DNA of 64,000 bases from positions 1-64,000 of the forward strand of contig WGNW01000001.1 in the NCBI GenBank assembly GCA_016124315.1, written 5' to 3'. The notes beneath the pieces were generated by a model that saw nothing but the letters and a program-made list of their open reading frames with translations, was not told the origin of the DNA and did no database searches. Positions within the stretch are counted from its first letter, which is position 1. Each line of letters starts with the position of its first letter. This DNA comes from Alphaproteobacteria bacterium. GTDB lineage: Bacteria; Pseudomonadota; Alphaproteobacteria; SMXS01. The translations under genes were made by a program, and so were the position numbers. Shown here piece after piece: positions 1 to 64,000 of the stretch.

Positions 1-981
<981 letters not shown>

Positions 982-1005
982 TAGCAGCGGCCGAGGAAAC
1001 CCATC

Positions 1006-1413
1006 ATGGCAGACAGACTTTCGTTCGAACTGGTGTCGCCCGACCGCCTGCTGATGTCGGCCGAGGTCGAGGCGGTGATGGTTCCCGGCGGCGAGGGCAA
1101 TTTCACCGTGATGCCCGGCCACATGCCGGTGATCTCGACGCTGCGGCCCGACGTGGTCGACGTCTACGAATCCTGGGGCGGCGCGCCCAGCACCCGGATC
1201 TTCGTGCGCGGCGGCTTCGTCGACGTGGCGCTGGACCGGGTGACCGTGCTGGCCGAGGAGGCCATCGACCTGGCCACCCTGGACAGATCGGACCTGGCGC
1301 AGCGCGTCAAGGACGCGGCCGAGGACATCGGCCTGGCAAAGACCGAAACGGAGCGGGCGCAGGCCCAGCAAGTTCACGACAGCTTGAACGAATTGCTCAG
1401 CGCCGTAGAATAG
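1006..1413 (+). CDS. atpC: F1F0 ATP synthase subunit epsilon
   Basis: This is the epsilon subunit of the F1 central stalk, coupling rotation to catalysis and restraining ATP hydrolysis. The 135 residues match the family length. The N-terminal beta-sandwich is recognisable (FELVSPDRLLMSAEVEAV, then VPGGEGNFTVMPGHMP), and the C-terminus is the shorter helical part usual in alphaproteobacteria. It follows atpD by 24 bp in the same orientation. The ATG start agrees with the conserved beginning MADRLSFELVSPDR. Confidence 0.97.
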   Translation: MADRLSFELVSPDRLLMSAEVEAVMVPGGEGNFTVMPGHMPVISTLRPDVVDVYESWGGAPSTRIFVRGGFVDVALDRVTVLAEEAIDLATLDRSDLAQRVKDAAEDIGLAKTETERAQAQQVHDSLNELLSAVE

Positions 1414-1449
1414 CGCTCCCGTTCCGCCCAACTTGTGCGCAGGGGAGGC

Positions 1450-2286
1450 ATGAGCCGGTATTGGACCCTCGACGATATCGATTGGGGAGCGTTCCGCGCC
1501 GATAAGGTGGATCAGCGGCTGCTTGCCACGATCAAGGCGGCGGCTCTGGTGGAAGCGAACGCCCCCGACTACGTCACCTATCTATGCAACGTGTTCCGCG
1601 GCGACGAGGCGCTGTGCGGCAGCGTGCGGCAGTGGGGCGACGAGGAGGTGCAGCACGGCCGGGCGCTGGCCCGCTGGGCGTCGCTGGCCGACCCGTCCTA
1701 CGACCTTGACGAAGCGCTGCTGCGGTTCCGCACCGGCTACCGGCAGGTGCCCCTGGACAGTTCGGAATCCACCCGCGGCTCCCGGTCCGGCGAGCTGTTC
1801 GCGCGCTGCGTCGTGGAGAGCGGTACCACCTCGTTCTATTCGGCCATGCAGGACGCCACCGACGAGCCGGTGCTGCGCCAGATCGCCCGCAACATCGCCG
1901 CCGACGAGGTGCGCCACTACAAGCTGTTCCGCAGCTACCTGGACGCCTACGAGGCGCGCGGAATGGGTATCACCCGCCTGGCCCGGCTGAAGATTCTCGG
2001 CGACCGGATCGGCGAGGTGGACGACGACGAGTTCGCCTTCGCCTACTACGCCGCCAACGTGGCGCCGGTCAGCGATGCGCCCTACGACCGGGAGACCTGC
2101 TCTCTCGCCTACGAGACGGGGGCCTACGGCATCTACCGCCGCGCCCATCTGGAGAAAGGCGTGCGGATGATGCTGCGGGCGGTGGGATTCGGCAGCGGCA
2201 GCGCGTTCGTCGGGATCGCGGTGCGCCTTGCCTGGCGGCTGATGCGGTACCGCCAGAAGAAGCTGGTCAAGCTCGCCGCCGCCTGA
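1450..2286 (+). CDS. Ferritin-like diiron protein
   Basis: About 278 residues with a ferritin-like four-helix arrangement. EEVQHG near residue 65 and DEVRHY near residue 150 are E/D-x2-H metal-ligand signatures; other glutamates (VEAN, VESGTTS) sit where partner ligands are expected. A basic, partly hydrophobic C-terminus (RLAWRLMRYRQKKLVK) follows. The gene starts 36 bp after atpC in the same direction. ATG 1450 is preferred because AGGGGAGG precedes it closely; an in-frame GTG at 1435 would add five residues. The substrate and reaction are unknown. It could be an oxygen- or iron-handling rubrerythrin relative, and it ends convergent with rppH. Confidence 0.7.
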   Translation: MSRYWTLDDIDWGAFRADKVDQRLLATIKAAALVEANAPDYVTYLCNVFRGDEALCGSVRQWGDEEVQHGRALARWASLADPSYDLDEALLRFRTGYRQVPLDSSESTRGSRSGELFARCVVESGTTSFYSAMQDATDEPVLRQIARNIAADEVRHYKLFRSYLDAYEARGMGITRLARLKILGDRIGEVDDDEFAFAYYAANVAPVSDAPYDRETCSLAYETGAYGIYRRAHLEKGVRMMLRAVGFGSGSAFVGIAVRLAWRLMRYRQKKLVKLAAA

Positions 2287-2309
2287 AGCCCCGGCGCGCG
2301 GGCGCCGGC

Positions 2310-2792
2310 CTATCCGGCGCTGCGGCGCACGACGTCGCCGAACCGCGCCACCAGATCCTGGTAGAGCGCCCGCTTGAACGGCACGATCAGCTCCGGCACC
2401 TGGCCGAAAGGCACCCATTTCCAGTCGCGGAACTCCGGGTGCCGCGTCTCCAGATCGATCTCCCCGTCCTCGCCCAGGAAGCGCATCACGAACCACTTCT
2501 GCTCCTGGCCGCGGTACCTGCCGCCCCACAGCTTGCCGATCAGTTCGGGCGGCAGGTCGTATTGCAGCCAGTCGTCGCTCTCGGCGAGGATCTCGGCGTT
2601 CGCGGTGCCGATCTCCTCGCCCAGCTCCCGGAAGGCCGCCTCGCGCGGGTCCTCGCCCTTGTCGATGCCGCCCTGCGGCATCTGCCAGGCGTCCTCCGGG
2701 TTGTCGATGCGGGCAGCGACGAACACCTCTCCCCGCCGGTTGACGAGGACGATGCCGACGCAGGGCCGGTAGGCGGTGGGCTGCGCGTCCAC
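2310..2792 (-). CDS. rppH: RNA pyrophosphohydrolase (Nudix)
   Basis: A Nudix hydrolase of 160 residues that removes pyrophosphate from mRNA 5' ends and so starts decay. The Nudix box is complete: [23 protein letters not shown], here split as [13 protein letters not shown] plus [10 protein letters not shown], with the catalytic REL-x-EE glutamates. The N-terminal [21 protein letters not shown] and the WQMPQGG just before the box are typical of RppH rather than other Nudix proteins. It lies 8 bp downstream of ctpA on the same strand and is probably cotranscribed with it. Some alphaproteobacterial members are annotated as dinucleoside polyphosphate hydrolases. Confidence 0.93.
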
Positions 2793-2800
2793 CGCCCCGC

Positions 2801-4252
2801 CTACTCCGCCGCCTGGGCCGCCGGCTGCTTGTGCGCGAGCGCCAGGCCCTTGATGAGGTCGAGGGCGTAGGCGAGCTGGTAGTCGTCCTCGGCGAGGTCG
2901 GCGCTGCTCTTCTCGTCCTTGGCCTTGTCCTTGTCGTTCATAGGCACGGCGTTCGAGGGGCCCTCGCTCTGATCGTCGTCTTCCGGCGTGGCGGCGGGGG
3001 GCGGCTCCTTGTCTTCCTTGGCCTTGCTCTTGTCCTTGTCGCCGTCCTTGTCGCCGTCCTTGTCGCCCTTCTCGTTGGGGTTGGCGAGATGGCCGCGCAG
3101 CGAGGCCTCGTTGCGGATCTGCGTCCGGTTCTCGGCCATGGCCACCTTCTGCACCTTGGCCTGCTCCACGACGATGTCGGGCTCGATGCCCTCCGCCTGG
3201 ATCGAGCGGCCCGACGGGGTGAAATAGCGTGCCGTCGTCAGGCGCATGGCGCCGTTACCCTGTCCCAGCGGGATGATGGTCTGCACCGATCCCTTGCCGA
3301 ACGACTTGGTGCCCACGATGATCGCCCGGTGGTAGTCCTGCAGCGCGCCCGCCACGATCTCCGAGGCCGAGGCCGAGCCGCCGTTGATCAGCACGATCAT
3401 CGGCAGGCCGTTCAGCATGTCGCCGGCGTGGGCGTGGTAGCGCTGCACGTCCTGCGGGTCGCGGCCGCGGGTCTGCACCACTTCGCCGTGATCGAGGAAC
3501 GCGTCGCCCACGGCGACCGCCTGGTCGAGCAGGCCCCCGGGATTGTTGCGCAGGTCGAGCACCACGCCGTTCAGCTTGGGGCCGAGCTGCTTCTTGATGT
3601 CCTCCAGCGCCTTCTTCAGGCCCGGCTCGGTCTGCTCGTTGAAGCTGCTGATCCGGATGTAGCCCGAATCGCCCTCGACCCGGTACTTGACCGACTGGAC
3701 CTTGATGATGTCGCGGATGATATCCACGTCGAACTGGGCCGGCTCGCCGCGGCGGGCGATGGTGATGACGATCTTGGAGCCGGGCGCGCCGCGCATCTTC
3801 TCGACCGCGTCGGAGAGGGTGAGGCCCATCACCTGTTCGCCGTCGAGCGCGGTGATGTAGTCGCCAGCCTTGACGCCCGCCTTGTCGGCCGGCGTGCCGT
3901 CGATCGGCGAGATCACCTTGACCAGGCCGTTCTCCATGGTGACCTCGATGCCCAGGCCGCCGAACTCGCCCTTGGTCTGGACCTGCATGTCCTCGAAGTT
4001 CTCGGCGTTCAGGTAGCTGGAATGGGGATCGAGGGAGGTGAGCATGCCGTTGATGGCGGCCTCGATCATCTCCTTGTCGTCCACCTCGTCCACGTAGTTG
4101 GCGCGGATGCGGCTGAACACGTCGCTGAACAGGTTGAGCTGGCGATAGGTCTCGGAACGGTCCGCGGCCTGGCTCAGGGGTACCAGCGCAGCCATCAGCG
4201 CAGCACCCACGCATGCGGCAAGTCCGTACCGGACGAGTAGCTTGGAATTCAT
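2801..4252 (-). CDS. ctpA: C-terminal processing peptidase (S41)
   Basis: A periplasmic serine protease that trims protein C-termini and cell-wall enzymes. An N-terminal signal/anchor ([21 protein letters not shown]) is followed by a PDZ domain ([20 protein letters not shown]) and the S41 domain. The catalytic Ser lies in [17 protein letters not shown] and the Lys in [13 protein letters not shown]. After the catalytic domain there is an unusual charged tail built from repeated Gly-Asp-Lys units and Lys/Glu. ATG 4252 has AAAGG 8 nt upstream; ATG 4258 in frame is too close to that site. 483 residues. It lies 15 bp after the envC-like gene. Confidence 0.94.
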
Positions 4253-4267
4253 CCACATACCTTTCTG

Positions 4268-5443
4268 TCAGCGACCCGCCAGCCAGGGCAGCGGGTTGAT
4301 CGAGCGGCCGTCATGCCGCAACTCAATATATAGGCGTGGTTTGGAATCGCGCCCCGATCCTGCGCGTTCAGGTCCCATGTGTCCGACGGGTTCGCCGGCG
4401 AGAACCCACTGTGACACGGACGCGTCGATACGGCCCAAGCCCGCGAGGAGCGTATGATATCCTTCCCCGTGATCGATGATCAATAGCTCGCCATAATCGC
4501 GGAACGGGCCGGCGAATACCACCTTGCCGTCATGGGGCGCGATCACCTGCGCCGAGGGCCGGGTTTCCACGAAGATGCCGTCGGATTCGCGGCCGTTGGC
4601 ATCCTTGTCGTGGAACCGGCGGACGATCTTGCCCTGGACGGGCAGGGGCATCTTGCCCTCGGCGCTCTCGAAGGACGGTCCGCTGGGCGGCTTCTCCCGC
4701 GCCTTGCGGGCCTCCTCCTCGAGCTTCTTCAGCAGATCCTCCAGTGAGCTGGCGTCCTGCGCCAGCTTCTGCAGGTGCTTCGCCTCCTGCTGGGCGGCGG
4801 ATTCCGTGGTCTCGCGGGCGGCCTTCTTCTCCGCCAGCAGCCGGTCGACCTCCTTCTGGCGCGCGGCAAGCTCCTCGTACTCGGTGCGCAGGGCGGCCTG
4901 CTTGATCTCGATGTCCTGGCGCAGCGCCTTCAGTTCCCGGACCCGGCGGCGGACGTCGTCGCCCTCGCGGATCAGCGCCTGCCGCACCTGGTCGAGCACG
5001 ATCGCCGTGCGCGCCGTGTCCTCGACGCTCGCCGGCCGCAGCACCAGCGCCGCCGTCGGCCGGCGCGACAGCTTCTCCATGGCGGCGAGCGAGACGGCCA
5101 GCTCGCTGGACTTGCGGTGCAGGGTCTCCTCGGCCTCGGCCTGCCGGGCCTGCAGCTCGGTGAGGCGGTCCTCCAGGTCCTGGATGCGCTTCTCGTGGGC
5201 CCGGGTCTTGGCGGCGGCCGCCACCAGCTGCTCGGCCAGGTCCTTTTCCTGCTTCTTGAGCTCTGCGGTCTTCTCGTCGAGCTGCTTGCGCTTGGCCGCG
5301 GCCTCGTCGATCTCGTGCCGGATCGACTTCAGCTTGTCCTGCGCCTCGTCCTTGCCGGGCGGCGCAGCCGACGCCGACCCCGCCGTCAGGAAGAGGGCGC
5401 CCGCGAGGCACACGGCCCGGGCGACGCTAGACGCTTCCTGCAC
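4268..5443 (-). CDS. EnvC-like murein hydrolase activator (LytM/M23)
   Basis: About 391 residues: signal peptide (AGALFLTAGSASA), a long coiled coil rich in Lys, Glu and Ala (residues about 30-250), then a LytM/M23 domain at the C-terminus (from about residue 265, GKIVRRFHD, to LPWLAGR). The zinc ligands of active M23 peptidases appear absent: the last motif reads LYIELRH instead of HxH. This resembles EnvC, which does not cut murein itself but activates amidases at division. GTG start. It overlaps the end of gpmI by 17 bp and precedes ctpA, a common alphaproteobacterial arrangement. Confidence 0.9.
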   Translation of the reverse strand: MQEASSVARAVCLAGALFLTAGSASAAPPGKDEAQDKLKSIRHEIDEAAAKRKQLDEKTAELKKQEKDLAEQLVAAAAKTRAHEKRIQDLEDRLTELQARQAEAEETLHRKSSELAVSLAAMEKLSRRPTAALVLRPASVEDTARTAIVLDQVRQALIREGDDVRRRVRELKALRQDIEIKQAALRTEYEELAARQKEVDRLLAEKKAARETTESAAQQEAKHLQKLAQDASSLEDLLKKLEEEARKAREKPPSGPSFESAEGKMPLPVQGKIVRRFHDKDANGRESDGIFVETRPSAQVIAPHDGKVVFAGPFRDYGELLIIDHGEGYHTLLAGLGRIDASVSQWVLAGEPVGHMGPERAGSGRDSKPRLYIELRHDGRSINPLPWLAGR

Positions 5444-7028
5444 GAGCCTCCCGCCGGGCGGCGGTTTCCTGGGCGGCCGGCTCGGTGAGCGGCCGGCCGG
5501 TCATCTCGGCTGGCTGGGGCAAGCCCATCAGCGCCAGCATGGTGGGCGCCACATCGGCGAGGGCGCCGTCGTGCAGCGCGGTCCCGGCCGGGGCGTTGGC
5601 CAGCAGCACCGGCACCTGGAAGGTGGTGTGCTGGGTGAACGGCTCGCCGCTCCTGGGATCGGTCATCAGCTCCAGGTTGCCGTGGTCGGCGGTGATGAGC
5701 AGCACGCCGCCGCGGGCGCGTACCGCCCGGTCGAGCCGGCCGATGGACTGGTCGACGGCCTCCATGGCCTTGATCGCCGCCGGCAACACGCCGGTATGTC
5801 CCACCATGTCCGGATTGGCGTAGTTGACCACGATCAGGTCGTAGCGGCCGGTGCCGATGGCCTCCACCAGCCGGTCCGTCACCTCCGCCGCCGACATCTC
5901 CGGCTTCAGGTCGTAGGTGGCGACCTTGGGGGAGGGGACCAGGATGCGGTCCTCGTTCTCGAATACCGCCTCGGCGCCGCCGTTGAAGAAGAAGGTGACG
6001 TGGGCGTATTTCTCGGTCTCGGCGATGCGCAGCTGCTTGAGTCCGGCCCGGGCCACCACCTCGCCCAACGTGTTGTCGACCTGCTCCGGCGGGAACAGCG
6101 CCGGCACCATGGGCGCCAGTGCTGCCGAGTATTCCACCATGCCCGCCACCGCGGCGAAGCGGACCAGCGGATGCCGGTCGAAGCCGTCGAATGCCGGGTC
6201 GACCAGCGCGGTTAGGATCTCCCGCGCCCGGTCGGCGCGGAAATTGGCCATCAGCAGGCCGTCGCCGTCCCGCATGCCCGGGTAGTCGCCGATCACCGCC
6301 GGCAGCGCGAACTCGTCGGTCACGCCGGCTTCGTAGCTCGCGGCGATGGCCGCGTCGGCCGTCGCGGCCCGTTCGCCCTCGGCGCGCACCAGCGCGGCGT
6401 AGGCCTTCTCGACCCGGTCCCAGCGCTTGTCCCGGTCCATGGCGTAGAAGCGGCCGGCCACCGTGCCGAAGCGGACGCCGGACAGCGGCGCGACGGCTTC
6501 CTCCACCTGGGCCACGAAGCCGCGGGCGCTGCTGGGCGGCGTGTCGCGGCCGTCCAGGAAACCGTGCAGCACCACCGTCACGCCGGCCTCGCTGATGATC
6601 CGCGCCAGCGCCACCATGTGGTCCTGGTGGGAGTGGACGCCGCCGGGCGACAGCAGCCCCATGACGTGGAAGGCGCCGCCCGAGGCCTTGACCCTGGCGA
6701 TGCTGTCGGTGAGCAGCGGATTGGCGGCGAGCGCGCCCTTCTCGATGGCGACGTCGATCCTGGGCAGGTCCTGCACCAGCACCCGGCCGCCGCCCAGATT
6801 CATGTGGCCGACCTCCGAGTTGCCCATCTGGCCCGCCGGCAGACCCACCGCCTCGCCCGACGTGTTCAGCAGGGCGTGGGGCTCGGTGGCGAACAGCCGG
6901 TCCAGGTTGGGGGTCTGCGCCAGCAGGAACGCGTTGTTCTCGCGCTCGGCGCGCCAGCCCCAGCCGTCCAGGATGCACAGGACCGCCGGCTTCGGCCGCC
7001 GGCGTGCAGGAGAAGTCGTGTCAGTCAT
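5427..7028 (-). CDS. gpmI: 2,3-bisphosphoglycerate-independent phosphoglycerate mutase
   Basis: Interconverts 3- and 2-phosphoglycerate in glycolysis using two Mn ions and a phosphoserine. The protein begins MTDTTSPARRRPKPAVLCILDGWGW; the metal-binding DGWGW and the phosphorylated Ser in GNSEVGHMNLGGGR are visible, as is LLITADHGNLE near the C-terminus. 533 residues fit the family (about 510-550). The open frame extends 153 bp further upstream into rlmH, but homology starts only at ATG 7028. It overlaps the envC-like gene by 17 bp. Confidence 0.96.
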   Translation of the reverse strand: MTDTTSPARRRPKPAVLCILDGWGWRAERENNAFLLAQTPNLDRLFATEPHALLNTSGEAVGLPAGQMGNSEVGHMNLGGGRVLVQDLPRIDVAIEKGALAANPLLTDSIARVKASGGAFHVMGLLSPGGVHSHQDHMVALARIISEAGVTVVLHGFLDGRDTPPSSARGFVAQVEEAVAPLSGVRFGTVAGRFYAMDRDKRWDRVEKAYAALVRAEGERAATADAAIAASYEAGVTDEFALPAVIGDYPGMRDGDGLLMANFRADRAREILTALVDPAFDGFDRHPLVRFAAVAGMVEYSAALAPMVPALFPPEQVDNTLGEVVARAGLKQLRIAETEKYAHVTFFFNGGAEAVFENEDRILVPSPKVATYDLKPEMSAAEVTDRLVEAIGTGRYDLIVVNYANPDMVGHTGVLPAAIKAMEAVDQSIGRLDRAVRARGGVLLITADHGNLELMTDPRSGEPFTQHTTFQVPVLLANAPAGTALHDGALADVAPTMLALMGLPQPAEMTGRPLTEPAAQETAARREARAGSV

Positions 7029-7087
7029 GGTCGAAGTCTTGGATCCACGCGTCCGTTGCGATCGTTGTGCGTTACGGTAGATAGGCG

Positions 7088-7549
7088 TCAGCCCGCCCGG
7101 TGGTAGGGATGGTTCGCGGTGATGCTCCACGCCCTGTAGAGCTGCTCGGCCAACATAGCGCGAACGAGCATATGCGGCCATGTCAAATTGCCCAATGAAA
7201 ACAGGCTGTCGGCCCGCGCGCGAACGGCCTCGCCGTGGCCGGTGGCGCCGCCGATCAGAAACGCCGCGCGCGGCCGCCCGCCATCGCGCCAGCCGGCCAG
7301 CCGGGAGGCCAGCTCCTCGCTGCTCCAGGCATCGCCCCGCTGGTCAAGGGCGACGACGACGGCGCCCTGCGGCACCTTGCCCAGCAGCAGGTCCGCCTCG
7401 CGGTCGCGCAGCGCGGCCGCCTCAAGCGGACGCTTCTCCTCGACCTCGATCACGTCGAGCGACCAGGGAAGCCGCTTGCGGTAGTGCTCGAAAAGGGTGC
7501 GCTCGGCCCCAGCCTTGGCCCGGCCGACGGCGACGATCGACAGGTTCAT
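7088..7549 (-). CDS. rlmH: 23S rRNA pseudouridine-1915 N3-methyltransferase
   Basis: A SPOUT methyltransferase that modifies pseudouridine 1915 in helix 69 of 23S rRNA on assembled 70S ribosomes. 153 residues is the expected size. The SAM-binding knot is seen in FLIGGATGHGEAVR, and the family C-terminus in LVRAMLAEQLYRAW followed by NHPYHRAG. It sits between rsfS (37 bp upstream) and gpmI (59 bp downstream), the standard cluster. Confidence 0.97.
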   Translation of the reverse strand: MNLSIVAVGRAKAGAERTLFEHYRKRLPWSLDVIEVEEKRPLEAAALRDREADLLLGKVPQGAVVVALDQRGDAWSSEELASRLAGWRDGGRPRAAFLIGGATGHGEAVRARADSLFSLGNLTWPHMLVRAMLAEQLYRAWSITANHPYHRAG

Positions 7550-7586
7550 GGCAACGGGCTCATCGCCGCGGCGTCCGGGGCTGCCC

Positions 7587-7910
7587 TTAGGACGCCGTCT
7601 CCAGTTCCTCGATCAGCGCGGGCGACCACATCTTTTCGAGGTTGTAGAAGGTACGCACCTCCGGGCGGAACAGGTGCACGATCACGTCGCCCGCGTCGAT
7701 CAGCACCCAGTCGGCGGCCGGCAGGCCCTCGATCTGGAACTGGCGGTAGCCGTGCTTGCGCAGGGTCTCGCCCAGGTGCTCGGCCACGGCCGCGACATGC
7801 CGTGCCGAGCGCCCGCTGGCGATCAGCATGTAGTCGGCCAATGTGGTCTTGCCCCGGAGGTCGATGGTGACGACGTCCGCTGCCTGGTCGTCGTCGAGTG
7901 ACTTCTGCAC
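7587..7910 (-). CDS. rsfS: Ribosomal silencing factor
   Basis: Binds L14 on the 50S subunit and blocks subunit joining under starvation. 107 residues with the family core: DVVTIDLRGKTTLADYMLIA, the SGRSARHVAAVAEH stretch and DWVLIDAGDVIVHLF. The start taken is GTG 7910; the frame is open somewhat further upstream without an ATG, so a few extra residues are possible. It lies between nadD and rlmH. Confidence 0.95.
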   Translation of the reverse strand: MQKSLDDDQAADVVTIDLRGKTTLADYMLIASGRSARHVAAVAEHLGETLRKHGYRQFQIEGLPAADWVLIDAGDVIVHLFRPEVRTFYNLEKMWSPALIEELETAS

Positions 7911-7953
7911 GATCCCTAACAGGGGATCCGTCGAAGCCTGAACTTGCTGTGTA

Positions 7954-8622
7954 CTAATCTACACTGCTCCTGCTGTGGGCACGCCGGCGGGCGCGTATGG
8001 CGGTCGCCGAGGTGGGATCGTGCCTGAAATGGATGAACGTCCAGGCGGGCGGCGTCATCGTGGCGAGAGCGCGCGCGTGCTCCACCGGAACGCGCCGTGT
8101 GCCGAATCGTTTTGCTGCCGTGCTGGACATTGCCGGTAAAGAATAGGTCGGCCGCGCCAGAATCGCAACCGGAGCGAGTCGGAAGATGCACTCCCACTGC
8201 TTCCAGCGCGGCATCTGCACCATGTTGTCGGCGCCGATCAGCCAGACGAAGAAGGTTTGCGGGTACCGCTGCTTCAGGGCCGCCAGGGTGTCGACCGTGT
8301 AGCGGGTGCCGAGCGCGGCCTCGATGTCGGTGGGACGGATGCGGGCGGTCCCGGCGACGCGCCGCGCCCCGGCCAGCCGCTCCGCCAGCGGCGCCATGCC
8401 CTTCGTCGGCTTGAGCGGGTTCTGGGGCGAGACCAGCCACCACACCTCGTCGAGCCCGAGGTGGCGGATCGCCTGCAGGCTGATCATGACATGGGCCTGG
8501 TGCGCCGGGTTGAACGAGCCGCCCAGCAGGCCGATCCGCCGGCCGCGCCACAGCGGCGACAGGGGATTGGGGACGGACCGGGCCGGACCGGACCCGGCTT
8601 CAGGGACGGATCTGCCCGTCAC
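7954..8622 (-). CDS. nadD: Nicotinate-nucleotide adenylyltransferase
   Basis: Adenylates nicotinic acid mononucleotide in NAD synthesis. The nucleotidyltransferase signature [15 protein letters not shown] is present near residue 33, with [12 protein letters not shown] and the [13 protein letters not shown] motif following. 222 residues. The start used is GTG 8622, which overlaps the end of proA by 23 bp. The last 25 residues are unusually Arg- and Ser-rich and do not look conserved. Confidence 0.93.
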
Positions 8623-9889
8623 CCCGCACCACGTATTTGAAGGTGGTGAGCTGTTCCACGCCCACCGGCCCGCGGGCGTGCATCTTGCCGGTGGAGATGC
8701 CGATCTCGGCGCCCATGCCGAACTCGCCGCCGTCGGCGAACTGGGTCGAGGCGTTGTGCAGCAGGATAGCCGAGCCCACCTCGGAGAGGAACCGCTCGGC
8801 GGCCGCCCCGTCCTCGGTGACGATGGATTCCGTGTGGCCCGAGCCGTAGGCGGCGATATGGGCCATGGCCTCGTCGATGCCGCCCACCGTGCGCACGGCG
8901 ATGATGGCGTCGAGGAATTCCTTGCCCCAGTCGGCGTCGGTGGCGGGGACGATGCGGTGGTCGACGGCGCGGGCTTCGGCGTCGCCGCGCACCTCGCAGC
9001 CGGCGGCGATCAGGTCGTCGACGATGGGCTTGAGGTGGGTGCCCAGCACCGCCCGGTCGATCAGCATGCACTCGGTGGCGCCGCAGATGCCGGTGCGGCG
9101 CATCTTGCCGTTGACGACGATCGCCCGCGCCTTCGCCAGGTCGGCGCCCGCGTGGACGTAGGTGTGGCAGATGCCGTCGAGATGGGCGAACACCGGCACC
9201 CGCGCCTCGTTCTGCACCCGCTCCACCAAAGAGCGGCCGCCGCGGGGCACGATGACGTCGATGGTGCCGGCCATGCGCAGCATGATCCCCACCGCCTCGC
9301 GGTCCTGGGTGGGCACGAGCTGGATGGCGGCCTCGGGCAGCCCCGCCTTCCTCACGCCCTCGGCCAGGCACGCCATGATCGCCTGGTTGGAGTTCACCGC
9401 TTCGCTGCCGCCGCGCAGGATGGCGGCGTTGCCCGCCTTCAGCGCCAGGGCGCCGGCGTCGGCGGTCACGTTGGGCCGGGATTCGTAGATGATGCCGATC
9501 ACGCCCAGGGGCACCCGGACGCGGGCGATGCGCAGGCCGTTGGGCCGCTGCCACTCGTCCATCACCGCGCCGACGGGATCGGGCAGGGCGGCGACCTCCT
9601 CCAGCCCCTTCGCCAGGGCCGCGATGCGGTCCTCGCTCAAGGTCAGCCGGTCCAGCAGCGCCTTGGAGAGGCCCCGGTCGCGGGCGGCGGCCAGGTCGCG
9701 CGCGTTGGCGGCCAGCAGCTCGGCCTGGCGGGCGCGGATCGCCGCGGCGGCGTGGCGCAGGGCGGCGTTCTTCGCCTCGGTCGGCGCGAACGACAGCAGG
9801 CGCGCGGCTTCCTTCGCCGCCGCGCCCAGCGCCTGCATGGCGCCGTCGATCTCGTCCGTCTCGCGCTTGCGCATTTCCGCCACGCTCAT
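8600..9889 (-). CDS. proA: Glutamate-5-semialdehyde dehydrogenase (gamma-glutamyl phosphate reductase)
   Basis: Second step of proline synthesis: NADPH reduction of gamma-glutamyl phosphate. 429 residues, beginning [15 protein letters not shown]. The catalytic cysteine is in [14 protein letters not shown], and the substrate-binding [16 protein letters not shown] and [10 protein letters not shown] regions are present. The frame is open upstream into proB but homology begins at ATG 9889. proB ends 11 bp upstream, so the two form an operon. Confidence 0.97.
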
Positions 9890-9900
9890 GGCGTTCCTCC

Positions 9901-11016
9901 TTACAGCAGCACCAGGTGGTCGCGGTGGATCACCGGACCCCGGCCCTTGTAGCCCAGCAGTTCCTCGATGTCGCCGCTGCGCCGTCCCATGATACGGCGC
10001 GCCTCGTCGCTTGAATAGGCGATCAGGCCGCGCGCCAGTTCCCGTCCGTCCTCGCCCTGCACGGTGACCGTGTCGCCGCGGTCGAACGTGCCCCGCACGC
10101 CGCTGACGCCCGCCGCCAGCAGGCTCTTGCCCTGGCGCAGCGCCTGGGCGGCGCCGCCGTCCACGGTGATGACGGCGGTAGGCTTCAGCGCGCCGGCGAT
10201 CCATTGCTTGCGCACGGTGAGCGGCGTCTCGTGGGCCTCGAACCAGGTGCCGGTGCCGGTGTCCCGGTAGCGCCCGATGGGGTGGGCCGGGCCGCCGTTG
10301 AGGATCAGCACATGGCAGCCGGACGGCACGGCGATCTTGGCGGCGGCCATCTTGGTGGCCATGCCGCCGCGGCCGACGCCGTCGCTGCGCGCGCCGCCCG
10401 CCACCGCCTCGATCTCCGGCGTGATGCGCGGGATGTGGGTGAACAGGGTGGCGGCCGGATCCTCGGTCGGGTCGGCGGAATAGAGGCCGTCGACGTCCGA
10501 CAGGATCACCAGGCAGTCGGCCGAGATCATCTGCGCCACCCGAGCCGCCAGCCGGTCGTTGTCGCCGTAGCGCAGCTCGTTGGTGGCGACCGTGTCGTTC
10601 TCGTTGATCACCGGCAGGGCGCCCAGCCGGACCAGCGCCTCGATGGTGTCGCGGGCGTTGAGGTAGCGGCGGCGCACCTCGGTGTCGTCCAGGGTCAGCA
10701 GGATCTGCGCCACGGTGATGGCGTGGCGGGCCATGGTCTCCTGGTAGGCGTGGGCGAGGCGGATCTGGCCAACGGCGGCGGCGGCCTGGCTGTCGGCGAG
10801 GCGGGCGCGGCTGAAGTCGGGGCCCAGCAGCGGCGCGCCCAGCGCCACCGCGCCCGACGAGACGATCACCACCTGGGCGCCAGCGGCACGCAGCGCGACG
10901 ATGTCCTCGGCCAGCGACGCGAGCCAGCCGCGCCGCAGCCCGGTGCGCCGGTCCACCAGGGTGGCCGATCCGATCTTGATGACGATGCGCCGGGCGCGGG
11001 AGAAGTCGTACTGCAT
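9901..11016 (-). CDS. proB: Glutamate 5-kinase
   Basis: First committed step of proline synthesis, phosphorylating glutamate. 371 residues: the amino-acid-kinase domain starts [13 protein letters not shown], with [30 protein letters not shown] and [16 protein letters not shown] domain (from about residue 275) makes up the C-terminus. ATG 11016 is chosen because homology begins there. It sits 10 bp after obgE and 11 bp before proA. Confidence 0.97.
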
Positions 11017-11026
11017 GGCCGCGCCG

Positions 11027-12076
<1,050 letters not shown>

Positions 12077-12084
12077 TTAGATGG

Positions 12085-12125
12085 TGCCGGAACGAAAGAA
12101 GGGGAATGGTCATCCATTCCCCTTC
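12085..12125 (-). terminator. Intrinsic terminator after rplU-rpmA
   Basis: On the minus strand a perfect 12-bp stem GAAGGGGAATGG / CCATTCCCCTTC (12125-12098) with loop ATGA is followed by TTTCGTT. It lies between rpmA and obgE, and would cut or weaken transcription of obgE-proBA from the ribosomal-protein promoter. Confidence 0.8.
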
Positions 12126-12151
12126 GGTCGGACAACCATGTCGTCTGGTCT

Positions 12152-12409
12152 TCAGGCGGTCGGCTCGACCTTCACGTACTGCCGGTTGCCGCGGCCGGCG
12201 TAGAACTTCACCTTGCCTTCGACCAGGGCGAACAGGGTGTGGTCCCTGCCGATGCCGACGTTCTCGCCCGGGTGCCACTGGGTGCCCCGCTGGCGGACCA
12301 GGATGTTGCCTGCGATCACCGCCTGGTCGCCGAACTTCTTGACGCCGAGACGCTTGCCGGCGGTATCGCGGCCGTTGCGCGAGCTGCCGCCTGCTTTCTT
12401 GTGTGCCAT
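12152..12409 (-). CDS. rpmA: 50S ribosomal protein L27
   Basis: L27 reaches the peptidyl-transferase centre. 85 residues, starting [15 protein letters not shown] and containing [18 protein letters not shown], both diagnostic. It follows rplU by 12 bp. A strong terminator lies directly downstream. Confidence 0.98.
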
Positions 12410-12421
12410 GGATGCTGCTCC

Positions 12422-12736
12422 TTACTGGGCCGAGACGCCGGTGATGCGCAGCACCGTCTGGTGCTGGCGGTGGCCGTTCTTGCGGCGGTAGTTCTGCCGG
12501 CGCTTCTTCTTGAAGACGATGATCTTCTTGGCGCGGGTCTGCTCCAGCACCTCGGCGGTGACCGAGGCGCCCTCGACCAGCGGCGCGCCCAGGGTGACGT
12601 CGTCGCCGTTGCCCACGGCGAGCACGTCGTCGAAGGTCAGCGTGGCGCCGGCCTCGCCGTCGAGCTTCTCGACCTTGATCACGTCGCCCTCGGCGACCCG
12701 GTACTGCTTGCCGCCCGTCTTGATTACTGCGAACAT
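12422..12736 (-). CDS. rplU: 50S ribosomal protein L21
   Basis: L21 binds 23S rRNA next to L20. The canonical start [14 protein letters not shown] places the ATG at 12736, with the Shine-Dalgarno-like AAAGAGAAGA just upstream; an in-frame ATG 54 bp further out is unlikely. 104 residues with the C-terminal [15 protein letters not shown] signature. Confidence 0.97.
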
Positions 12737-12953
12737 CTTCTTCTCTTTCCGCGGCTCTGCACCCGTCGGCGTTGCGGTCGCCGCGTGCATGGATTGCGTG
12801 TCCGAAGGGATGGCCCCTCGAAAGAGCGCGCACTATAGCGATTCGGCTTTTCAAGTCAATACGCGCCGCCGGGCCCGGCGGGCCGCACGCGGGCATTTAC
12901 TTTGCCGCGCCGTGCGGCTAGTTTCCCGCCCCGTCGAGACAACTCGCTTCAGC

Positions 12954-13043
<90 letters not shown>

Positions 13044-13323
13044 ATTTATCAATAGGTTAGCGCGCCGACTGCCTGTTGCGCCTTCCCCCGGCGACAGTTT
13101 CTCGCAAGCATTATGCTAACATTGTCGCCGTTTTGCCGTGTCCCGCAGTCGGGGGGCGCGCTTCCCCCACTTGCCGTCCAGATCGCGTCCACGGCCTGCG
13201 CCGTAGAGTGTCCAACTCGCCGGATGGATGACCGGTCCGGCAGCCAGTTTTGCCCCCGCACGCGGATGAAGTTGCAGGTCGGCGGGGCCGGGGGCGCGGT
13301 ATCGAGCGGCTGCACAGGTGCCC
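13044..13323. other. Intergenic, no gene seen
   Basis: Between tRNA-Ser and the hemD-like gene. Short frames here lack ribosome-binding sites and conserved-looking sequence. No clear att-site duplication or terminator was found. Confidence 0.5.
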
Positions 13324-14148
13324 TCAATTAGACGCCCAGGCCTGGACGATGGCGTGGACCAGCGGCTTGAGGTGATAGGTGGTCTCCGGAGTGATGGCCG
13401 CGGCGATGCCGGCCTCGCGCAGTCTCTTTTCCACCACCGGCCCAATGGCCGCGACGGGCACCTTCCGCAGAGCCCGATGCAGTTCCGCTTCCAGGCCGTA
13501 TTCCGCCGCCACCTTCAGCAGCCTGTCCACCTGCGGCGAACTGGTAAAGGCGACCATGCCCACGGCGCCCGCCGACAGCATCCGGATTGCCTCCACGACC
13601 TGGTCGGTCTCCGCGCGTGACGCATAACGGTAGGGCGTGACCACGTCGACCCGGGCTCCGCGGTCGCGCAGCTTTTCGGGCAACCAGGCCGCAGTCTCGG
13701 AAGGATAGAGCTGGACGGCGACGGAACGGCCCGCCACCGTCTCGCTCGCCAGAGCATCGAGGACGCCCTGCGAGGTCGGCGTCGCCGCCAGAAGCCCCGG
13801 CTTCAGGCCGATTTCGCGCAGCGCTCGAACCGGCTTCGGACCTCGTGTGATCGACCGGACGCGAGCGAGGGCGTCGATGAAGAGCTGCTTGCGGCCAGAG
13901 GTCTCGGCGATACCGACAATCCGCCTCAGCCCTTCGCCCGTCAGCCACACGACGTCTTGAAACTCGCCAGCCGCAAGGCGGTCAACCCATGCTTCGACGG
14001 AGCCCGTATCTTCCACGTCGAGAATACGAACCAGCGGGCATCGCAGCAAGGCAGCGCCTTCCGCCTCCAGCATGGCCACGAAGAGGTCGATTTCCCGTGT
14101 CTCGGGCACCAGAATGCTCAGGCCGGCGAGGCGGCTCCTCGCGATCAT
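13324..14148 (-). CDS. Uroporphyrinogen-III synthase-like protein of the nitrate operon
   Basis: About 274 residues of HemD/U3S type: two alternating alpha/beta domains, with LSILVPETREIDLFVAMLE at the N-terminus, VVWLTGEGLRRIV, a GRSVAVQLYP linker strand, then MVAFTSSPQVDRLLKVAAEY and VPVAAIGPVVEKRL. U3S makes the precursor of siroheme, which the NirB reductase next door needs. It is the last gene of the operon and its ATG (14148) overlaps the nasA stop as ATGA; the frame extends 9 codons further upstream. The role in supplying siroheme is inferred from context. It is short of firm catalytic markers because U3S enzymes have few. Confidence 0.8.
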   Translation of the reverse strand: MIARSRLAGLSILVPETREIDLFVAMLEAEGAALLRCPLVRILDVEDTGSVEAWVDRLAAGEFQDVVWLTGEGLRRIVGIAETSGRKQLFIDALARVRSITRGPKPVRALREIGLKPGLLAATPTSQGVLDALASETVAGRSVAVQLYPSETAAWLPEKLRDRGARVDVVTPYRYASRAETDQVVEAIRMLSAGAVGMVAFTSSPQVDRLLKVAAEYGLEAELHRALRKVPVAAIGPVVEKRLREAGIAAAITPETTYHLKPLVHAIVQAWASN

Positions 14149-16799
14149 GCCGCCTCCGGCCGGGATCCCGCACAATTCCCCAGGAGCTTGCGGAGTTCAG
14201 GCAGGCAGGAGCCGCAGTTGGTGCCGGCACCTAGAGCATCGCCGAGCTGGGCGGTGGTGCGAATTCCCCGGGCCGTCGCGACCTCCAATATCTCCGCCTC
14301 TCCGACGGAGAAGCATGAACACACGGTCTTGCCCGCTGGGCGAGCCGCTCCCTCCAGCCCCGCCAGCAGCGACAGCCGCGCAGGACCGTCCACCTCCTGC
14401 CCCAGCAGGCGCTCGGCTCTGGCGGTATCGGGAGGCGGGGTTCCGGGCACGGCGATAAAAAGGCATGCGTCCAGCGTTCCCTCCAACAGGCCGGCGAATC
14501 GGAAGACCGATTTCCGAGTATCTGTATAGGACGCCAGCTCAGCCTCGTCCGGCAAGCCCATCAAACGCCGCGCCAATGCGGCGATGTCGGCCGCTTCGGG
14601 CAGCGGTGCCGTCCCGGACAGCTCCCAGCGCCGGCCGCCGTCAATCGGCGAGCAGGACCAGTAGACGCCGTCCTGCAAGGTGGGCGCCGATCCGTGACGG
14701 CGCACCAGCAGACCCCGCCAGGCTTCGGCTTCTGCGTACACCTCGACGCCGGTTCCCTTGAGGTCCGGCTGGCCGGAGACGGGGTCCGTCAACGGATGGA
14801 CCAGCCGGTCGACCGGTCCGGACGAACAGAACTGGTCCGACCAGTGCATAGGCGCGAATACGTCGCCCGGCCGGAGACCATCATCGACGACCGCGCGCAG
14901 CACGACGCTCCCCTGTTCGCTTTCGATCCGCACCAGGCCGCCATCGACGATCCCGCGGGCCTCGGCATCCGCCGGGCAGATGGTCAGCGAGGGACCCGGC
15001 GTGTGGGCCATGAGGCGCGGTACCAGGCCTGTCCGGGTCATGGTGTGCCACTGGTCCCTCACCCGCCCGGTGTTGAGGGTCAGGGAACGCCCCTTCTGCT
15101 GGCCAGGCGATGCCGATGCGAGCGGTACCATGCGCCCCCGGCCGTCGGCGGTCGGGAAGGTGCCGCCGGCGAACAGCCGCGCCGAGGCGGAGAAGCCGTC
15201 GCGCCGGCAGGGCCACCGGATCGGTTCCAGGCACGCATACCCGCGCGCGTCGAGATCGGCCAGCCCGCCGATGTCAAAGAGGCGGCTGCCGTCGTTCTCG
15301 AACGCCGAAAGCGCGGCGTGCTCGCGGAAGATGTCGGCGGGACCGTCATAGGCGAACTGGCCGGCCCAGCCCATGCGCCGCGCGACCTCGGCGAACATCC
15401 ACCAGTCGGGCTTGGCCTCGCCTGGGGCGGGCCGGAAGGCGCGCTGGCGGGAGATGCGGCGTTCGGAGTTGGTGACGGTGCCGTCCTTCTCGGCCCAGCT
15501 CGCGGCGGGCAGGATCACGTCGGCGAACTCCGTCGTGTCGGTGGGCCAGGCGTCCGAGACGATGACGAGCGGGCAGCGGGCGAGCGCCTCCCGGACGCGG
15601 CCGGCATCGGGCATGCTGACCGCCGGATTGGTGGCGGCGATCCAGACCGCCTGCACCCTGCCGTCTTCCACCGCGCGAAACAGGTCGACGGCGGTGTAGC
15701 CGGGGCGGGTCGCCATGCGGGGCGCGTTCCAGAACCGCCCGACCCTTTCGGTGTCCTCGGACGTGAACGACATGTGCGCCGCAAGCTGGTTCGCCAGACC
15801 GCCGACCTCGCGACCGCCCATGGCGTTGGGCTGCCCGGTCAGGGAGAAGGGTCCCATGCCGGGCCGCCCGATGCGCGCCGTGGCGAGATGGCAGTTGAGG
15901 ATCGCGTTCACCTTGTCGGCGCCCGCCACCGACTGGTTGACGCCCTGGGAGTAGAGCGTCACGGAACGCCGGGTCCGGGCGAACAGGTGGTAGAACGCCT
16001 CGATGTCCTTGCTCGGCAGGTCCGTCGAGGCGGCTACGGCCGCCAGGTCCGGCGCGATACGCTGCGCCGCGGCCAGGGCCTCGTCGAAGCCCGATACATG
16101 CGCATCGATCCAGTCGCGGTCGACCTGTCCGGTATCCGCGAGATGCACGAGCAGGCCGCTGAACAGCGCCACGTCCGCGCCGGGCTTGACCGGCAGATGC
16201 AGGTCCGCGGCGGTGGCGGTGGCGGTGCGGCGGGGATCGATGGCGACGATCTGGGTGCCGCGCGCATCGCGTGCCGCCATCAGCCGCTGGTGGAGCACCG
16301 GATGGCACCACGCCATGTTGCTGCCGACCAGCACGGCCAGATCGGCCTCGTCCAGGTCTTCGTAGCAGCCCGGGACCACGTCCTCGCCGAACGCCCTTAC
16401 GTGCCCTGCGACCGAGGAGGACATGCACAATCGCGAATTGGTGTCGATGTTGGTCGAGCCGATGAACCCCTTCATCAGCTTGTTGGCGACGTAATAGTCC
16501 TCGGTCAGGAACTGTCCGGAGACGTAGAGGGCGATGGCGTCCGGCCCAGCCGTCTCGCGGATGCGGGTGAACGCGGCGGCGATGACGTCCAGGGCCTCGT
16601 CCCAGCCGGTCTCGCGGCCGTGCACCACGGGCCGAAGAAGCCGGCCGGGCAGGTCGAGCGTCTCCCCGAGTGCGGCACCCTTGGAACAGAGCCGGCCGGC
16701 ATTGGCAGGGTGATCGATGTCGCCCTGGGGCCGCCCGTCGACGATGGATACGCCGCACCCGACGCCGCAATAGGGGCATGTGGTGCGGAGCGGCGTCAT
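14145..16799 (-). CDS. nasA: Assimilatory nitrate reductase catalytic subunit with C-terminal BFD domain
   Basis: Cytoplasmic molybdoenzyme reducing nitrate to nitrite. The N-terminus carries the [4Fe-4S] motif CPYCGVGCGV with the fourth Cys in LCSKG, then the Mo-bis-MGD domains (TGQPNAMGGREVGGLANQ; WPTDTTEFADVILPAASWAE) and a MopB C-terminal domain. The last about 60 residues form a BFD-like [2Fe-2S] domain (KTVCSCFSVGEAEIL ... GTNCGSCLPEL). 884 residues. The start at ATG 16799 overlaps the nirD stop as ATGA. The class is like Klebsiella/Paracoccus NasA rather than the respiratory enzymes. Confidence 0.96.
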   Translation of the reverse strand: MTPLRTTCPYCGVGCGVSIVDGRPQGDIDHPANAGRLCSKGAALGETLDLPGRLLRPVVHGRETGWDEALDVIAAAFTRIRETAGPDAIALYVSGQFLTEDYYVANKLMKGFIGSTNIDTNSRLCMSSSVAGHVRAFGEDVVPGCYEDLDEADLAVLVGSNMAWCHPVLHQRLMAARDARGTQIVAIDPRRTATATAADLHLPVKPGADVALFSGLLVHLADTGQVDRDWIDAHVSGFDEALAAAQRIAPDLAAVAASTDLPSKDIEAFYHLFARTRRSVTLYSQGVNQSVAGADKVNAILNCHLATARIGRPGMGPFSLTGQPNAMGGREVGGLANQLAAHMSFTSEDTERVGRFWNAPRMATRPGYTAVDLFRAVEDGRVQAVWIAATNPAVSMPDAGRVREALARCPLVIVSDAWPTDTTEFADVILPAASWAEKDGTVTNSERRISRQRAFRPAPGEAKPDWWMFAEVARRMGWAGQFAYDGPADIFREHAALSAFENDGSRLFDIGGLADLDARGYACLEPIRWPCRRDGFSASARLFAGGTFPTADGRGRMVPLASASPGQQKGRSLTLNTGRVRDQWHTMTRTGLVPRLMAHTPGPSLTICPADAEARGIVDGGLVRIESEQGSVVLRAVVDDGLRPGDVFAPMHWSDQFCSSGPVDRLVHPLTDPVSGQPDLKGTGVEVYAEAEAWRGLLVRRHGSAPTLQDGVYWSCSPIDGGRRWELSGTAPLPEAADIAALARRLMGLPDEAELASYTDTRKSVFRFAGLLEGTLDACLFIAVPGTPPPDTARAERLLGQEVDGPARLSLLAGLEGAARPAGKTVCSCFSVGEAEILEVATARGIRTTAQLGDALGAGTNCGSCLPELRKLLGNCAGSRPEAA

Positions 16800-17143
16800 G
16801 CCGCCCTCTCGCCGGCCAGCGGCAGGCCGACATGGATTTCGCCGGAGACGATGCGCACCGGCAGGGCCCGCGTCCTGCCGATGTCGGGCGCCAGCGCCTC
16901 GCCTGCCGCCAGATCGATCACCCAGTTGTGCAGCGGGCAGCTCACGGTGCGCCCCGAGACGATCCCCTCGGACAGCGGACCCTGGCGGTGGGGACATTCG
17001 TCCACCACGGCGAAGATCTCGTCCGCGCCGGTCCGGAAGACGGCGACGGGATGGCCCTGGTGTCCGAAGCAGAGGCGCCTTGCGCCCTGGGCGGGGATGT
17101 TGGCCAGCGGGCCGATGTTCTTCCACTGATAGGACATGGTCAT
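16796..17143 (-). CDS. nirD: Nitrite reductase small subunit (Rieske-type)
   Basis: Partner of NirB in NAD(P)H-dependent nitrite reduction. 115 residues, one Rieske-like domain. Both ligand pairs are present, Cys-Pro-His (DECPHRQGPLS) and Cys-Pro-Leu-His (SCPLHNWVIDL), so an iron-sulfur cluster is likely, unlike in enterobacterial NirD. ATG 17143 overlaps the nirB stop; an ATG two codons in (17137) is possible. It is flanked tightly by nirB and nasA. Confidence 0.94.
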   Translation of the reverse strand: MTMSYQWKNIGPLANIPAQGARRLCFGHQGHPVAVFRTGADEIFAVVDECPHRQGPLSEGIVSGRTVSCPLHNWVIDLAAGEALAPDIGRTRALPVRIVSGEIHVGLPLAGERAA

Positions 17144-19590
17144 GCCTCCGCGAGGGCCGGCAGCCGGGCGAATTCGTGGGCGTCGGCGCCCCTTGCCCGT
17201 TCGGCCCACGGATCGTGCTGCATGAACGACTGGGAGTGGAGGAACCGGCCATGCAGCGCCGCGCGGCCCTCGGGATCGTCGACCAGCCGCCGTTTCACGT
17301 AATCGAGGCCGACCCGCGCGATCCACGGCGCGGTGCGCTCCAGATAGTGCGCCTCCTCGCGGTAGAGCTGCATGTAGGCCCCGGTGTATTCCAGCACCTC
17401 CTCCTCGCTGGAGACCCGGACTAGGTGGTCGGTGACGCGCACCTCGACGCCGCCATTGCCGCCCACCAGGATGTCGTAGCCGGCCTCCACGCAGATCACG
17501 CCCAGGTCCTTGATGCTGGCCTCGGCGCAGTTGCGCGGGCAGCCCGAGACGGCGAGCTTCACCTTGTGCGGCGTCCAGGAGCCCCAGCACATCTTCTCCA
17601 GCTTCACGCCCAGGCCGGTCGAATCCTGGGTGCCGAAACGGCACCATTCGCTGCCGACACAGGTCTTCACCGTCCGCAACCCCTTGGCGTAGGCATGGCC
17701 CGACACCAGCCCGGCGCTGTTGAGATCACCCCAGACGGCGGGCAGGTCCTCCTTGCGCACGCCCAGCAGATCGATGCGCTGGCCGCCCGTCACCTTGACC
17801 GTGGGGATGTCGAACTTCTCCGCCACCGAGGCGATGGCATGCAGTTCGGCGGGCGTGGTGAGGCCGCCCCACATGCGCGGCACGACCGAATAGGTGCCGT
17901 CCTTCTGGATGTTGGCGTGCACCCGCTCGTTGACGAAGCGCGACCGGGAGTCGTCGTGGTATTCGCCCGGCCAGGCGCACAGCAGGTAGTAGTTCAGAGC
18001 CGGCCGGCACTTGTGGCAGCCTTCCGGCTTCTTCCATGCGAAGGCTGTCCGCACCTCCTCCATGGTCCTGAGGTCCTGGGCGAGAATGGCCTGGCGGATC
18101 TCGTCATGGTCCGCGTCGGTGCAGTCGCACAGCGTCTTCTTCGCCGGCCTGGCGTCCGCCCCGGCGGCGAACACCAGCAGGTCCTCGACCACGCAGGTGC
18201 ACTGGCCGCAGGACGCCGACGCCTTGGTGTGGGCGCGCACCTCCGGGAGGGTGGTCAGTCCCTTGTCCCGGATGGCGCCGACGATGTTGCCCTTGGAGAC
18301 GCCGTTGCAGCCGCAGATCTGCTCGCTGTCGGGCATGGCCGCATAGTCGGTCGCAGCCGGCGCGCCGGGGCCCGCTTCGGCGAACGCGCGCCCGAACACC
18401 AGCCGTTCGCGCAGCGCGCTGACGTCCTCCCGCTCGCGCATCAGCTTCAGGTACCACTGGCCGTCGGCGACGTCGCCGTAGAGCACGGCGCCCACCAGCC
18501 TGCCGTCGCGCAGCACGATCTTCTTGTAGATGCCCTTGCCGTCGTCTCGCAGGGTGATTTCGTCGTCGCCCTCGTCCGCCGCCATCAGGGCGCCGGCGGA
18601 GAACACGTCGACCCCGGTGATCTTGAGGCTGGTCGACAGCGCCTGCGGCGTGAACAGCGCGGTCTCGTCGCCGGCGAGCCGGGCGGCGCAGGCCTTCGCC
18701 TGGTCCCACAGCGGGGCGACCAGGCCGAAGACCTGGCCGCGGTGCTCGACGCATTCGCCCACCGCGAAGATATCCGGGTCGCTGGTGCGCATGTCGTCGG
18801 TGACGACGATGCCGCGGTTGACCTCCAGGTCGGCGGCGCGGGCGAGATCAATGTTGGGCCGGATGCCGATGGCGAGCACCACCAGGTCGGCGGGCACGAA
18901 CCGGCCGTCGGCCAGCCGCACGCCCTCGGCGCGCTCGGTGCCGACGATCTCCTCGGTCTGCCCGTCGGTGAAGAAGGCGATGCCCCGGCGGTCCAGGTCC
19001 CGCTGCAGCAACTGGCCGGCGGCGACGTCGAGCTGGCGCTCCATCAGCGTCGGCATCAGGTGCACCAGGGCCACCGACATGCCGCGCTGCTTCAGCCCCC
19101 AGGCCGCTTCAAGGCCCAGCAGGCCGCCGCCGATCACCACGGCGCGCTTCCGGGTGCGGGCGGCTTCGAGCATCTTGTCCACGTCGGCGATGTCGCGGAA
19201 GGCGCACACGCCGGGAAGCTCGAGCCCCGGAATCGGCGGCGCCAGCGGCTTGGAGCCCGTGGCGATCAGCAGCTGGTCGTAGGGCACCTGCACGCCGCTC
19301 GCGGCGGTGACGAGCCGGTTCTCGCGGTCGATGGCGATGACCGGATCGCCCTTGTTCAGGCAGATGCCGTTGGCGTCGTACCATTCCTGGGAGTTGATGA
19401 CGATGTCGTCGACGCTCTTGTCGCCGGCCAGGACGCTCGAAAGCATGATGCGGTTGTAGTTCACATGGGGCTCGGCGCCGAACACGGTGATGCGGCAGTC
19501 GCGACCGCCGTCGAGCTTCAGCAGTTCGTCGACGGTCCGCATGCCGGCCATGCCGTTGCCGATGACGACCAGGTTCCTGGGCGTGGTCAT
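17140..19590 (-). CDS. nirB: Nitrite reductase large subunit (siroheme)
   Basis: Reduces nitrite to ammonium with NAD(P)H, FAD, Fe-S and siroheme in the cytoplasm. 816 residues. Order: FAD/NAD-binding domain from [16 protein letters not shown], a first BFD domain ([15 protein letters not shown] ... [12 protein letters not shown], about residues 415-465), a second BFD-like segment ([10 protein letters not shown]), then the nitrite/sulfite reductase domain with CVGSEWC and [10 protein letters not shown], which hold the [4Fe-4S]-siroheme cysteines. The ATG at 19590 overlaps the preceding stop as ATGA. Confidence 0.97.
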
Positions 19591-21281
19591 GCTGCCTTCT
19601 CCTTGATCGGGTTGCCGTTGCCGGGGCGTGCGCCGCCCTCGTATTCCTCGAGGAAAGTGAGAAGCTCCTCCCGGTAGGCGTAGTAGTCCGGGTGCTGAAG
19701 CAGCGCGGTCCGGGTACGCGGCCGCGGGATGTCCACCTTCATGACGTTGCCGATGCGGGCGTTCGGTCCGTTGGTCATCATCACCACCCGGTCGGCCAGC
19801 AGGATCGCCTCGTCCACGTCGTGGGTGACGCAGATGGCGGTGACCTTGGTGCGCGCCCATACTTCCATGAGCACTTCCTGCAGTTCCCAGCGGGTCAGCG
19901 AGTCCAGCATGCCGAACGGCTCGTCCAGCAGCAGCAGCTTGGGGCTCAGCGCGAAGGCCCGGGCGATGCCCACCCGCTGCTTCATGCCGTTGGACAGGTC
20001 CTCGGCCCGGCGGTCCATGGCGTCGGCGAGACCGACGCGCGCCAGGTAGTAGGCGACGATGTCGGCCTTCTCGGCGCGGGAGGCGTGCGGGTAGACCCTG
20101 TCGACGCCCAGCGCCACGTTCTCGCGGGCGGTGAGCCACGGGAACAGCGAGGGCGACTGGAACACCACGGCGCGGTCGGGGCCCGCCGCCGTCACCTCCT
20201 GACCATCCAGCACGATGCCGCCGGCTGAAATGTCGGTGAGGCCGGCGATCATGGACAGCACCGTGGACTTGCCGCACCCGGAATGCCCGATGAGCGAGAC
20301 GAACTCGCCCTTGTGCATCTTCAGGTCGAAGCCGTCGACGACGGTGAGCGGCCCCTTGGGCGTGGGATAGATCTTGGAGACTGCGCCGAACTCCACATAG
20401 CGCCGCTCGACCGGGCTGGTGGCCGCCTCGCGGTAGGCCGCCGGCGGCGCCTGGTTGGCCGGAATCACCGACGGCAGGATGATGGTATTGTCGGACCGTT
20501 GCTCCCGCTTCGCCGCCACGCCCATCAGATATTCGGTGACACCGGCGCGCAGCTTCTTGAAGCGGGCGCTGTCGTTCATGGCGTGTCGGTCGCGCGGGCG
20601 CGGCAGGTCGACCCTGAATTCCGGCCCCAGCGTGGCGCCCGGGCCGGGCGTCAGCGGGATGATCCGGTCGGCGAGCAGGATCGCCTCGTCCACGTCGTTG
20701 GTGATCAGCACAACCGTGCGCCTGTCCTGCGACCAGATGCGCTCGATCTCGTCCTGGAGCTTCGCGCGCGTCAACGCGTCGAGCGCGGACAGCGGCTCGT
20801 CGAGCAGCAGGATCTCGGGGCTCATGGCGAGCGCCCGGGCGACCGCGACCCGCTGGCGCATGCCGCCCGACAGCTCGGCGGGGCGCCGGTCGGCGGCATG
20901 GGACAGGCCGACCAGGTCGATGTAGCGCCGCGTGCGTGCCGCCCGCTGGGCGCGGCTTTCCTTGCGGAAGACGCTGTCGACCGCCAGCGCGATGTTGCCG
21001 CGCACCGTCAGCCAGGGCATCAGCGAATAGCTCTGGAAGACGACGCCCCGGTCGGGCCCCGGCGCGGCGACCTCCCTGTCCCTGAGCAGGATGCGGCCGG
21101 AATCGGGCGCCGACAGCCCGGCGATGGCCGAGATCAGCGTGGTCTTGCCCGAGCCGGAGAAGCCGACGATGGCGACGAACTCGCCCTCCTCGATCTCCAG
21201 GTCGATGTCGCGCAGAACTTCGGTGCGCTCGTCGCCGCTGCCGTAGCCCTTGCAGACGTTTTCGAGTTTCAAGAGTGCCAT
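19587..21281 (-). CDS. Nitrate ABC transporter, fused double ATP-binding protein
   Basis: Two complete NrtC/NrtD-type ATPase domains in a single chain of 564 residues. First: Walker [10 protein letters not shown] (about residue 40), signature LSGGMRQRV, Walker [14 protein letters not shown]. Second (from about residue 290): Walker [10 protein letters not shown], signature LSNGMKQRV, Walker [14 protein letters not shown]. The domains share the linker region [20 protein letters not shown]. Nitrate importers usually use two separate subunits or NrtC with a C-terminal binding domain; here both nucleotide sites come from a single gene. It follows the permease by 11 bp. Confidence 0.92.
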
Positions 21282-21292
21282 CGACCGTCTCC

Positions 21293-22390
21293 CTAGCGCG
21301 TGCCGGAGAAGGTGACGGCGGACTGCAGGGCCAGCATGACGCGGTCCAGCAGGAAGCCGATGATGCCGATGGTGAACACGGCCACCATGATGCGCGCCAG
21401 AGACTCCGAGGAGCCGTTCTGGAACTCGTCCCAGACGAACTTCCCCAGGCCCGGGTTCTGGGCCAGCATCTCGGCCGCGATCAGCACCATCCAGCCGACT
21501 CCCAGCGACAGGCGCAGCCCCGTGAAGATCAGCGGCAGCGACGACGGCAGCACCAGCTTGAAGACCTTCCTGGTCCACGAGAGCTGCAGCACCCGCCCCA
21601 CGTTGAGCAGGTCCTTGTCGATGGAGGCCACGCCGAGCGCGGTGTTGATGAGCGTCGGCCACAGCGAGCACAGGGTGACGGTGATGGCCGAGTTGACGAA
21701 GGATTTCGAGAACATCGGGTCTTCGGAGACGTAGAGGGCGCTGACCACCATGGTGACGATGGGCAGCCATGCCAGCGGCGAGACCGGCTTGAAGATCTGG
21801 ACGATGGGGTTGATGGCGGCATTCACCGTGCGCGACAGGCCCGAGGCGATGCCGAGCGGCACGGCGATCACCGTCGCCAGCAGGAAGCCCATGAACACCG
21901 TCTGCAGGCTGGTCCAGATCTGGTCGATGTAGGTGGACTTGCCGGTGTAGTCGTGGATCGTGATCCTGGTGCCGGGATAGGCGGCCTTGAGGGCGGCGTT
22001 GCGTTCCCGCTGGCGCTCGTAGAAGGCGGCCTCCTCGGCCCGCTCATCCTTGTGGGCCTGCCAGAGGGCGCCCGCCTGATGCCAGACCTCCACCGGCCCG
22101 GGAATGGTGCCCAGGCTGGTCTCCACCTTGGGGGCGAGGGCGCTCCAGGCCAGCAGGAACACCACGATGGCGGCGAGCGGCACCCCGAGCTGGCGCCAGA
22201 GTTCCTTCACCTGGTGGCGCGGACTGTCGCCGGCGGCCAGGCGGGCCAGCGGCGTCAGCCAGCCCAGGCCCAGGACGCCGAGGAAACCGTCGGCCCGGTT
22301 GATGAGGCCGTGCAGCCGTTCGCGGACGGGGAGCCGTGCCGGAGGAACATTGCCTTCCGGAACGGTCGAGGGGGCGAATGTGGTGCTCAT
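21293..22390 (-). CDS. nrtB: Nitrate ABC transporter permease
   Basis: Inner-membrane permease (NrtB/SsuC type) carrying nitrate into the cytoplasm. 365 residues with several hydrophobic segments ([16 protein letters not shown] near residue 75; [48 protein letters not shown]). The permease EAA-like loop lies in the region [19 protein letters not shown]. The N-terminal 110 residues, with a charged insert ([18 protein letters not shown]), are longer than in the shortest homologues. ATG 22390; 20 bp after nrtA. Confidence 0.93.
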
Positions 22391-22410
22391 GATGCTCTCC
22401 TGCGCCGTGC

Positions 22411-23817
22411 TCACTTGGAGACGACCTTGCCGCCGGCGACCCGCTGGTCGTCCTTCAGGCCGATGGGGAATTTGTCCAGATACGCATTGGGCTTGCGGCC
22501 GTCGTAGACGATGCCGTCGATGAACTCCTTCTGGGGCGGCTTGAAGCCGTCGGTGCCCCAGGGGAAGTCCTCCTTCTTCGCCTTGCCTTCCTCGATCAGC
22601 AGCTTGGCGGCCTTCATGTAGATGTCGGGCCGGTAGACCTTCTTGGCGGTCTCGAGGTACCACTTGTCGGGCTTCGCTTCGGCGATCTGACCCCAGCGCC
22701 GCATCTGGGTCAGGTACCAGATGGCATCCGAGTAGTAGGGATAGGTGGCGTAGTAGCGGAAGAAGACGTTGAAGTCCGGGACCGCGCGCTTGTCGCCCTT
22801 CTCGTATTCGAAGGTGCCGGTCATGGAGTTGGCGATCACCTTGGCGTCGGCGCCCACATATTCGGGCTTCGCCAGCATGGCGACCGCCTGCTTGCGATTG
22901 GCGTTGTCGTGCTCGTCCAGCCAGATGGCCGCGCGGATCAGCGCCTTGATCACGGCCAGGTGCGTGTTGGGATACTTTTCCGCCCATTCGCGGGTGACGC
23001 CGAACACCTTCTCCGGATTGTTCTTCCAGATCTCGTAGTCGGTGACGACCGGCACGCCGATGCCCTTGATCACGGCCTGCTGGTTCCAGGGCTCGCCGAC
23101 GCAGTAGCCGTTGATGGTACCGGCCTCCAGCGTGGCCGGCATCTGCGGCGGCGGCGTGACGGAGAGGAAGGCGTCCGCCTGGATCTGGCCGCTGATGTCG
23201 TTGGGCGCGTAGTAGCCCGGATTGATGCCGCCGGCGGCCAGCCAGTAGCGCAGCTCATAGTTGTGGGTGGACACGGGGAAGACCATGCCCATCTTGAACC
23301 GCTTGCCCGACTGCTTGAACGCCTCGATGACCGGCTTCAGCGCGTCGGCCTTGATGGGATGCACCGGCTTGCCGTCCGGGCCCATCGGGACGTGCTGCTT
23401 CATCATCTTCCAGACCTCGTTCGACACGGTGATGCCGTTGCCGTTGAGGTCCATGGAGAAGGCGGTGATGACGTCGCCCTTGGTGCCGTAGCCGATAGTG
23501 GCGCCGAGCGGCTGGCCGGCCAGCATGTGCGCGCCGTCCAGCTCGCCGTCGATGACGCGGTCCAGCAGCACCTTCCAGTTGGCCTGGGGTTCCAGCTTCA
23601 CGTACAGGCCTTCGTCCTCGAAGTAGTGGAGCTCGTAGGCGACGGCGAGCGGGGCCATGTCGGTCAGCTTGATGAAGCCGAAGGTCAGCTCGGGCTTCTC
23701 CACGAGCAGCGGCTTGGCGGCGGCGCCGGTGCTCAGCGCGGCAGCCAGGGCGGCGCCGGCCAGCACGGTGCGCGCCATGGTCGCGGCGCGGGACAGGATG
23801 TGGCGGGGAAACTTCAT
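22411..23817 (-). CDS. nrtA: Nitrate-binding periplasmic protein
   Basis: Substrate-binding component of the nitrate importer. 468 residues; a signal peptide ([20 protein letters not shown]) at residues about 12-33 is followed by the CmpA/NrtA fold: [52 protein letters not shown] and [15 protein letters not shown]. The start ATG 23817 is chosen because the signal begins there. It heads the operon and is preceded by a 370-bp leader with paired hexaloop hairpins and a terminator, the probable site of NasT control. NasS nearby is its cytoplasmic relative. Confidence 0.94.
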
Positions 23818-23884
23818 GAAACCGTCTACTCCTCGTTCGCTTCTCGTGGCCGCCGGGCTCCGTCCGTTCCCGGACGACCGGCAC

Positions 23885-23940
23885 AAAAAAACGCCGCGGA
23901 CCCGATTGCTCCGGGTGATCCCGGAGACAGGTCAGCGACG
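23885..23940 (-). terminator. Leader terminator upstream of nrtA
   Basis: In the RNA the 5' arm CGUCGCUGACC (23940-23930) pairs with GGUCCGCGGCG (23902-23892), with one U-C mismatch, and is followed directly by seven U (23891-23885). An inner hairpin CUCCGGG-AUCA-CCCGGAG lies in the loop. It stands 67 nt before the nrtA start. It would stop transcription unless an antiterminator acts. Confidence 0.8.
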
Positions 23941-23949
23941 TTGCTGCGT

Positions 23950-24002
23950 GATGTGCCCGCCGTTGGGCGACGTCTCGGTGAACCGGCGCCGCCATTGGCG
24001 CC
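23950..24002 (-). promoter_or_regulatory. Tandem hexaloop hairpins, predicted NasT (ANTAR) RNA target
   Basis: Two stem-loops read in the order P1 then P2 on the minus strand. P1 (24002-23985): GGCGCC-AAUGGC-GGCGCC. P2 (23974-23950): core GCCC-AACGGC-GGGC with an extended, imperfect lower stem. Both loops are six bases with A at position 1 and G at position 4, the published rule for ANTAR-bound RNA. A 10-nt linker separates them and the terminator follows P2. The heptamer GCGACGT (plus strand) occurs both in the P2 arm and in the terminator arm. Function is inferred from this geometry and from the adjacent nasS-nasT genes. Confidence 0.85.
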
Positions 24003-24140
24003 TGATTCCTTGGAAGCAAGCTCCGTGCCAACGGCCGAAGCGCTTCCTTTCGGCCGTCAAGGCCGGGCGGGGAGCAGTCCCGCCCCGATCGGATTGCCTA
24101 ATTTTTAGACTATGCCGAATCGGTGATTACAGAATGATCA

Positions 24141-24165
24141 AATCTGCGCCGCAGTGCAACATGCA
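24141..24165. promoter_or_regulatory. TGCG-C-CGCA motif upstream of the nrtA leader
   Basis: TGCGCCGCA at 24145-24153 followed by GTGCAACAT. It lies in the probable nrtA promoter region. A CAGAATGAT stretch 9 bp away is also found at the porin site (27543-27551), so the two regions share two blocks. Confidence 0.4.
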
Positions 24166-24189
24166 AATTCTCGCGCCGGCGGGTACCGT

Positions 24190-25491
24190 TCATGTGCGGA
24201 TTGCAAGACGGTCCAGATAGCCGGCCGTGTCGTCCGGGTCGAACACCAGGCCGTCGAAGAAGCGGTCGGGCCCCAGGGTCAGCCGGCCGTCTGCGGAGCC
24301 GACCGCCGTGCGGCCGGCCAGCGCGCCCTCGACCTTGGCGTTCATGCTGGGCAGCGAGGCGCCCAGCCCGGCGTCGCGGACCGCGGCACGGTAGATGTCC
24401 GGGCGGAAGCAGCGCCGGGCGGCCTGCTCGGCCTCGGGAGAGGCCTCCACCTGCCCCCACCGGACCATCTGGGTGTAGATCCACACCGCTTGGGAAACCC
24501 ACGGGAAGTTGGCTGCCTGGCGGTTGAACACCAGGAAATCCTCGACATGGGTCGGCGGCTCGCCGGCCTGAAGGATCAGGTCACCGGAAAGCGGGCGCAG
24601 GATCAGGCCGGCGTCGACCCCCAGATAGCCCGGCCGCGCGAGCAGGTCCGCCAGTTCGGCCCGGTTCGCCGGGTCGTCCGCCCAGTGGGCCGCCCGGTAG
24701 AGCACGCGCACGAGCGCCTCCAGGACCGGCCGGTTCTCCTCGGCCCAGTCGGCACGGACTCCCAGCACCTTTTCCACGCCCATGTTCCAGAGCGCCGACT
24801 TGGTCACGACGATCCGGCCGATGCCCGCGTCCACCGCCAGGCTGTTCCAGGGCTCGCCCACGCAGAAGCCGTCGATGTGCCCGGCCTCGAGGCTCTCGAC
24901 CATCAGGGGCGGCGGGATCACCACCAGCCGGACGTCGCGGTCGGGATCGATGCCGGCCGCCGCCATCCAGTAGCGGAGCTCGTAATTGTGGCAGGAGAAC
25001 GGGAAGACCATGCCGAATGTGAGCGGCCGCGCGCCCAGTCTCCTGCGCTCCTCGACGACCGCCCGCAGCGCCGCGCCCTGCACGGCGGGGTCGAGCGGCG
25101 CGGAACCGGCGTCGGCCGCCAGCATGCCCTGGAAGAGGGCAAGCGAAACGGTGACGGCGTTGCCGTTCAGGCCCAGGAGGAACGGCGCGATGGTGGGCAC
25201 CGTGATGTGCCCGACGCCAAGGCTGCTGGCGATGGGCATGCCGGCGAGCATCTGGGCGCAGTCCAGGTGCCCCAGGTTGACCCGGTCGCGGATGTTGGCC
25301 CACGAGGTCTCGCGCACCAGTTCGAGGCGCAGTCCTTCCCGCCGGTCGAAGCCCTTCTCGGCGGCGACGATCAGCGGTGCGCAGTCCACCAGCGGGATGA
25401 AGCCGGCACGGACGGTGCGGAGATCGCCCGGCTCGTCGCCTCCGCGGAGCGACTCCGCCGCGTCCCAATCGCTCGCCTGCATGTCCTTCAT
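24190..25491 (-). CDS. nasS: NasS nitrate sensor, cytoplasmic binding-protein homologue
   Basis: 433 residues related to NrtA but without a signal peptide (N-terminus MKDMQASDWDAAESLRGG), so cytoplasmic. Shared motifs: [50 protein letters not shown] and IDGFCVGEPWNSLAV. In Paracoccus and Azotobacter, NasS binds NasT when nitrate is absent and releases it when nitrate is bound. It sits 7 bp downstream of nasT, as in those species. The tail lacks the long NrtA C-terminus. Confidence 0.92.
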   Translation of the reverse strand: MKDMQASDWDAAESLRGGDEPGDLRTVRAGFIPLVDCAPLIVAAEKGFDRREGLRLELVRETSWANIRDRVNLGHLDCAQMLAGMPIASSLGVGHITVPTIAPFLLGLNGNAVTVSLALFQGMLAADAGSAPLDPAVQGAALRAVVEERRRLGARPLTFGMVFPFSCHNYELRYWMAAAGIDPDRDVRLVVIPPPLMVESLEAGHIDGFCVGEPWNSLAVDAGIGRIVVTKSALWNMGVEKVLGVRADWAEENRPVLEALVRVLYRAAHWADDPANRAELADLLARPGYLGVDAGLILRPLSGDLILQAGEPPTHVEDFLVFNRQAANFPWVSQAVWIYTQMVRWGQVEASPEAEQAARRCFRPDIYRAAVRDAGLGASLPSMNAKVEGALAGRTAVGSADGRLTLGPDRFFDGLVFDPDDTAGYLDRLAIRT

Positions 25492-25498
25492 GGAAATC

Positions 25499-26089
25499 CT
25501 AACTGCCCAGCAGCCTGGCCGCCATGACCACGCCCTCGGCGATGTCGGCCAGCTTCTTCTTCTGCGTCATCGCGGTCTCGCGCAGCAGCCGGTAGGCATC
25601 CTCCTCGTTCATGCCCCGCTGCTTCATCAGGATTCCCTTCGCCCGCTCGATGACCTTGCGTTCGGCCAGCTTGCCGCGGGCCTCGTCCAGTTCGCCCTGA
25701 AGGCGGGAGAACGCGTTGAAGCGGCTGATCGTCATGTCGAGGATGGGCCGCACCCGGTCCTTCTGCAGCCCGCCCACGATGTAGGCGCTGACGCCCGCGT
25801 CCACCGCGGCCTGGATCATGGTGCCGTCCGACTGGTCGACGAACATGGCGACGGGGCGCCGGACGATGCGCGACACCTGGAACATCTGCTCGAGCACGTC
25901 GCGGCTGGGATTTTCCAGGTCGATCAGCATCACGTCCGGATCCAGATCGGCGAGGCGTCTGAGCAGGTTGCCCATTTCGCCGATGCGCGTGACCCTGGTA
26001 TAGCCGGCGTCGCGCAGTCCGTCCTCCAGGATGGCGGCGCGCACCGGGTTTTCGTCGATCACCACGATATTCAGCTTGGTATCGTTCAC
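25499..26089 (-). CDS. nasT: NasT ANTAR antiterminator
   Basis: 196 residues: an N-terminal receiver-like domain (LNIVVIDENPVRAAILEDGL) and a C-terminal ANTAR RNA-binding domain (ARGKLAERKVIERAKGILM and MNEEDAYRLLRETAM). ANTAR proteins bind paired hexaloop hairpins and prevent termination. The expected target is the nrtA leader. GTG start at 26089. It forms an operon with nasS. A perfect palindrome lies 25 bp upstream of its start. Confidence 0.94.
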   Translation of the reverse strand: MNDTKLNIVVIDENPVRAAILEDGLRDAGYTRVTRIGEMGNLLRRLADLDPDVMLIDLENPSRDVLEQMFQVSRIVRRPVAMFVDQSDGTMIQAAVDAGVSAYIVGGLQKDRVRPILDMTISRFNAFSRLQGELDEARGKLAERKVIERAKGILMKQRGMNEEDAYRLLRETAMTQKKKLADIAEGVVMAARLLGS

Positions 26090-26113
26090 GGCGGGGGGCG
26101 GCCCGGACCTTTC

Positions 26114-26130
26114 ATGTTGCGCCGCAACAT
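26114..26130. promoter_or_regulatory. Perfect palindrome upstream of nasT
   Basis: ATGTTGCG-C-CGCAACAT, two 8-bp arms around a single base, between nasT and the porin gene. The core TGCG-N-CGCA recurs before nrtA and before the porin. The binding protein is unknown. Confidence 0.6.
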
Positions 26131-26169
26131 CCTAGAGCGCCGCCGGCGGTCGCGCAAGCCGTGGCGCCG

Positions 26170-27375
26170 TCACAGCTTGTAGTCGAGCTGGAACCACAGC
26201 TTCTGCGTGTCGACAGCGAAGCTGCGCGCCTGATAGTCGGCGTACTTCACGGTGAACTCCAGGTTCTTCCATGCCGCGCTCAGGCTGACGTCGAACTCGT
26301 GGCCGTAGTCGGCGCTCCCCCGCTCCGCCTCGAACCAGTGGTGGAACGCCGTCAGCCCGACCTTGTCGAACGGCCCGACATTCTTGATGGCGTAGCCGGC
26401 CTTCACGTAGGTATCGACCACGCCGTCGGGCGGCGTGGTCAGGAACACGTCGGCCCAGCCCTCGAACTTGTGGAGGGTGGCGAGCGGCGTCGAGAAGCCC
26501 TTGGTGCCGTTGCCGCCCAGCGATTCCCAGCCGCCGCCGGCCATGAAGCCCGCATAGCTCGCGCTGGCTTCCACCAGGTAGTACATCACGTCGTAGTCGG
26601 CGGGATTGGCCTTGTAGCCGGTCTGGTTGGCGACCGACAGGGCGTAGGCCAGGGTGACCGCGCCCAGCGGCGCCTTGCCGGCGAAGCGGGCGCCGATGGT
26701 GCGCGAGGCGTTGCCGGAGAACGGTGCATCCACGTCGATCCAATAGCCGAACGCCGTCAGGGTGCCGAGGCCGAAATCGTAGGCGGCGTTGACCAGGAAC
26801 GTATCGCCCCGAAACCTCCCCTGGGGCGATTCACGGCCGAAAACCCGATTGACCCGAATGAGATAGGTCAGGTCGACGGTCAGGCCGGGTAACGACTTGT
26901 TGACCATGCGCAGGGCGTCGAAGGTCTGCTCGTTCTGGCGCCAGCCCACATTGCCGACGAAGCGCTGGTCGTCCAGGTTGATTCGCTGTCGGCCCAGGGT
27001 GATGGTGGTGTCCGGCAGGCTGGTGTTCTGAAGCTGCAGGCGATTGAGTTCCACAACCTGCGGATCGGCGACCACCGGATAGGCGGTGTGGCCGTTGGTC
27101 GTGCTGTTGTAGCGGCCCGTCAGGCTCTCGACCCACTCGAAGTCGGTCAGGAAGCTGGTGTTCCACGCCTTGCCGGTCTCGAAGCCGGCGCGCAGCCGCA
27201 GCGTCAGGGCCTCGGCGTCCCGGGTGAAAATTGGCTGGCTGACGGTCTCGTAGCGCAGCCTCGCGTCCAGGATGGGCTTGGTGGCCGCAAGTGCGTCGCC
27301 GAGTTCTCCGGCGCTGGCGGTGCTCAGCGGGAAGACAGAAAGCAGGAAGGCGGACAGAAGCTGCTTTTTCATCAT
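26170..27375 (-). CDS. Outer-membrane porin, alginate-export-like, beside nitrate genes
   Basis: 401 residues with a signal peptide (LLSAFLLSVFPLSTASA) and alternating beta-strand pattern throughout; it ends FQLDYKL. Features such as LDARLRYETVSQPIFTRDAEALTLRLR and ITLGRQRINLDDQRFVGN suggest the alginate_exp porin group. A passive outer-membrane route for nitrate is inferred from position next to nasS-nasT and the shared upstream motif. ATG ATG at 27375/27372 gives two possible starts. No catalytic residues are expected. Confidence 0.75.
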   Translation of the reverse strand: MMKKQLLSAFLLSVFPLSTASAGELGDALAATKPILDARLRYETVSQPIFTRDAEALTLRLRAGFETGKAWNTSFLTDFEWVESLTGRYNSTTNGHTAYPVVADPQVVELNRLQLQNTSLPDTTITLGRQRINLDDQRFVGNVGWRQNEQTFDALRMVNKSLPGLTVDLTYLIRVNRVFGRESPQGRFRGDTFLVNAAYDFGLGTLTAFGYWIDVDAPFSGNASRTIGARFAGKAPLGAVTLAYALSVANQTGYKANPADYDVMYYLVEASASYAGFMAGGGWESLGGNGTKGFSTPLATLHKFEGWADVFLTTPPDGVVDTYVKAGYAIKNVGPFDKVGLTAFHHWFEAERGSADYGHEFDVSLSAAWKNLEFTVKYADYQARSFAVDTQKLWFQLDYKL

Positions 27376-27518
27376 GCACTCCGTTCTGGATGATCGAAGA
27401 AGTGCGCAAGGTCCTCACAACGGACGCGCGCACGCGGATCGGCGCCAGGCCAGACACACGGAACTGTGCTGGCGGCGGCGTTGCCGGCTGGTGCGCGTCG
27501 TTGCGCTCTGATCGGGAG

Positions 27519-27540
27519 AACGGTTCTGCGTCGAACCGTT
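27519..27540. repeat. 8-bp inverted repeat in the porin leader
   Basis: AACGGTTC-(6)-GAACCGTT. On the minus-strand RNA the loop is GACGCA, six bases with G4 but not A1, so it does not meet the ANTAR rule. It may still be a leader structure or operator. Confidence 0.5.
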
Positions 27541-27559
27541 TCAGAATGATGTCATGTTT

Positions 27560-27576
27560 AGTGTGCGGCGCAACAT
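27560..27576. promoter_or_regulatory. TGCG-G-CGCA motif upstream of the porin
   Basis: TGCGGCGCAACAT at 27564-27576, the same core and the same CAACAT half-site as at 26114-26130 and 24145-24161. It is about 190 bp upstream of the porin start, with a CAGAATGAT block at 27543-27551. Confidence 0.4.
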
Positions 27577-27730
27577 TTTTCTGCCGCTCTATCGAACGGA
27601 ACGCAGAGCCCGCCCAAAATGCTCGACTGCGCTCGACCTGCCGCAGCTCGGCGATGTCGAATGTCGTTGCCTAGGGCAGGTTGATGCAGTGGCGGATCGG
27701 AAAACACGACGCAGAACGACGGTTATAAAA

Positions 27731-27764
27731 CTCGAAAGCCGTTGCGGGTGTAAGCCCACCGTGG
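27731..27764 (+). repeat. tRNA-Ser fragment
   Basis: 34 bp matching tRNA-Ser(CGA) 12986-13019 at 32 positions, covering the anticodon loop through the variable arm. Acceptor, D and T arms are missing, so no functional tRNA. It lies 50 bp upstream of the truncated IS630 gene. Confidence 0.85.
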
Positions 27765-27811
27765 CGCATTTCAAACTGACCCACTACCCGGGTACGGCGG
27801 CACTTGACGGC

Positions 27812-28587
27812 TCGAAAAGCGGCCCGATCCCGGCGATCCATGGGGTTGTGCGCTGGCGACTGATCGACCTGGTGCAGTGGCTGCACGACGAATTCGCGGT
27901 GTCACTCGATGAAACGACCGTGGGCCGGGAGCTGAAGAAGCTGGGCTACGTCAAGCTCACGGCGCGGCCTCGCCATCATGCCCGGAACGAGCTTGCCATG
28001 GAGGCCTTCAAAAAGGGGGCTTCGCCGCCGAGTTGGCAAAGGTCGGAGCAACCCTCCCGAAGGGGACGCCCATAGAGATATGGTTCCAGGACGAAGCGCG
28101 CGTCGGTCAGAAGAACAGGATCACACGGCGCTGGGCGCGGCGTGGGACACGGCCATCGGCGGCGAAAGACCAGCGGACGAAATCGGCCTACATCTTCGGC
28201 GCGATCTGTCCGGAACAGGGCAAGGCCGCCGGGCTGGTCCTGCCCTTCTGCAATACCGAAACCATGTCGCTGCACTTGACCGAGATATCGCTCGCCGTCG
28301 CCCCCGGCGCTCACGCGGTTGTGCTGATGGATCAGGCCGGATGGCACATGACGGGAAAGCTCGTCGTGCCCGGCAACATCAGCATCATCGCCCTGCCGGC
28401 AAAATCTCCCGAGTTGAACCCGGTCGAGAACATCTGGCAGTTCATGCGCGACAACTGGCTCTCCAACCATGTCTTCGCTTCCTCCACCAACATCGTCGAC
28501 CACTGCTGCGAAGCTTGGAACAAGCTCGTCGACCAGCCTTGGCACATCATGACCATCGGGCGCCGCACATGGGCCCGTGGGTCATGA
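27812..28587 (+). pseudogene. IS630-family transposase, 5' truncated and frame-shifted
   Basis: Recognisable from IPAIHGVVRWRLIDLVQWL onward, with DETTVGRELKKLGYVK in the helix-turn-helix/linker region. The frame then changes near 28012-28020, and the DDE catalytic part continues in another frame: WFQDEARVGQKN (first Asp), VVLMDQAGWHM (second Asp), LPAKSPELNPVENIWQF (Glu). The N-terminal part usual in IS630 is missing. The switch lies at A_AAG_GGG, a heptamer that could support -1 slippage, so the break could be natural rather than a mutation; the 5' truncation makes it inactive either way. Ends of the element were not identified. Confidence 0.85.
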
Positions 28588-28838
28588 TCAACGCAGGTCG
28601 GTATTAGCACCAGCATGGTGCAAGTCCTTATATCTTGCCCTCCAAAAATGGCGCTACCCCCCAAACCCGCCCATCTATGCTCATCTCTACCCGACACACT
28701 CACAAAACACGCGCCGCAGCACGCAAAATCACTGCCGATTCCGATGCAAAAATCACGCGCCAGGAGGAAGATTTACAACACAGATCACGCCAAAAACAGA
28801 GAAAAAAGCGCAGCAAGAGACGACAAAAAACCGGAGCG
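28588..28838. other. Low-GC spacer, no gene seen
   Basis: Clearly more A-rich than the flanks (runs such as AAAAAACAGAGAAAAAAG). It contains a short CACCAGCATGGTG inverted repeat at 28608-28620. Short frames have no conserved appearance. The composition suggests acquired DNA. Confidence 0.5.
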
Positions 28839-29069
28839 TTATGGGTGAGATTTGTCCGGATCTAAATCTTTGTGCTCATCGATAATCGGGGTCATAAATT
28901 TGATATAGACGTCGGCCATAAGCTCAGAAATAGCGGCTCGATAGCGTCGTTTTTCAGCCGGATCGATGATCCTCTCGACTATCTCTGCTGTGTTATTCAA
29001 GTCGGTGTTGACGCCGCTTATCGCTCGCATGAGCTCACTGGCCAATACCCTATCCAACGTAATCCCCAA
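28839..29069 (-). CDS. Small hypothetical protein downstream of ankyrin gene
   Basis: 76 residues, helical and charged (SELMRAISGVNTDLNNTAE, YRAAISELMADVYIKFM, IIDEHKDLDPDKSHP). I do not recognise a family. The TTG start at 29069 follows the ankyrin gene's TGA without a gap, so coupled translation is plausible; no ATG with a good ribosome site was seen. The low GC matches the ankyrin gene. It could be part of the same immunity module or an unrelated remnant. Confidence 0.5.
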   Translation of the reverse strand: MGITLDRVLASELMRAISGVNTDLNNTAEIVERIIDPAEKRRYRAAISELMADVYIKFMTPIIDEHKDLDPDKSHP

Positions 29070-29441
29070 TCATGTCAGGGTCCTGAGAAACTCTGCAATC
29101 TCTTCCTTTTTGAGCCATCTTGCAGAATCGAGCGGGCTGTCCCCATCATCGTTCGTTACTTTTGTTGATGCGCCTCTATCGACGAGCAGACGCACGACAT
29201 CAAGGTTTCCTGATGAAACGGCGCTGTATAGGGGCGTGTCATTGCGCTCTCCTCGACTGTCGACCATAGCCCCGGCATCCAATAAAAGCCGCACTGCATC
29301 AACTTCGCCCCAACCCGCCGCTACGTGAAGTGGTGTATCCCCGAATATTCCGTGCTGATTTGGATCAACCAACTGAATTCCCAAATATTCGGTGACTTGC
29401 TGCACTCGTGAGAGAACATCTTTCACATTGGTGTAAGCCAT
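29070..29441 (-). CDS. Ankyrin-repeat protein
   Basis: 123 residues beginning MAYTNVKDVLSRVQQV. Three ankyrin repeats are seen: GDTPLHVAAGWGEVDAVRLL, NDTPLYSAVSSGNLDVVRLL and GDSPLDSARWLKKEEIAEFL, with LDAGAMVDSRG and VDRGASTKV between them. No signal peptide, so cytoplasmic. Codon use and GC are lower than nearby genes. It follows the C-terminal remnant of a larger gene by 11 bp; immunity proteins of secreted toxins are sometimes ankyrin-repeat proteins, so this may be an orphan immunity gene. That role is inference. An in-frame GTG at 29456 is less likely. Confidence 0.75.
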   Translation of the reverse strand: MAYTNVKDVLSRVQQVTEYLGIQLVDPNQHGIFGDTPLHVAAGWGEVDAVRLLLDAGAMVDSRGERNDTPLYSAVSSGNLDVVRLLVDRGASTKVTNDDGDSPLDSARWLKKEEIAEFLRTLT

Positions 29442-29452
29442 TCTCAAATTCC

Positions 29453-29557
29453 TCACGGGCCGCCAAGTAGCTTTTTCAAGCGGTCGATCTGGGTTTGAAG
29501 CTGGGTCATTTGTTGTTGGTGGCCAGGATCAAACGTTCCTCCGTGCCACTTGGAATT
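29453..29557 (-). pseudogene. C-terminal remnant of a large protein, possibly a toxin
   Basis: Reading the minus strand, a frame ends NSKWHGGTFDPGHQQQM, then TQLQTQIDRLKKLLGGP and a stop at 29453. It lies 11 bp before the ankyrin gene start and has no start codon of its own. The upstream part is cut off by the inverted-repeat element beginning at 29552. A Trp-His-Gly-Gly-Thr segment followed by a coiled tail resembles endings I associate with polymorphic toxins, but I could not confirm this. Confidence 0.4.
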
Positions 29558-29657
29558 ACGGGGACAGCTTACTAATTTTTCGCAATTCGCCCGAAATCCC
29601 TTGGTGAGAATTCATCATTGCTGTCAGGCCATTAGGCAAACTGTCCCCGTAACTTAA
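29552..29657. repeat. About 100-bp inverted-repeat element (MITE- or REP-like)
   Basis: TTACGGGGACAG at 29556-29567 and its exact reverse complement CTGTCCCCGTAA at 29641-29652, with weaker similarity extending several bases inward and outward. Between them are about 73 bp without a gene. The ends resemble sequences found around IS200/RAYT-type elements, which is a recollection rather than a search. It separates the truncated gene from the SDR gene. Confidence 0.6.
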
Positions 29658-29663
29658 TCCCCC

Positions 29664-30449
29664 CTAAAGCGGCGCCGGGTTGACGCAGGCGGCGTTGTCG
29701 ATGCGCAGCTCGGCGCCGTTGATGAACTTGGATTCGTCCGAGGCGAGGAACAGCACCGTGTTGCCCACGTCCATCGGCTCGCCGAGGCCCGGGCCCGGCT
29801 TCGCCTCGCCCGCCGCCTCCTGGATCTGCTCGGCTTCGCCGGTGCCCGCGGTCTGCTCGCGCAGCCCCAGCACCAGCGGCGTGACGATCACCCCGGGCAG
29901 CAGGCAGTTGACGCGGATGTTGTAGCGCTCCTGCTGGCAGTGGATCGCCGCCGCGTTGGTCATCGAGCGCACCGCGCCCTTGCAGGCGGCATAGGCGAAG
30001 ACGTCCTTGTAGCCCATGAGCGCCGTGGTCGAGGCCATGTTGATGATCGAGCCCGGCCGGCCGTTCCGCTTGATGGTCTCGATGCCGTATTTGAGGCCCA
30101 GATAGGTGCCGTCCATGTGGATGCGCTGGTGCACGCGGTAGTCCTCCCAGCTGCACGTCTCCACATTGCCGGGGCGCACCATGCCGGCATTGTTGACCAC
30201 GACGTTGAGCTCGCCGAAATGCTCGAGCGTCTGCGCGATCACCCGCTCCCACTGGTCGCGCTCGGCGACGTCGTGCGCGATGAAGACGGCATTGCCGCCC
30301 GCCTGGTGCGCGGTTTCCTCGCCGCCCTCCCGGTTGATGTCGGTGATGACGACCCGCGCGCCCTCGCGCGCCAGCGCCAGCGCGTCCGCCCGCCCCAGGC
30401 CCGAGCCGCCGCCCGTGACCAGACACACCTTGTCCTGCACCCTTCCCAT
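29664..30449 (-). CDS. Short-chain dehydrogenase/reductase
   Basis: 261 residues of classical SDR type. NAD(P)-binding TGGGSGLGRADALALA near residue 12, NNAG in VVVNNAGMVRPGN, catalytic Ser region NMASTTALMGY, and YAACK as the YxxxK pair. The Asp in VVITDINREG favours NAD over NADP. C-terminal KFINGAELRIDNAACVNPAP is usual. ATG 30449 has GGAGAGG upstream. Substrate unknown; it faces away from the HNH gene group and is likely monocistronic. Confidence 0.88.
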   Translation of the reverse strand: MGRVQDKVCLVTGGGSGLGRADALALAREGARVVITDINREGGEETAHQAGGNAVFIAHDVAERDQWERVIAQTLEHFGELNVVVNNAGMVRPGNVETCSWEDYRVHQRIHMDGTYLGLKYGIETIKRNGRPGSIINMASTTALMGYKDVFAYAACKGAVRSMTNAAAIHCQQERYNIRVNCLLPGVIVTPLVLGLREQTAGTGEAEQIQEAAGEAKPGPGLGEPMDVGNTVLFLASDESKFINGAELRIDNAACVNPAPL

Positions 30450-30624
30450 GGACCGACCTCTCCTCGTTTCCCGAACCGAAGCCCATGCTATGGGCGGGCA
30501 CCGCAAACCGCAATCGGGACGACCGGCCGGAAACCCGCGCTCCCGTAAAGCAAACAGGGGGAGGCGAAGCGCTCTTTCGGTTTGCCGTGATTCCCTTCTT
30601 CGGACCGCCGGGAGGCAGCGTACC

Positions 30625-30969
30625 TCAGCCGGAATAGTGCGGGTAGAGCGCGGCGATCCTTGCAATCTGTTGCGGCATGGGCAGTGAAACAACGTCACGG
30701 TAGATGCAGGTGTCGGCCCACAGGCCGCCTTGGTGGGCGCTCAGGTGGCAGGATCGGCACAGCACCACGCAATTCTCCAGCGTGATCGGCCCGCCCATCT
30801 TGTGGGGGATGACGTGATGGCCCTCTGCGCCCTCGCCGAACGTGTGGCCTTGCGCCCCGCTTTTCCCGATGCCCAGGATTCGCGTGCCGCAACTGGCGCA
30901 GCGAAACTTCTGGCGCGCCAGCGCAAGCTTCTGCACGTATGCGGGAAAGGGCGTGTGCTTGTCGGCCAT
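30625..30969 (-). CDS. HNH endonuclease-like protein
   Basis: 114 residues. A zinc-ribbon CASCGTRILG begins the domain, then EGHHVIPHKMGGP (the His-His of the HNH core), LENCVVLCRSCHLSAHQGG with the second CxxC and following His. Small stand-alone HNH proteins are nucleases or associate with phage packaging, restriction or repair; no neighbour indicates which. ATG 30969 is chosen over the in-frame start at 31044 because homology begins near MADKHTPFPAYV. Confidence 0.8.
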   Translation of the reverse strand: MADKHTPFPAYVQKLALARQKFRCASCGTRILGIGKSGAQGHTFGEGAEGHHVIPHKMGGPITLENCVVLCRSCHLSAHQGGLWADTCIYRDVVSLPMPQQIARIAALYPHYSG

Positions 30970-31292
30970 CTGCCGTTCCTCGACTTTCCGGCCTGGAATG
31001 GAGGCCTCGGTATTTGAGTGCCTCACGGGCCGATAAGGCGTCAAGTCCCGGAGCGGGCGCCGTGGACCAACCCGGCCGCCTGATCCATGATCACCTCCCG
31101 TTTGGCAGAAGACGACGCCACGGTTCTGGGATTTCGGGAGGGGGTAGGTCCACAGGACTTGTAACGGTTAGCCCGAAGGTTCCCCCCGTCCGCGCGTTGG
31201 CGCCGTTTATGCCTTGGGCGGCTGCGGGCCGGGTTGCATAGTGGGGTGGCGGGGCGCCCGATGCGCCGGCGGCCGCGGCACCGGGAAAGGGG
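30970..31292. other. Intergenic, no gene seen
   Basis: Between the divergent HNH and DUF169 genes. No convincing frame, terminator or repeat was found; it must hold at least the promoters for both. Confidence 0.4.
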
Positions 31293-32093
31293 ATGGAGAT
31301 GACGACGAGCAACTGCTGGGGCGACGAGACCGAGTACGACTTCGCGGGCCTGGTCGACGGGCTCAACCGGTACCTGAAGCTGAAGGCGATGCCCATCGGC
31401 ATGAAGCGGTTCCGGACGGTCGCGGAGATGGAGCGGGTTCCCCGGATCAGGCGGCCCGATCCCGCCGAGAAGCTGGCGACCGACCAGGTGGTGGGCCAGG
31501 CCCGCTGGATCGGCTGGACGATCGGCATCACCATGGACAATCTGATGGGCGCCCAGTGCGGCGCCGTGGTCGGCCTGCATCCGCGCGACGAGGACTGGCT
31601 GAGCGGCGAGCGGATGAACGGGGTGTGGTACGGGTCGCTGCCCGACAGCGCCGCCCACCAGCGGGCGATGGACTGCGCCTCCTACGGCGACTACGAGGCC
31701 CTCGCCGTGTCGCCGCTGACCTCGGGACGGCTGGACAATCCGGACATCTGCCTGATCTACGGCACGCCGGGCCAGATGATCACCTTCATCAACGGCCTGC
31801 AGTGGCGGAACTACAGGAAGTACACGTTCTCCTGCGTCGGCGAGAGCGCCTGCGCCGATTCCTGGGGGCGCGCGCTGGCGACCGGGGAGCCGTCGCTCTC
31901 CATCCCGTGCTACGCCGAGCGCAAGTTCGGCGGCGTCCAGGACGACGAACTGCTCATGGCGCTGCCGCCGAGCTTCCTGCCGGGGGCGGTCGAGGGACTG
32001 GCGGCGCTGTCGAAGAACGGCCTGCGCTACCCGATTCCGAGCCACGGTATCCAGAAATCGCCGCTCGACAGCATCGCCGCCAGCTACGGGTAG
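31293..32093 (+). CDS. DUF169 family protein
   Basis: 266 residues of the DUF169 type: the opening LVDGLNRYLKLKAMPIGMKRF is typical, followed by Gly- and Cys-containing stretches (NLMGAQCGAVVGL, FSCVGESACADSWG, SIPCYAERKFGG). At least four Cys are spaced along the chain, so metal or cofactor binding is possible. No function is established. ATG 31293 follows GGGAAAGGGG. The TonB receptor lies 233 bp downstream in the same direction, but the low-GC gap argues against one transcript. Confidence 0.7.
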   Translation: MEMTTSNCWGDETEYDFAGLVDGLNRYLKLKAMPIGMKRFRTVAEMERVPRIRRPDPAEKLATDQVVGQARWIGWTIGITMDNLMGAQCGAVVGLHPRDEDWLSGERMNGVWYGSLPDSAAHQRAMDCASYGDYEALAVSPLTSGRLDNPDICLIYGTPGQMITFINGLQWRNYRKYTFSCVGESACADSWGRALATGEPSLSIPCYAERKFGGVQDDELLMALPPSFLPGAVEGLAALSKNGLRYPIPSHGIQKSPLDSIAASYG

Positions 32094-32326
32094 GGCGGGA
32101 GGCGGCATAAATTGGTATGCTGCGCATAATTAATATTCAGGCAATAAAAATGTATCGTAAGCCTGCGGAATCGATGTTCATGCACATGATTTTATTAAGC
32201 TAAAATGGCTCGAGTTCTGGTGGGGTCGGGAAGCGGTTCTGGCCCTATACACGAACGGCGCTATCGCGACTTCTTTCGGCCGTGGGGATGGCCGAGTCTT
32301 CGCGTCTGTCAAACGGGGAGGGGAGG
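32094..32326. other. AT-rich leader of the TonB receptor gene
   Basis: GC drops sharply here (ATAATTAATATTCAGGCAAT). TTGGTA and TATTCA 16 bp apart near 32112-32139, and TTCATG with TAAAAT near 32177-32206, are possible promoter elements. No gene is seen. Confidence 0.35.
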
Positions 32327-34861
32327 ATGGTTTGCTACCTTGCCGGTTTCGCTCGCGCAAAGCGGCTCGTTGCAGTTGGCATCGCACTCGCAGCTAGCCT
32401 GTTATTGGCCCCGGTGGTTGCCACACCGGCGTTGGCTCAAGGTGGACAATCGAGCCAAGGCGATGATCTCAATCCACAACCGAAGACGACCGAGTCGAAA
32501 GGTGGCGTAGAGACGGTTTTCGTCACGTCGGCGCGCAAGGAAGAAGAACGTGCCATTGATACGCCGGTCCCGCTCGCTGCTCTTGGAGAGGTGCAACTCG
32601 CCCGATACAACACCGTCTCTCTGACGGATCTCAACAGCCAGCTTCCCGGCGTCAAGATCAACCCGGGTGGCGGCGGCAATGCGGGCGGCAACATGAGCAT
32701 TCGCGGCGTCGGGAACCTGGCCGGAGATTATGGTGCCGAACAACCGGTCGCCTTCGTCATGGACGGGTTCTCCTTTACCCGTGGCCATATCATTGATGTC
32801 GGCTTCTTTGATCTCGCCGACGTCGAAGTGCTCAAAGGGCCGCAGACGCAGTACTTCGGCAAGAACAGCCCTGCAGGCGTGATCGCGGTGACCAGCAAAA
32901 GTCCCGGCGATACGTTCGAAGGATTTGCCCGGGTCGGATACGAAATCCGCAGCGAGGATCCCGTCGTCGAGTTCGGCGTGTCGATTCCGGTGAGCGACAA
33001 GTTCAAGTTCCGCATCGCCGGGCGGGGCGAGTTCATGCAGGGCGGCTACATACGGAACGAGGGCCAGCCGGTGATCCCCAACCCGCCTGGACTGGCGTCG
33101 CAAGGCGGCCCTTCAGCCGGACCCTCCTACGGAAAGTATCCGAAACAACATCAGTACGTGGGCCGAGCGACCTTCGTGTTCACGCCGAGCGATAATTTTG
33201 ACGCGACTCTCAAGGTCTTCGCGTCCTATTCGCATCAAGACGACATTCAGCCGCTGTCCCTCTATGCATGCGGCGCCGGGCCGAACGGTCCGACCTATCT
33301 CAACGCGCTCTTCAGCTTCATACCGGACCCGAACGAAAGTTGCGCGCCGTCGAGCACACACCGATTCATCGACTATTCCCTGCTGCCGCCGACCGCGGTG
33401 TCGAAGGCCGATGCGGCATTCAACGGCGGAAATCCCGACAGCTACTACCAATACACGAGGAATGTGCTCACGACGCTCAACATGAACTACAAGATAGGGG
33501 ACGTCACGCTGACATCCGTCACGGGTTATTGGGATGAGAAGCAGAACGAATATACGTATTATGACAGCAGTTCCTACGGTGTCGTGCAGTCGCTGCAAGG
33601 AGAGAGCGGGCACAGCTTCTCCGAAGAGTTTCGTGCGAGGTCACATTTTGACTTCCCGGTCAACTTCATGGTCGGTGCATTTTACGAAAAGAGCTTCCGC
33701 TCACTGGACGCGCCAGTGCAGATTTTTCCGCTGGGGCCTGCGCCGGCCCTGGCCGGCGTTCCGCCCGCCTACGTCGGGACCTACCTGACATACCACCAGC
33801 ATTGGGACAACTGGATCGAGAGTTGGTCAATCTTCGGTACGTTGACGTGGAAAATCCTGAGCAATCTCGAGGTGGAAGGGGCCGTCCGCTATACGGAAGA
33901 CAAGCGCCATTCGATTGGCGAGCAATTGTTCAACCGTCTCGATTTTGTCTTTGGACCCGGCGTCGTCTTTGCGCCGACCGGGACCGTCGCTCGTCCCACC
34001 ACGAGCTTCCACAATACCTCGCCCAGCGTCACGGTGTCCTGGCATCCCATGCCTGACATGCTGGTCTACGCAGCCTACAAGACCGGCTTCCAGGCGGCCG
34101 GCATATCCAATCCAGGCACGTTTGGAGCTCAATTCAACAATTCGACGCCGCAATCCGTCGTCGAAAGCCAGCTGACGTTCAACGGCTCCACGGTAAGAGG
34201 CTTCGAAGGCGGCATCAAAGGTCACTTCTTCGACATGCTGACGGCGGATTTCGATGTCTTCGATTATCGATACAAGAATTTGCAGGTCGTGGCGTACGAC
34301 TCGACGACGGTCAGCTTCATCACTGAGAATGCGGCCAATTCGTCGGCAAAGGGCGTCGAGGCGAGTCTGGTTCTTCAGGCGTCGGAGGAACTGCAGCTTC
34401 GGGCGGCAGTGGTCTACAGTTACCTGAAATTCGGCACCTTCGAGGGCGCCGCCTGCTGGGCGGGGCAGACCCCGGCTCAAGGGTGCGTCGGCGGTGTACA
34501 GAGCCTGTCGGGCCAAACCTATGGCGGGCCGCCGCTTTCCCTGTCAGGCGGATTCACCTATGACAGGCCCATTACGGATCGTTGGAGCGCTTCGCTGACC
34601 GGCGACGTCATATGGTATCAACAGGGCCGTCCCAACAATGGCGAACCCGGTACCGCGATCCCCGCCTACGCGCTGCTCAACATCTCGGCAAGACTTTATG
34701 AACCCGGTGGTCCGTGGGAGTTCGCCGTGATTTGCAGCAACTGCGCCAACCAGTTCTATGTCAACCAGATAGGCGACAAGAGCTTGGCGGCCGCGGGCGA
34801 CCTGGTCGGCTATTTGGGCAAGCCCCGCCTGGTCACGCTGCAGGCGACCTATCGCTGGTGA
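32327..34861 (+). CDS. TonB-dependent outer-membrane receptor
   Basis: 844 residues. Signal peptide (RLVAVGIALAASLLLAPVVATPALA), a plug domain (VETVFVTSARKEEERAIDTP, LPGVKINPGGGGNAGGNMSI, VEVLKGPQTQYFGKNSPAG), then a long beta-barrel with repeated aromatic strands and a C-terminus ending in RLVTLQATYRW. It imports an unknown ligand using TonB energy. ATG 32327 has GGGGAGG before it; a longer start at 32282 is possible. GC and codon use are lower than in flanking genes. The pattern resembles sphingomonad receptors paired with catabolic genes, consistent with the flavoprotein downstream. Confidence 0.92.
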   Translation: MVCYLAGFARAKRLVAVGIALAASLLLAPVVATPALAQGGQSSQGDDLNPQPKTTESKGGVETVFVTSARKEEERAIDTPVPLAALGEVQLARYNTVSLTDLNSQLPGVKINPGGGGNAGGNMSIRGVGNLAGDYGAEQPVAFVMDGFSFTRGHIIDVGFFDLADVEVLKGPQTQYFGKNSPAGVIAVTSKSPGDTFEGFARVGYEIRSEDPVVEFGVSIPVSDKFKFRIAGRGEFMQGGYIRNEGQPVIPNPPGLASQGGPSAGPSYGKYPKQHQYVGRATFVFTPSDNFDATLKVFASYSHQDDIQPLSLYACGAGPNGPTYLNALFSFIPDPNESCAPSSTHRFIDYSLLPPTAVSKADAAFNGGNPDSYYQYTRNVLTTLNMNYKIGDVTLTSVTGYWDEKQNEYTYYDSSSYGVVQSLQGESGHSFSEEFRARSHFDFPVNFMVGAFYEKSFRSLDAPVQIFPLGPAPALAGVPPAYVGTYLTYHQHWDNWIESWSIFGTLTWKILSNLEVEGAVRYTEDKRHSIGEQLFNRLDFVFGPGVVFAPTGTVARPTTSFHNTSPSVTVSWHPMPDMLVYAAYKTGFQAAGISNPGTFGAQFNNSTPQSVVESQLTFNGSTVRGFEGGIKGHFFDMLTADFDVFDYRYKNLQVVAYDSTTVSFITENAANSSAKGVEASLVLQASEELQLRAAVVYSYLKFGTFEGAACWAGQTPAQGCVGGVQSLSGQTYGGPPLSLSGGFTYDRPITDRWSASLTGDVIWYQQGRPNNGEPGTAIPAYALLNISARLYEPGGPWEFAVICSNCANQFYVNQIGDKSLAAAGDLVGYLGKPRLVTLQATYRW

Positions 34862-35131
34862 GTGGGGCTGCGGGGCAGGAACTCCACCAACCGTCCGCGA
34901 CATAGGCTTGTCCGGCCGCACCGTCGATCGGGCGACGGGTGCATGCGCGTTCGGCACCTGCGTCCTTCCGGACTGCGGTGCTCGCACCCCAAGCTGCAGG
35001 AGGAGGAGGCACACGCCTCTTCTGGCGGCTTTGTCGGGCCAAGTCATCAAATTGCGATCTTGTGCCCGTGGGAGCCAAACGTCCAAGGTTCCGCTTACGC
35101 GTCGTCACTTTAACGGGGAGGCACCACCGAC
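34862..35131. other. Intergenic, no gene seen
   Basis: 270 bp between the receptor and the flavoprotein genes in the same direction. GAGGAGGAGG at 35000-35009 stands without a following start of note. Confidence 0.4.
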
Positions 35132-36367
35132 ATGGTCAGAGCAGACATCATCGAACGCCAGGAAAGGATCTCCGGGACGCCCATGCTGGAGCGCATCGCG
35201 TCCATCCGGGAGTCCCTGGTCGCGGCGGGGGACGAGGCGCAGCAGCTTCGGCACCTGCCGGCGTGGGCCTCCAGGGAGATGGCGGATATCGGGCTCTATC
35301 GCTACGCCTTGCCGCCGGAACTCGGGGGCGAGAACCTCCGGGCCCGCGAGCAGATCGAGATCGTCGAGGCGGTTTCCGCCATCGACGGGTCGGTCGGCTG
35401 GTGCGTGCAGATCTCCTCGGAGATCAATGCCCTGGTCATCCGCCAGATGGGACCAGCGCTGGCGACCAAGATATTCGACGACTGGTATGCCCTCGTCTGC
35501 TCGGGGCTCGGCCCGCCCAACGGACCCAATCCCGGGCGCCGCTGCCGCCGGGACGGCGACGGATGGCGGCTGAACTACCAGGGCAGTTTTGCCAGCGGCG
35601 CGCCGAACGCCACCTGGAACTATCTCATGGCCGCCCAGTGCGTCGACGAGGCGACGGGCGAGCCCGCCGCGGCGTCCTTCATGATCCCGAAGGGCGAGTT
35701 CGAGATCGTCGATACCTGGGACACCTCCGGCATGCGCGGCTCCGGCAGCCACGACGTGCGCATGGCCGACTGCTACGTGCCGCCGGAACATCTGCTTCCG
35801 GCCCGGTCGCTGGCGCCCAGCGAGCTGTGGGACAACCCGACCTACCGCAACCCGACGCACGCCATCTACAACAAGGCGGCGGTGGCGCTCGGGGTTTGCA
35901 CCGGCGCCATCGACAACTTCGTCGACCTTGCCATGGGGAAAGTGCCCTGGGGCCTCAGCACGACGCTCAAGGACCAGCCCGTCGTCCAGTACAGGATCGG
36001 CGAAGCGAAGGCGAAGCTGATGGCCGTGCGCGCCTTCGTCATGGACACGCAGGACCGGCTGGAGACCCACCTCGGGCCGCTTCCGGCGAAGGGCGGGCGG
36101 CTGGTGCCGGACTGGGAGTACTTCTGGCCGGCGCTGCTGGCGTGCGCGCATGCCGCCCAGACCTGCCGGGAAGTCGTCAGCATGATCAACAACACGGCGG
36201 CCACGACCGGCTGCCGGATGGACAGCCCGCTCGAGCGCCAGTTGCGCGACGCGCAGCAGGCGGCGAATCATGCGCTGATCTCGTACCGGCACTACGAACA
36301 GCTGGGCAAGACGTTCGTCGGCCATCCGCCCGCCGACAGCTATAAAGCCCTCATCCAGCCGGTCTGA
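35132..36367 (+). CDS. Acyl-CoA dehydrogenase-fold flavin monooxygenase
   Basis: 411 residues related to the acyl-CoA dehydrogenase fold, of the flavin-dependent hydroxylase group (HpaH/HsaA-like). The helical N-terminus (LRHLPAWASREMADIGLYRY, LPPELGGENL), SAIDGSVGWCVQISSE, the central beta region (YQGSFASGAPNATW, TWDTSGMRGSGSHDVRM) and a C-terminal four-helix bundle with RQLRDAQQAANHALISYRHY are present. Such enzymes hydroxylate aromatic or steroid substrates with a separate flavin reductase; no reductase gene is seen here. ATG 35132. Substrate unknown; the upstream TonB receptor may import it. Confidence 0.8.
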   Translation: MVRADIIERQERISGTPMLERIASIRESLVAAGDEAQQLRHLPAWASREMADIGLYRYALPPELGGENLRAREQIEIVEAVSAIDGSVGWCVQISSEINALVIRQMGPALATKIFDDWYALVCSGLGPPNGPNPGRRCRRDGDGWRLNYQGSFASGAPNATWNYLMAAQCVDEATGEPAAASFMIPKGEFEIVDTWDTSGMRGSGSHDVRMADCYVPPEHLLPARSLAPSELWDNPTYRNPTHAIYNKAAVALGVCTGAIDNFVDLAMGKVPWGLSTTLKDQPVVQYRIGEAKAKLMAVRAFVMDTQDRLETHLGPLPAKGGRLVPDWEYFWPALLACAHAAQTCREVVSMINNTAATTGCRMDSPLERQLRDAQQAANHALISYRHYEQLGKTFVGHPPADSYKALIQPV

Positions 36368-36533
36368 GCGGAAGGAGCCGGACGGATGCGCCGTCCATCC
36401 GGGGCGCCCGCGCCTCGGCCCTGGACGGTGCGGACGGAGGGCCGTTGCTGGCCGGCGACCGCCCCGTCGCGCTCGCCAGCCGCGCAATTTCGGGTATCCT
36501 CGCGGCGCGGGATTGACAAAGGGGGAAATCCAA

Positions 36534-37166
36534 ATGGCACTGGACGTCATCGGCGCGGGGTTCGGGCGCACGGGCACGCTGTCCCTGAAGCTGGCGCTCG
36601 AGAGGATCGGCTTCGGGCCCTGCTATCACATGATGGAGGTGTTCAGGAGCCCGCACTTCGCCGCCTACTGGAAGCAGGCCGCCTATGGCGAGCCCGTCGA
36701 CTGGGACCAGGTGTTCGCCGGCTACAGGGCGACGGTCGACTGGCCGGGCTGCTCCTACTGGAGGGAGCTGTCGGCCGCCTATCCCGCCGCCAGGGTGATC
36801 CTGAGCGTGCGCGATCCGGACCGGTGGTTCGAGAGCACCCGGAATACCATCTTCTCCGACGAGATGATGCGGCGGGCCGCCGAGGCGCCGCCCGACGAGA
36901 ACCGCGCCGGCATGATGAAGAAGATCCTGGGCGACACCTTCGGCGGCCGGTTCTCCGACCGCGACCACGCCGTCGCGGTGTTCAACGACCACGTCGCCGC
37001 CGTGAAGGACGCCATCCCGGCGGAACGGCTGCTGGTGTTCGACGTGGCCGAGGGCTGGGGGCCGCTGTGCTCGTTCCTCGGCGTCGAGGTTCCCGACGAG
37101 CCGTTCCCCCGCACCAACAGCACCGAGGAATTCGGCGACATCTTTCCGCCCCTGATGAAGGAATAG
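36534..37166 (+). CDS. P-loop sulfotransferase-like protein
   Basis: 210 residues with an N-terminal P-loop-like GAGFGRTGTLSLKLALERIG, where PAPS or another nucleotide would bind, followed by CYHMMEVFRSP, PAARVILSVRDPDRWFEST and a C-terminal region of helices. Sequences of this kind are annotated as sulfotransferase family. Substrate not evident. ATG 36534 follows AAAGGGGGAAATCCAA; an in-frame TTG lies 21 bp before. It is followed by a convergent group on the minus strand. Confidence 0.8.
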   Translation: MALDVIGAGFGRTGTLSLKLALERIGFGPCYHMMEVFRSPHFAAYWKQAAYGEPVDWDQVFAGYRATVDWPGCSYWRELSAAYPAARVILSVRDPDRWFESTRNTIFSDEMMRRAAEAPPDENRAGMMKKILGDTFGGRFSDRDHAVAVFNDHVAAVKDAIPAERLLVFDVAEGWGPLCSFLGVEVPDEPFPRTNSTEEFGDIFPPLMKE

Positions 37167-37265
37167 GAGTCGGGCCGCGCGGTTGAACCGCCGGCCTCTC
37201 GGCCCGTCATCGCTCGGAGGATTGTCCGGATCGGTCGGCTGCCGCGTCCCGCCGTGCCGTTTGCT

Positions 37266-37649
37266 CTAGGGGGCGCCGACCGCGCATGTGGGCGTGGCGC
37301 CCGTGCCGGAGAGCGTGACCGTGCCGCCGTCGTCGACGTTGACGGCCTTGTCCTTGCAGTTTTTGTAAAGCTCCTTGCAGTACCGGTTGTTCTTGTCCGG
37401 CACCAGGATCGTGACACGGCAGCGGTCCGTGCCCACGCCCTTGCAGCTGAAGGAGGCCGATGCGCCCGCGGCGACGGTACCCTTGCTGTTGGCGTCGCGC
37501 AGCTGACAGGCCCGCTCCTTGCCGTCGAACACCGCGACGTCGACCGGGTTGTTCCAGCCGTTGGCGATGGTCACGCGGCTGGTGGCGTGGGCGGGAAAGG
37601 CGAGGGCCGTCAGGCCCAGGAACACGGAGAGGATGGCGGTGCGGTTCAC
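37266..37649 (-). CDS. Small secreted Cys-containing protein
   Basis: 127 residues. Signal peptide ILSVFLGLTALAFPAHA, then a beta-rich domain with six cysteines (ACQL, FSCKG, DRCRV, RYCKEL, KNCKD, PTCAV), probably disulfide-bonded in the periplasm or outside. I recognise no family. GTG start with GGAGG 6 nt before. Last of three similar-sized secreted-protein genes on this strand. Confidence 0.75.
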   Translation of the reverse strand: MNRTAILSVFLGLTALAFPAHATSRVTIANGWNNPVDVAVFDGKERACQLRDANSKGTVAAGASASFSCKGVGTDRCRVTILVPDKNNRYCKELYKNCKDKAVNVDDGGTVTLSGTGATPTCAVGAP

Positions 37650-37773
37650 TTTGTTCCTCCATTGCAGGGCGTCGGCGAGACGATGATGGACCGAGGCTTC
37701 CGAAACGTTAGCCGAACGCGGGACGATTGCCAGCCGCGAAACGACCGACGAGGTTGCGGAACGCGCGCCGAAC

Positions 37774-38217
37774 CTATTGCGGCTTCGGCGGCGACACGCA
37801 CTCGTCCTGCGAGGTGTTGGCGTTCTTGCATTGCAGGGAGTCGTTGATGTTGATCCGCCACGGCTTGCCCTCGGCCTTGTTGTAGACCAGCAGCCAGTCG
37901 TTGGCCTTGCAGTTGAACTGCTTGCCCTTGAAGTTCTGGAACTTGACGAACACCTCGTTCTCCTGCGCGGTGTCGGGCAGGACGCTCGTCAGGTCGATGG
38001 TCTTCTCCTTGTTGGTGCTGCTGGTGCCGACGGTGCCGCCCGCCGGGTACTCCTCGGCACCGGCGACCTTCACCGACACCTTGTAGAGCGGATCGACCGA
38101 GTTGTTGTTCACGACGATGGCGTTGACGTAGCACTTCGTCGCCTGCGCCGGCAGCGGCAGCAGCAGGACGGCGCCGGCGGCGGCCAGCAGCGTCTGGCGG
38201 ATCGGCAAGCGGCTCAT
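37774..38217 (-). CDS. Small secreted Cys-containing protein
   Basis: 147 residues: signal peptide LLAAAGAVLLLPLPAQA, then TKCYVNAIVVNNNSVD and a beta-rich domain ending QCKNANTSQDECVSPPK, with four cysteines. Unknown function. ATG 38217 follows AGGAGCCGTGAC. It sits 64 bp after the larger secreted protein and 124 bp before the third, so one transcript is likely. Confidence 0.75.
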   Translation of the reverse strand: MSRLPIRQTLLAAAGAVLLLPLPAQATKCYVNAIVVNNNSVDPLYKVSVKVAGAEEYPAGGTVGTSSTNKEKTIDLTSVLPDTAQENEVFVKFQNFKGKQFNCKANDWLLVYNKAEGKPWRININDSLQCKNANTSQDECVSPPKPQ

Positions 38218-38281
38218 GTCACGGCTCCTTCTTGGTTGCGCCCGCGCTTCCCGGCGTCGGGCTGGTGTTCGTCTCGCACGG

Positions 38282-38896
38282 TCACGAGCCCTGGCTGAGC
38301 TTGTCGGGCTTCAGGCTCTTCACCTTGCCGCCGTTGCAGGAGTAGGCGGTGTAGTGCCAGGCATTGACGCCCGCGGCCCCGTAGCGGACGGCGGCGAACA
38401 CGTTGCAGACCGCCCGCCCCTTCAGCACCTCGCGCACCTGCGAGCAGATCAGCGTGGCGTATTTGGGGGAAGTGAACTTGTCCAGCCCGGTGCTGTTGAT
38501 CTTGACCTTGATGGTCTTGAAGCTGGCCTTGGCGTCCTTGGAGAGGTTGAGGGATTTGGATTGGCCGTCGCCGAACCGCAGCGAGTTGCCGACCTTGTTG
38601 CCCGATGCGTCGCGCGCGGTGATGGAGACGTCGCCCGACGATGAAAGCTGGTTGTGGTCGGAGCCGCCGCCGGACCCGCCGGCCTTGCCCGACTCGTTGT
38701 TGAACTTGATGTTGCACTTGTTGCCGTCCTGGGAGCAGGGCAGGTCGGACAGGTCGCAGACCGGCTGGTCGTCGACGCCCTTCACCATCATCGCCGCCAG
38801 CGCGCCGTCGTATTCGTAGTCGGCGCGCGCGACGCCGATCGCCGCGAAGACGAGGGTCGTGGCGATAACCAGAGTGGGTTTCGGATTCGAGATCAT
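38282..38896 (-). CDS. Secreted Cys-containing protein
   Basis: 204 residues. Signal peptide (LVIATTLVFAAIGVARA), then residues about 45-60 with three cysteines (QPVCDLSDLPCSQDGNKCNI), a Gly/Ser-rich stretch, and a beta-rich domain containing SLRFGDGQSKSLNLSK, plus LICSQ, AVCNVF and YSCNGG. Function unknown. First of the three-gene group; the TetR gene is divergent from it with 184 bp between. ATG 38896 is preceded by AAAGGCGGG. Confidence 0.75.
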   Translation of the reverse strand: MISNPKPTLVIATTLVFAAIGVARADYEYDGALAAMMVKGVDDQPVCDLSDLPCSQDGNKCNIKFNNESGKAGGSGGGSDHNQLSSSGDVSITARDASGNKVGNSLRFGDGQSKSLNLSKDAKASFKTIKVKINSTGLDKFTSPKYATLICSQVREVLKGRAVCNVFAAVRYGAAGVNAWHYTAYSCNGGKVKSLKPDKLSQGS

Positions 38897-38940
38897 GTTC
38901 CCGCCTTTCCGTCGTTTGGCTTCGGTCATCCGGCGGACAA

Positions 38941-39015
38941 CGGAGTCGTGCCAGGATACCTCGGAGAATCGTCCCGGAAAGGCATCGGCCTGTCTATTAC
39001 GCAGTCTGTAATGGC
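38941..39015. promoter_or_regulatory. Operator candidates between secreted protein gene and tetR
   Basis: ATTAC-(7)-GTAAT at 38996-39012 and CCAGGATAC at 38951-38959. The second also occurs, in reverse, at 40945-40953 upstream of the Rieske oxygenase, at the same 55-bp distance from the start. A TetR site is a guess. Confidence 0.3.
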
Positions 39016-39080
39016 GCGCCTGCGGATTGATCTCCGCCGCAGCCGGGCTATACAGGACATGAACCGGAAGGAGCGGGCCG

Positions 39081-39797
39081 TTGGGCGCGGAACAGGCGAT
39101 CAGGCGCAGGGTGCGGGACCCGGACAAGCCGCGCACGCCGCGGCAGCAGGCACGGCGCGACCGCATCCTGATGGAGACGCGCCGCCTGATCGTCGCCAAG
39201 GGCTACGAGGCCGTCACCATGGACGACCTCGCGGCCACCAGCGGCGTCGCCAAGAAGACGCTCTACGACATCTACGGCAGCAAGGAGGCGCTGCTGGCGG
39301 CCTGTGTCGATCAGCGGGTGTCGGAGGTGTTCACCAGGATCGAGGCGGCGCTGACCGGGCGGGGCGTCGAGCGGCTGCTCGCGATCCTCGCCAGGACGGC
39401 AGAGGCGGTGATGCAGGAGCCGCTGCTGCAGCGGGCGCTGGAGCCGGTCCTGCTGTCCCATCTGAGCCAGTTCGACGTGGTGCGCGTGTTCCGCGAACTG
39501 CACAAGGGCTGCCTGCTGGAGATCGCGGCAGCGGAAGAGTGGGACCCGGCCGTCGACGTGGACTTCATCGCCCGCAACCTGCTCGTCGACCATATCGCGC
39601 TGGAGAACTGGTGGGCGGCCGGCATCATCGACGGCGACGAGCTGCGCGCATTCTCCCTGCTCAACGCCTGCCGCATCCTGCTGCCCGTGACCCGCGGCGC
39701 CGCGCGGCGCACGGTCGAGGCGCACATCGCCGAGCTCCAGCAGGACCTGAAGGGCTGGCGCTGGGGTCTCAGCGCGGACGAGCCGGGCGCGGCCTGA
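39081..39797 (+). CDS. TetR-family transcriptional regulator
   Basis: 238 residues. N-terminal helix-turn-helix (RRDRILMETRRLIVAKGYEAV, then TMDDLAATSGVAKKTLYDIYGSKEALLAAC) and a variable ligand-binding C-terminus. TTG start preceded by GGAAGGAG. It is divergent from the secreted proteins and its 3' end overlaps the Rieske oxygenase gene's 3' end by 29 bp, convergently. Regulated genes are not proven; both neighbours are candidates. Confidence 0.88.
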   Translation: MGAEQAIRRRVRDPDKPRTPRQQARRDRILMETRRLIVAKGYEAVTMDDLAATSGVAKKTLYDIYGSKEALLAACVDQRVSEVFTRIEAALTGRGVERLLAILARTAEAVMQEPLLQRALEPVLLSHLSQFDVVRVFRELHKGCLLEIAAAEEWDPAVDVDFIARNLLVDHIALENWWAAGIIDGDELRAFSLLNACRILLPVTRGAARRTVEAHIAELQQDLKGWRWGLSADEPGAA

Positions 39798-40890
39798 GCG
39801 TCCTGCGGCCGGCGGCGCGCTCCTCCGGCTCGCCGGCGCTGGCGGCGGCCCGCCGTTCCTGCAGCAGCAGCGCCTCCACCAGCTTGCGCACCCTGAGCGC
39901 CGGCATGTCGGCCGGCACCGAGACCTCGGGCGGCAGCCCGCTGTCGCCGAGCCGCTGCTCGATGGCGCCGAGCGCCTCGACGTCCTGCAGGCGCACCACC
40001 TTGTCCATCTCGTAGAGCGTCTCGGTGAGCGCCGCGTCGTCCTGCCGGAAGTCACGGCAGTCGGTGCCGAAATAGTGGGTCGAGTGCGGGGTCTCGGGCG
40101 TGATGGCGTGGACCGCGTAGAGCGTGCCGTAATATTCCGGCGCGCCGCCCAGTTCGCGGGCCTTGCGGACGATTGGCCCGCTGTAGGTGAGCGCCGGGCT
40201 CACGAACACCGAGCGGAGCTCCTGGTCCACCTTCGGTGCGGCGTGGGGGAACAGGTATTCGTTGAACTCGGACAGCGGGTTCGATCGGCCCTCCCGGTAG
40301 GTGACGAAGCCTTCCGGCCGGCGCGCCCCGTGCACCCGCTCGCGGAACCAGGCCTCGTCGTCCACATAGTCGCCGTGCAGGAAGCCGATGTGACTCAAAT
40401 CCTGGAGGTTCTCCACCAGCAACTGGTAGCGGGCCGGCACGTGCAGGCGCAGCGGCGGCAGGTTGGCCCATTCTTCGGCGATGCCCATGGCGGCGTGGTC
40501 GGGAATGAGGTCGGGATCGGCCAACTCCGGATCGCCGGTCCAGATCCACAGCCACTTCCAGCGCTCGACCAGCGGGTAGCGGCGCAGCGCGGCGCGGCCG
40601 GCCGGCTGGGCCTGGGTGGGCACCCGCACGCAGGCGCCCCGCGAGTCGAAGGTGAAGCCGTGATAGGCGCACTGCACGGCGTCGCCGACGCGCCGGCCGA
40701 GCACCAGCGGCATGCGGCGGTGCGGGCAGGTGGCCGAGAGCGCCACCGCCTCGCCGTCCTCGGTGCGGTAGAACAGGATCGGCTCATCGAGGATGCGGCG
40801 CTCCAGCAGCGCCTCGCCCACCTCCTCGGACAGCGCCGCCACATACCAGGCGTTCCTGACGAAGCCGCTTGCTTGCTCGAACGGATACAT
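39769..40890 (-). CDS. Rieske non-heme iron oxygenase, alpha subunit
   Basis: 373 residues similar to aromatic O-demethylase/hydroxylase oxygenases (VanA-like). Rieske cluster: CPHRR at about residue 53 and CAYHG about residue 76. Mononuclear iron site: ENLQDLSHIGFLHGDY, with Asp, His and His in the usual spacing. The N-terminal MYPFEQASGFVRNAWYVAAL is typical. The last 30 residues are Arg/Ala-rich and unusual. No reductase gene lies beside it. ATG 40890. Confidence 0.9.
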   Translation of the reverse strand: MYPFEQASGFVRNAWYVAALSEEVGEALLERRILDEPILFYRTEDGEAVALSATCPHRRMPLVLGRRVGDAVQCAYHGFTFDSRGACVRVPTQAQPAGRAALRRYPLVERWKWLWIWTGDPELADPDLIPDHAAMGIAEEWANLPPLRLHVPARYQLLVENLQDLSHIGFLHGDYVDDEAWFRERVHGARRPEGFVTYREGRSNPLSEFNEYLFPHAAPKVDQELRSVFVSPALTYSGPIVRKARELGGAPEYYGTLYAVHAITPETPHSTHYFGTDCRDFRQDDAALTETLYEMDKVVRLQDVEALGAIEQRLGDSGLPPEVSVPADMPALRVRKLVEALLLQERRAAASAGEPEERAAGRRTLRPRPARPR

Positions 40891-40990
40891 GGTCCGGCTC
40901 CACGAAGTCATCCCTGCCGCCGATCGCCTTCGACCGTTCAATAAGTATCCTGGAGAATATTTTTCAGGTCAATGCCGGCCGGCTGCGGCC

Positions 40991-41392
40991 TCAGCGGGCG
41001 CGACGCCGGGATCCGTTGAGCGTGACGGCCTCGCGCACCAGTGCCTTGAGCGCCTCGCCGTCGACCGCCTCGCCCTCGCGGAAATCGATGGCGCGCCTGG
41101 TGCCGCCATCCAGGCTGGCGTTGAACAGGCCCGACGGGTCGTCGAGGGAAGCGCCCTTGGCGAAGGTCATCTTCACCTTGTCCTTGTAGGTCTCGCCGGT
41201 GCAGATCATGCCGTCGTGGTACCAGACGGGCACGCCGCGCCATTTCCAGTCCTCCACCACGTCCGGATCGGCCTCCCGGATCAGGGCGCGCAGCCGGGCG
41301 AGCGTCTCGCCCCGCCAGTCGCCCAGCGCCGCGATCCGTTCGTCGATCAGCCGGGAAGGGGATTTCGCCTCCTGGGCGCCGCTCTCGCTCAT
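40991..41392 (-). CDS. DUF1801 family protein
   Basis: 133 residues with the DUF1801 pattern (EDWKWRGVPVWYHDGMICTG, TFAKGASLDDPSGLF). Function unknown. It lies 10 bp after the nitrobindin-like gene and is probably cotranscribed with it and marC. No signal peptide or membrane segment. Confidence 0.8.
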   Translation of the reverse strand: MSESGAQEAKSPSRLIDERIAALGDWRGETLARLRALIREADPDVVEDWKWRGVPVWYHDGMICTGETYKDKVKMTFAKGASLDDPSGLFNASLDGGTRRAIDFREGEAVDGEALKALVREAVTLNGSRRRAR

Positions 41393-41402
41393 GCCGCCTC
41401 CT

Positions 41403-42068
41403 CTATGCCTGCCGGTCCGGCCGGCCGCCGCGAGCCATGACGATCCGCTGCCACGGGTTGGGCTCGGGCTCGCCGATCTTCGTCAGGGTGTTCTCGTCGC
41501 GGTGCAGGAACGGCGCCGTCTGGCCGCGCACCGCCAGGGTAGTGTCGCTGACATAGCGCCACGACCCGTCGGGGTTGAAGGTGATCTCCAGCCGGTATGC
41601 GTCGGTGCGGAAGGCCAGTTCCAGGAAGGTGGTCGAGCAGATGCCGTAGTCGGTCCGGCCGCGCCGGGCCTCCACCACCAGCGTGGCGTCGTCCGGCCCG
41701 GCGTGCCCGGCGGCGACGGCGACCTGGCCGCGCGGGATGGTCAGCGTCTGGAGGACGAGGCCGGTGGCCGGCTCCCACAGCCAGTAGCCGATCTGGTCGT
41801 GGAAGGTGGTGTCCTCCTCCGGCGTGTTGATGTGGACGTGGTAGCGCAGGCCGTAGAGCAGCTGCGGCCCGTTGGTCTGCGGGTCGATGGGCTGCATCTC
41901 GATGCGCTCGGTGTATTCGCGCCGTTCCGGGCCGTCCGCCTTGGGATTGAGGTCGACCCCGCGGCGCCCTTCCCAGAGTCCGGCGAGGCGGCGCAGCGGC
42001 CCCAGGTTGGCCAGCGTGTCCGGATCGACGTCGTCCGGTTCGGTAAAGATGTCGTCCGGTATCTCCAT
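41403..42068 (-). CDS. Nitrobindin-like heme-binding beta-barrel protein
   Basis: 221 residues. The region LAGLWEGRRGVDLN is typical of the THAP4/nitrobindin (DUF1794/FABP-like) fold, followed by alternating beta strands (QLLYGLRYHVHIN, FHDQIGYWLWEPATGLVLQT, WRYVSDTTLAV). Such barrels bind heme or fatty acids; the heme-ligand His cannot be assigned with certainty. ATG 42068. Middle gene of a three-gene run with DUF1801 and marC. Confidence 0.7.
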   Translation of the reverse strand: MEIPDDIFTEPDDVDPDTLANLGPLRRLAGLWEGRRGVDLNPKADGPERREYTERIEMQPIDPQTNGPQLLYGLRYHVHINTPEEDTTFHDQIGYWLWEPATGLVLQTLTIPRGQVAVAAGHAGPDDATLVVEARRGRTDYGICSTTFLELAFRTDAYRLEITFNPDGSWRYVSDTTLAVRGQTAPFLHRDENTLTKIGEPEPNPWQRIVMARGGRPDRQA

Positions 42069-42109
42069 GTGCTGCCTTTCTTCCGTTGCGCGTCCGTCCG
42101 CGATGCCAC

Positions 42110-42751
42110 TCAGCCCGCCCTGGCCAGCCCGGGGAAGAGCGCCGTCAGCCCCGCCACGATCATCTCCACCGAGATGGCCAGCAGGATCATCCCCATCAGC
42201 CGGGTGGTGATCACCCGCATGGTGTCGCTCAATATCTTGCCGATCTGCGCGGCGAAGAACAGCACGACGAACAGCATGATCAGGATCGCGCCGACGATCG
42301 CGGCCACCGCCAGCAGGCCGTCGGCGCCGCCGGCGCGGGTGCCGTAGATGATCAGCGTGGCGATGGTGCCGGGTCCGACGATCATCGGGAAGGTGATGGG
42401 ATAGAAGGCGAGCGCCGACAGGTCGCCCATGTGGCCCTTCTCCCGCTCGCTGCCGTGGTGGGAGGAGATGCCGGTGCCGTTGAGCATGGACCAGGCGATG
42501 TGCGCCAGCACGGCGCCGCCCGCCACCCGGAACTGGTCCACGGTGATGCCGAAGAAGCCGATGATCGCCTGCCCGGCGAGCAGGATCACGGCGCACATGA
42601 CGGCGGAGAAGACGGTGATCTTGAGCGCCAGCACCCGCTGCTGCGGCACCGTGCAGTCGCCGGTGAGCGCCAGGAAGATCGGCAGGTTGACGAAGGGGTT
42701 CATGATCGCGAAGAACGCGCCGAACGCCTTCGCCAAGTCCGCGTAGTGCAT
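42110..42751 (-). CDS. MarC-family integral membrane protein
   Basis: 213 residues with six hydrophobic segments, beginning FGAFFAIMNPFVNLPIFLAL, the family signature. Other segments: VFSAVMCAVILLAGQAIIGF and LALFYP-like ALAFYPITFPMIVGPGTIA. The physiological role of MarC proteins is not settled. ATG 42751 matches the conserved start. Promoter-proximal gene of the run. Confidence 0.9.
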   Translation of the reverse strand: MHYADLAKAFGAFFAIMNPFVNLPIFLALTGDCTVPQQRVLALKITVFSAVMCAVILLAGQAIIGFFGITVDQFRVAGGAVLAHIAWSMLNGTGISSHHGSEREKGHMGDLSALAFYPITFPMIVGPGTIATLIIYGTRAGGADGLLAVAAIVGAILIMLFVVLFFAAQIGKILSDTMRVITTRLMGMILLAISVEMIVAGLTALFPGLARAG

Positions 42752-43099
42752 GGTGCCGCTCCCGTTCCGCTTTTCGGAGCAACAGCTTCGCACGAGGGTG
42801 GGCGCCCGGGCGACCGTCCAGCGGCCGGCCCGCCCGACGCCGGCATGCCGCCGGGCGGCGGGGTTCTCGTCGAGGGATCGGGCGGGCGGCCCGGGGCGTG
42901 CTTTCGGCGAAGAATTCAGGCCGGCCCTCCAAGTAATGGACGGCGGTCGGGGCGTCTCGTCCGGACCGGGGTGTTCCCATTACCGCCAAGGTAATGGAAT
43001 CGGTCATTGATCGGCGCAGACTGCTCGTCTCTGTTATCTTTACCTGGGTAAGGCCAAGCGGCGCGGTGCCCGCGGCCGTCCCCTTCGAAGGAGCAAGCG
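42752..43099. other. Intergenic with inverted repeats
   Basis: Holds CCATTACC-(5)-GGTAATGG at 42977-42997 and TTACC-(2)-GGTAA at 43040-43051, both upstream of the secreted protein gene at 43100. GTAATGG also occurs near 42934. They look like operator sites. No gene is seen. Confidence 0.4.
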
Positions 43100-43591
43100 A
43101 TGACCACAGTCGACTTGGGAACGCGCACCGGCGCATGCGCACGAAAGCAGCCCTCGACGCGGGGCTGGACCGCCGCGGCGGCCGGCTTCGCGTGTTTCGT
43201 CGCCCTGGGCGCCGCGACGGCCCACGCCGAATCGTTGCAGTTCTGCACCCCCGAGGGCGACCCGAACTGCATCAAGGGCCTCGTCGGCACCGAGGCGAGC
43301 GTCACCGTCACCAAGGTCAACGTCAAGCAGCTGGCCGACACTGACTGCCCTGCGGTCGAGCGCACCTACAAGCGCAACATGTACAAGGACGACAACCAGT
43401 TCGTCCGGGCCGCCTGGGACAAGCGGTGCGCCTACCACGTCCGGTTCTCGACGACGTCGAGCTGCATCGGCGACAAGGACATCGACCTGAAGGTCGCCGA
43501 CATGAAGGCGGGCATGAACTACGCCTTCCTCGACCTGGACTGCGGCTCGCTGAAGGCGAAGAAGGGGACGTTCAAGGGCCCCTGGAAATAG
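43100..43591 (+). CDS. Small secreted Cys-containing protein
   Basis: 163 residues: a signal peptide (AAAGFACFVALGAATAHA) after an unusually long basic N-terminus, then LQFCTPEGDPNCIKGL and cysteines in TDCPAVER, KRCAYHV, SSCIGDKD and LDCGSLK. Six cysteines after the signal. Unknown function; the general plan resembles the proteins at 37.3-38.9 kb. SD AAGGAG 6 nt before the ATG. Confidence 0.75.
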   Translation: MTTVDLGTRTGACARKQPSTRGWTAAAAGFACFVALGAATAHAESLQFCTPEGDPNCIKGLVGTEASVTVTKVNVKQLADTDCPAVERTYKRNMYKDDNQFVRAAWDKRCAYHVRFSTTSSCIGDKDIDLKVADMKAGMNYAFLDLDCGSLKAKKGTFKGPWK

Positions 43592-43637
43592 ATATCCGGC
43601 CGGCGGCGTCTTCCTGGGCGCCGCCGCACGAACCCGT

Positions 43638-44846
43638 CTACATCCGCTCGAAGATCGCGGCCAGGCCCTGGCCGCCGCCGATGCACATGGTCTCCAGGCC
43701 GTAGCGGGCCTCGCGGCGCTCCATCTCCATCAGCATGGTGGTCAGGATGCGCACGCCCGTGGCGCCCACCGGATGGCCCATGGAGATGCCCGAGCCGTTG
43801 ACGTTGATGCGCTCGTGGTCGGCGTCGGTCAGCCCCAGCGCCTTGGTGCAGGCCAGCACCTGGGCGGCGAACGCCTCGTTGAGCTCGATCAGGTCAAGGT
43901 CCTTGAGCGCGAGGCCCGCCCGTTCCAGCGCCTTCTGGGTGGCGGGAACCGGGCCGATGCCCATCACCTCGGGACCGACGCCCGCCACCGACCAGGACTT
44001 GAGCCGGGCCATGGGCTTGAGGCCCTCGCGCTCGGCGATCTCGGCGGTGGTGACGAGGCACGCCGCGGCGCCGTCGTTCTGGCCCGAGGCGTTGCCGGCG
44101 GTCACCGTCGCGTCCGGATCCTGCCGGGCGCGGATCGGCTTCAGGGTCGCCAGCTTCTCGACGCTGGTGCCGGGGCGGACGTGCTCGTCCTTCTCCACCA
44201 CCACGTCTTCCTTGCGGCCCTTCACGATGACCGGGACGATCTCCTGCGCGAAGCGGCCGTCCTCCATGGCCGCAGTCGCCCGGGCGTGGGAGCGGGCGGC
44301 CAGCTCGTCCTGGGCTTCGCGGCTGATCTGGTAGTCGCGGCGCAAATTCTCGGCGGTCTCGATCATGCCGCCTGGCACGGGATGGTTCTTGCCGCCGGCG
44401 GTCACCCGGCCGCGGGCGAGGGCGTCCTCCAGCATGATGCCGGCGCCCTGCACGCCCCAACGGGACTCCACCGTGTAGAACGGCGCGCGGCTCATGGATT
44501 CGGCACCGCCGGCGATCACCACGTCGCTGCCGCCGGTGCCCACCTGCATGATGGCGTAGAGCACCGCCTGCAGGCCGGAGCCGCAGCGGCGGTCGATCTG
44601 CAAGCCGCCCGTGGTGATCGGCAGGCCGGCGTCGAGCGCGACGACGCGGCCCAGCGCCGGCGCCTCCATGGTCGGATAGCAGTTGGCGAAGATCAGGTCG
44701 TCGACCAGTTCGGGGTCCAGCTTCGTGCGCCCCATGATGTCCTTGACGACGGTCGCCGCCAGGTCATGGACCGGCGCGGCCTTGAACGCGCCGCCGAACC
44801 CGCCGACCGCCGTGCGCCTGGGCTCGCAAATCACAACGTCCCGCAT
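43638..44846 (-). CDS. Acetyl-CoA acetyltransferase (thiolase)
   Basis: 402 residues. The acylated Cys lies in DRRCGSGLQAVLYA, the His in NGSGISMGHPVGATG and the second Cys in MCIGGGQGLAAIFE. N-terminus MRDVVICEPRRTAVGGF. It condenses or cleaves acyl-CoA; whether it is biosynthetic or degradative cannot be told. ATG 44846 follows AAGGA; ATG 44861 in frame is an alternative. It is divergent from the MFS gene. Confidence 0.94.
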   Translation of the reverse strand: MRDVVICEPRRTAVGGFGGAFKAAPVHDLAATVVKDIMGRTKLDPELVDDLIFANCYPTMEAPALGRVVALDAGLPITTGGLQIDRRCGSGLQAVLYAIMQVGTGGSDVVIAGGAESMSRAPFYTVESRWGVQGAGIMLEDALARGRVTAGGKNHPVPGGMIETAENLRRDYQISREAQDELAARSHARATAAMEDGRFAQEIVPVIVKGRKEDVVVEKDEHVRPGTSVEKLATLKPIRARQDPDATVTAGNASGQNDGAAACLVTTAEIAEREGLKPMARLKSWSVAGVGPEVMGIGPVPATQKALERAGLALKDLDLIELNEAFAAQVLACTKALGLTDADHERINVNGSGISMGHPVGATGVRILTTMLMEMERREARYGLETMCIGGGQGLAAIFERM

Positions 44847-45003
44847 GTCGATTTCCTTCATGTCCTGATCCTGTGGTTGGCGAAGGTATAGGTCGGCGGT
44901 CCGCCGCTGACCAACCCTTTTCATCCGTGTGCCCCGCCGCCCGCAGGGCTCTCCCGCCCACGGAAGCCTTTCCCTGCAGGGGATAGTCTTCTACAGCAGG
45001 GCC

Positions 45004-46257
45004 ATGCTGACCTATCTTCGCGACCAGTCCCGTTTCCTCCGCCGCAACGGCCGGTGGATCGGCGGCGGATTTCTCCTCACCATGTTCTCCTCGTTCGGGC
45101 AGACCTTCTTCATCGGGCTCTCGGGCAACCATCTGCGGGCGGCCTTCGACCTGTCCGGCGGCGAGTTCGGCGGGCTCTACATGGTCGCCACGCTGGGCAG
45201 CGCGCTCAGCCTGCCCTGGCTGGGGCGGACGCTGGACATCATGCCCGGCTGGAAGGTCGTGCGCTTCGCCATGCCGCTGCTCGCCGTCGCCTGCGTGCTG
45301 ATCGCCTTCGCGCCCAACGTCGTAGTGCTCGCCGTTTCGCTCTACATGCTGCGGCTGTTCGGCCAGGGCATGATGACGGAGATCGCCTTCACCGAGACGG
45401 GACGCTGGTTCGTCGCCAACCGCGGGCGGGCCATGTCGCTGGTGGTGATCGGCCTGCAGGCGGGCAATGGCGTGCTGCCGCTGGTCTTCGTGCTGGTCAG
45501 CGAGGCGGCCGGTTGGCGCAGCACCTGGCTGTCGGCGGCGGCGCTGTTGATGCTCGCAGGCTATCCGCTGCTGCTCGCGCTGCTCCGGGTCGAGCGCGTG
45601 CCCCAGTCCCACGAGCATGCCTCGAAGAGCGCCGCGCGGACGGCGCGGGACTGGCTGCGCTCCCAGGTGATCCGCGATCCGATTCTCTATCTGCTGCTCA
45701 CGGGCACGCTGGCGCCGCCGTTCATCGGCACGGTCATCTTCTTCCACCAGGGCTACCTGATCGCGCTGCGGGGATACGATCCGCTGGTCTTCGCCGCGGC
45801 CTTTCCCGTGATGGCGGTCACCACTGTGGTCTTCGGCCTGGTCTGCGGCCATCTGGTCGACCGCTTCGGCGCCCTGCGGCTGCTGCCCTTCTTCCTGGCG
45901 CCGCTCACCGTCGCCTCGCTGGCGGTGGGCCTGGTGACGCCGGTCTGGGGCATCTACCTGTTCATGTTCCTGCTCGGCGTCAGCAACGGCTTCACCCAGA
46001 CGCTGATGGGGGCGCTGTGGCCGGAGGTCTACGGCCTCGCCAATCTGGGCGCCATCCGGGGGATCACCGTTTCGGCCATGGTCCTGTCCACGGCGCTGGG
46101 GCCGGGCATCACCGGGGCGCTGATGGACTTGGGCGTGGAACTGCCCACCCAGATGGTCTGGATGGCCGGCTGGTGCGTGCTCGCCTCGTTCGCGCTGGCT
46201 GCGGCGGCCCGCAAGGTGCAGTTCCGCGAAGGGCACGCGGCGGCCCGACAGGCGTAG
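45004..46257 (+). CDS. MFS transporter
   Basis: 417 residues with about twelve membrane segments (IGGGFLLTMFSSFGQTFFIG; FAMPLLAVACVLIAFAPNVV; FFLAPLTVASLAVGLVTP; WMAGWCVLASFALAAAA). The LPWLGRTLDI segment sits where the family's loop 2-3 motif is expected. Substrate unknown. ATG 45004. Convergent with the OB-domain gene. Confidence 0.88.
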   Translation: MLTYLRDQSRFLRRNGRWIGGGFLLTMFSSFGQTFFIGLSGNHLRAAFDLSGGEFGGLYMVATLGSALSLPWLGRTLDIMPGWKVVRFAMPLLAVACVLIAFAPNVVVLAVSLYMLRLFGQGMMTEIAFTETGRWFVANRGRAMSLVVIGLQAGNGVLPLVFVLVSEAAGWRSTWLSAAALLMLAGYPLLLALLRVERVPQSHEHASKSAARTARDWLRSQVIRDPILYLLLTGTLAPPFIGTVIFFHQGYLIALRGYDPLVFAAAFPVMAVTTVVFGLVCGHLVDRFGALRLLPFFLAPLTVASLAVGLVTPVWGIYLFMFLLGVSNGFTQTLMGALWPEVYGLANLGAIRGITVSAMVLSTALGPGITGALMDLGVELPTQMVWMAGWCVLASFALAAAARKVQFREGHAAARQA

Positions 46258-46300
46258 CCCGGCCGAGCCCTCGGACCGTGCCGGCGTGCGCGCCGGCGGG

Positions 46301-46996
46301 TCAGCGGGCCTTGGCGATGTCGGAGACGTCGACCAGGGTGACCAGGTTGCGCGCCTTGATCTCGTGCGCGACGAAGAAGCCGTCGTCGACCGGTCCGGTG
46401 ACGTAGACATAGTCGCCCGGCCTGACCTTTCGGGCGCCCTTGTCGTCCAGCGGATTGTCCGCCAGCTTTCCTACCTTGACGTCGTAGCTGCCGGCGCTGG
46501 TGCTCAGGTAGAAGTCGTCGTCCCCCAGCCGGGTGACCAGTCCGGCCACGCTCACATTGGAGCCGTTCTTGGCGGTCGGGGCGGGCAGCTGGATCGGCGG
46601 CGACAGGCGCGTCGGCTCGAGGGAGCTGGCCTTGACGGTGACCTGGTGCAGGCCGCCATAGTAGTAGGCGTTCCGGTCGTAGCTGTAGACCCTGGTGGCG
46701 TCGATCTCGGGCTTGTTGAAGAAGCCCTTGTCGATCACGCCGTAGACGTTGACCGTCTGGCCGGGCTTCATCCACCGGCCGTGATTGAGCCGGCCCTTGT
46801 CCATGTCGACGACGACCGAGTGGGGGCCGTAGTCCAGTACGAAGGTGTCGCCGGCGACGGCCTTGATCGTGCCGGTGAGGGAGACCCAGCTCTCGTCAGG
46901 CTTCTGCAGCGGCTTGGCGGCGAGCGCCGGCGCGGCGCCCAGCAGCAGCATGCCTCCCGCCAGAAGAGCGGAGCGAAGATGAGTGCGACTGTCCAT
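46301..46996 (-). CDS. Periplasmic protein with duplicated OB-like domain
   Basis: 231 residues: signal peptide (ALLAGGMLLLGAAPALA) then two related halves. WVSLTGTIKAVAGDTFVLDY with PGQTVNVYGVIDKGFFNKPE, and NVSVAGLVTRLGDDDFYLST with PGDYVYVTGPVDDGFF, show an internal repeat. The fold suggested is BOF/DUF5666-like, which binds small or charged ligands. No function is known. ATG 46996; a class A beta-lactamase gene is divergent upstream. Confidence 0.7.
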   Translation of the reverse strand: MDSRTHLRSALLAGGMLLLGAAPALAAKPLQKPDESWVSLTGTIKAVAGDTFVLDYGPHSVVVDMDKGRLNHGRWMKPGQTVNVYGVIDKGFFNKPEIDATRVYSYDRNAYYYGGLHQVTVKASSLEPTRLSPPIQLPAPTAKNGSNVSVAGLVTRLGDDDFYLSTSAGSYDVKVGKLADNPLDDKGARKVRPGDYVYVTGPVDDGFFVAHEIKARNLVTLVDVSDIAKAR

Positions 46997-47185
46997 TGGT
47001 TTCTCCAAGCCTCGTGATGACGGTTGTTTCCGTACGGTCTCGCAACTCGCGGATTCCCGGGTTGTTCCGATCGATTTCCCGGGCCCGGCCGGGTCTCGTC
47101 GCGCCCCGGCGGGTCTGGCGCCCGGCGGCGTCTTGTGCTCGAAATGCAGGAGTTGGCGCGGCGGCATGACGGCGAAAGGTTTGCC

Positions 47186-48091
47186 ATGACCCATTCGATC
47201 ACCCGGCGCGGCGCGTTGGCCGCCGTGCTCCTGGCCCCGGCGCTGGCGGCCATGGGCACGAACACGCGCAGCGGCGTCGCCGTCGCGGAGCGGTTCCGGA
47301 GCCTCGAGCGCCGGCACGGCGGCCGCCTGGGCGTCGCCGTGCTCGACCTCGGCAGCGGCCAGGGGCTGGAGCACCGCGCGGACGAGCGCTTCCCCATGTG
47401 CAGCACCTTCAAGGTCCTCGCGGCGGCTCACATTCTCGCTCGGGTCGACCGGGGCGAGGAGCGGCTGCAGCGCCGCATCGCCTTCACGGCGGCGGACCTC
47501 GTCACCCGGGACGGCCGCGTCTCCTGGTCGCCCGCGACGCAGGCGGGGGTCGGCGAGGGCGGCATGACCGTCGAGGCGCTCTGCGCGGCCGCCGTCTCGC
47601 TCAGCGACAACACGGCAGCCAACCTGCTGCTCGCCGTTTCCGGCGGCCCGCCGGCGCTCACCGCCTATGTCCGCTCCCTGGGCGACCGGGTGACCCGGCT
47701 CGACCGCACCGAGCCGGACCTCAACGAGGCGGCGCCGGGCGATCCGCGCGACACCACGAGCCCCAGGGCAATGCTGCAGACCCTGCGGGCGGTGCTGTTC
47801 GGCGGCGCGCTTTCGGCGGACTCCCGCCGCAGGCTGGAGGGCTGGATGGTCGCGTGCAAGACGGGTGACAGGCGGCTGAGGGCCGGGCTGCCCGCCACGT
47901 GGCGGGTCGGCGACAAGACCGGCACCAGCCCCAATGCCGCCGCTGGCGACATCGCCGCGGCGTGGCCGCCCACCGGCGCGCCGCTCCTGGTCACGGCCTA
48001 TTATGCCGGGTGGCGGGCCTCCGACGTCCAGCGCGACGCGGTCTTCGCCGAGGTGGGACGGATCGTCGCCGATCTCCGGGGCCCTCCCTGA
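47186..48091 (+). CDS. Class A beta-lactamase
   Basis: 301 residues. All class A motifs are present: Ser-x-x-Lys as MCSTFKVLAAA, SDN in LSDNTAANLLL, the Glu-x-x-Leu-Asn loop in RTEPDLNEAAPGD, and KTGT in VGDKTGTS. The N-terminus has RR before a hydrophobic stretch (TRRGALAAVLLAPALAAMG), so Tat export is possible. ATG 47186; the frame is open further upstream. Resistance profile unknown. The porin downstream may affect permeability. Confidence 0.95.
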   Translation: MTHSITRRGALAAVLLAPALAAMGTNTRSGVAVAERFRSLERRHGGRLGVAVLDLGSGQGLEHRADERFPMCSTFKVLAAAHILARVDRGEERLQRRIAFTAADLVTRDGRVSWSPATQAGVGEGGMTVEALCAAAVSLSDNTAANLLLAVSGGPPALTAYVRSLGDRVTRLDRTEPDLNEAAPGDPRDTTSPRAMLQTLRAVLFGGALSADSRRRLEGWMVACKTGDRRLRAGLPATWRVGDKTGTSPNAAAGDIAAAWPPTGAPLLVTAYYAGWRASDVQRDAVFAEVGRIVADLRGPP

Positions 48092-48180
48092 GCCATCCTT
48101 CCGACCCATAGGGCCCTGGCGCGCGGGCATGGCCCGGCGGTGCAGGTTCCGCTTGTGCGGTGCCGCTCTCTTGCATAGGT

Positions 48181-48206
48181 TCGCTATATCTGAGTGAATA
48201 TAGCGA
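48181..48206. promoter_or_regulatory. 9-bp inverted repeat at the porin start
   Basis: TCGCTATAT-(8)-ATATAGCGA, a perfect repeat ending 12 bp before the chosen porin ATG. Likely an operator; the regulator is unknown. Confidence 0.55.
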
Positions 48207-48217
48207 TGAGGCGAGAC

Positions 48218-49618
48218 ATGAGGGTGATGGCGGGATGCCGGATTCTGGGGGCGCTGCTGGCGGGGATGCTGCTGGGTGCGACCTCCCGGGCAGAGGCGCA
48301 GGAGCCGTGGCGGCTGGGCCCGGCGCTCGGAAGCCCCGCGTGGCTGGAGGTTTCGGGCTCCTACCGGGTCCGCTACGAAGCGCTGAACCATCCCTTCCGG
48401 GCCGGGGCGCACGGCTCGGACGACCTGCTTTCCGAGCGTCTGCTGCTCGATGTTCGGGCTCATTTGTCGCCGCTGCTGGTCGTCGGCGCCGAGTTCGAGG
48501 ATGCCCGCACCCAGCTGGAGGGCGCCGGCACGCCGCTGGGGACCGACGACGTGGACGCCGCCGAACTGCTGCGGGCCTATATGGGGCTGCACCTCAGCGA
48601 CGTGTTCCGCGACGGCGACACCCTGGAGCTGACAGCGGGACGCCTCACCATCGACGCCGGCGACCGCCGGCTGGTGGCGCGCAACCGGTTCCGCAATACC
48701 ATCAACGCGTTCACCGGGGTCGACGGCAGCTGGACCGACGGCGGCGGGACGTCGGTCCGCGGCTTCTTCGTGCTGCCGGTGGAGCGCTTGCCGACGTCCC
48801 GCGCCGCGCTGGAGCGGGACGCGGTGCGCTTTGACAACCAGCACGGCCGCGTCCGGTTCTGGGGAATGCTCGTCGAGCGGCGGCACCTGGTCGGCGGGCT
48901 CAACGGCGAGCTGTTCGTCTACGGCCTGCACGAGCGGGACGGGCCGCACCTGGCGACCCGCGACCGGCGTCTCTATACGCCGGGTTTCCGGGTCTACGTC
49001 GACCCCGCGCCGGGTGCCTGGGATGTCCAGCTGGAGGCGGCGTACCAGACAGGCAAGTCCCGGGAATCCAGCGCCGCCTCGGACGTGACGGATCTGAAGC
49101 ACCGGGCCTATTTCGTGCATATCGAGGCGGGGCGGAGCTGGGCCGGACGCTGGCAGCCCCGGCTCGTCCTGCAATACGACCTCGCGAGCGGCGACCGGTC
49201 TCCCGACGACCGCGAAGACAACCGCTTCGACCCGCTCTATGGCGCGCGGCGGTTCGATTTCGGGCCGACCGGAATCTACGGGCCGATCGCCCGCGCGAAC
49301 ATCAGCTCTCCAGGCGCACGGGTCGAGCTGAAGCCGGCGGCCGGCGTCGACCTCTTCGTCGGCTACCGGGCGTTCTGGCTGGCGCAACGGCGCGACTCCC
49401 TGCCCGCGACGGGGCTGCGGGACGAAACCGGCCGTTCCGGGCGGTTCGCGGGCCACCAGCTGGAGGCGCGGCTGCGCTACGACCTGATCCCCAAGACCGT
49501 GTCCTTCGAGGCCGGCGCCGCATGGCTCATCCATGGCCGCTTCCTCGACGACGCGCCGGGCGCGCCGGACGAGGGCAACAGCCTCTATTTCTACACCCAG
49601 CTCGCCACGCGGTTCTGA
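48218..49618 (+). CDS. Alginate-export-type outer-membrane porin
   Basis: 466 residues; signal peptide (ILGALLAGMLLGATSRAEA), then a barrel with WLEVSGSYRVRYEALNHPFR, TAGRLTIDAGDRRLVARNRF, RPRLVLQYDLASG-like strands and the C-terminus YFYTQLATRF. The RLVARNRFRNTINAF motif matches the alginate_exp group. ATG 48218 has GAGG 6 nt before; ATG 48206 and GTG 48194 are alternatives. It is the second porin of this type in the window, the first being beside nasT. Confidence 0.8.
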   Translation: MRVMAGCRILGALLAGMLLGATSRAEAQEPWRLGPALGSPAWLEVSGSYRVRYEALNHPFRAGAHGSDDLLSERLLLDVRAHLSPLLVVGAEFEDARTQLEGAGTPLGTDDVDAAELLRAYMGLHLSDVFRDGDTLELTAGRLTIDAGDRRLVARNRFRNTINAFTGVDGSWTDGGGTSVRGFFVLPVERLPTSRAALERDAVRFDNQHGRVRFWGMLVERRHLVGGLNGELFVYGLHERDGPHLATRDRRLYTPGFRVYVDPAPGAWDVQLEAAYQTGKSRESSAASDVTDLKHRAYFVHIEAGRSWAGRWQPRLVLQYDLASGDRSPDDREDNRFDPLYGARRFDFGPTGIYGPIARANISSPGARVELKPAAGVDLFVGYRAFWLAQRRDSLPATGLRDETGRSGRFAGHQLEARLRYDLIPKTVSFEAGAAWLIHGRFLDDAPGAPDEGNSLYFYTQLATRF

Positions 49619-49632
49619 GGCGGCGGGCGCCT

Positions 49633-49728
49633 CACTCGGGCATTTCGCTCTTCGTCGACTACGCCGGCGAGATGGGCGGCCGCTTCTCCAACCACACCAT
49701 CACCGGCGGCGGCCGCATGCGGTTCTGA
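49633..49728 (+). pseudogene. C-terminal relic of an autotransporter barrel
   Basis: A frame without its own start reads ISLFVDYAGEMGGRFSNHTI, then TGGGRMRF and stop: the last strands of an autotransporter beta-domain, with the terminal aromatic Phe. It begins 15 bp after the porin stop. The rest of the gene is absent. Confidence 0.6.
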
Positions 49729-49757
49729 GCGGGCGGGCGGCCCCTTCCGAGAGGCGC

Positions 49758-50720
49758 TCACTGGGCGGGCGAGTCCGCAGGCGCTTCCTCATCCGGGGCG
49801 ACGGCCGGCGCCGGCTGCTCGGAGGCGTCGGGCTCCTGCTCGGGTGCGGCAACCGGCGACGGGTCGACCGGAGGCACGCCGACGGCTGCCTGTGGTTCGA
49901 GGCCTGCGGTCGCTTCCTCCGGCGCTGCCTCTTGCGCGGGCACGGCGACGTCGGGCGCCGTCACGGCGGTGCTCGCGGCCTCCTCTGCCGGCACGGCGGC
50001 TTCCGGCCTCTCTCCGCCGTCTGCGACAGCGCCGGTCTGGCCGTCGGTCGCCGGGGCGGGCTGATCCTCTGTCTCGGAGGCTTCTGCGACGGGCGCCCCG
50101 TCGGCCGCCGGCGTCGTCTCGTCCGAAGCGGCGGCGGGCGCCGTGTCGTCCGAAGCAGCCGCAGGCGCGGATTCGTCCGTTTCGGCGGTAGCGGTCGTCG
50201 CGGCCTGGGCTGCCAGCGCCGCCGCAACCTCGTCGGAGCGGAGCGCGCCGGGGGCGGGACCCATGTCGTCGTCATCCACCAGCTTCAGGTGCTTGTGCTT
50301 GCGGAATTCCTCCTCGGTCGCCGGGCGGATGTCGGGGCGCCCCACCAGGATGCCCATCTTGATGGTGCAGCTGGCGAACTGGGTCTCGTCCGGCTCGACC
50401 TCCAGCGCCAGCACGTCCTTCGCCTCGGTCTTGACGGTGAACTCGTGCCGGCCCGGATCTGCCACCATGATGAAGTACCGGCCGCCGCCCAGCGAGCTGA
50501 CCTTCGGGCCGTTTTCGTGGACCGAGCAGGCGACGGCGGCGCCGCCCAGGCCGCCGGAGCGGAAGAAGACGATCTGGCCCTTGCCGGAGGGTGGCGCCGG
50601 CAGCGCGATCGGGACATCCGCCTTGTCGTCCGAGTCGTCCTTCTTGCGCGCCGATGCCGGGGCGACGGCAAGGCCGATGGTCAGGGCCGCGACCATCGCA
50701 GCCAGTCCGATGCGTTTCAT
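49758..50720 (-). CDS. DUF2846-like secreted protein with Ala/Glu/Pro-rich tail
   Basis: 320 residues: signal peptide (MVAALTIGLAVAPASA), then GQIVFFRSGGLGGAAVACSV, GGGRYFIMVADPGRHEFTV and FASCTIKMGILVGRPDIRP, which fit DUF2846. From about residue 155 the chain is a low-complexity Ala/Glu/Pro/Thr tail without recognisable fold. Its ATG overlaps the stop of the upstream gene as ATGA. Function unknown; Leu-x-x-Cys lipobox not seen. Confidence 0.7.
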   Translation of the reverse strand: MKRIGLAAMVAALTIGLAVAPASARKKDDSDDKADVPIALPAPPSGKGQIVFFRSGGLGGAAVACSVHENGPKVSSLGGGRYFIMVADPGRHEFTVKTEAKDVLALEVEPDETQFASCTIKMGILVGRPDIRPATEEEFRKHKHLKLVDDDDMGPAPGALRSDEVAAALAAQAATTATAETDESAPAAASDDTAPAAASDETTPAADGAPVAEASETEDQPAPATDGQTGAVADGGERPEAAVPAEEAASTAVTAPDVAVPAQEAAPEEATAGLEPQAAVGVPPVDPSPVAAPEQEPDASEQPAPAVAPDEEAPADSPAQ

Positions 50721-51451
50721 GGGCGTTCCTCCTCGTTGTCGGTTGCTTGTGTTGTCTGGGTCGTCGGTTGCGCCGGCGTCTCGCCTGAGGCCTCCGCGGC
50801 GGAGTCCTCCGCCGGAGGCGGCGGGTCTTCGGCCGGCTTGTCCGGCTCGCCCGGAAGCACACCCTCGGGCGCAGGTTCGTCGATGGTGAAGGACTCCGCG
50901 GTCTTCGCGGCCGCCACCGTGCCCTCCGGAACGGTGGTTTCGCCCCCGGTGATGAAGAAGCCGATCACTCCGATGGGCACGCCCGCCGCTGCGCCGCCCA
51001 CATTGATGGCGTTGACTGTGCCGATGTCGCTGCGGCCCACCGGCGCGAGGCGGAGGCTGCGCAGCCGGAGCCGCCGGCCGTCCACCTCGACGTAGCGGGC
51101 GGCAAGCACCAGCTCTCCTGGCGCGCCCGATCCGGCTCCTTTCTTGGCGTGGATGACCTCGCCCATGCCTTCGGCGCCCGCCGCCACGATCTGCTTGCCG
51201 TTCACCACGATGGGCGCCGCCAGCCGGATCGGGAAAGTGTCTCCGGACTTGCTGATCTTGCTGCCCAGCGTCGTTGCGATTTCCACCGAAACGGGGGTCA
51301 GGGCCGGCACCGTCATGCAGCGGCAGGGCGGGGCGGGCTCGAAAGGCGTCATGCGGGGCGCCGTCGCGGGCGCAAGGTCGCCTTCCTGTCCGAAGGCGGG
51401 TGCAAGGGCACAGGCCAGCAATATCGGTCCGACCAGATGGCGGATAAGCAT
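50717..51451 (-). CDS. Secreted protein of unknown function, low-complexity tail
   Basis: 244 residues: signal peptide (HLVGPILLACALAPAFG), then PFEPAPPCRCMTVPALTPVSVE, an SLGSKIS-like segment ISKSGDTFPIRLAAPIVVNG, VVHAKK-like VIHAKKGAGSG and a hydrophobic segment (GGAAAGVPIGVIGFFITGG). The last about 60 residues are Pro/Ala/Glu/Thr-rich, like the tail of the gene it overlaps. ATG 51451; an in-frame start at 51496 is less likely. Cofunction with the DUF2846 protein is inferred from the overlap. Confidence 0.6.
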   Translation of the reverse strand: MLIRHLVGPILLACALAPAFGQEGDLAPATAPRMTPFEPAPPCRCMTVPALTPVSVEIATTLGSKISKSGDTFPIRLAAPIVVNGKQIVAAGAEGMGEVIHAKKGAGSGAPGELVLAARYVEVDGRRLRLRSLRLAPVGRSDIGTVNAINVGGAAAGVPIGVIGFFITGGETTVPEGTVAAAKTAESFTIDEPAPEGVLPGEPDKPAEDPPPPAEDSAAEASGETPAQPTTQTTQATDNEEERP

Positions 51452-51614
51452 TGTCAATATGGGCTTCCCCCGACTATCCGCCCGAGGATAGCCCATCCGA
51501 GCGCGGCCGGCGCAAGTTGTTTCGTCCGCGTTCCGGCCTGAACGGAGTCATTCTCGGTTCGCCGCGGGCTTGTCGGGATGCTTTTCGGACCGCGCCATCG
51601 CCGGCGCGCCACGC

Positions 51615-51857
51615 TCAGACGGCGAGGGCTTCCTGGAAAGCCTGCTTCACGCGGTCCGCCTCGTCGTCGGGCAGCCAGCGCGCCATCTGCGGCACCACCG
51701 TTTCCATCAGGCGGCGGCGCGCCTGCGGCAGGCCGTGGACGCCGGCCGCGCGGGCTTCGGCGAGGAGGGCGTCGAGCTTGCGCCGCACCCGCTCCGGGTC
51801 GCCCGCCGTGCTGACGGGCGCCGGCGCATGGTCGGCGAACATGTCAAACTGGGCCAT
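51615..51857 (-). CDS. Small protein coupled to the restriction-modification gene
   Basis: 80 residues beginning MAQFDMFADHAPAPVS, mostly helical (VRRKLDALLAEARAAG, RRRLMETVVPQMARWL, EADRVKQAFQEALAV). I do not recognise a family. Its start overlaps the end of the RM gene by 14 bp, so translation is coupled. It may be a partner or regulator of the enzyme; this is inference. Confidence 0.6.
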   Translation of the reverse strand: MAQFDMFADHAPAPVSTAGDPERVRRKLDALLAEARAAGVHGLPQARRRLMETVVPQMARWLPDDEADRVKQAFQEALAV

Positions 51858-54800
51858 CGCTGGCGTCCTCCATCTGGTCGCCCTCATTGTCGGCCGCGAG
51901 GCCCAAGTCGGCAAGGGACAGCAGCGGTCCGTCGAGGATTTTCCCAAGCAGGTCGGCCTGGCGCGGCTCCAGCAGGACAAGGCGGCCCAGCACGTGCAGC
52001 AGGTTCATCAGGTCGGTGGTGTATTGGTTGAGCCAGTGATCCGGCTGGATGGTGTCGAGCGGCGACGGCGGCCGGCGGTCGCCGATCACGGGCCGCGTCC
52101 GGTCGCGTCGGCGATAGCTGAACCACTGCCTGACCACCTGCTTGCCGGACACCTCGTAGGCCCAGACTTCCGGCATCACGTTGTCGATGTGCCCCTTGCC
52201 GACCGACAGCCGCCTTGTCGCCGGATCGTAGTCGATGGCGTCGGGCAGCGGTTCGGGCGCGCCGGGGATGCCGCCGGCGACGGGAATCTTGGGAGCCATT
52301 TCCTTCTCAAGTCGCGGCGGTTGCTGGGGCCGTCCCGCCGACGCGTCGTCGAAGCGTTCGCCATAGGTGTGCAGCCAGATGACTTCCCGGCCCAGCGCCA
52401 CGGCCTCCTCGAACAGGCCGGCATCCGCCGTCACGGGCACGCGCAGGCCCGGCTGTCTCAAATCCTTGGCGAAGCGGGCGGTGAAGGCCGGATGGGCCAT
52501 GACCGCCGCCAGATAGGCCATCAGGTCCGGCCCGGTGACGGCGCGCCCATAGGTGTCGGCGAGATGGGCCAGAACGGCGGCGGGAAGATTGGAATGGCTG
52601 GCGCCAGCGTCGGCCCATAGAGGGAAAACCCGGCCGCCCCGCCCATTGTAGTGATGGAGATCGGGCAGAATGCCAGCAAATGTCATTGCGGGACCATTTT
52701 CTGGCGTTCGGTCATCAGGTGCGGTCAGATAGACTTGCTCCTTTGAAAATGCCTGCCACAACTTGGCGTTGGGTTGGTTGATCAGTCGGGCATCGGGGAT
52801 GATCCACTGATTATCGAAGCTGCGAAAAGCGTAACGAGTTGCTTCGGGCATCGGTGCGTCCTCGTCAATGATAGGCCTTGTCGCGGTAGAGTCTTCCAGA
52901 AGATCGGAATGGACAATCTTCCGGATATGTTTGTCTCCAGGCTTTCCGCCACGCAGGTGCGGATGGAACAGCCGTTCCTTCTCATCGGGCTTTTTTTCCT
53001 CGATCAACCGCTGCCACCGCAGTGTCAGCGTCTCCCGGTCAGGGGCGATCACCCAGGTTCGTCCCGGCATGACGCCCGACCCGTTGTAGAGAAACAGGCT
53101 TTTGAGGGGCGGGAAGGTCGCCCATTGGCCGACGGCCTCGGCTAGGAAGGAACCGCGCCAGTCGCTCGAACCTTCACTCCAGCCTGCGTCATGGAGCGTT
53201 ATGGCCGCCAGTTCCGAGAACTTCTCCTCCCGCCGGCCTTCGTGCAGCGTCCGGACGTGAACGCGCGCCGGAGCGGCGGTTTCCTTGCTTTTGCGGCGCG
53301 CCGCCAGCACGATGCAGACAGGCTGCTGCACGCCTTGGAAGATGCGCGTCGCCACTACCGGCTGGTGGCCTTCCGGCGAACAGTCGATTACCCAGATGTC
53401 CGAGCAACTGGCCCTGAGGTCGGCCCGCATCTTCTGGAAACCCGGCCCGTTGAGAAACCCGGCGACGGTGATGAAGCAGACGATGCCTTCCTCGTCGCTG
53501 TCGGGCAGGCCGGTGGCGGTTTCCCACCCGGCGCCGAACACCTTCAGGCTCGCCCAGCGCCAGAAATAGACGTAGAGGTTCTTCAGGTGCTTGGCGTGGG
53601 CGCCCACATGCCAGCCGGCCGGCGGGCGCCAGCGTTCCATGGGCGCTTCGCGCCCGGCCGAGCCGCGTTCGATCCAGCCGCCGAGGCCTTCGGCCTTCTC
53701 CTTGTAGGGCGGATTGCCGATCACCACCGTGATCGTCTCGGTCTTCTTGATCTGGTTGGCTTCCCGCCGCGACTGCGCCACCGGCTGCAGGATGGCGGGG
53801 ATGTATTCGTCCTCGACGAAGGGATTGCCCAGCGTGTCGGTGATGAACAGCCGCAGGTCCGGCGGCTCGCCCTGCGCGCCCGCTTCCTCGGCCAGTTCGC
53901 CATACTCCGCCAGCAGCCGGAGCTGGGCCACCGCGAACGGCCCGAATTGCAGCTCGAACCCGATCAGCCGGTCCGCGGCGTCCTCCAGGGCGCCCGGCAC
54001 GCCGCCGGGGCCGATGTCCCCGGCCACGGTTCCCGCGATCTTGCGCAGCACGCCCAGCAGGAAGGTGCCGGTGCCGGCGGCCGGATCGGCGATGGTCACG
54101 TCGTCGGCCGCCAGGCCCTGAGGCCGGTTGAAGAGGGGCCCGCGCAATGCCTCGTCCACCAGCCGCACCATGGCGTTCACCACTTCCGGCGGCGTGTAGT
54201 AGGAGCCGGTGCGCTTGCGCAGCGAATTGTCGTAGACCTCCAGAAAATGCTCGTAGAAATAGAGCCAGGCTTCGGCCTCGCCCTTGCTCAGGGTCGGCCA
54301 GTCCACCGCGTCGAACACACGCCTCATGGTGTTCAGTGAGGTTTCCAGGGCCTTCTGGTTGTCGACGTCGTCGGTCAAAATCTTCAGCGCCGTGCCGATC
54401 AGCGAACTGGATTTCCGCAGCGCGTTGGCCGCCTGATCGATGCCGCCTTGCAGCGCGATTCCGCGCGCCCGGGCGATCAGCAGACCGAAGGTCACCGCCT
54501 GTGCATAGCCGTCCGCGAAGCTGTCGTCGCTCGCCTCGGGGAACAGCAGCTTGCGCCAGTCCTGGGCGAGGCTGGTGAGGCCGGCGTTCCCCTTGCGCAA
54601 TTGCTCACCGACCTCTTCGCGCAGCAGCCGGCAAAGCCGCGCGCTGACTTCGGCCAGCCGCTTGGGGTTTTTCGGCGATTGCGGTTGCCAGCCCAGGAAA
54701 TCGGCGATCAGCGCGACCAGCCCGGTGGGGGCGGCGAGGTCCTCGCCGGAGGTCTCCACGTCGCCTTCGAGCCTGATGAGCTCGCCGACGCGCTCGCCGT

Positions 54801-55173
54801 CCCGCCACAGGCCAAAGCTGTTGCCGTCGGTATAGATGAGGTTGGGCAGCGATTTGAGCCGCTCCCACTGGGTCTTGTCGTGCCTGTCCTTGAAGGTTCT
54901 CGGGTTCGCGCCCTTGCCCGGCGCCTTGACCTCGATGAAGCCGACCAGCGCGTTGCGCACGACCACCGCGTAATCGGGCCGGATGCGGTCCTCGGCGAGG
55001 CTCGTCTCGCCCACGAGGTCGACGGTGCCGGCCATGTGGCCGGCGATCAGGGCCAGGTCGCGGATCAGCGTTTCCAGTGGGCCGCGCAACTGGTCTTCGG
55101 GCGCGCCGCTGATGGCGATGTTCGAGAGCTTCGCGGCGGTGCGCTTGCCGAACGCCGAAACGACTTCATCCAA
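51844..55173 (-). CDS. Single-chain restriction-modification enzyme (type IIG/ISP-like)
   Basis: 1109 residues. An N-terminal nuclease domain shows a PD-(D/E)xK pattern: RIRPDYAVVVRNALVGFIEVKAPG (Asp ... Glu-x-Lys). The methyltransferase core follows: motif I ADPAAGTGTFLLG about residue 370 and motif IV VIGNPPYKEKA about residue 495. The long C-terminal part holds the presumed target-recognition region. TTG 55173 starts the frame; no ATG is available between it and the next upstream stop, and no Shine-Dalgarno is obvious. One gene doing both jobs explains the absence of separate R and M genes. Recognition site unknown. Confidence 0.85.
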   Translation of the reverse strand: MDEVVSAFGKRTAAKLSNIAISGAPEDQLRGPLETLIRDLALIAGHMAGTVDLVGETSLAEDRIRPDYAVVVRNALVGFIEVKAPGKGANPRTFKDRHDKTQWERLKSLPNLIYTDGNSFGLWRDGERVGELIRLEGDVETSGEDLAAPTGLVALIADFLGWQPQSPKNPKRLAEVSARLCRLLREEVGEQLRKGNAGLTSLAQDWRKLLFPEASDDSFADGYAQAVTFGLLIARARGIALQGGIDQAANALRKSSSLIGTALKILTDDVDNQKALETSLNTMRRVFDAVDWPTLSKGEAEAWLYFYEHFLEVYDNSLRKRTGSYYTPPEVVNAMVRLVDEALRGPLFNRPQGLAADDVTIADPAAGTGTFLLGVLRKIAGTVAGDIGPGGVPGALEDAADRLIGFELQFGPFAVAQLRLLAEYGELAEEAGAQGEPPDLRLFITDTLGNPFVEDEYIPAILQPVAQSRREANQIKKTETITVVIGNPPYKEKAEGLGGWIERGSAGREAPMERWRPPAGWHVGAHAKHLKNLYVYFWRWASLKVFGAGWETATGLPDSDEEGIVCFITVAGFLNGPGFQKMRADLRASCSDIWVIDCSPEGHQPVVATRIFQGVQQPVCIVLAARRKSKETAAPARVHVRTLHEGRREEKFSELAAITLHDAGWSEGSSDWRGSFLAEAVGQWATFPPLKSLFLYNGSGVMPGRTWVIAPDRETLTLRWQRLIEEKKPDEKERLFHPHLRGGKPGDKHIRKIVHSDLLEDSTATRPIIDEDAPMPEATRYAFRSFDNQWIIPDARLINQPNAKLWQAFSKEQVYLTAPDDRTPENGPAMTFAGILPDLHHYNGRGGRVFPLWADAGASHSNLPAAVLAHLADTYGRAVTGPDLMAYLAAVMAHPAFTARFAKDLRQPGLRVPVTADAGLFEEAVALGREVIWLHTYGERFDDASAGRPQQPPRLEKEMAPKIPVAGGIPGAPEPLPDAIDYDPATRRLSVGKGHIDNVMPEVWAYEVSGKQVVRQWFSYRRRDRTRPVIGDRRPPSPLDTIQPDHWLNQYTTDLMNLLHVLGRLVLLEPRQADLLGKILDGPLLSLADLGLAADNEGDQMEDASDGPV

Positions 55174-55398
55174 AGCAGGAGTGACTATCTGAAAGCTCCC
55201 CCGTGGGTCAAATCAGTGACCATTCACCAGGATCAAAGGATTACCCGCATGCGAGTCCTGGTTCAAGGCGCCGGGTCGGTCCCGGCGGCGCGGTCGCCCT
55301 GACGATCCTGGAGGCATAAACCTCAAAGAAGCCCCATTTTGGCCGAAAAGCACCCCGACCTGTTGGTGGTACCAACGGAAGCGAGAAAGGGGTGGAAA

Positions 55399-55962
55399 AT
55401 GCCCAACGCAAGATTGTTCACCGGCATGGTGGCCGGCGCCGCGCTGCTCGGGGGCTGCGCGACCAAGGATTACGTCAACGAGCACGTCGCCCACGTGCAG
55501 ACCCAGGTCGACGCCCAGCAGCAGCAGCTCAACGCCCTCGATTCCCGCGCCGGCGAGATCGACCAGCGGGCCCGCGACGCGCTCGACCGGGCCAACGCGG
55601 CGCAGCAGCTGGCCGAGGGCAAGTTCACCTACACCACGGTGCATTCGGAAGACGTCGGGCCGTTCCGTTTCGACAGCGCCAAGCTGCCCGACGACGCCAG
55701 GGCGCGGCTCTCCGACATGGCGCGCTCGCTCATCCAGCAGAACAAGAACTACTACATCGAGATCCAGGGCCACACCGACAAGACCGGCCCGGAGCGCTAC
55801 AACTACCGGCTTGGCGACGAGCGCGCCGACGCGGTGCGCCGGTTCCTCAATGAGCAGGGCGTGGCGCTCAACCGGATGGCGAGCATCTCCTACGGCGAGG
55901 ACCAGCAGATCGACGGCGGCAACAGGCAGAACCGCCGGGTCACCGTGCTGGTGGTGCAGTAG
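55399..55962 (+). CDS. OmpA-family lipoprotein
   Basis: 187 residues. Lipobox LLGGC after the signal (TGMVAGAALLGGC), a helical stretch (VQTQVDAQQQQLNALDSRAG), then an OmpA C-terminal peptidoglycan-binding domain with YYIEIQGHTDKTGPERYNYR and RNRRVTV-like NRQNRRVTVLV. It anchors the outer membrane to murein. ATG 55399 is the first after a Shine-Dalgarno-like GAAAGGGG. Similar to Pal but without its tol neighbours. Confidence 0.88.
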   Translation: MPNARLFTGMVAGAALLGGCATKDYVNEHVAHVQTQVDAQQQQLNALDSRAGEIDQRARDALDRANAAQQLAEGKFTYTTVHSEDVGPFRFDSAKLPDDARARLSDMARSLIQQNKNYYIEIQGHTDKTGPERYNYRLGDERADAVRRFLNEQGVALNRMASISYGEDQQIDGGNRQNRRVTVLVVQ

Positions 55963-56018
55963 GGCAGGATACCTGCCGGCCGGGCCGCGCGCGGCCCGGC
56001 TGATGCTCCGGTGGAAGC

Positions 56019-56693
56019 CTAGGCCAGCTTCTCGGTGAAGAACGCCAGCGTGCGGGCCTTGGCCAGCTTGGCGGACTCGGCGTCGTAGCTGGCGCGGTGG
56101 TCGCAGTTGAAGCCGTGGTCGGCGGGATAGACGAAGACGCTCATGTCCGGGTGGGCGGCCTTCAGCTTCTCCACGTCGGCCATCGGGATATGGGCGTCCT
56201 TCTCGCCGAAATGAGCGATCACTGGGCATTTCGGCGTCCGGCCCGTCTCGTTGCCGATGCCGCCGCCGTAATAGGACGAGGCGGCGCTGACGCCCCTCAA
56301 CTCGCAGGCGGCCAGCCAGGTCAGCAGTCCGCCGAAGCAGTAGCCGACCACGCCCACCTTGCCGTGGGTGACCGCATCGTTGATGGCGGCCTGGACGTCC
56401 TCCAGCGCCTTGGCGCGGTCCAGCTTCTGCATGGCGATGGCGATGCCGGCCTGCATGTCGTCGGGGCCGTAGCCCAGCTCCACGTCCCGCTCCACCCGGT
56501 CGAACAGCTGCGGCGCGATGGCGTAGAAGCCGTCGGCGGCATAGCCGTCGGTCACCTCGCGGATGTGCTTGTTGCCGCCGAAGATCTCCTGGAGCACCAC
56601 CACGGCGCCCGTGGGCGCGCCCTGCGGCTCGGCGACCCAGGCGCCCAGCGTGAAGCCGTCGCCCGAAGTGATTTCTGTCTTGCGGCCCATCAT
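56019..56693 (-). CDS. Dienelactone hydrolase family protein
   Basis: 224 residues. Catalytic triad seen: Cys in VVGYCFGGLLTW, Asp in HFGEKDAHIPM and His in YPADHGFNCDHR. EIFGGNKHIREVTDGYAADG is typical. It may hydrolyse dienelactones or related esters, but no chlorocatechol genes are close. ATG 56693 (or 56690) chosen; the frame is open upstream. Confidence 0.9.
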   Translation of the reverse strand: MMGRKTEITSGDGFTLGAWVAEPQGAPTGAVVVLQEIFGGNKHIREVTDGYAADGFYAIAPQLFDRVERDVELGYGPDDMQAGIAIAMQKLDRAKALEDVQAAINDAVTHGKVGVVGYCFGGLLTWLAACELRGVSAASSYYGGGIGNETGRTPKCPVIAHFGEKDAHIPMADVEKLKAAHPDMSVFVYPADHGFNCDHRASYDAESAKLAKARTLAFFTEKLA

Positions 56694-56866
56694 CTCTCTC
56701 CCTGGTTTCCCGTGCGGGCGACAGCATCCCTCCCGCGCCGCCGCCCTGTCAATCGGCGCCGTCGGCGGTTCGGAGAACATTGACGCGCCGAGTCTGTTTA
56801 CCGCATGGATATCCTACCGGCTGGTAACGACGGGCCGGCAACGGGCGGAACACGCCAGGAGGGCTC

Positions 56867-58852
56867 ATGTCCGGACGAACCACAAGCGCAGAAGCCGCCG
56901 GCGCGCCGGACCAGCCGGTGCGGGTGATTTTCGGCGCCCTCATCCTGGTGATGCTGCTCGCCTCCCTCGACCAGACCATCGTCTCCACGGCGCTGCCACG
57001 GATCGTCGCCGAGTTCGGCGCGCTCGCCCACCTCTCCTGGATCGTCACCGCCTACATGCTGGCCACCACCATCGTCACGCCGCTCTACGGCAAGCTGGGC
57101 GACCTGCTGGGCCGCAAGATCGTGCTTCAGGCGGCGATCGTGCTGTTTCTGCTGGGCTCGGCGCTGTGCGGCGTCGCCGGTTCCATGGGCGAGCTGATCG
57201 TCTTCCGGGCGCTACAGGGGCTGGGCGGCGGCGGGCTGATGGTCACCGCCATGGCGGTGATCGGCGACATCATCCCGCCCCGCGAGCGCGGCCGCTACCA
57301 GGGCCTTGTGGGCGCGGTGTTCGGCGTCTCCACGGTGATCGGGCCGCTGGTGGGCGGCTTCTTCGTCGAGCACCTGAGCTGGCGCTGGATCTTCTACGTC
57401 AACCTGCCGCTGGGCCTGGTCGCATGGATCGTCATCGCCATGGCGTTCCGCAACCCGGCCGAGCGCCGGCATCCGAAGATCGACGTGCCGGGCGCGGCAC
57501 TGCTGGCCGTCGGCCTCACCGCCCTGGTGCTGTTCACCAGCCTGGGCGGCCACACCCTGCCGTGGTCGTCGCCGGAGACGATCGGCCTCATCGCCGTCAC
57601 CGTGCTGGCGCTGGGCGGCTTCCTGCTGGTGGAGCGGCGGGCGGCCGAGCCGATCCTGCCGTTGCCGCTGTTCGCCAACCGCACCTTCGTCATCGCCTGC
57701 GCCGTCGGCTTCATCGTCGGCCTCGCCATGTTCGGCTCGATCACCTACATGCCCATCTACCTGCAGGTGGTGAAGGGCGTCAGCCCGTCAACCGCCGGGC
57801 TGCAGCTGACGCCGATGATGGGCGGCGTGCTGCTCACCTCGATCTCCAGCGGCCAGATCATCACCCGGGTCGGCCGCTACCGGGTGTTCCCCATCGTCGG
57901 CACCGCGGTGGTCACCCTGGGCCTCGGCCTGCTGTCGACGCTCAAGACCGAAAGCAGCACCTGGGCGGCCTCCGGCTACATGCTGGTGCTGGGCATGGGG
58001 CTCGGCATGGTGATGCAGGTGCTGGTGCTGGCGGTGCAGAACGCCGTCGACTACCGCAACCTCGGGGTGGCGACGTCGGGCAACACCATGTTCCGCTCCA
58101 CCGGCGGCTCGGTCGGCGTCGCGCTGTTCGGCGCCGTCTTCGCCGCCGGGCTGACCAGCGGCCTCGCCAGCCGCTTTCCCGCCGGCGTACACCTGCCCAG
58201 CGCGGTGGACCCGGCCGCCACCGCCGCGCTGCCGCCGACGGTGCGCCCCGCCTCCCTCGACGCGTTCACGGCGGCGCTGCATCCGCTCTTCCTGTCGGCC
58301 TCGGTGATCGCCGCCTTCGCCTTCGTGCTGACCTGGTTCCTGCGCGAGGTGCCGCTGCGCGGCGCCGCCCGCTCCGAGACCATCGGCGAGAGCTTCGCCG
58401 TGCCCCACGACGCCACCTCCCTGGAGGAGCTGGAGGCGATCGTCGGCCGGCTCTGCCACCGCGACAACCGGTGGGCGATCTTCCAGCGGGCCGCCGACCG
58501 GATCGGCATCCCGCTGGCGCCCGACGAGATGTGGTTGCTGATCCAGTTCTGGCGGCGGCCCGGTGGCACCGGCCGCGCCGCGCCGTCGGTCGCGCCGGAG
58601 CTGCGCGACCGCATCGCCCGGCGGCTGGCGGAACGCGGCCTGCTTTCCCGTTCCGACGACGGTGGCTGGTCCTGCACCGAGGCGGGCCGCGACATGGTCG
58701 ACCGCATCGTCGCCGACTACCGCACCCGGCTCGCCGAGCAGATCGCCCGCTGGTCGCCGGAAAGCCACGAGGAGGTGCGCCGGATGCTCGCCGAGCTGGC
58801 CCGCGAGCTGGTGGCGGAGCTGCCGCAGAAGCCGGCTGCCCGCGCTGCCTGA
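56867..58852 (+). CDS. DHA2-type MFS exporter with C-terminal winged-helix domain
   Basis: 661 residues. The first about 490 form a 14-segment EmrB/QacA-type MFS protein: LASLDQTIVSTALPRIVAEF, GKLGDLLGRKIVLQ (loop 2-3) and GVSTVIGPLVGGFF (motif C). The rest is soluble: LEELEAIVGRLCHRDNRW, then a winged-helix-like ELRDRIARRLAERGLLSRSD with a following wing GGWSCTEAGRDMVDR and a long helix. Such a fused MarR-like domain is unusual; its role, DNA binding or sensing, is unknown. ATG 56867. Confidence 0.85.
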   Translation: MSGRTTSAEAAGAPDQPVRVIFGALILVMLLASLDQTIVSTALPRIVAEFGALAHLSWIVTAYMLATTIVTPLYGKLGDLLGRKIVLQAAIVLFLLGSALCGVAGSMGELIVFRALQGLGGGGLMVTAMAVIGDIIPPRERGRYQGLVGAVFGVSTVIGPLVGGFFVEHLSWRWIFYVNLPLGLVAWIVIAMAFRNPAERRHPKIDVPGAALLAVGLTALVLFTSLGGHTLPWSSPETIGLIAVTVLALGGFLLVERRAAEPILPLPLFANRTFVIACAVGFIVGLAMFGSITYMPIYLQVVKGVSPSTAGLQLTPMMGGVLLTSISSGQIITRVGRYRVFPIVGTAVVTLGLGLLSTLKTESSTWAASGYMLVLGMGLGMVMQVLVLAVQNAVDYRNLGVATSGNTMFRSTGGSVGVALFGAVFAAGLTSGLASRFPAGVHLPSAVDPAATAALPPTVRPASLDAFTAALHPLFLSASVIAAFAFVLTWFLREVPLRGAARSETIGESFAVPHDATSLEELEAIVGRLCHRDNRWAIFQRAADRIGIPLAPDEMWLLIQFWRRPGGTGRAAPSVAPELRDRIARRLAERGLLSRSDDGGWSCTEAGRDMVDRIVADYRTRLAEQIARWSPESHEEVRRMLAELARELVAELPQKPAARAA

Positions 58853-58939
58853 ACGGCGGGCCGCGCCGGGATTCCCTTTGCATCGGCATGCCAAACCGCT
58901 AATGATCGCGGCGGGACGACGACGATCTGGGGAGGTCGC

Positions 58940-60301
58940 ATGAACGGCACGACGGCAACAGTTTCGGGCGCATCGGACAAGGCGGGCGGCGCGGCGCGGC
59001 GCGGCGTGCAGATCGGCTCGTTCTTTCCCAACCGGCCGCTGCCCACCTTCTTCGCCATGGCCGCCGACGACCTGCCGCTGCATTTCGACATGGACGAGCT
59101 GACCGAGAAGCAGAAGGCCGACCATTACGAGCAGAACCAGCTGCTCGCCATGCTGCAGTCGGCGCTGCTGTCGATCAGCAAGCCGGAGGACTACGTCGCC
59201 CTGTTCGACGCGTTCTCGCGCGAGCCGTGGCGCGGCTTCCTCGCCCGCCACCACGCGCTGGCGGCACGGGCCGGCGCCGAGATGGTGCCGCTCGACCACA
59301 TCCTCTACGCGCCGGTCGAGACCTATTACGAGACGCTGGCCGGCATGCTGCCCGGGGACGTGGACCTGATCACCTTCCTGATGATGAGCCGCTCCAACCA
59401 GGTGATCCACCAGGACCAGGCGGCCATCGAGCGGATGCTGAAGCTCAACTCCAAGTTCCATTTCGCCGAGAACGCGCCGCCCTTCGGCATCCCGGTGCCC
59501 GACACCATGATCGCCACCCAGCCGCTGGCCGGCAACAAGGCGGTGGAGGACTTCTTCGCGCGGCACGGCAACAAGGTGATCCTGAAGATGACCGGCCAGC
59601 CCGGCGCGCGCAACGTCAAGGCGGTGAACAGCATCGCCGAGGCGGAGGCGTACCTGAAGGAGCACCGGCCCACCGACCTCGTGCTGGTGCAGGAGCGCCT
59701 GCCGCTCGACCGCTACGTGGAGTGGACCGCCGACCTGCTGGTCACCGACACGTCGGTGGAGCTGGACAACGTCCGGCGCATCCTGGTGGCCGACGGGCTG
59801 TGGATCGGCAACTTCATCTATCCCGAGCCGCCGGTGAGCGACGCCCAGCGGGCCGAGTTGCTGAAGGTGGGCGAATACGCCCGCCAGTTCGGCTTCGGCA
59901 CCAAGGTGGGCGACTGCCTCGGCATCGACTACTTCATCGGCCCGGAGGGCGAGGTGGTGGTGACCGAGATCAACCCGCGCTGGACGGCGGGCCTGTTCCC
60001 CACCCAGGCGCTGCGCCGGGTGAACCGCAAGCGCGAGGACGCGGTCGCCTATTTCGAGCTGATCCGGCTCGACCAGTACGAGGAGTTCCAGGCCTTCGCC
60101 GGCGAGCACCTGCCGAACAACTCGCAGGGCGCCTTCGCGGTGATGCCGCTGGGCTTCTCGCCCTACGAGCGCGACGTGAACGGCGTCGCCCGGGTCTTCA
60201 CCTGGCTGGTGGTGACGGGCGACTTCCCGGCGTTCCGCAAGGCCGCCAAGGCGGTGCTGGGCGACGGCGGTCTGCCCAACGGCGATCTCGTCCCGCTCTG
60301 A
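58940..60301 (+). CDS. ATP-grasp family protein
   Basis: 453 residues. An ATP-grasp pattern is visible from about residue 205: KVILKMTGQPGARNV (ATP-binding Lys), VLVQERLPLDRYVEWTADLL, and the Mg site VVVTEINPRWTAG. The N-terminal 180 residues lack clear similarity to known ligases. ATG 58940 has GGGGAGGTCGC before it. No biosynthetic partners surround it, so the product is unknown; a carboxylate-amine ligase is the usual chemistry. Confidence 0.7.
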   Translation: MNGTTATVSGASDKAGGAARRGVQIGSFFPNRPLPTFFAMAADDLPLHFDMDELTEKQKADHYEQNQLLAMLQSALLSISKPEDYVALFDAFSREPWRGFLARHHALAARAGAEMVPLDHILYAPVETYYETLAGMLPGDVDLITFLMMSRSNQVIHQDQAAIERMLKLNSKFHFAENAPPFGIPVPDTMIATQPLAGNKAVEDFFARHGNKVILKMTGQPGARNVKAVNSIAEAEAYLKEHRPTDLVLVQERLPLDRYVEWTADLLVTDTSVELDNVRRILVADGLWIGNFIYPEPPVSDAQRAELLKVGEYARQFGFGTKVGDCLGIDYFIGPEGEVVVTEINPRWTAGLFPTQALRRVNRKREDAVAYFELIRLDQYEEFQAFAGEHLPNNSQGAFAVMPLGFSPYERDVNGVARVFTWLVVTGDFPAFRKAAKAVLGDGGLPNGDLVPL

Positions 60302-60314
60302 TCCGGCCGAGTCC

Positions 60315-61814
60315 CTAGATCGGCGGCATGGTCGACAGGTGCACGGCCAGCGCCGCCCGTGCCCAGCCGGCGAACAGCTGACGCACCTGCTGACACTGGT
60401 AGTCGGCGGGCTGGACCTGGCAGAACTGCATGGCCTGCGGGTTCACGGTGATGCCGCGGCGGGTCGCGCCGACGCCCACATAGTCGCCGCCGCGCATCAT
60501 GTGGGTGACGAAGGCGTAGTCGGCATAGACGTCGCCATAGGGCGAGGCCGGGCGCATGTTGGCATAGGCGCTGCGGCGCACGACGAATCCGTCGGCGGCG
60601 CGCACCTTGGGCATAGGGTAGGTGAAGCTTGGGTCGGGCTGCATGTAGGCCGGGAACAGCGTCGCCATGTCCTGCTCGAACTGCTGCGAGGCCTGCTGCG
60701 CCGCCGCCATGCGCTGGTTGGCGTCTTCCGCGTCGGTGTGGACGCCGCGGACGAACAGGTCCACGCCCGGGCCGACCGACGCCGTGCAGTAGTTCCCCTG
60801 GGAGGTCAGGGTGGCGCCCTCGGGCACCGCCACCGACGCGCCCGATTGCGGGTCCACCCAGACCTCGAAGCGCAGCGCCGAGAGGTCGGGGAAGGTGAGG
60901 CCGAAGACGGCGGCGAGCTGGGAGAGGCCGACCACGTCGTCCGAATCCCTGGAGAGCTCGCCCAGCTGCACGAGGCGCGAGCGGCTCAGCGTCATCGAGC
61001 CGCAGGATACGCCCTCGACCTGCGCCTGCGGCGTCTGGTCGGCGAAGCTGAGGCCCGAGGCGCGCCGCATGGCACCGATCGAGGCGACGGCCGCCGCGTT
61101 CGGCAGCTCCGCCACGTAGCTCGCCCGAACCGCCCAGACGATGCCGCCCAGGCCGTCCTGCAGCCCGCCGGTGCCGACGCCGACCACCCGGCCGTCCGGG
61201 CCGACCAGCGGCGCGCCCGACAGGCCGGGCAGCAAATTGCCGTCCAGTCGGAGCACCAGGGTCTGCAGGTCGAGCTCGCCCGACGCCAGCAGCTTGGCGC
61301 GGAACCGGTCGTCCAGCATGTCCGCCAGCTTGGAGCCTGGCGGGGCGTTGGCGACGGTGACGTCGAGCATCTTGCTGTCGGCGGTCGGCGCGCCCAGGGC
61401 GTAGCCCACCGCCGCGACCTTGGCGTTGACCGGCGGCACCTCGGCGCCGATCTCCAGCGGCGCCAGGCCGCTCGGCCGGTCGAGCGTGAGCAGCACGAGG
61501 TCGCGGGGATGCAGCTCCCGCGCCGGGGTGGCGGTGTAGGACTTGCCGTCGGGGAAGATCATGCTGATCCGGGTGCAGCCGGCGACCACGTGCCGCGCGG
61601 TCACCACGTGCTGCGGGTCGGGCCAGACGAAGGCCGTCGCGGCCCGCTCCTGTCCGCCGGCGCACGAGCTGGCACGGATGCGGGCGACCTTCTTCCCGGT
61701 CTCCACCAGCATGGCGGCCGTCGGCGCGTTCGCTGCCTGGGCGGCGATGCCGTCGGGCCAGGCCAGCATCACCGCGAGGAGCAGCAGCAGGGCCGCCGCG
61801 GCCGGACGTCTCAC
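60315..61814 (-). CDS. Trypsin-like serine protease, periplasmic
   Basis: 499 residues with signal peptide (AAAALLLLLAVMLAWPDGIAAQA). Catalytic triad: His in VVTARHVVAGCTRI, Asp in ELHPRDLVLLTLDR, Ser in LLPGLSGAPLVGPDG. The rest, about 260 residues after the catalytic domain, is of unknown fold and has several Cys. GTG 61814 overlaps the upstream gene's stop as GTGA, so the two are coupled. No PDZ domain was seen, unlike DegP. Confidence 0.8.
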   Translation of the reverse strand: MRRPAAAALLLLLAVMLAWPDGIAAQAANAPTAAMLVETGKKVARIRASSCAGGQERAATAFVWPDPQHVVTARHVVAGCTRISMIFPDGKSYTATPARELHPRDLVLLTLDRPSGLAPLEIGAEVPPVNAKVAAVGYALGAPTADSKMLDVTVANAPPGSKLADMLDDRFRAKLLASGELDLQTLVLRLDGNLLPGLSGAPLVGPDGRVVGVGTGGLQDGLGGIVWAVRASYVAELPNAAAVASIGAMRRASGLSFADQTPQAQVEGVSCGSMTLSRSRLVQLGELSRDSDDVVGLSQLAAVFGLTFPDLSALRFEVWVDPQSGASVAVPEGATLTSQGNYCTASVGPGVDLFVRGVHTDAEDANQRMAAAQQASQQFEQDMATLFPAYMQPDPSFTYPMPKVRAADGFVVRRSAYANMRPASPYGDVYADYAFVTHMMRGGDYVGVGATRRGITVNPQAMQFCQVQPADYQCQQVRQLFAGWARAALAVHLSTMPPI

Positions 61815-62416
61815 GGCACCGGCTCCGCCTTGCCGCAGGCGACCAGCCAGGCCGCGTCGAGCATCGGGCCGAGCCGTTCCGGATCGTCGGGCGCCTTGAG
61901 CGACTTGAGCGCCGCCCAGACTCCGCCCGTGTTGATCATGGCGCGCAGCCGGTCCTGCGGGCTGGAGAAGCGGTCGGCGGTCAGGGCGCCGCAGTCGCCG
62001 GCGCCTTCCTCGGCGAACAGCAGGCCGGAGCCGGCGGTCGGCGTGCCGCTGGCGGGCGCGGCGCTGCCGGCGGGCGCGATGCCGAGGATCTGGAAGATGG
62101 CGAGGTCCCGGGCCCGTTCCGGCGGGTAGCCCGCCTGGGTCCATTCCGCCACCCGGTCGGATACCGAAGGGCTCAGCGTGCCGTGCGCGCGCAGCAGGAT
62201 GCCGCCGACCACGGCGAACGCCATCGCCAGGCTGAAGCCGACCACCCGCGAGGCGCTGGCCTCCACCGCGACCGGGCCGACCGAGCCGCCGAAGCCGAAG
62301 AAGGTGACGACCACCGCGAGCAGCGAGGCGACGGTGGAGGCGACCACCGGCGATGCCGACAGGCCCAGCAGCAGGCCGACGAGAAGACCCAGCGCGATGC
62401 CCGCCAACAGATTCAT
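61811..62416 (-). CDS. Small membrane protein coupled to the protease
   Basis: 201 residues with three hydrophobic segments at the N-terminus (LLAGIALGLLVGLLLGLSAS; ASLLAVVVTFFGFGG; VVGFSLAMAFAVVGGILL), then a soluble Ala/Gly-rich C-terminal half (DCGALTADRFSSPQDRLRAM). No family recognised. It probably anchors or controls the protease whose start overlaps its stop. ATG 62416. Confidence 0.7.
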   Translation of the reverse strand: MNLLAGIALGLLVGLLLGLSASPVVASTVASLLAVVVTFFGFGGSVGPVAVEASASRVVGFSLAMAFAVVGGILLRAHGTLSPSVSDRVAEWTQAGYPPERARDLAIFQILGIAPAGSAAPASGTPTAGSGLLFAEEGAGDCGALTADRFSSPQDRLRAMINTGGVWAALKSLKAPDDPERLGPMLDAAWLVACGKAEPVP

Positions 62417-62498
62417 GCGTTGCCCCTCACAACGGAGCCTTCATGCTACGCCGGCCGGCGCCACAGGCAAAGCGATTGGTGCGATTTCGGCAGTCAGC

Positions 62499-64000
62499 CT
62501 AGCTTCCGGTGGCGGACTCCGCGGGCCGCGTAAAGATGGTCCGGCCGTCCTTGACGGTCTCCATCACCCGGATGTCCTTGATGGTCTCGGGCGGCACGGT
62601 CAGCGGATTGCGGTCGAGGATCACCAGGTCGGCGCCCTTGCCCGGCGTGATCGAACCCTTCTCGTTCTCCTCGAAATACTGCCGCGCGGCGTCGATGGTC
62701 ACCGATTGCAGGGCGCGCCGGGCCGAGACGCGCTGGAGCGGGCCGATGATGTCGCCGCTGCGCGACCGGCGGTTCACCGCCGACCACATCAGCCGCATGA
62801 TGTCCGGCGGCACGATGGGCGCATCGTTGTGGATGGTGAACCGGATGCCCCGGTCCGCCGCCGAACGCGCCGGGCTGATGCGGTAGGCGCGCGCCGGGCC
62901 GAGCACCGACTCCCGGTGCCAGTCGCCCCAGTAGAAGGTGTGGGTGACGAAGAAGGACGGGATCATCCCCAGCTTGGCCATGCGGTCCAACTGGTCGTCG
63001 CGGACGGTCTGGGCGTGGATCATCACCGGGCGCTGGTCGCGGCCCGGATAGGCGGCCTCGGCCGCCGCCACCGCGTCGATGAACTGCTGCGCGGCGGCGT
63101 CGCCGTTGCAGTGGGCGAGGACCTGCCAGCCGCGTCCATAATAGTCGAGCACGCGCCGGTTCACCTCGGCGTCGGAGAGGGCGGGATAGCCCCTGTAGTC
63201 GGCGTCCTTGCCCGGCGGCGGCTTGTAGTAGGGCTGGCTCAGCCACGCCGTCTTGCCCTGGGGCGAGCCGTCCAGCACCAGCTTGACGCCGCCCACCCTC
63301 AGCCGATGGTCGTAGGTCCGCGTGCTCGCCGCGTCGCCGATCAGCCCGTCGTTCAGCCAGGTTGGATAGGCGACCACATCGATGATCAGCCGCCGCTGCG
63401 CCGCCGCGTCGCGCAGCAGCGCCAGGTCGGCGGCCTGGGTGGCGCCGTCCTGGGCGGTGGTGATGCCGTAGCCCGCATAGACGCGCTGGGCCTCGTCCAG
63501 GTCGGCGAGGCGCTGCGCCTCGTCGGGCCGGGGCAGCTTGGAGACGGCGAGGAACATGGCGTGCTCCTCGAGCACGCCATCCGGCTGCCGCCCGTCGGCC
63601 TCGCGGCGGATCACGCCGCCCTCCGGGTCCGGCGTGTCCGGGCCGATGCCCATCAGTTCGAGCGCCCTGGAGTTGGCCGCCGCCAGATGGCCGGAGACGT
63701 GCAGGATCAGCACCGGCCGGTCGGCCGACACGGCGTCAAGGTCGTGGCGGGTCGGGTGCCGCTGCTCGGCGAGCAGGGAATCGTCGTAGCCGAAGCCGAC
63801 GATCCAGCCGCCTTCCGCGGCAGTGCGGTCGCGCTGTGCGGCGAGTGCCTGCTGAACGTCGGCGACGGAGGAGACGTGGCCGGCCGGCGGCGGCTGCAGG
63901 TCGGCATAGCGGGCGACGGCGGCCAGCATGGTGATGTGGCCGTGGGCGTCGATCAGCCCGGGCAGCAGCGTCCGGCCGTGCAGGTCGACCCGCCTGGTCG
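62499..64000 (-). CDS. Amidohydrolase, YtcJ-like (5' end outside window)
   Basis: 500 residues visible; the frame is open to the window edge. GLIDAHGH, the metal-binding HxH, starts close to the visible N-terminus, followed by VHC-like motifs: LAHCNGDAAAQQFIDAV, VMIHAQTVRDDQLDRM and SFFVTHTFYWGDWHRE. The C-terminus PGKGADLVILDRNPLTVPPE is typical of the amidohydrolase_3 group. Substrate unknown. The beginning lies right of the window. Confidence 0.88.
   Translation of the reverse strand, partial: TRRVDLHGRTLLPGLIDAHGHITMLAAVARYADLQPPPAGHVSSVADVQQALAAQRDRTAAEGGWIVGFGYDDSLLAEQRHPTRHDLDAVSADRPVLILHVSGHLAAANSRALELMGIGPDTPDPEGGVIRREADGRQPDGVLEEHAMFLAVSKLPRPDEAQRLADLDEAQRVYAGYGITTAQDGATQAADLALLRDAAAQRRLIIDVVAYPTWLNDGLIGDAASTRTYDHRLRVGGVKLVLDGSPQGKTAWLSQPYYKPPPGKDADYRGYPALSDAEVNRRVLDYYGRGWQVLAHCNGDAAAQQFIDAVAAAEAAYPGRDQRPVMIHAQTVRDDQLDRMAKLGMIPSFFVTHTFYWGDWHRESVLGPARAYRISPARSAADRGIRFTIHNDAPIVPPDIMRLMWSAVNRRSRSGDIIGPLQRVSARRALQSVTIDAARQYFEENEKGSITPGKGADLVILDRNPLTVPPETIKDIRVMETVKDGRTIFTRPAESATGS

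Follow-up and report, generated by a model that had tools for sequence, protein, structure and literature searches.

How is transcription of the nitrate transporter gene nrtA controlled at a locus where the genes of a nitrate sensor and of an antiterminator protein lie next to its leader? We examined this question in the window, the 64-kb stretch of DNA analyzed here, in which the nrtA leader and nasT-nasS are read on the minus strand. The order is porin, nasT, nasS, sigma-54 promoter, leader, and nrtA. The porin-like gene (27375-26170) is followed by nasT (25499..26089), which encodes an ANTAR antiterminator protein with a receiver domain and an ANTAR domain (PF03861, E 3.5e-21), and by nasS (24190..25491), which encodes the nitrate sensor (NMT1_2, E 2.1e-78). 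The regulated gene, nrtA (22411..23817), encodes the substrate-binding protein of a nitrate ABC transporter (NMT1_2, E 2.6e-94). Its ATG is at 23817, and nrtB, nrtC, nrtD, and nirB follow downstream. The initial annotation had placed nasS and nasT directly upstream of the leader from the sequence alone, and the Pfam domains confirmed this. NCBIfam returned no specific name for NasT or NasS.

The nasT product was the only ANTAR protein detected in the genome, which is 84% complete. It matches the EutV and NasR structures. Read together with the available text of the EutV study (PMC8934654), the structure match indicates that the ANTAR domain retains the equivalents of EutV Tyr164, Arg168, and Met172. 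The receiver has YIVGGL where EutV has YLVKPL, and the conserved Lys of the EutV stretch is absent. This suggests from the sequence that the NasT receiver may be a degenerate pseudo-receiver, in keeping with control by NasS and not by phosphorylation. A sigma-54 promoter (-24/-12), TGGCACGGAGCTTGCT, is located at 24015..24030 on the minus strand. It matches the consensus exactly and is the sole sigma-54 promoter match in 64 kb with up to one mismatch allowed; a comparable promoter is also present in related leaders. Upstream of it, at 24130-24160 on the same strand, TTGCATGTTGCACTGCGGCGCAGA resembles an NtrC-type palindrome, and a TTGCGCCGCA motif is found ahead of the porin leader as well, near 27570.

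The leader, on the minus strand, contains three hairpins and an intrinsic terminator. P1, GGCGCC(AAUGGC)GGCGCC, is at 23985..24002; P2, GCCC(AACGGC)GGGC, is at 23955..23968; and P3, CAGC(AACGUC)GCUG, is at 23933..23946. Each has a six-base loop with A at position 1 and G at position 4 (an A1/G4 hexaloop) and a C:G closing pair, and the P3 stem is only 4 bp long. The terminator (23885..23942) has a stem spanning 23942-23890 and a U7 run at 23891-23885, which ends 67 nt before nrtA, as had been noted. P1 at 24002-23985, with its A1/G4 loop, also agrees with the initial annotation. The A1/G4 hexaloop assigned to P2 is likewise there, but the 23974-23950 span given for that hairpin is an imperfect extension of 23968-23955. 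P3 had been overlooked, and P1 and P2, although they exist, are not the canonical pair.

In the available text of Ramesh 2012 (PMC3369931), an ANTAR target is defined by a pair of A1/G4 hexaloops, of which the second lies over the 5′ base of the terminator; inter-hairpin linkers of 5 to 12 nt are given for eut leaders. P2 and P3 have this arrangement: both carry A1/G4 hexaloops, their linker is 8 nt, and the P3 loop and 3′ arm constitute the terminator 5′ arm, from 23942. P3 and the terminator are therefore mutually exclusive. Neither P1 nor P2 overlaps the terminator, and the P1-P2 linker, at 16 nt, is outside the 5- to 12-nt range. Judged by sequence, then, P2 and P3 are the canonical ANTAR dual hexaloop, the predicted essential pair that competes with the terminator, in which P3 would be the antiterminator. 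P1 is an extra, promoter-proximal A1/G4 hexaloop.

We made 5,000 dinucleotide shuffles of the leader (121 nt) and counted C:G-closed A1/G4 hexaloops whose stems had at least 4 bp. Two or more were present in 6 shuffled sequences, and three or more in none. The C:G criterion was taken from the common feature of the three hairpins and from the NasR SELEX consensus (PMC7496416); when it was dropped, the triple was still absent from all 5,000 shuffles. The triple is unique within the 64-kb window on both strands. At the gathering threshold, an Rfam scan of the window reported one tRNA and nothing else. A simple terminator scan, whose model does not allow for interruptions or branches in a stem, did not report the nrtA-leader terminator, which has both.

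Folding energies are consistent with a switch of this kind. The whole leader is more stable than its shuffles (z -3.4), and the terminator stem at 23942-23890 has an energy of -34.8 kcal/mol. The leader folded to -58.9 kcal/mol with the terminator and to -51.6 kcal/mol with P1, P2, and P3 enforced. This difference of 7.3 kcal/mol fits a switch whose default state is termination and which stays open only with the help of a protein. For the nascent 5′ segment, the minimum free energy of -23.6 kcal/mol belongs to a hairpin formed from arms of both P1 and P2, 2.7 kcal/mol better than the -20.9 kcal/mol of P1 plus P2. Therefore, P1 and P2 may need cotranscriptional folding or a protein in order to form.

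To read homologous leaders, we fetched nasS homologues with their flanks and inspected the nasS-nrtA gaps. P2 and P3 followed by a T-run terminator are present in the alphaproteobacterial leaders L082 (the window), L083, L002, L003, L004, L008, L037, L042, L045, L047, L048, L088, L103, and L104, and before a porin gene in L093; in L103 the P2 loop begins with G, not A. The initial annotation had staked its reading on a hexaloop pair being kept in homologous nrtA leaders, and the pair that is kept is P2 and P3. In an alignment of 14 of these leaders, 89.3% of the P2/P3 cells were paired, versus at most 61% for slid structures. Double-sided changes occurred in 16 cells versus 6.1 in shuffled alignments, and none of 500 shuffles reached 16. 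One P3 pair alternates between G-C and A-U, and because its 5′ partner is outside the terminator, the terminator constraint alone is an insufficient explanation. With the covariance model R1, the nrtA leader was the top match of its own genome (E 2.1e-6), partly by construction, because the window leader is among the 14 rows of the R1 alignment. Of 385 genomes from the class, 20 had an R1 match at E ≤ 0.01, and many of these matches precede nrtA or a porin gene.

These results bear on two other accounts of the leader. The region is G+C rich, and the hexaloops might have come from G+C-rich repeats in an ordinary terminator, or in a decaying leader, that is not under NasT control. We regard this as extremely improbable. 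The shuffles and the P2/P3 covariation argue against it, as do the homologous leaders found before nrtA in many genomes and the nasT-nasS genes that adjoin the leader as the source of the only ANTAR protein found. The other account comes from the initial annotation, which took P1 and P2 as the NasT-binding pair and proposed a switch built on a duplicated heptamer, GCGACGT, in which P2 sequesters one copy and the terminator 3′ arm picks its partner. Both heptamers do occur as described, at 23967-23973 and 23935-23941, as do P1 and P2, and when P2 and P3 were enforced, the first copy was the partner of the terminator 3′ arm in the lowest-energy fold. However, the P2-side copy is missing from the nearest relatives (L083, L002, and L003), which keep P1, P2, and P3, and hence is not conserved as a component of the switch. 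Furthermore, P1 and P2 lack terminator overlap and have the long linker, and most homologues are without an A1/G4 P1 yet have P2 and P3. The heptamer switch is thus very unlikely, whereas the broader identification of a NasT-type ANTAR leader for nrtA is well supported.

The role of P1 is a separate matter. L083 (AAAGAC), L002 (AAAGAC), and L003 (AAGGAA) retain the A1, the G4, and the C:G closure of P1, even though the stem sequence varies among these three and has one mismatch in L083 and L002. Most other related leaders have no A1/G4 hexaloop at this place, and many have a different hairpin there or none. They fit an account in which the P2-P3 switch, complete without P1, suffices alone, and P1 is a hairpin that stabilizes the 5′ end of the sigma-54 transcript and has an A1/G4 loop by coincidence. 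We consider this account plausible but somewhat short of an even bet, as the three relatives speak against it and A1/G4 hexaloops are in excess upstream of P2. An extra hexaloop was flagged in 8 of 39 nonredundant terminator-linked leaders versus 0.63 expected from shuffles, and control segments further upstream gave none. Two of the eight were artifacts (the sigma-54 promoter itself in L029 and a mis-assigned P3 in L159), and one genuine triple, in L095, was mis-assigned by the script and so went uncounted; about 7 of 39 is therefore a fair count. In addition, among C:G-closed hexaloops upstream of P2, 6 of 16 were A1/G4 versus 0 of 7 in the background.

Triples also occur in leaders that failed the 39-leader filter (L014/L015, L026, and L094). 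Good triples beyond the window lineage are those of L145, which has a sigma-54 promoter, L014/L015, L026, and the gammaproteobacterial L016, L019, L022, and L025. In the gammaproteobacterial triples, P2 and P3 are about 20 nt farther apart. Calls of TGGC(ACAGCG)GTTG in L019 and L025 were promoter sequence and were discarded. Four hexaloops are possibly present in L136 and L139, which precede a nasS/nrtA-like gene; the further pair is about 90 to 130 nt upstream of the canonical pair. The available texts of Ramesh 2012, Walshe 2022, and a 2021 actinobacterial survey describe hexaloop pairs only; our search covered openly accessible main texts, and we do not claim priority.

We suggest, at roughly even odds, that P1 serves as one more hexaloop for recruitment and increases the capture of NasT before P3 emerges. 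According to the available text of Walshe 2022 (PMC8934654), the EutV crystal structure suggests that the dimer engages hexaloops singly, and the authors proposed that it passes from a hairpin for recruitment to one for antitermination. If so, P1 and P2 would both serve for recruitment, with P3 as the site of antitermination. A wider proposal is tentative and, in our view, rather doubtful: that there is a class of three-hexaloop NasT leaders in several alpha- and gammaproteobacterial lineages, in which early loading at P1, and either stepwise hand-over along P1, P2, and P3 or a higher oligomer, tunes nitrate sensitivity.

A possible second ANTAR element (27473..27540, minus strand) precedes the porin-nasT-nasS genes. 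It contains the hexaloops GCGC(AACGAC)GCGC at 27506-27493 and CGGC(AACGCC)GCCG at 27486-27473. This was the second R1 match in the genome (27510-27470, E 0.079), weaker than the nrtA leader and located before the porin gene that precedes nasT. R1 matched the same pre-porin place in the genomes G002 (second-ranked, E 0.011) and G006 (third-ranked, E 0.076), loci L178 and L177, where the P2 loop begins with G, not A. Farther upstream, each of the three pre-porin elements has another hairpin with a six-base loop, in which G4 is present but A1 is not. The function of the element is uncertain because the window copy is without a T-run or U-run. One possibility is that it would provide a nitrate feedback loop on nasTS.

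Our preferred reading is a NasT-controlled transcription-attenuation leader before nrtA, with a sigma-54 start, to which we assign a probability of about 0.9. It draws on the anatomy, conservation, covariation, and energetic exclusivity observed above. In this mechanism, sigma-54 polymerase, presumably with NtrC, would start transcription a few nucleotides before P1 under nitrogen limitation, a control that we infer from the promoter type. Without nitrate, NasS would hold NasT, as it does in homologues, where NasS releases NasT when nitrate is present (PMC3795266). The terminator at 23942-23890 would then form with its U7 run, and most transcription would end before nrtA. With nitrate, free NasT would bind the A1/G4 hexaloops of P1 and/or P2 while they emerge and would then capture P3. 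Since P3 occupies the terminator 5′ arm, the terminator could not form, and nrtABCD-nirB would be transcribed. We infer the binding of NasT, the response to nitrate, and the part played by P1.

The leader has close counterparts in other ANTAR systems. The Paracoccus denitrificans nasA and Bradyrhizobium diazoefficiens nosR leaders belong to the same nasT-nasS system and likewise have hairpins and a terminator before nitrogen oxyanion genes (PMC3795266, PMC5424462, PMC6759348). The window leader differs from them in its nrtABCD-nirB target, its exact sigma-54 promoter, and its number of A1/G4 hexaloops, which is three; in the Paracoccus work, the hairpins named are two, HI and HII. The EutV, NasR, and AmiR antiterminators, according to the available texts of PMC3369931 and PMC8934654, share the dual A1/G4 hexaloops, the second over the terminator 5′ base, with a linker of 5 to 12 nt that compares with 8 nt for P2-P3 here. 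Relative to the pairs described in those texts, the window leader adds the upstream hexaloop P1. The Klebsiella oxytoca nasF leader and NasR provide the same nitrate-responsive ANTAR antitermination with A1/G4 loops, and SELEX with NasR showed a preference for a C:G closing pair (PMC7496416). However, NasR has its own nitrate-sensing NIT domain, whereas the window system would sense nitrate via the separate NasS.

We also compared the leader with the Rfam family RF03032, narK RNA. Its model matched the window leader with 33.7 bits (E 3.8e-5), below the gathering score of 43.2, and aligned P1, not P2, to the Rfam hairpin. Elsewhere in the genome RF03032 matches were at chance level, and control genomes also gave matches at E ≤ 10. 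The RF03032 consensus includes one annotated hairpin, with the loop AACGGC, along with a sigma-54 promoter. It ends in CGAC(AAAGAC)GUCG, a second A1/G4 hexaloop that is unannotated in Rfam. At the RF03032 loci (L148-L176), this second hexaloop lies within the left arm of a T-run terminator in 24 of 29 cases when the terminator arm may start inside the loop, and in 17 of 29 by a stricter register test; 2 of the 24 either lack the A1 of the loop or fall short of the gathering cutoff. Both helices covary, with 31 double changes versus 9.0 in shuffled alignments, a count over an alignment that pools the Rfam loci with three alphaproteobacterial leaders. An ANTAR gene is present in all 20 rescanned RF03032-positive genomes and lies within 2.2 kb of a match in 18 of them. 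An ANTAR protein was also present in 13 of 20 RF03032-negative genomes, a weak contrast because the negatives are other clades. RF03032 thus shares with the window leader the sigma-54 promoter, the A1/G4 hexaloop, and a second hexaloop in the terminator left arm, although its matches mostly show two hexaloops and the window leader has three. The position of the second hexaloop, the covariation, and the nearby ANTAR genes suggest that narK RNA is very probably a NasT target. In the literature searched, we found no account that gives RF03032 this function.

By analogy with the known systems, the nrtA leader would be an RNA switch through which nitrate-uptake genes are made only when nitrate is present. 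Its type is known and ordinary in kind; the elaboration to three hexaloops is recurrent. Because the hexaloops upstream of the antitermination hairpin number one in some natural leaders and two in others, the EutV-type hand-over model becomes testable. Identification as a NasT target would give RF03032 a function, and its model could be completed with the second hexaloop and the terminator.
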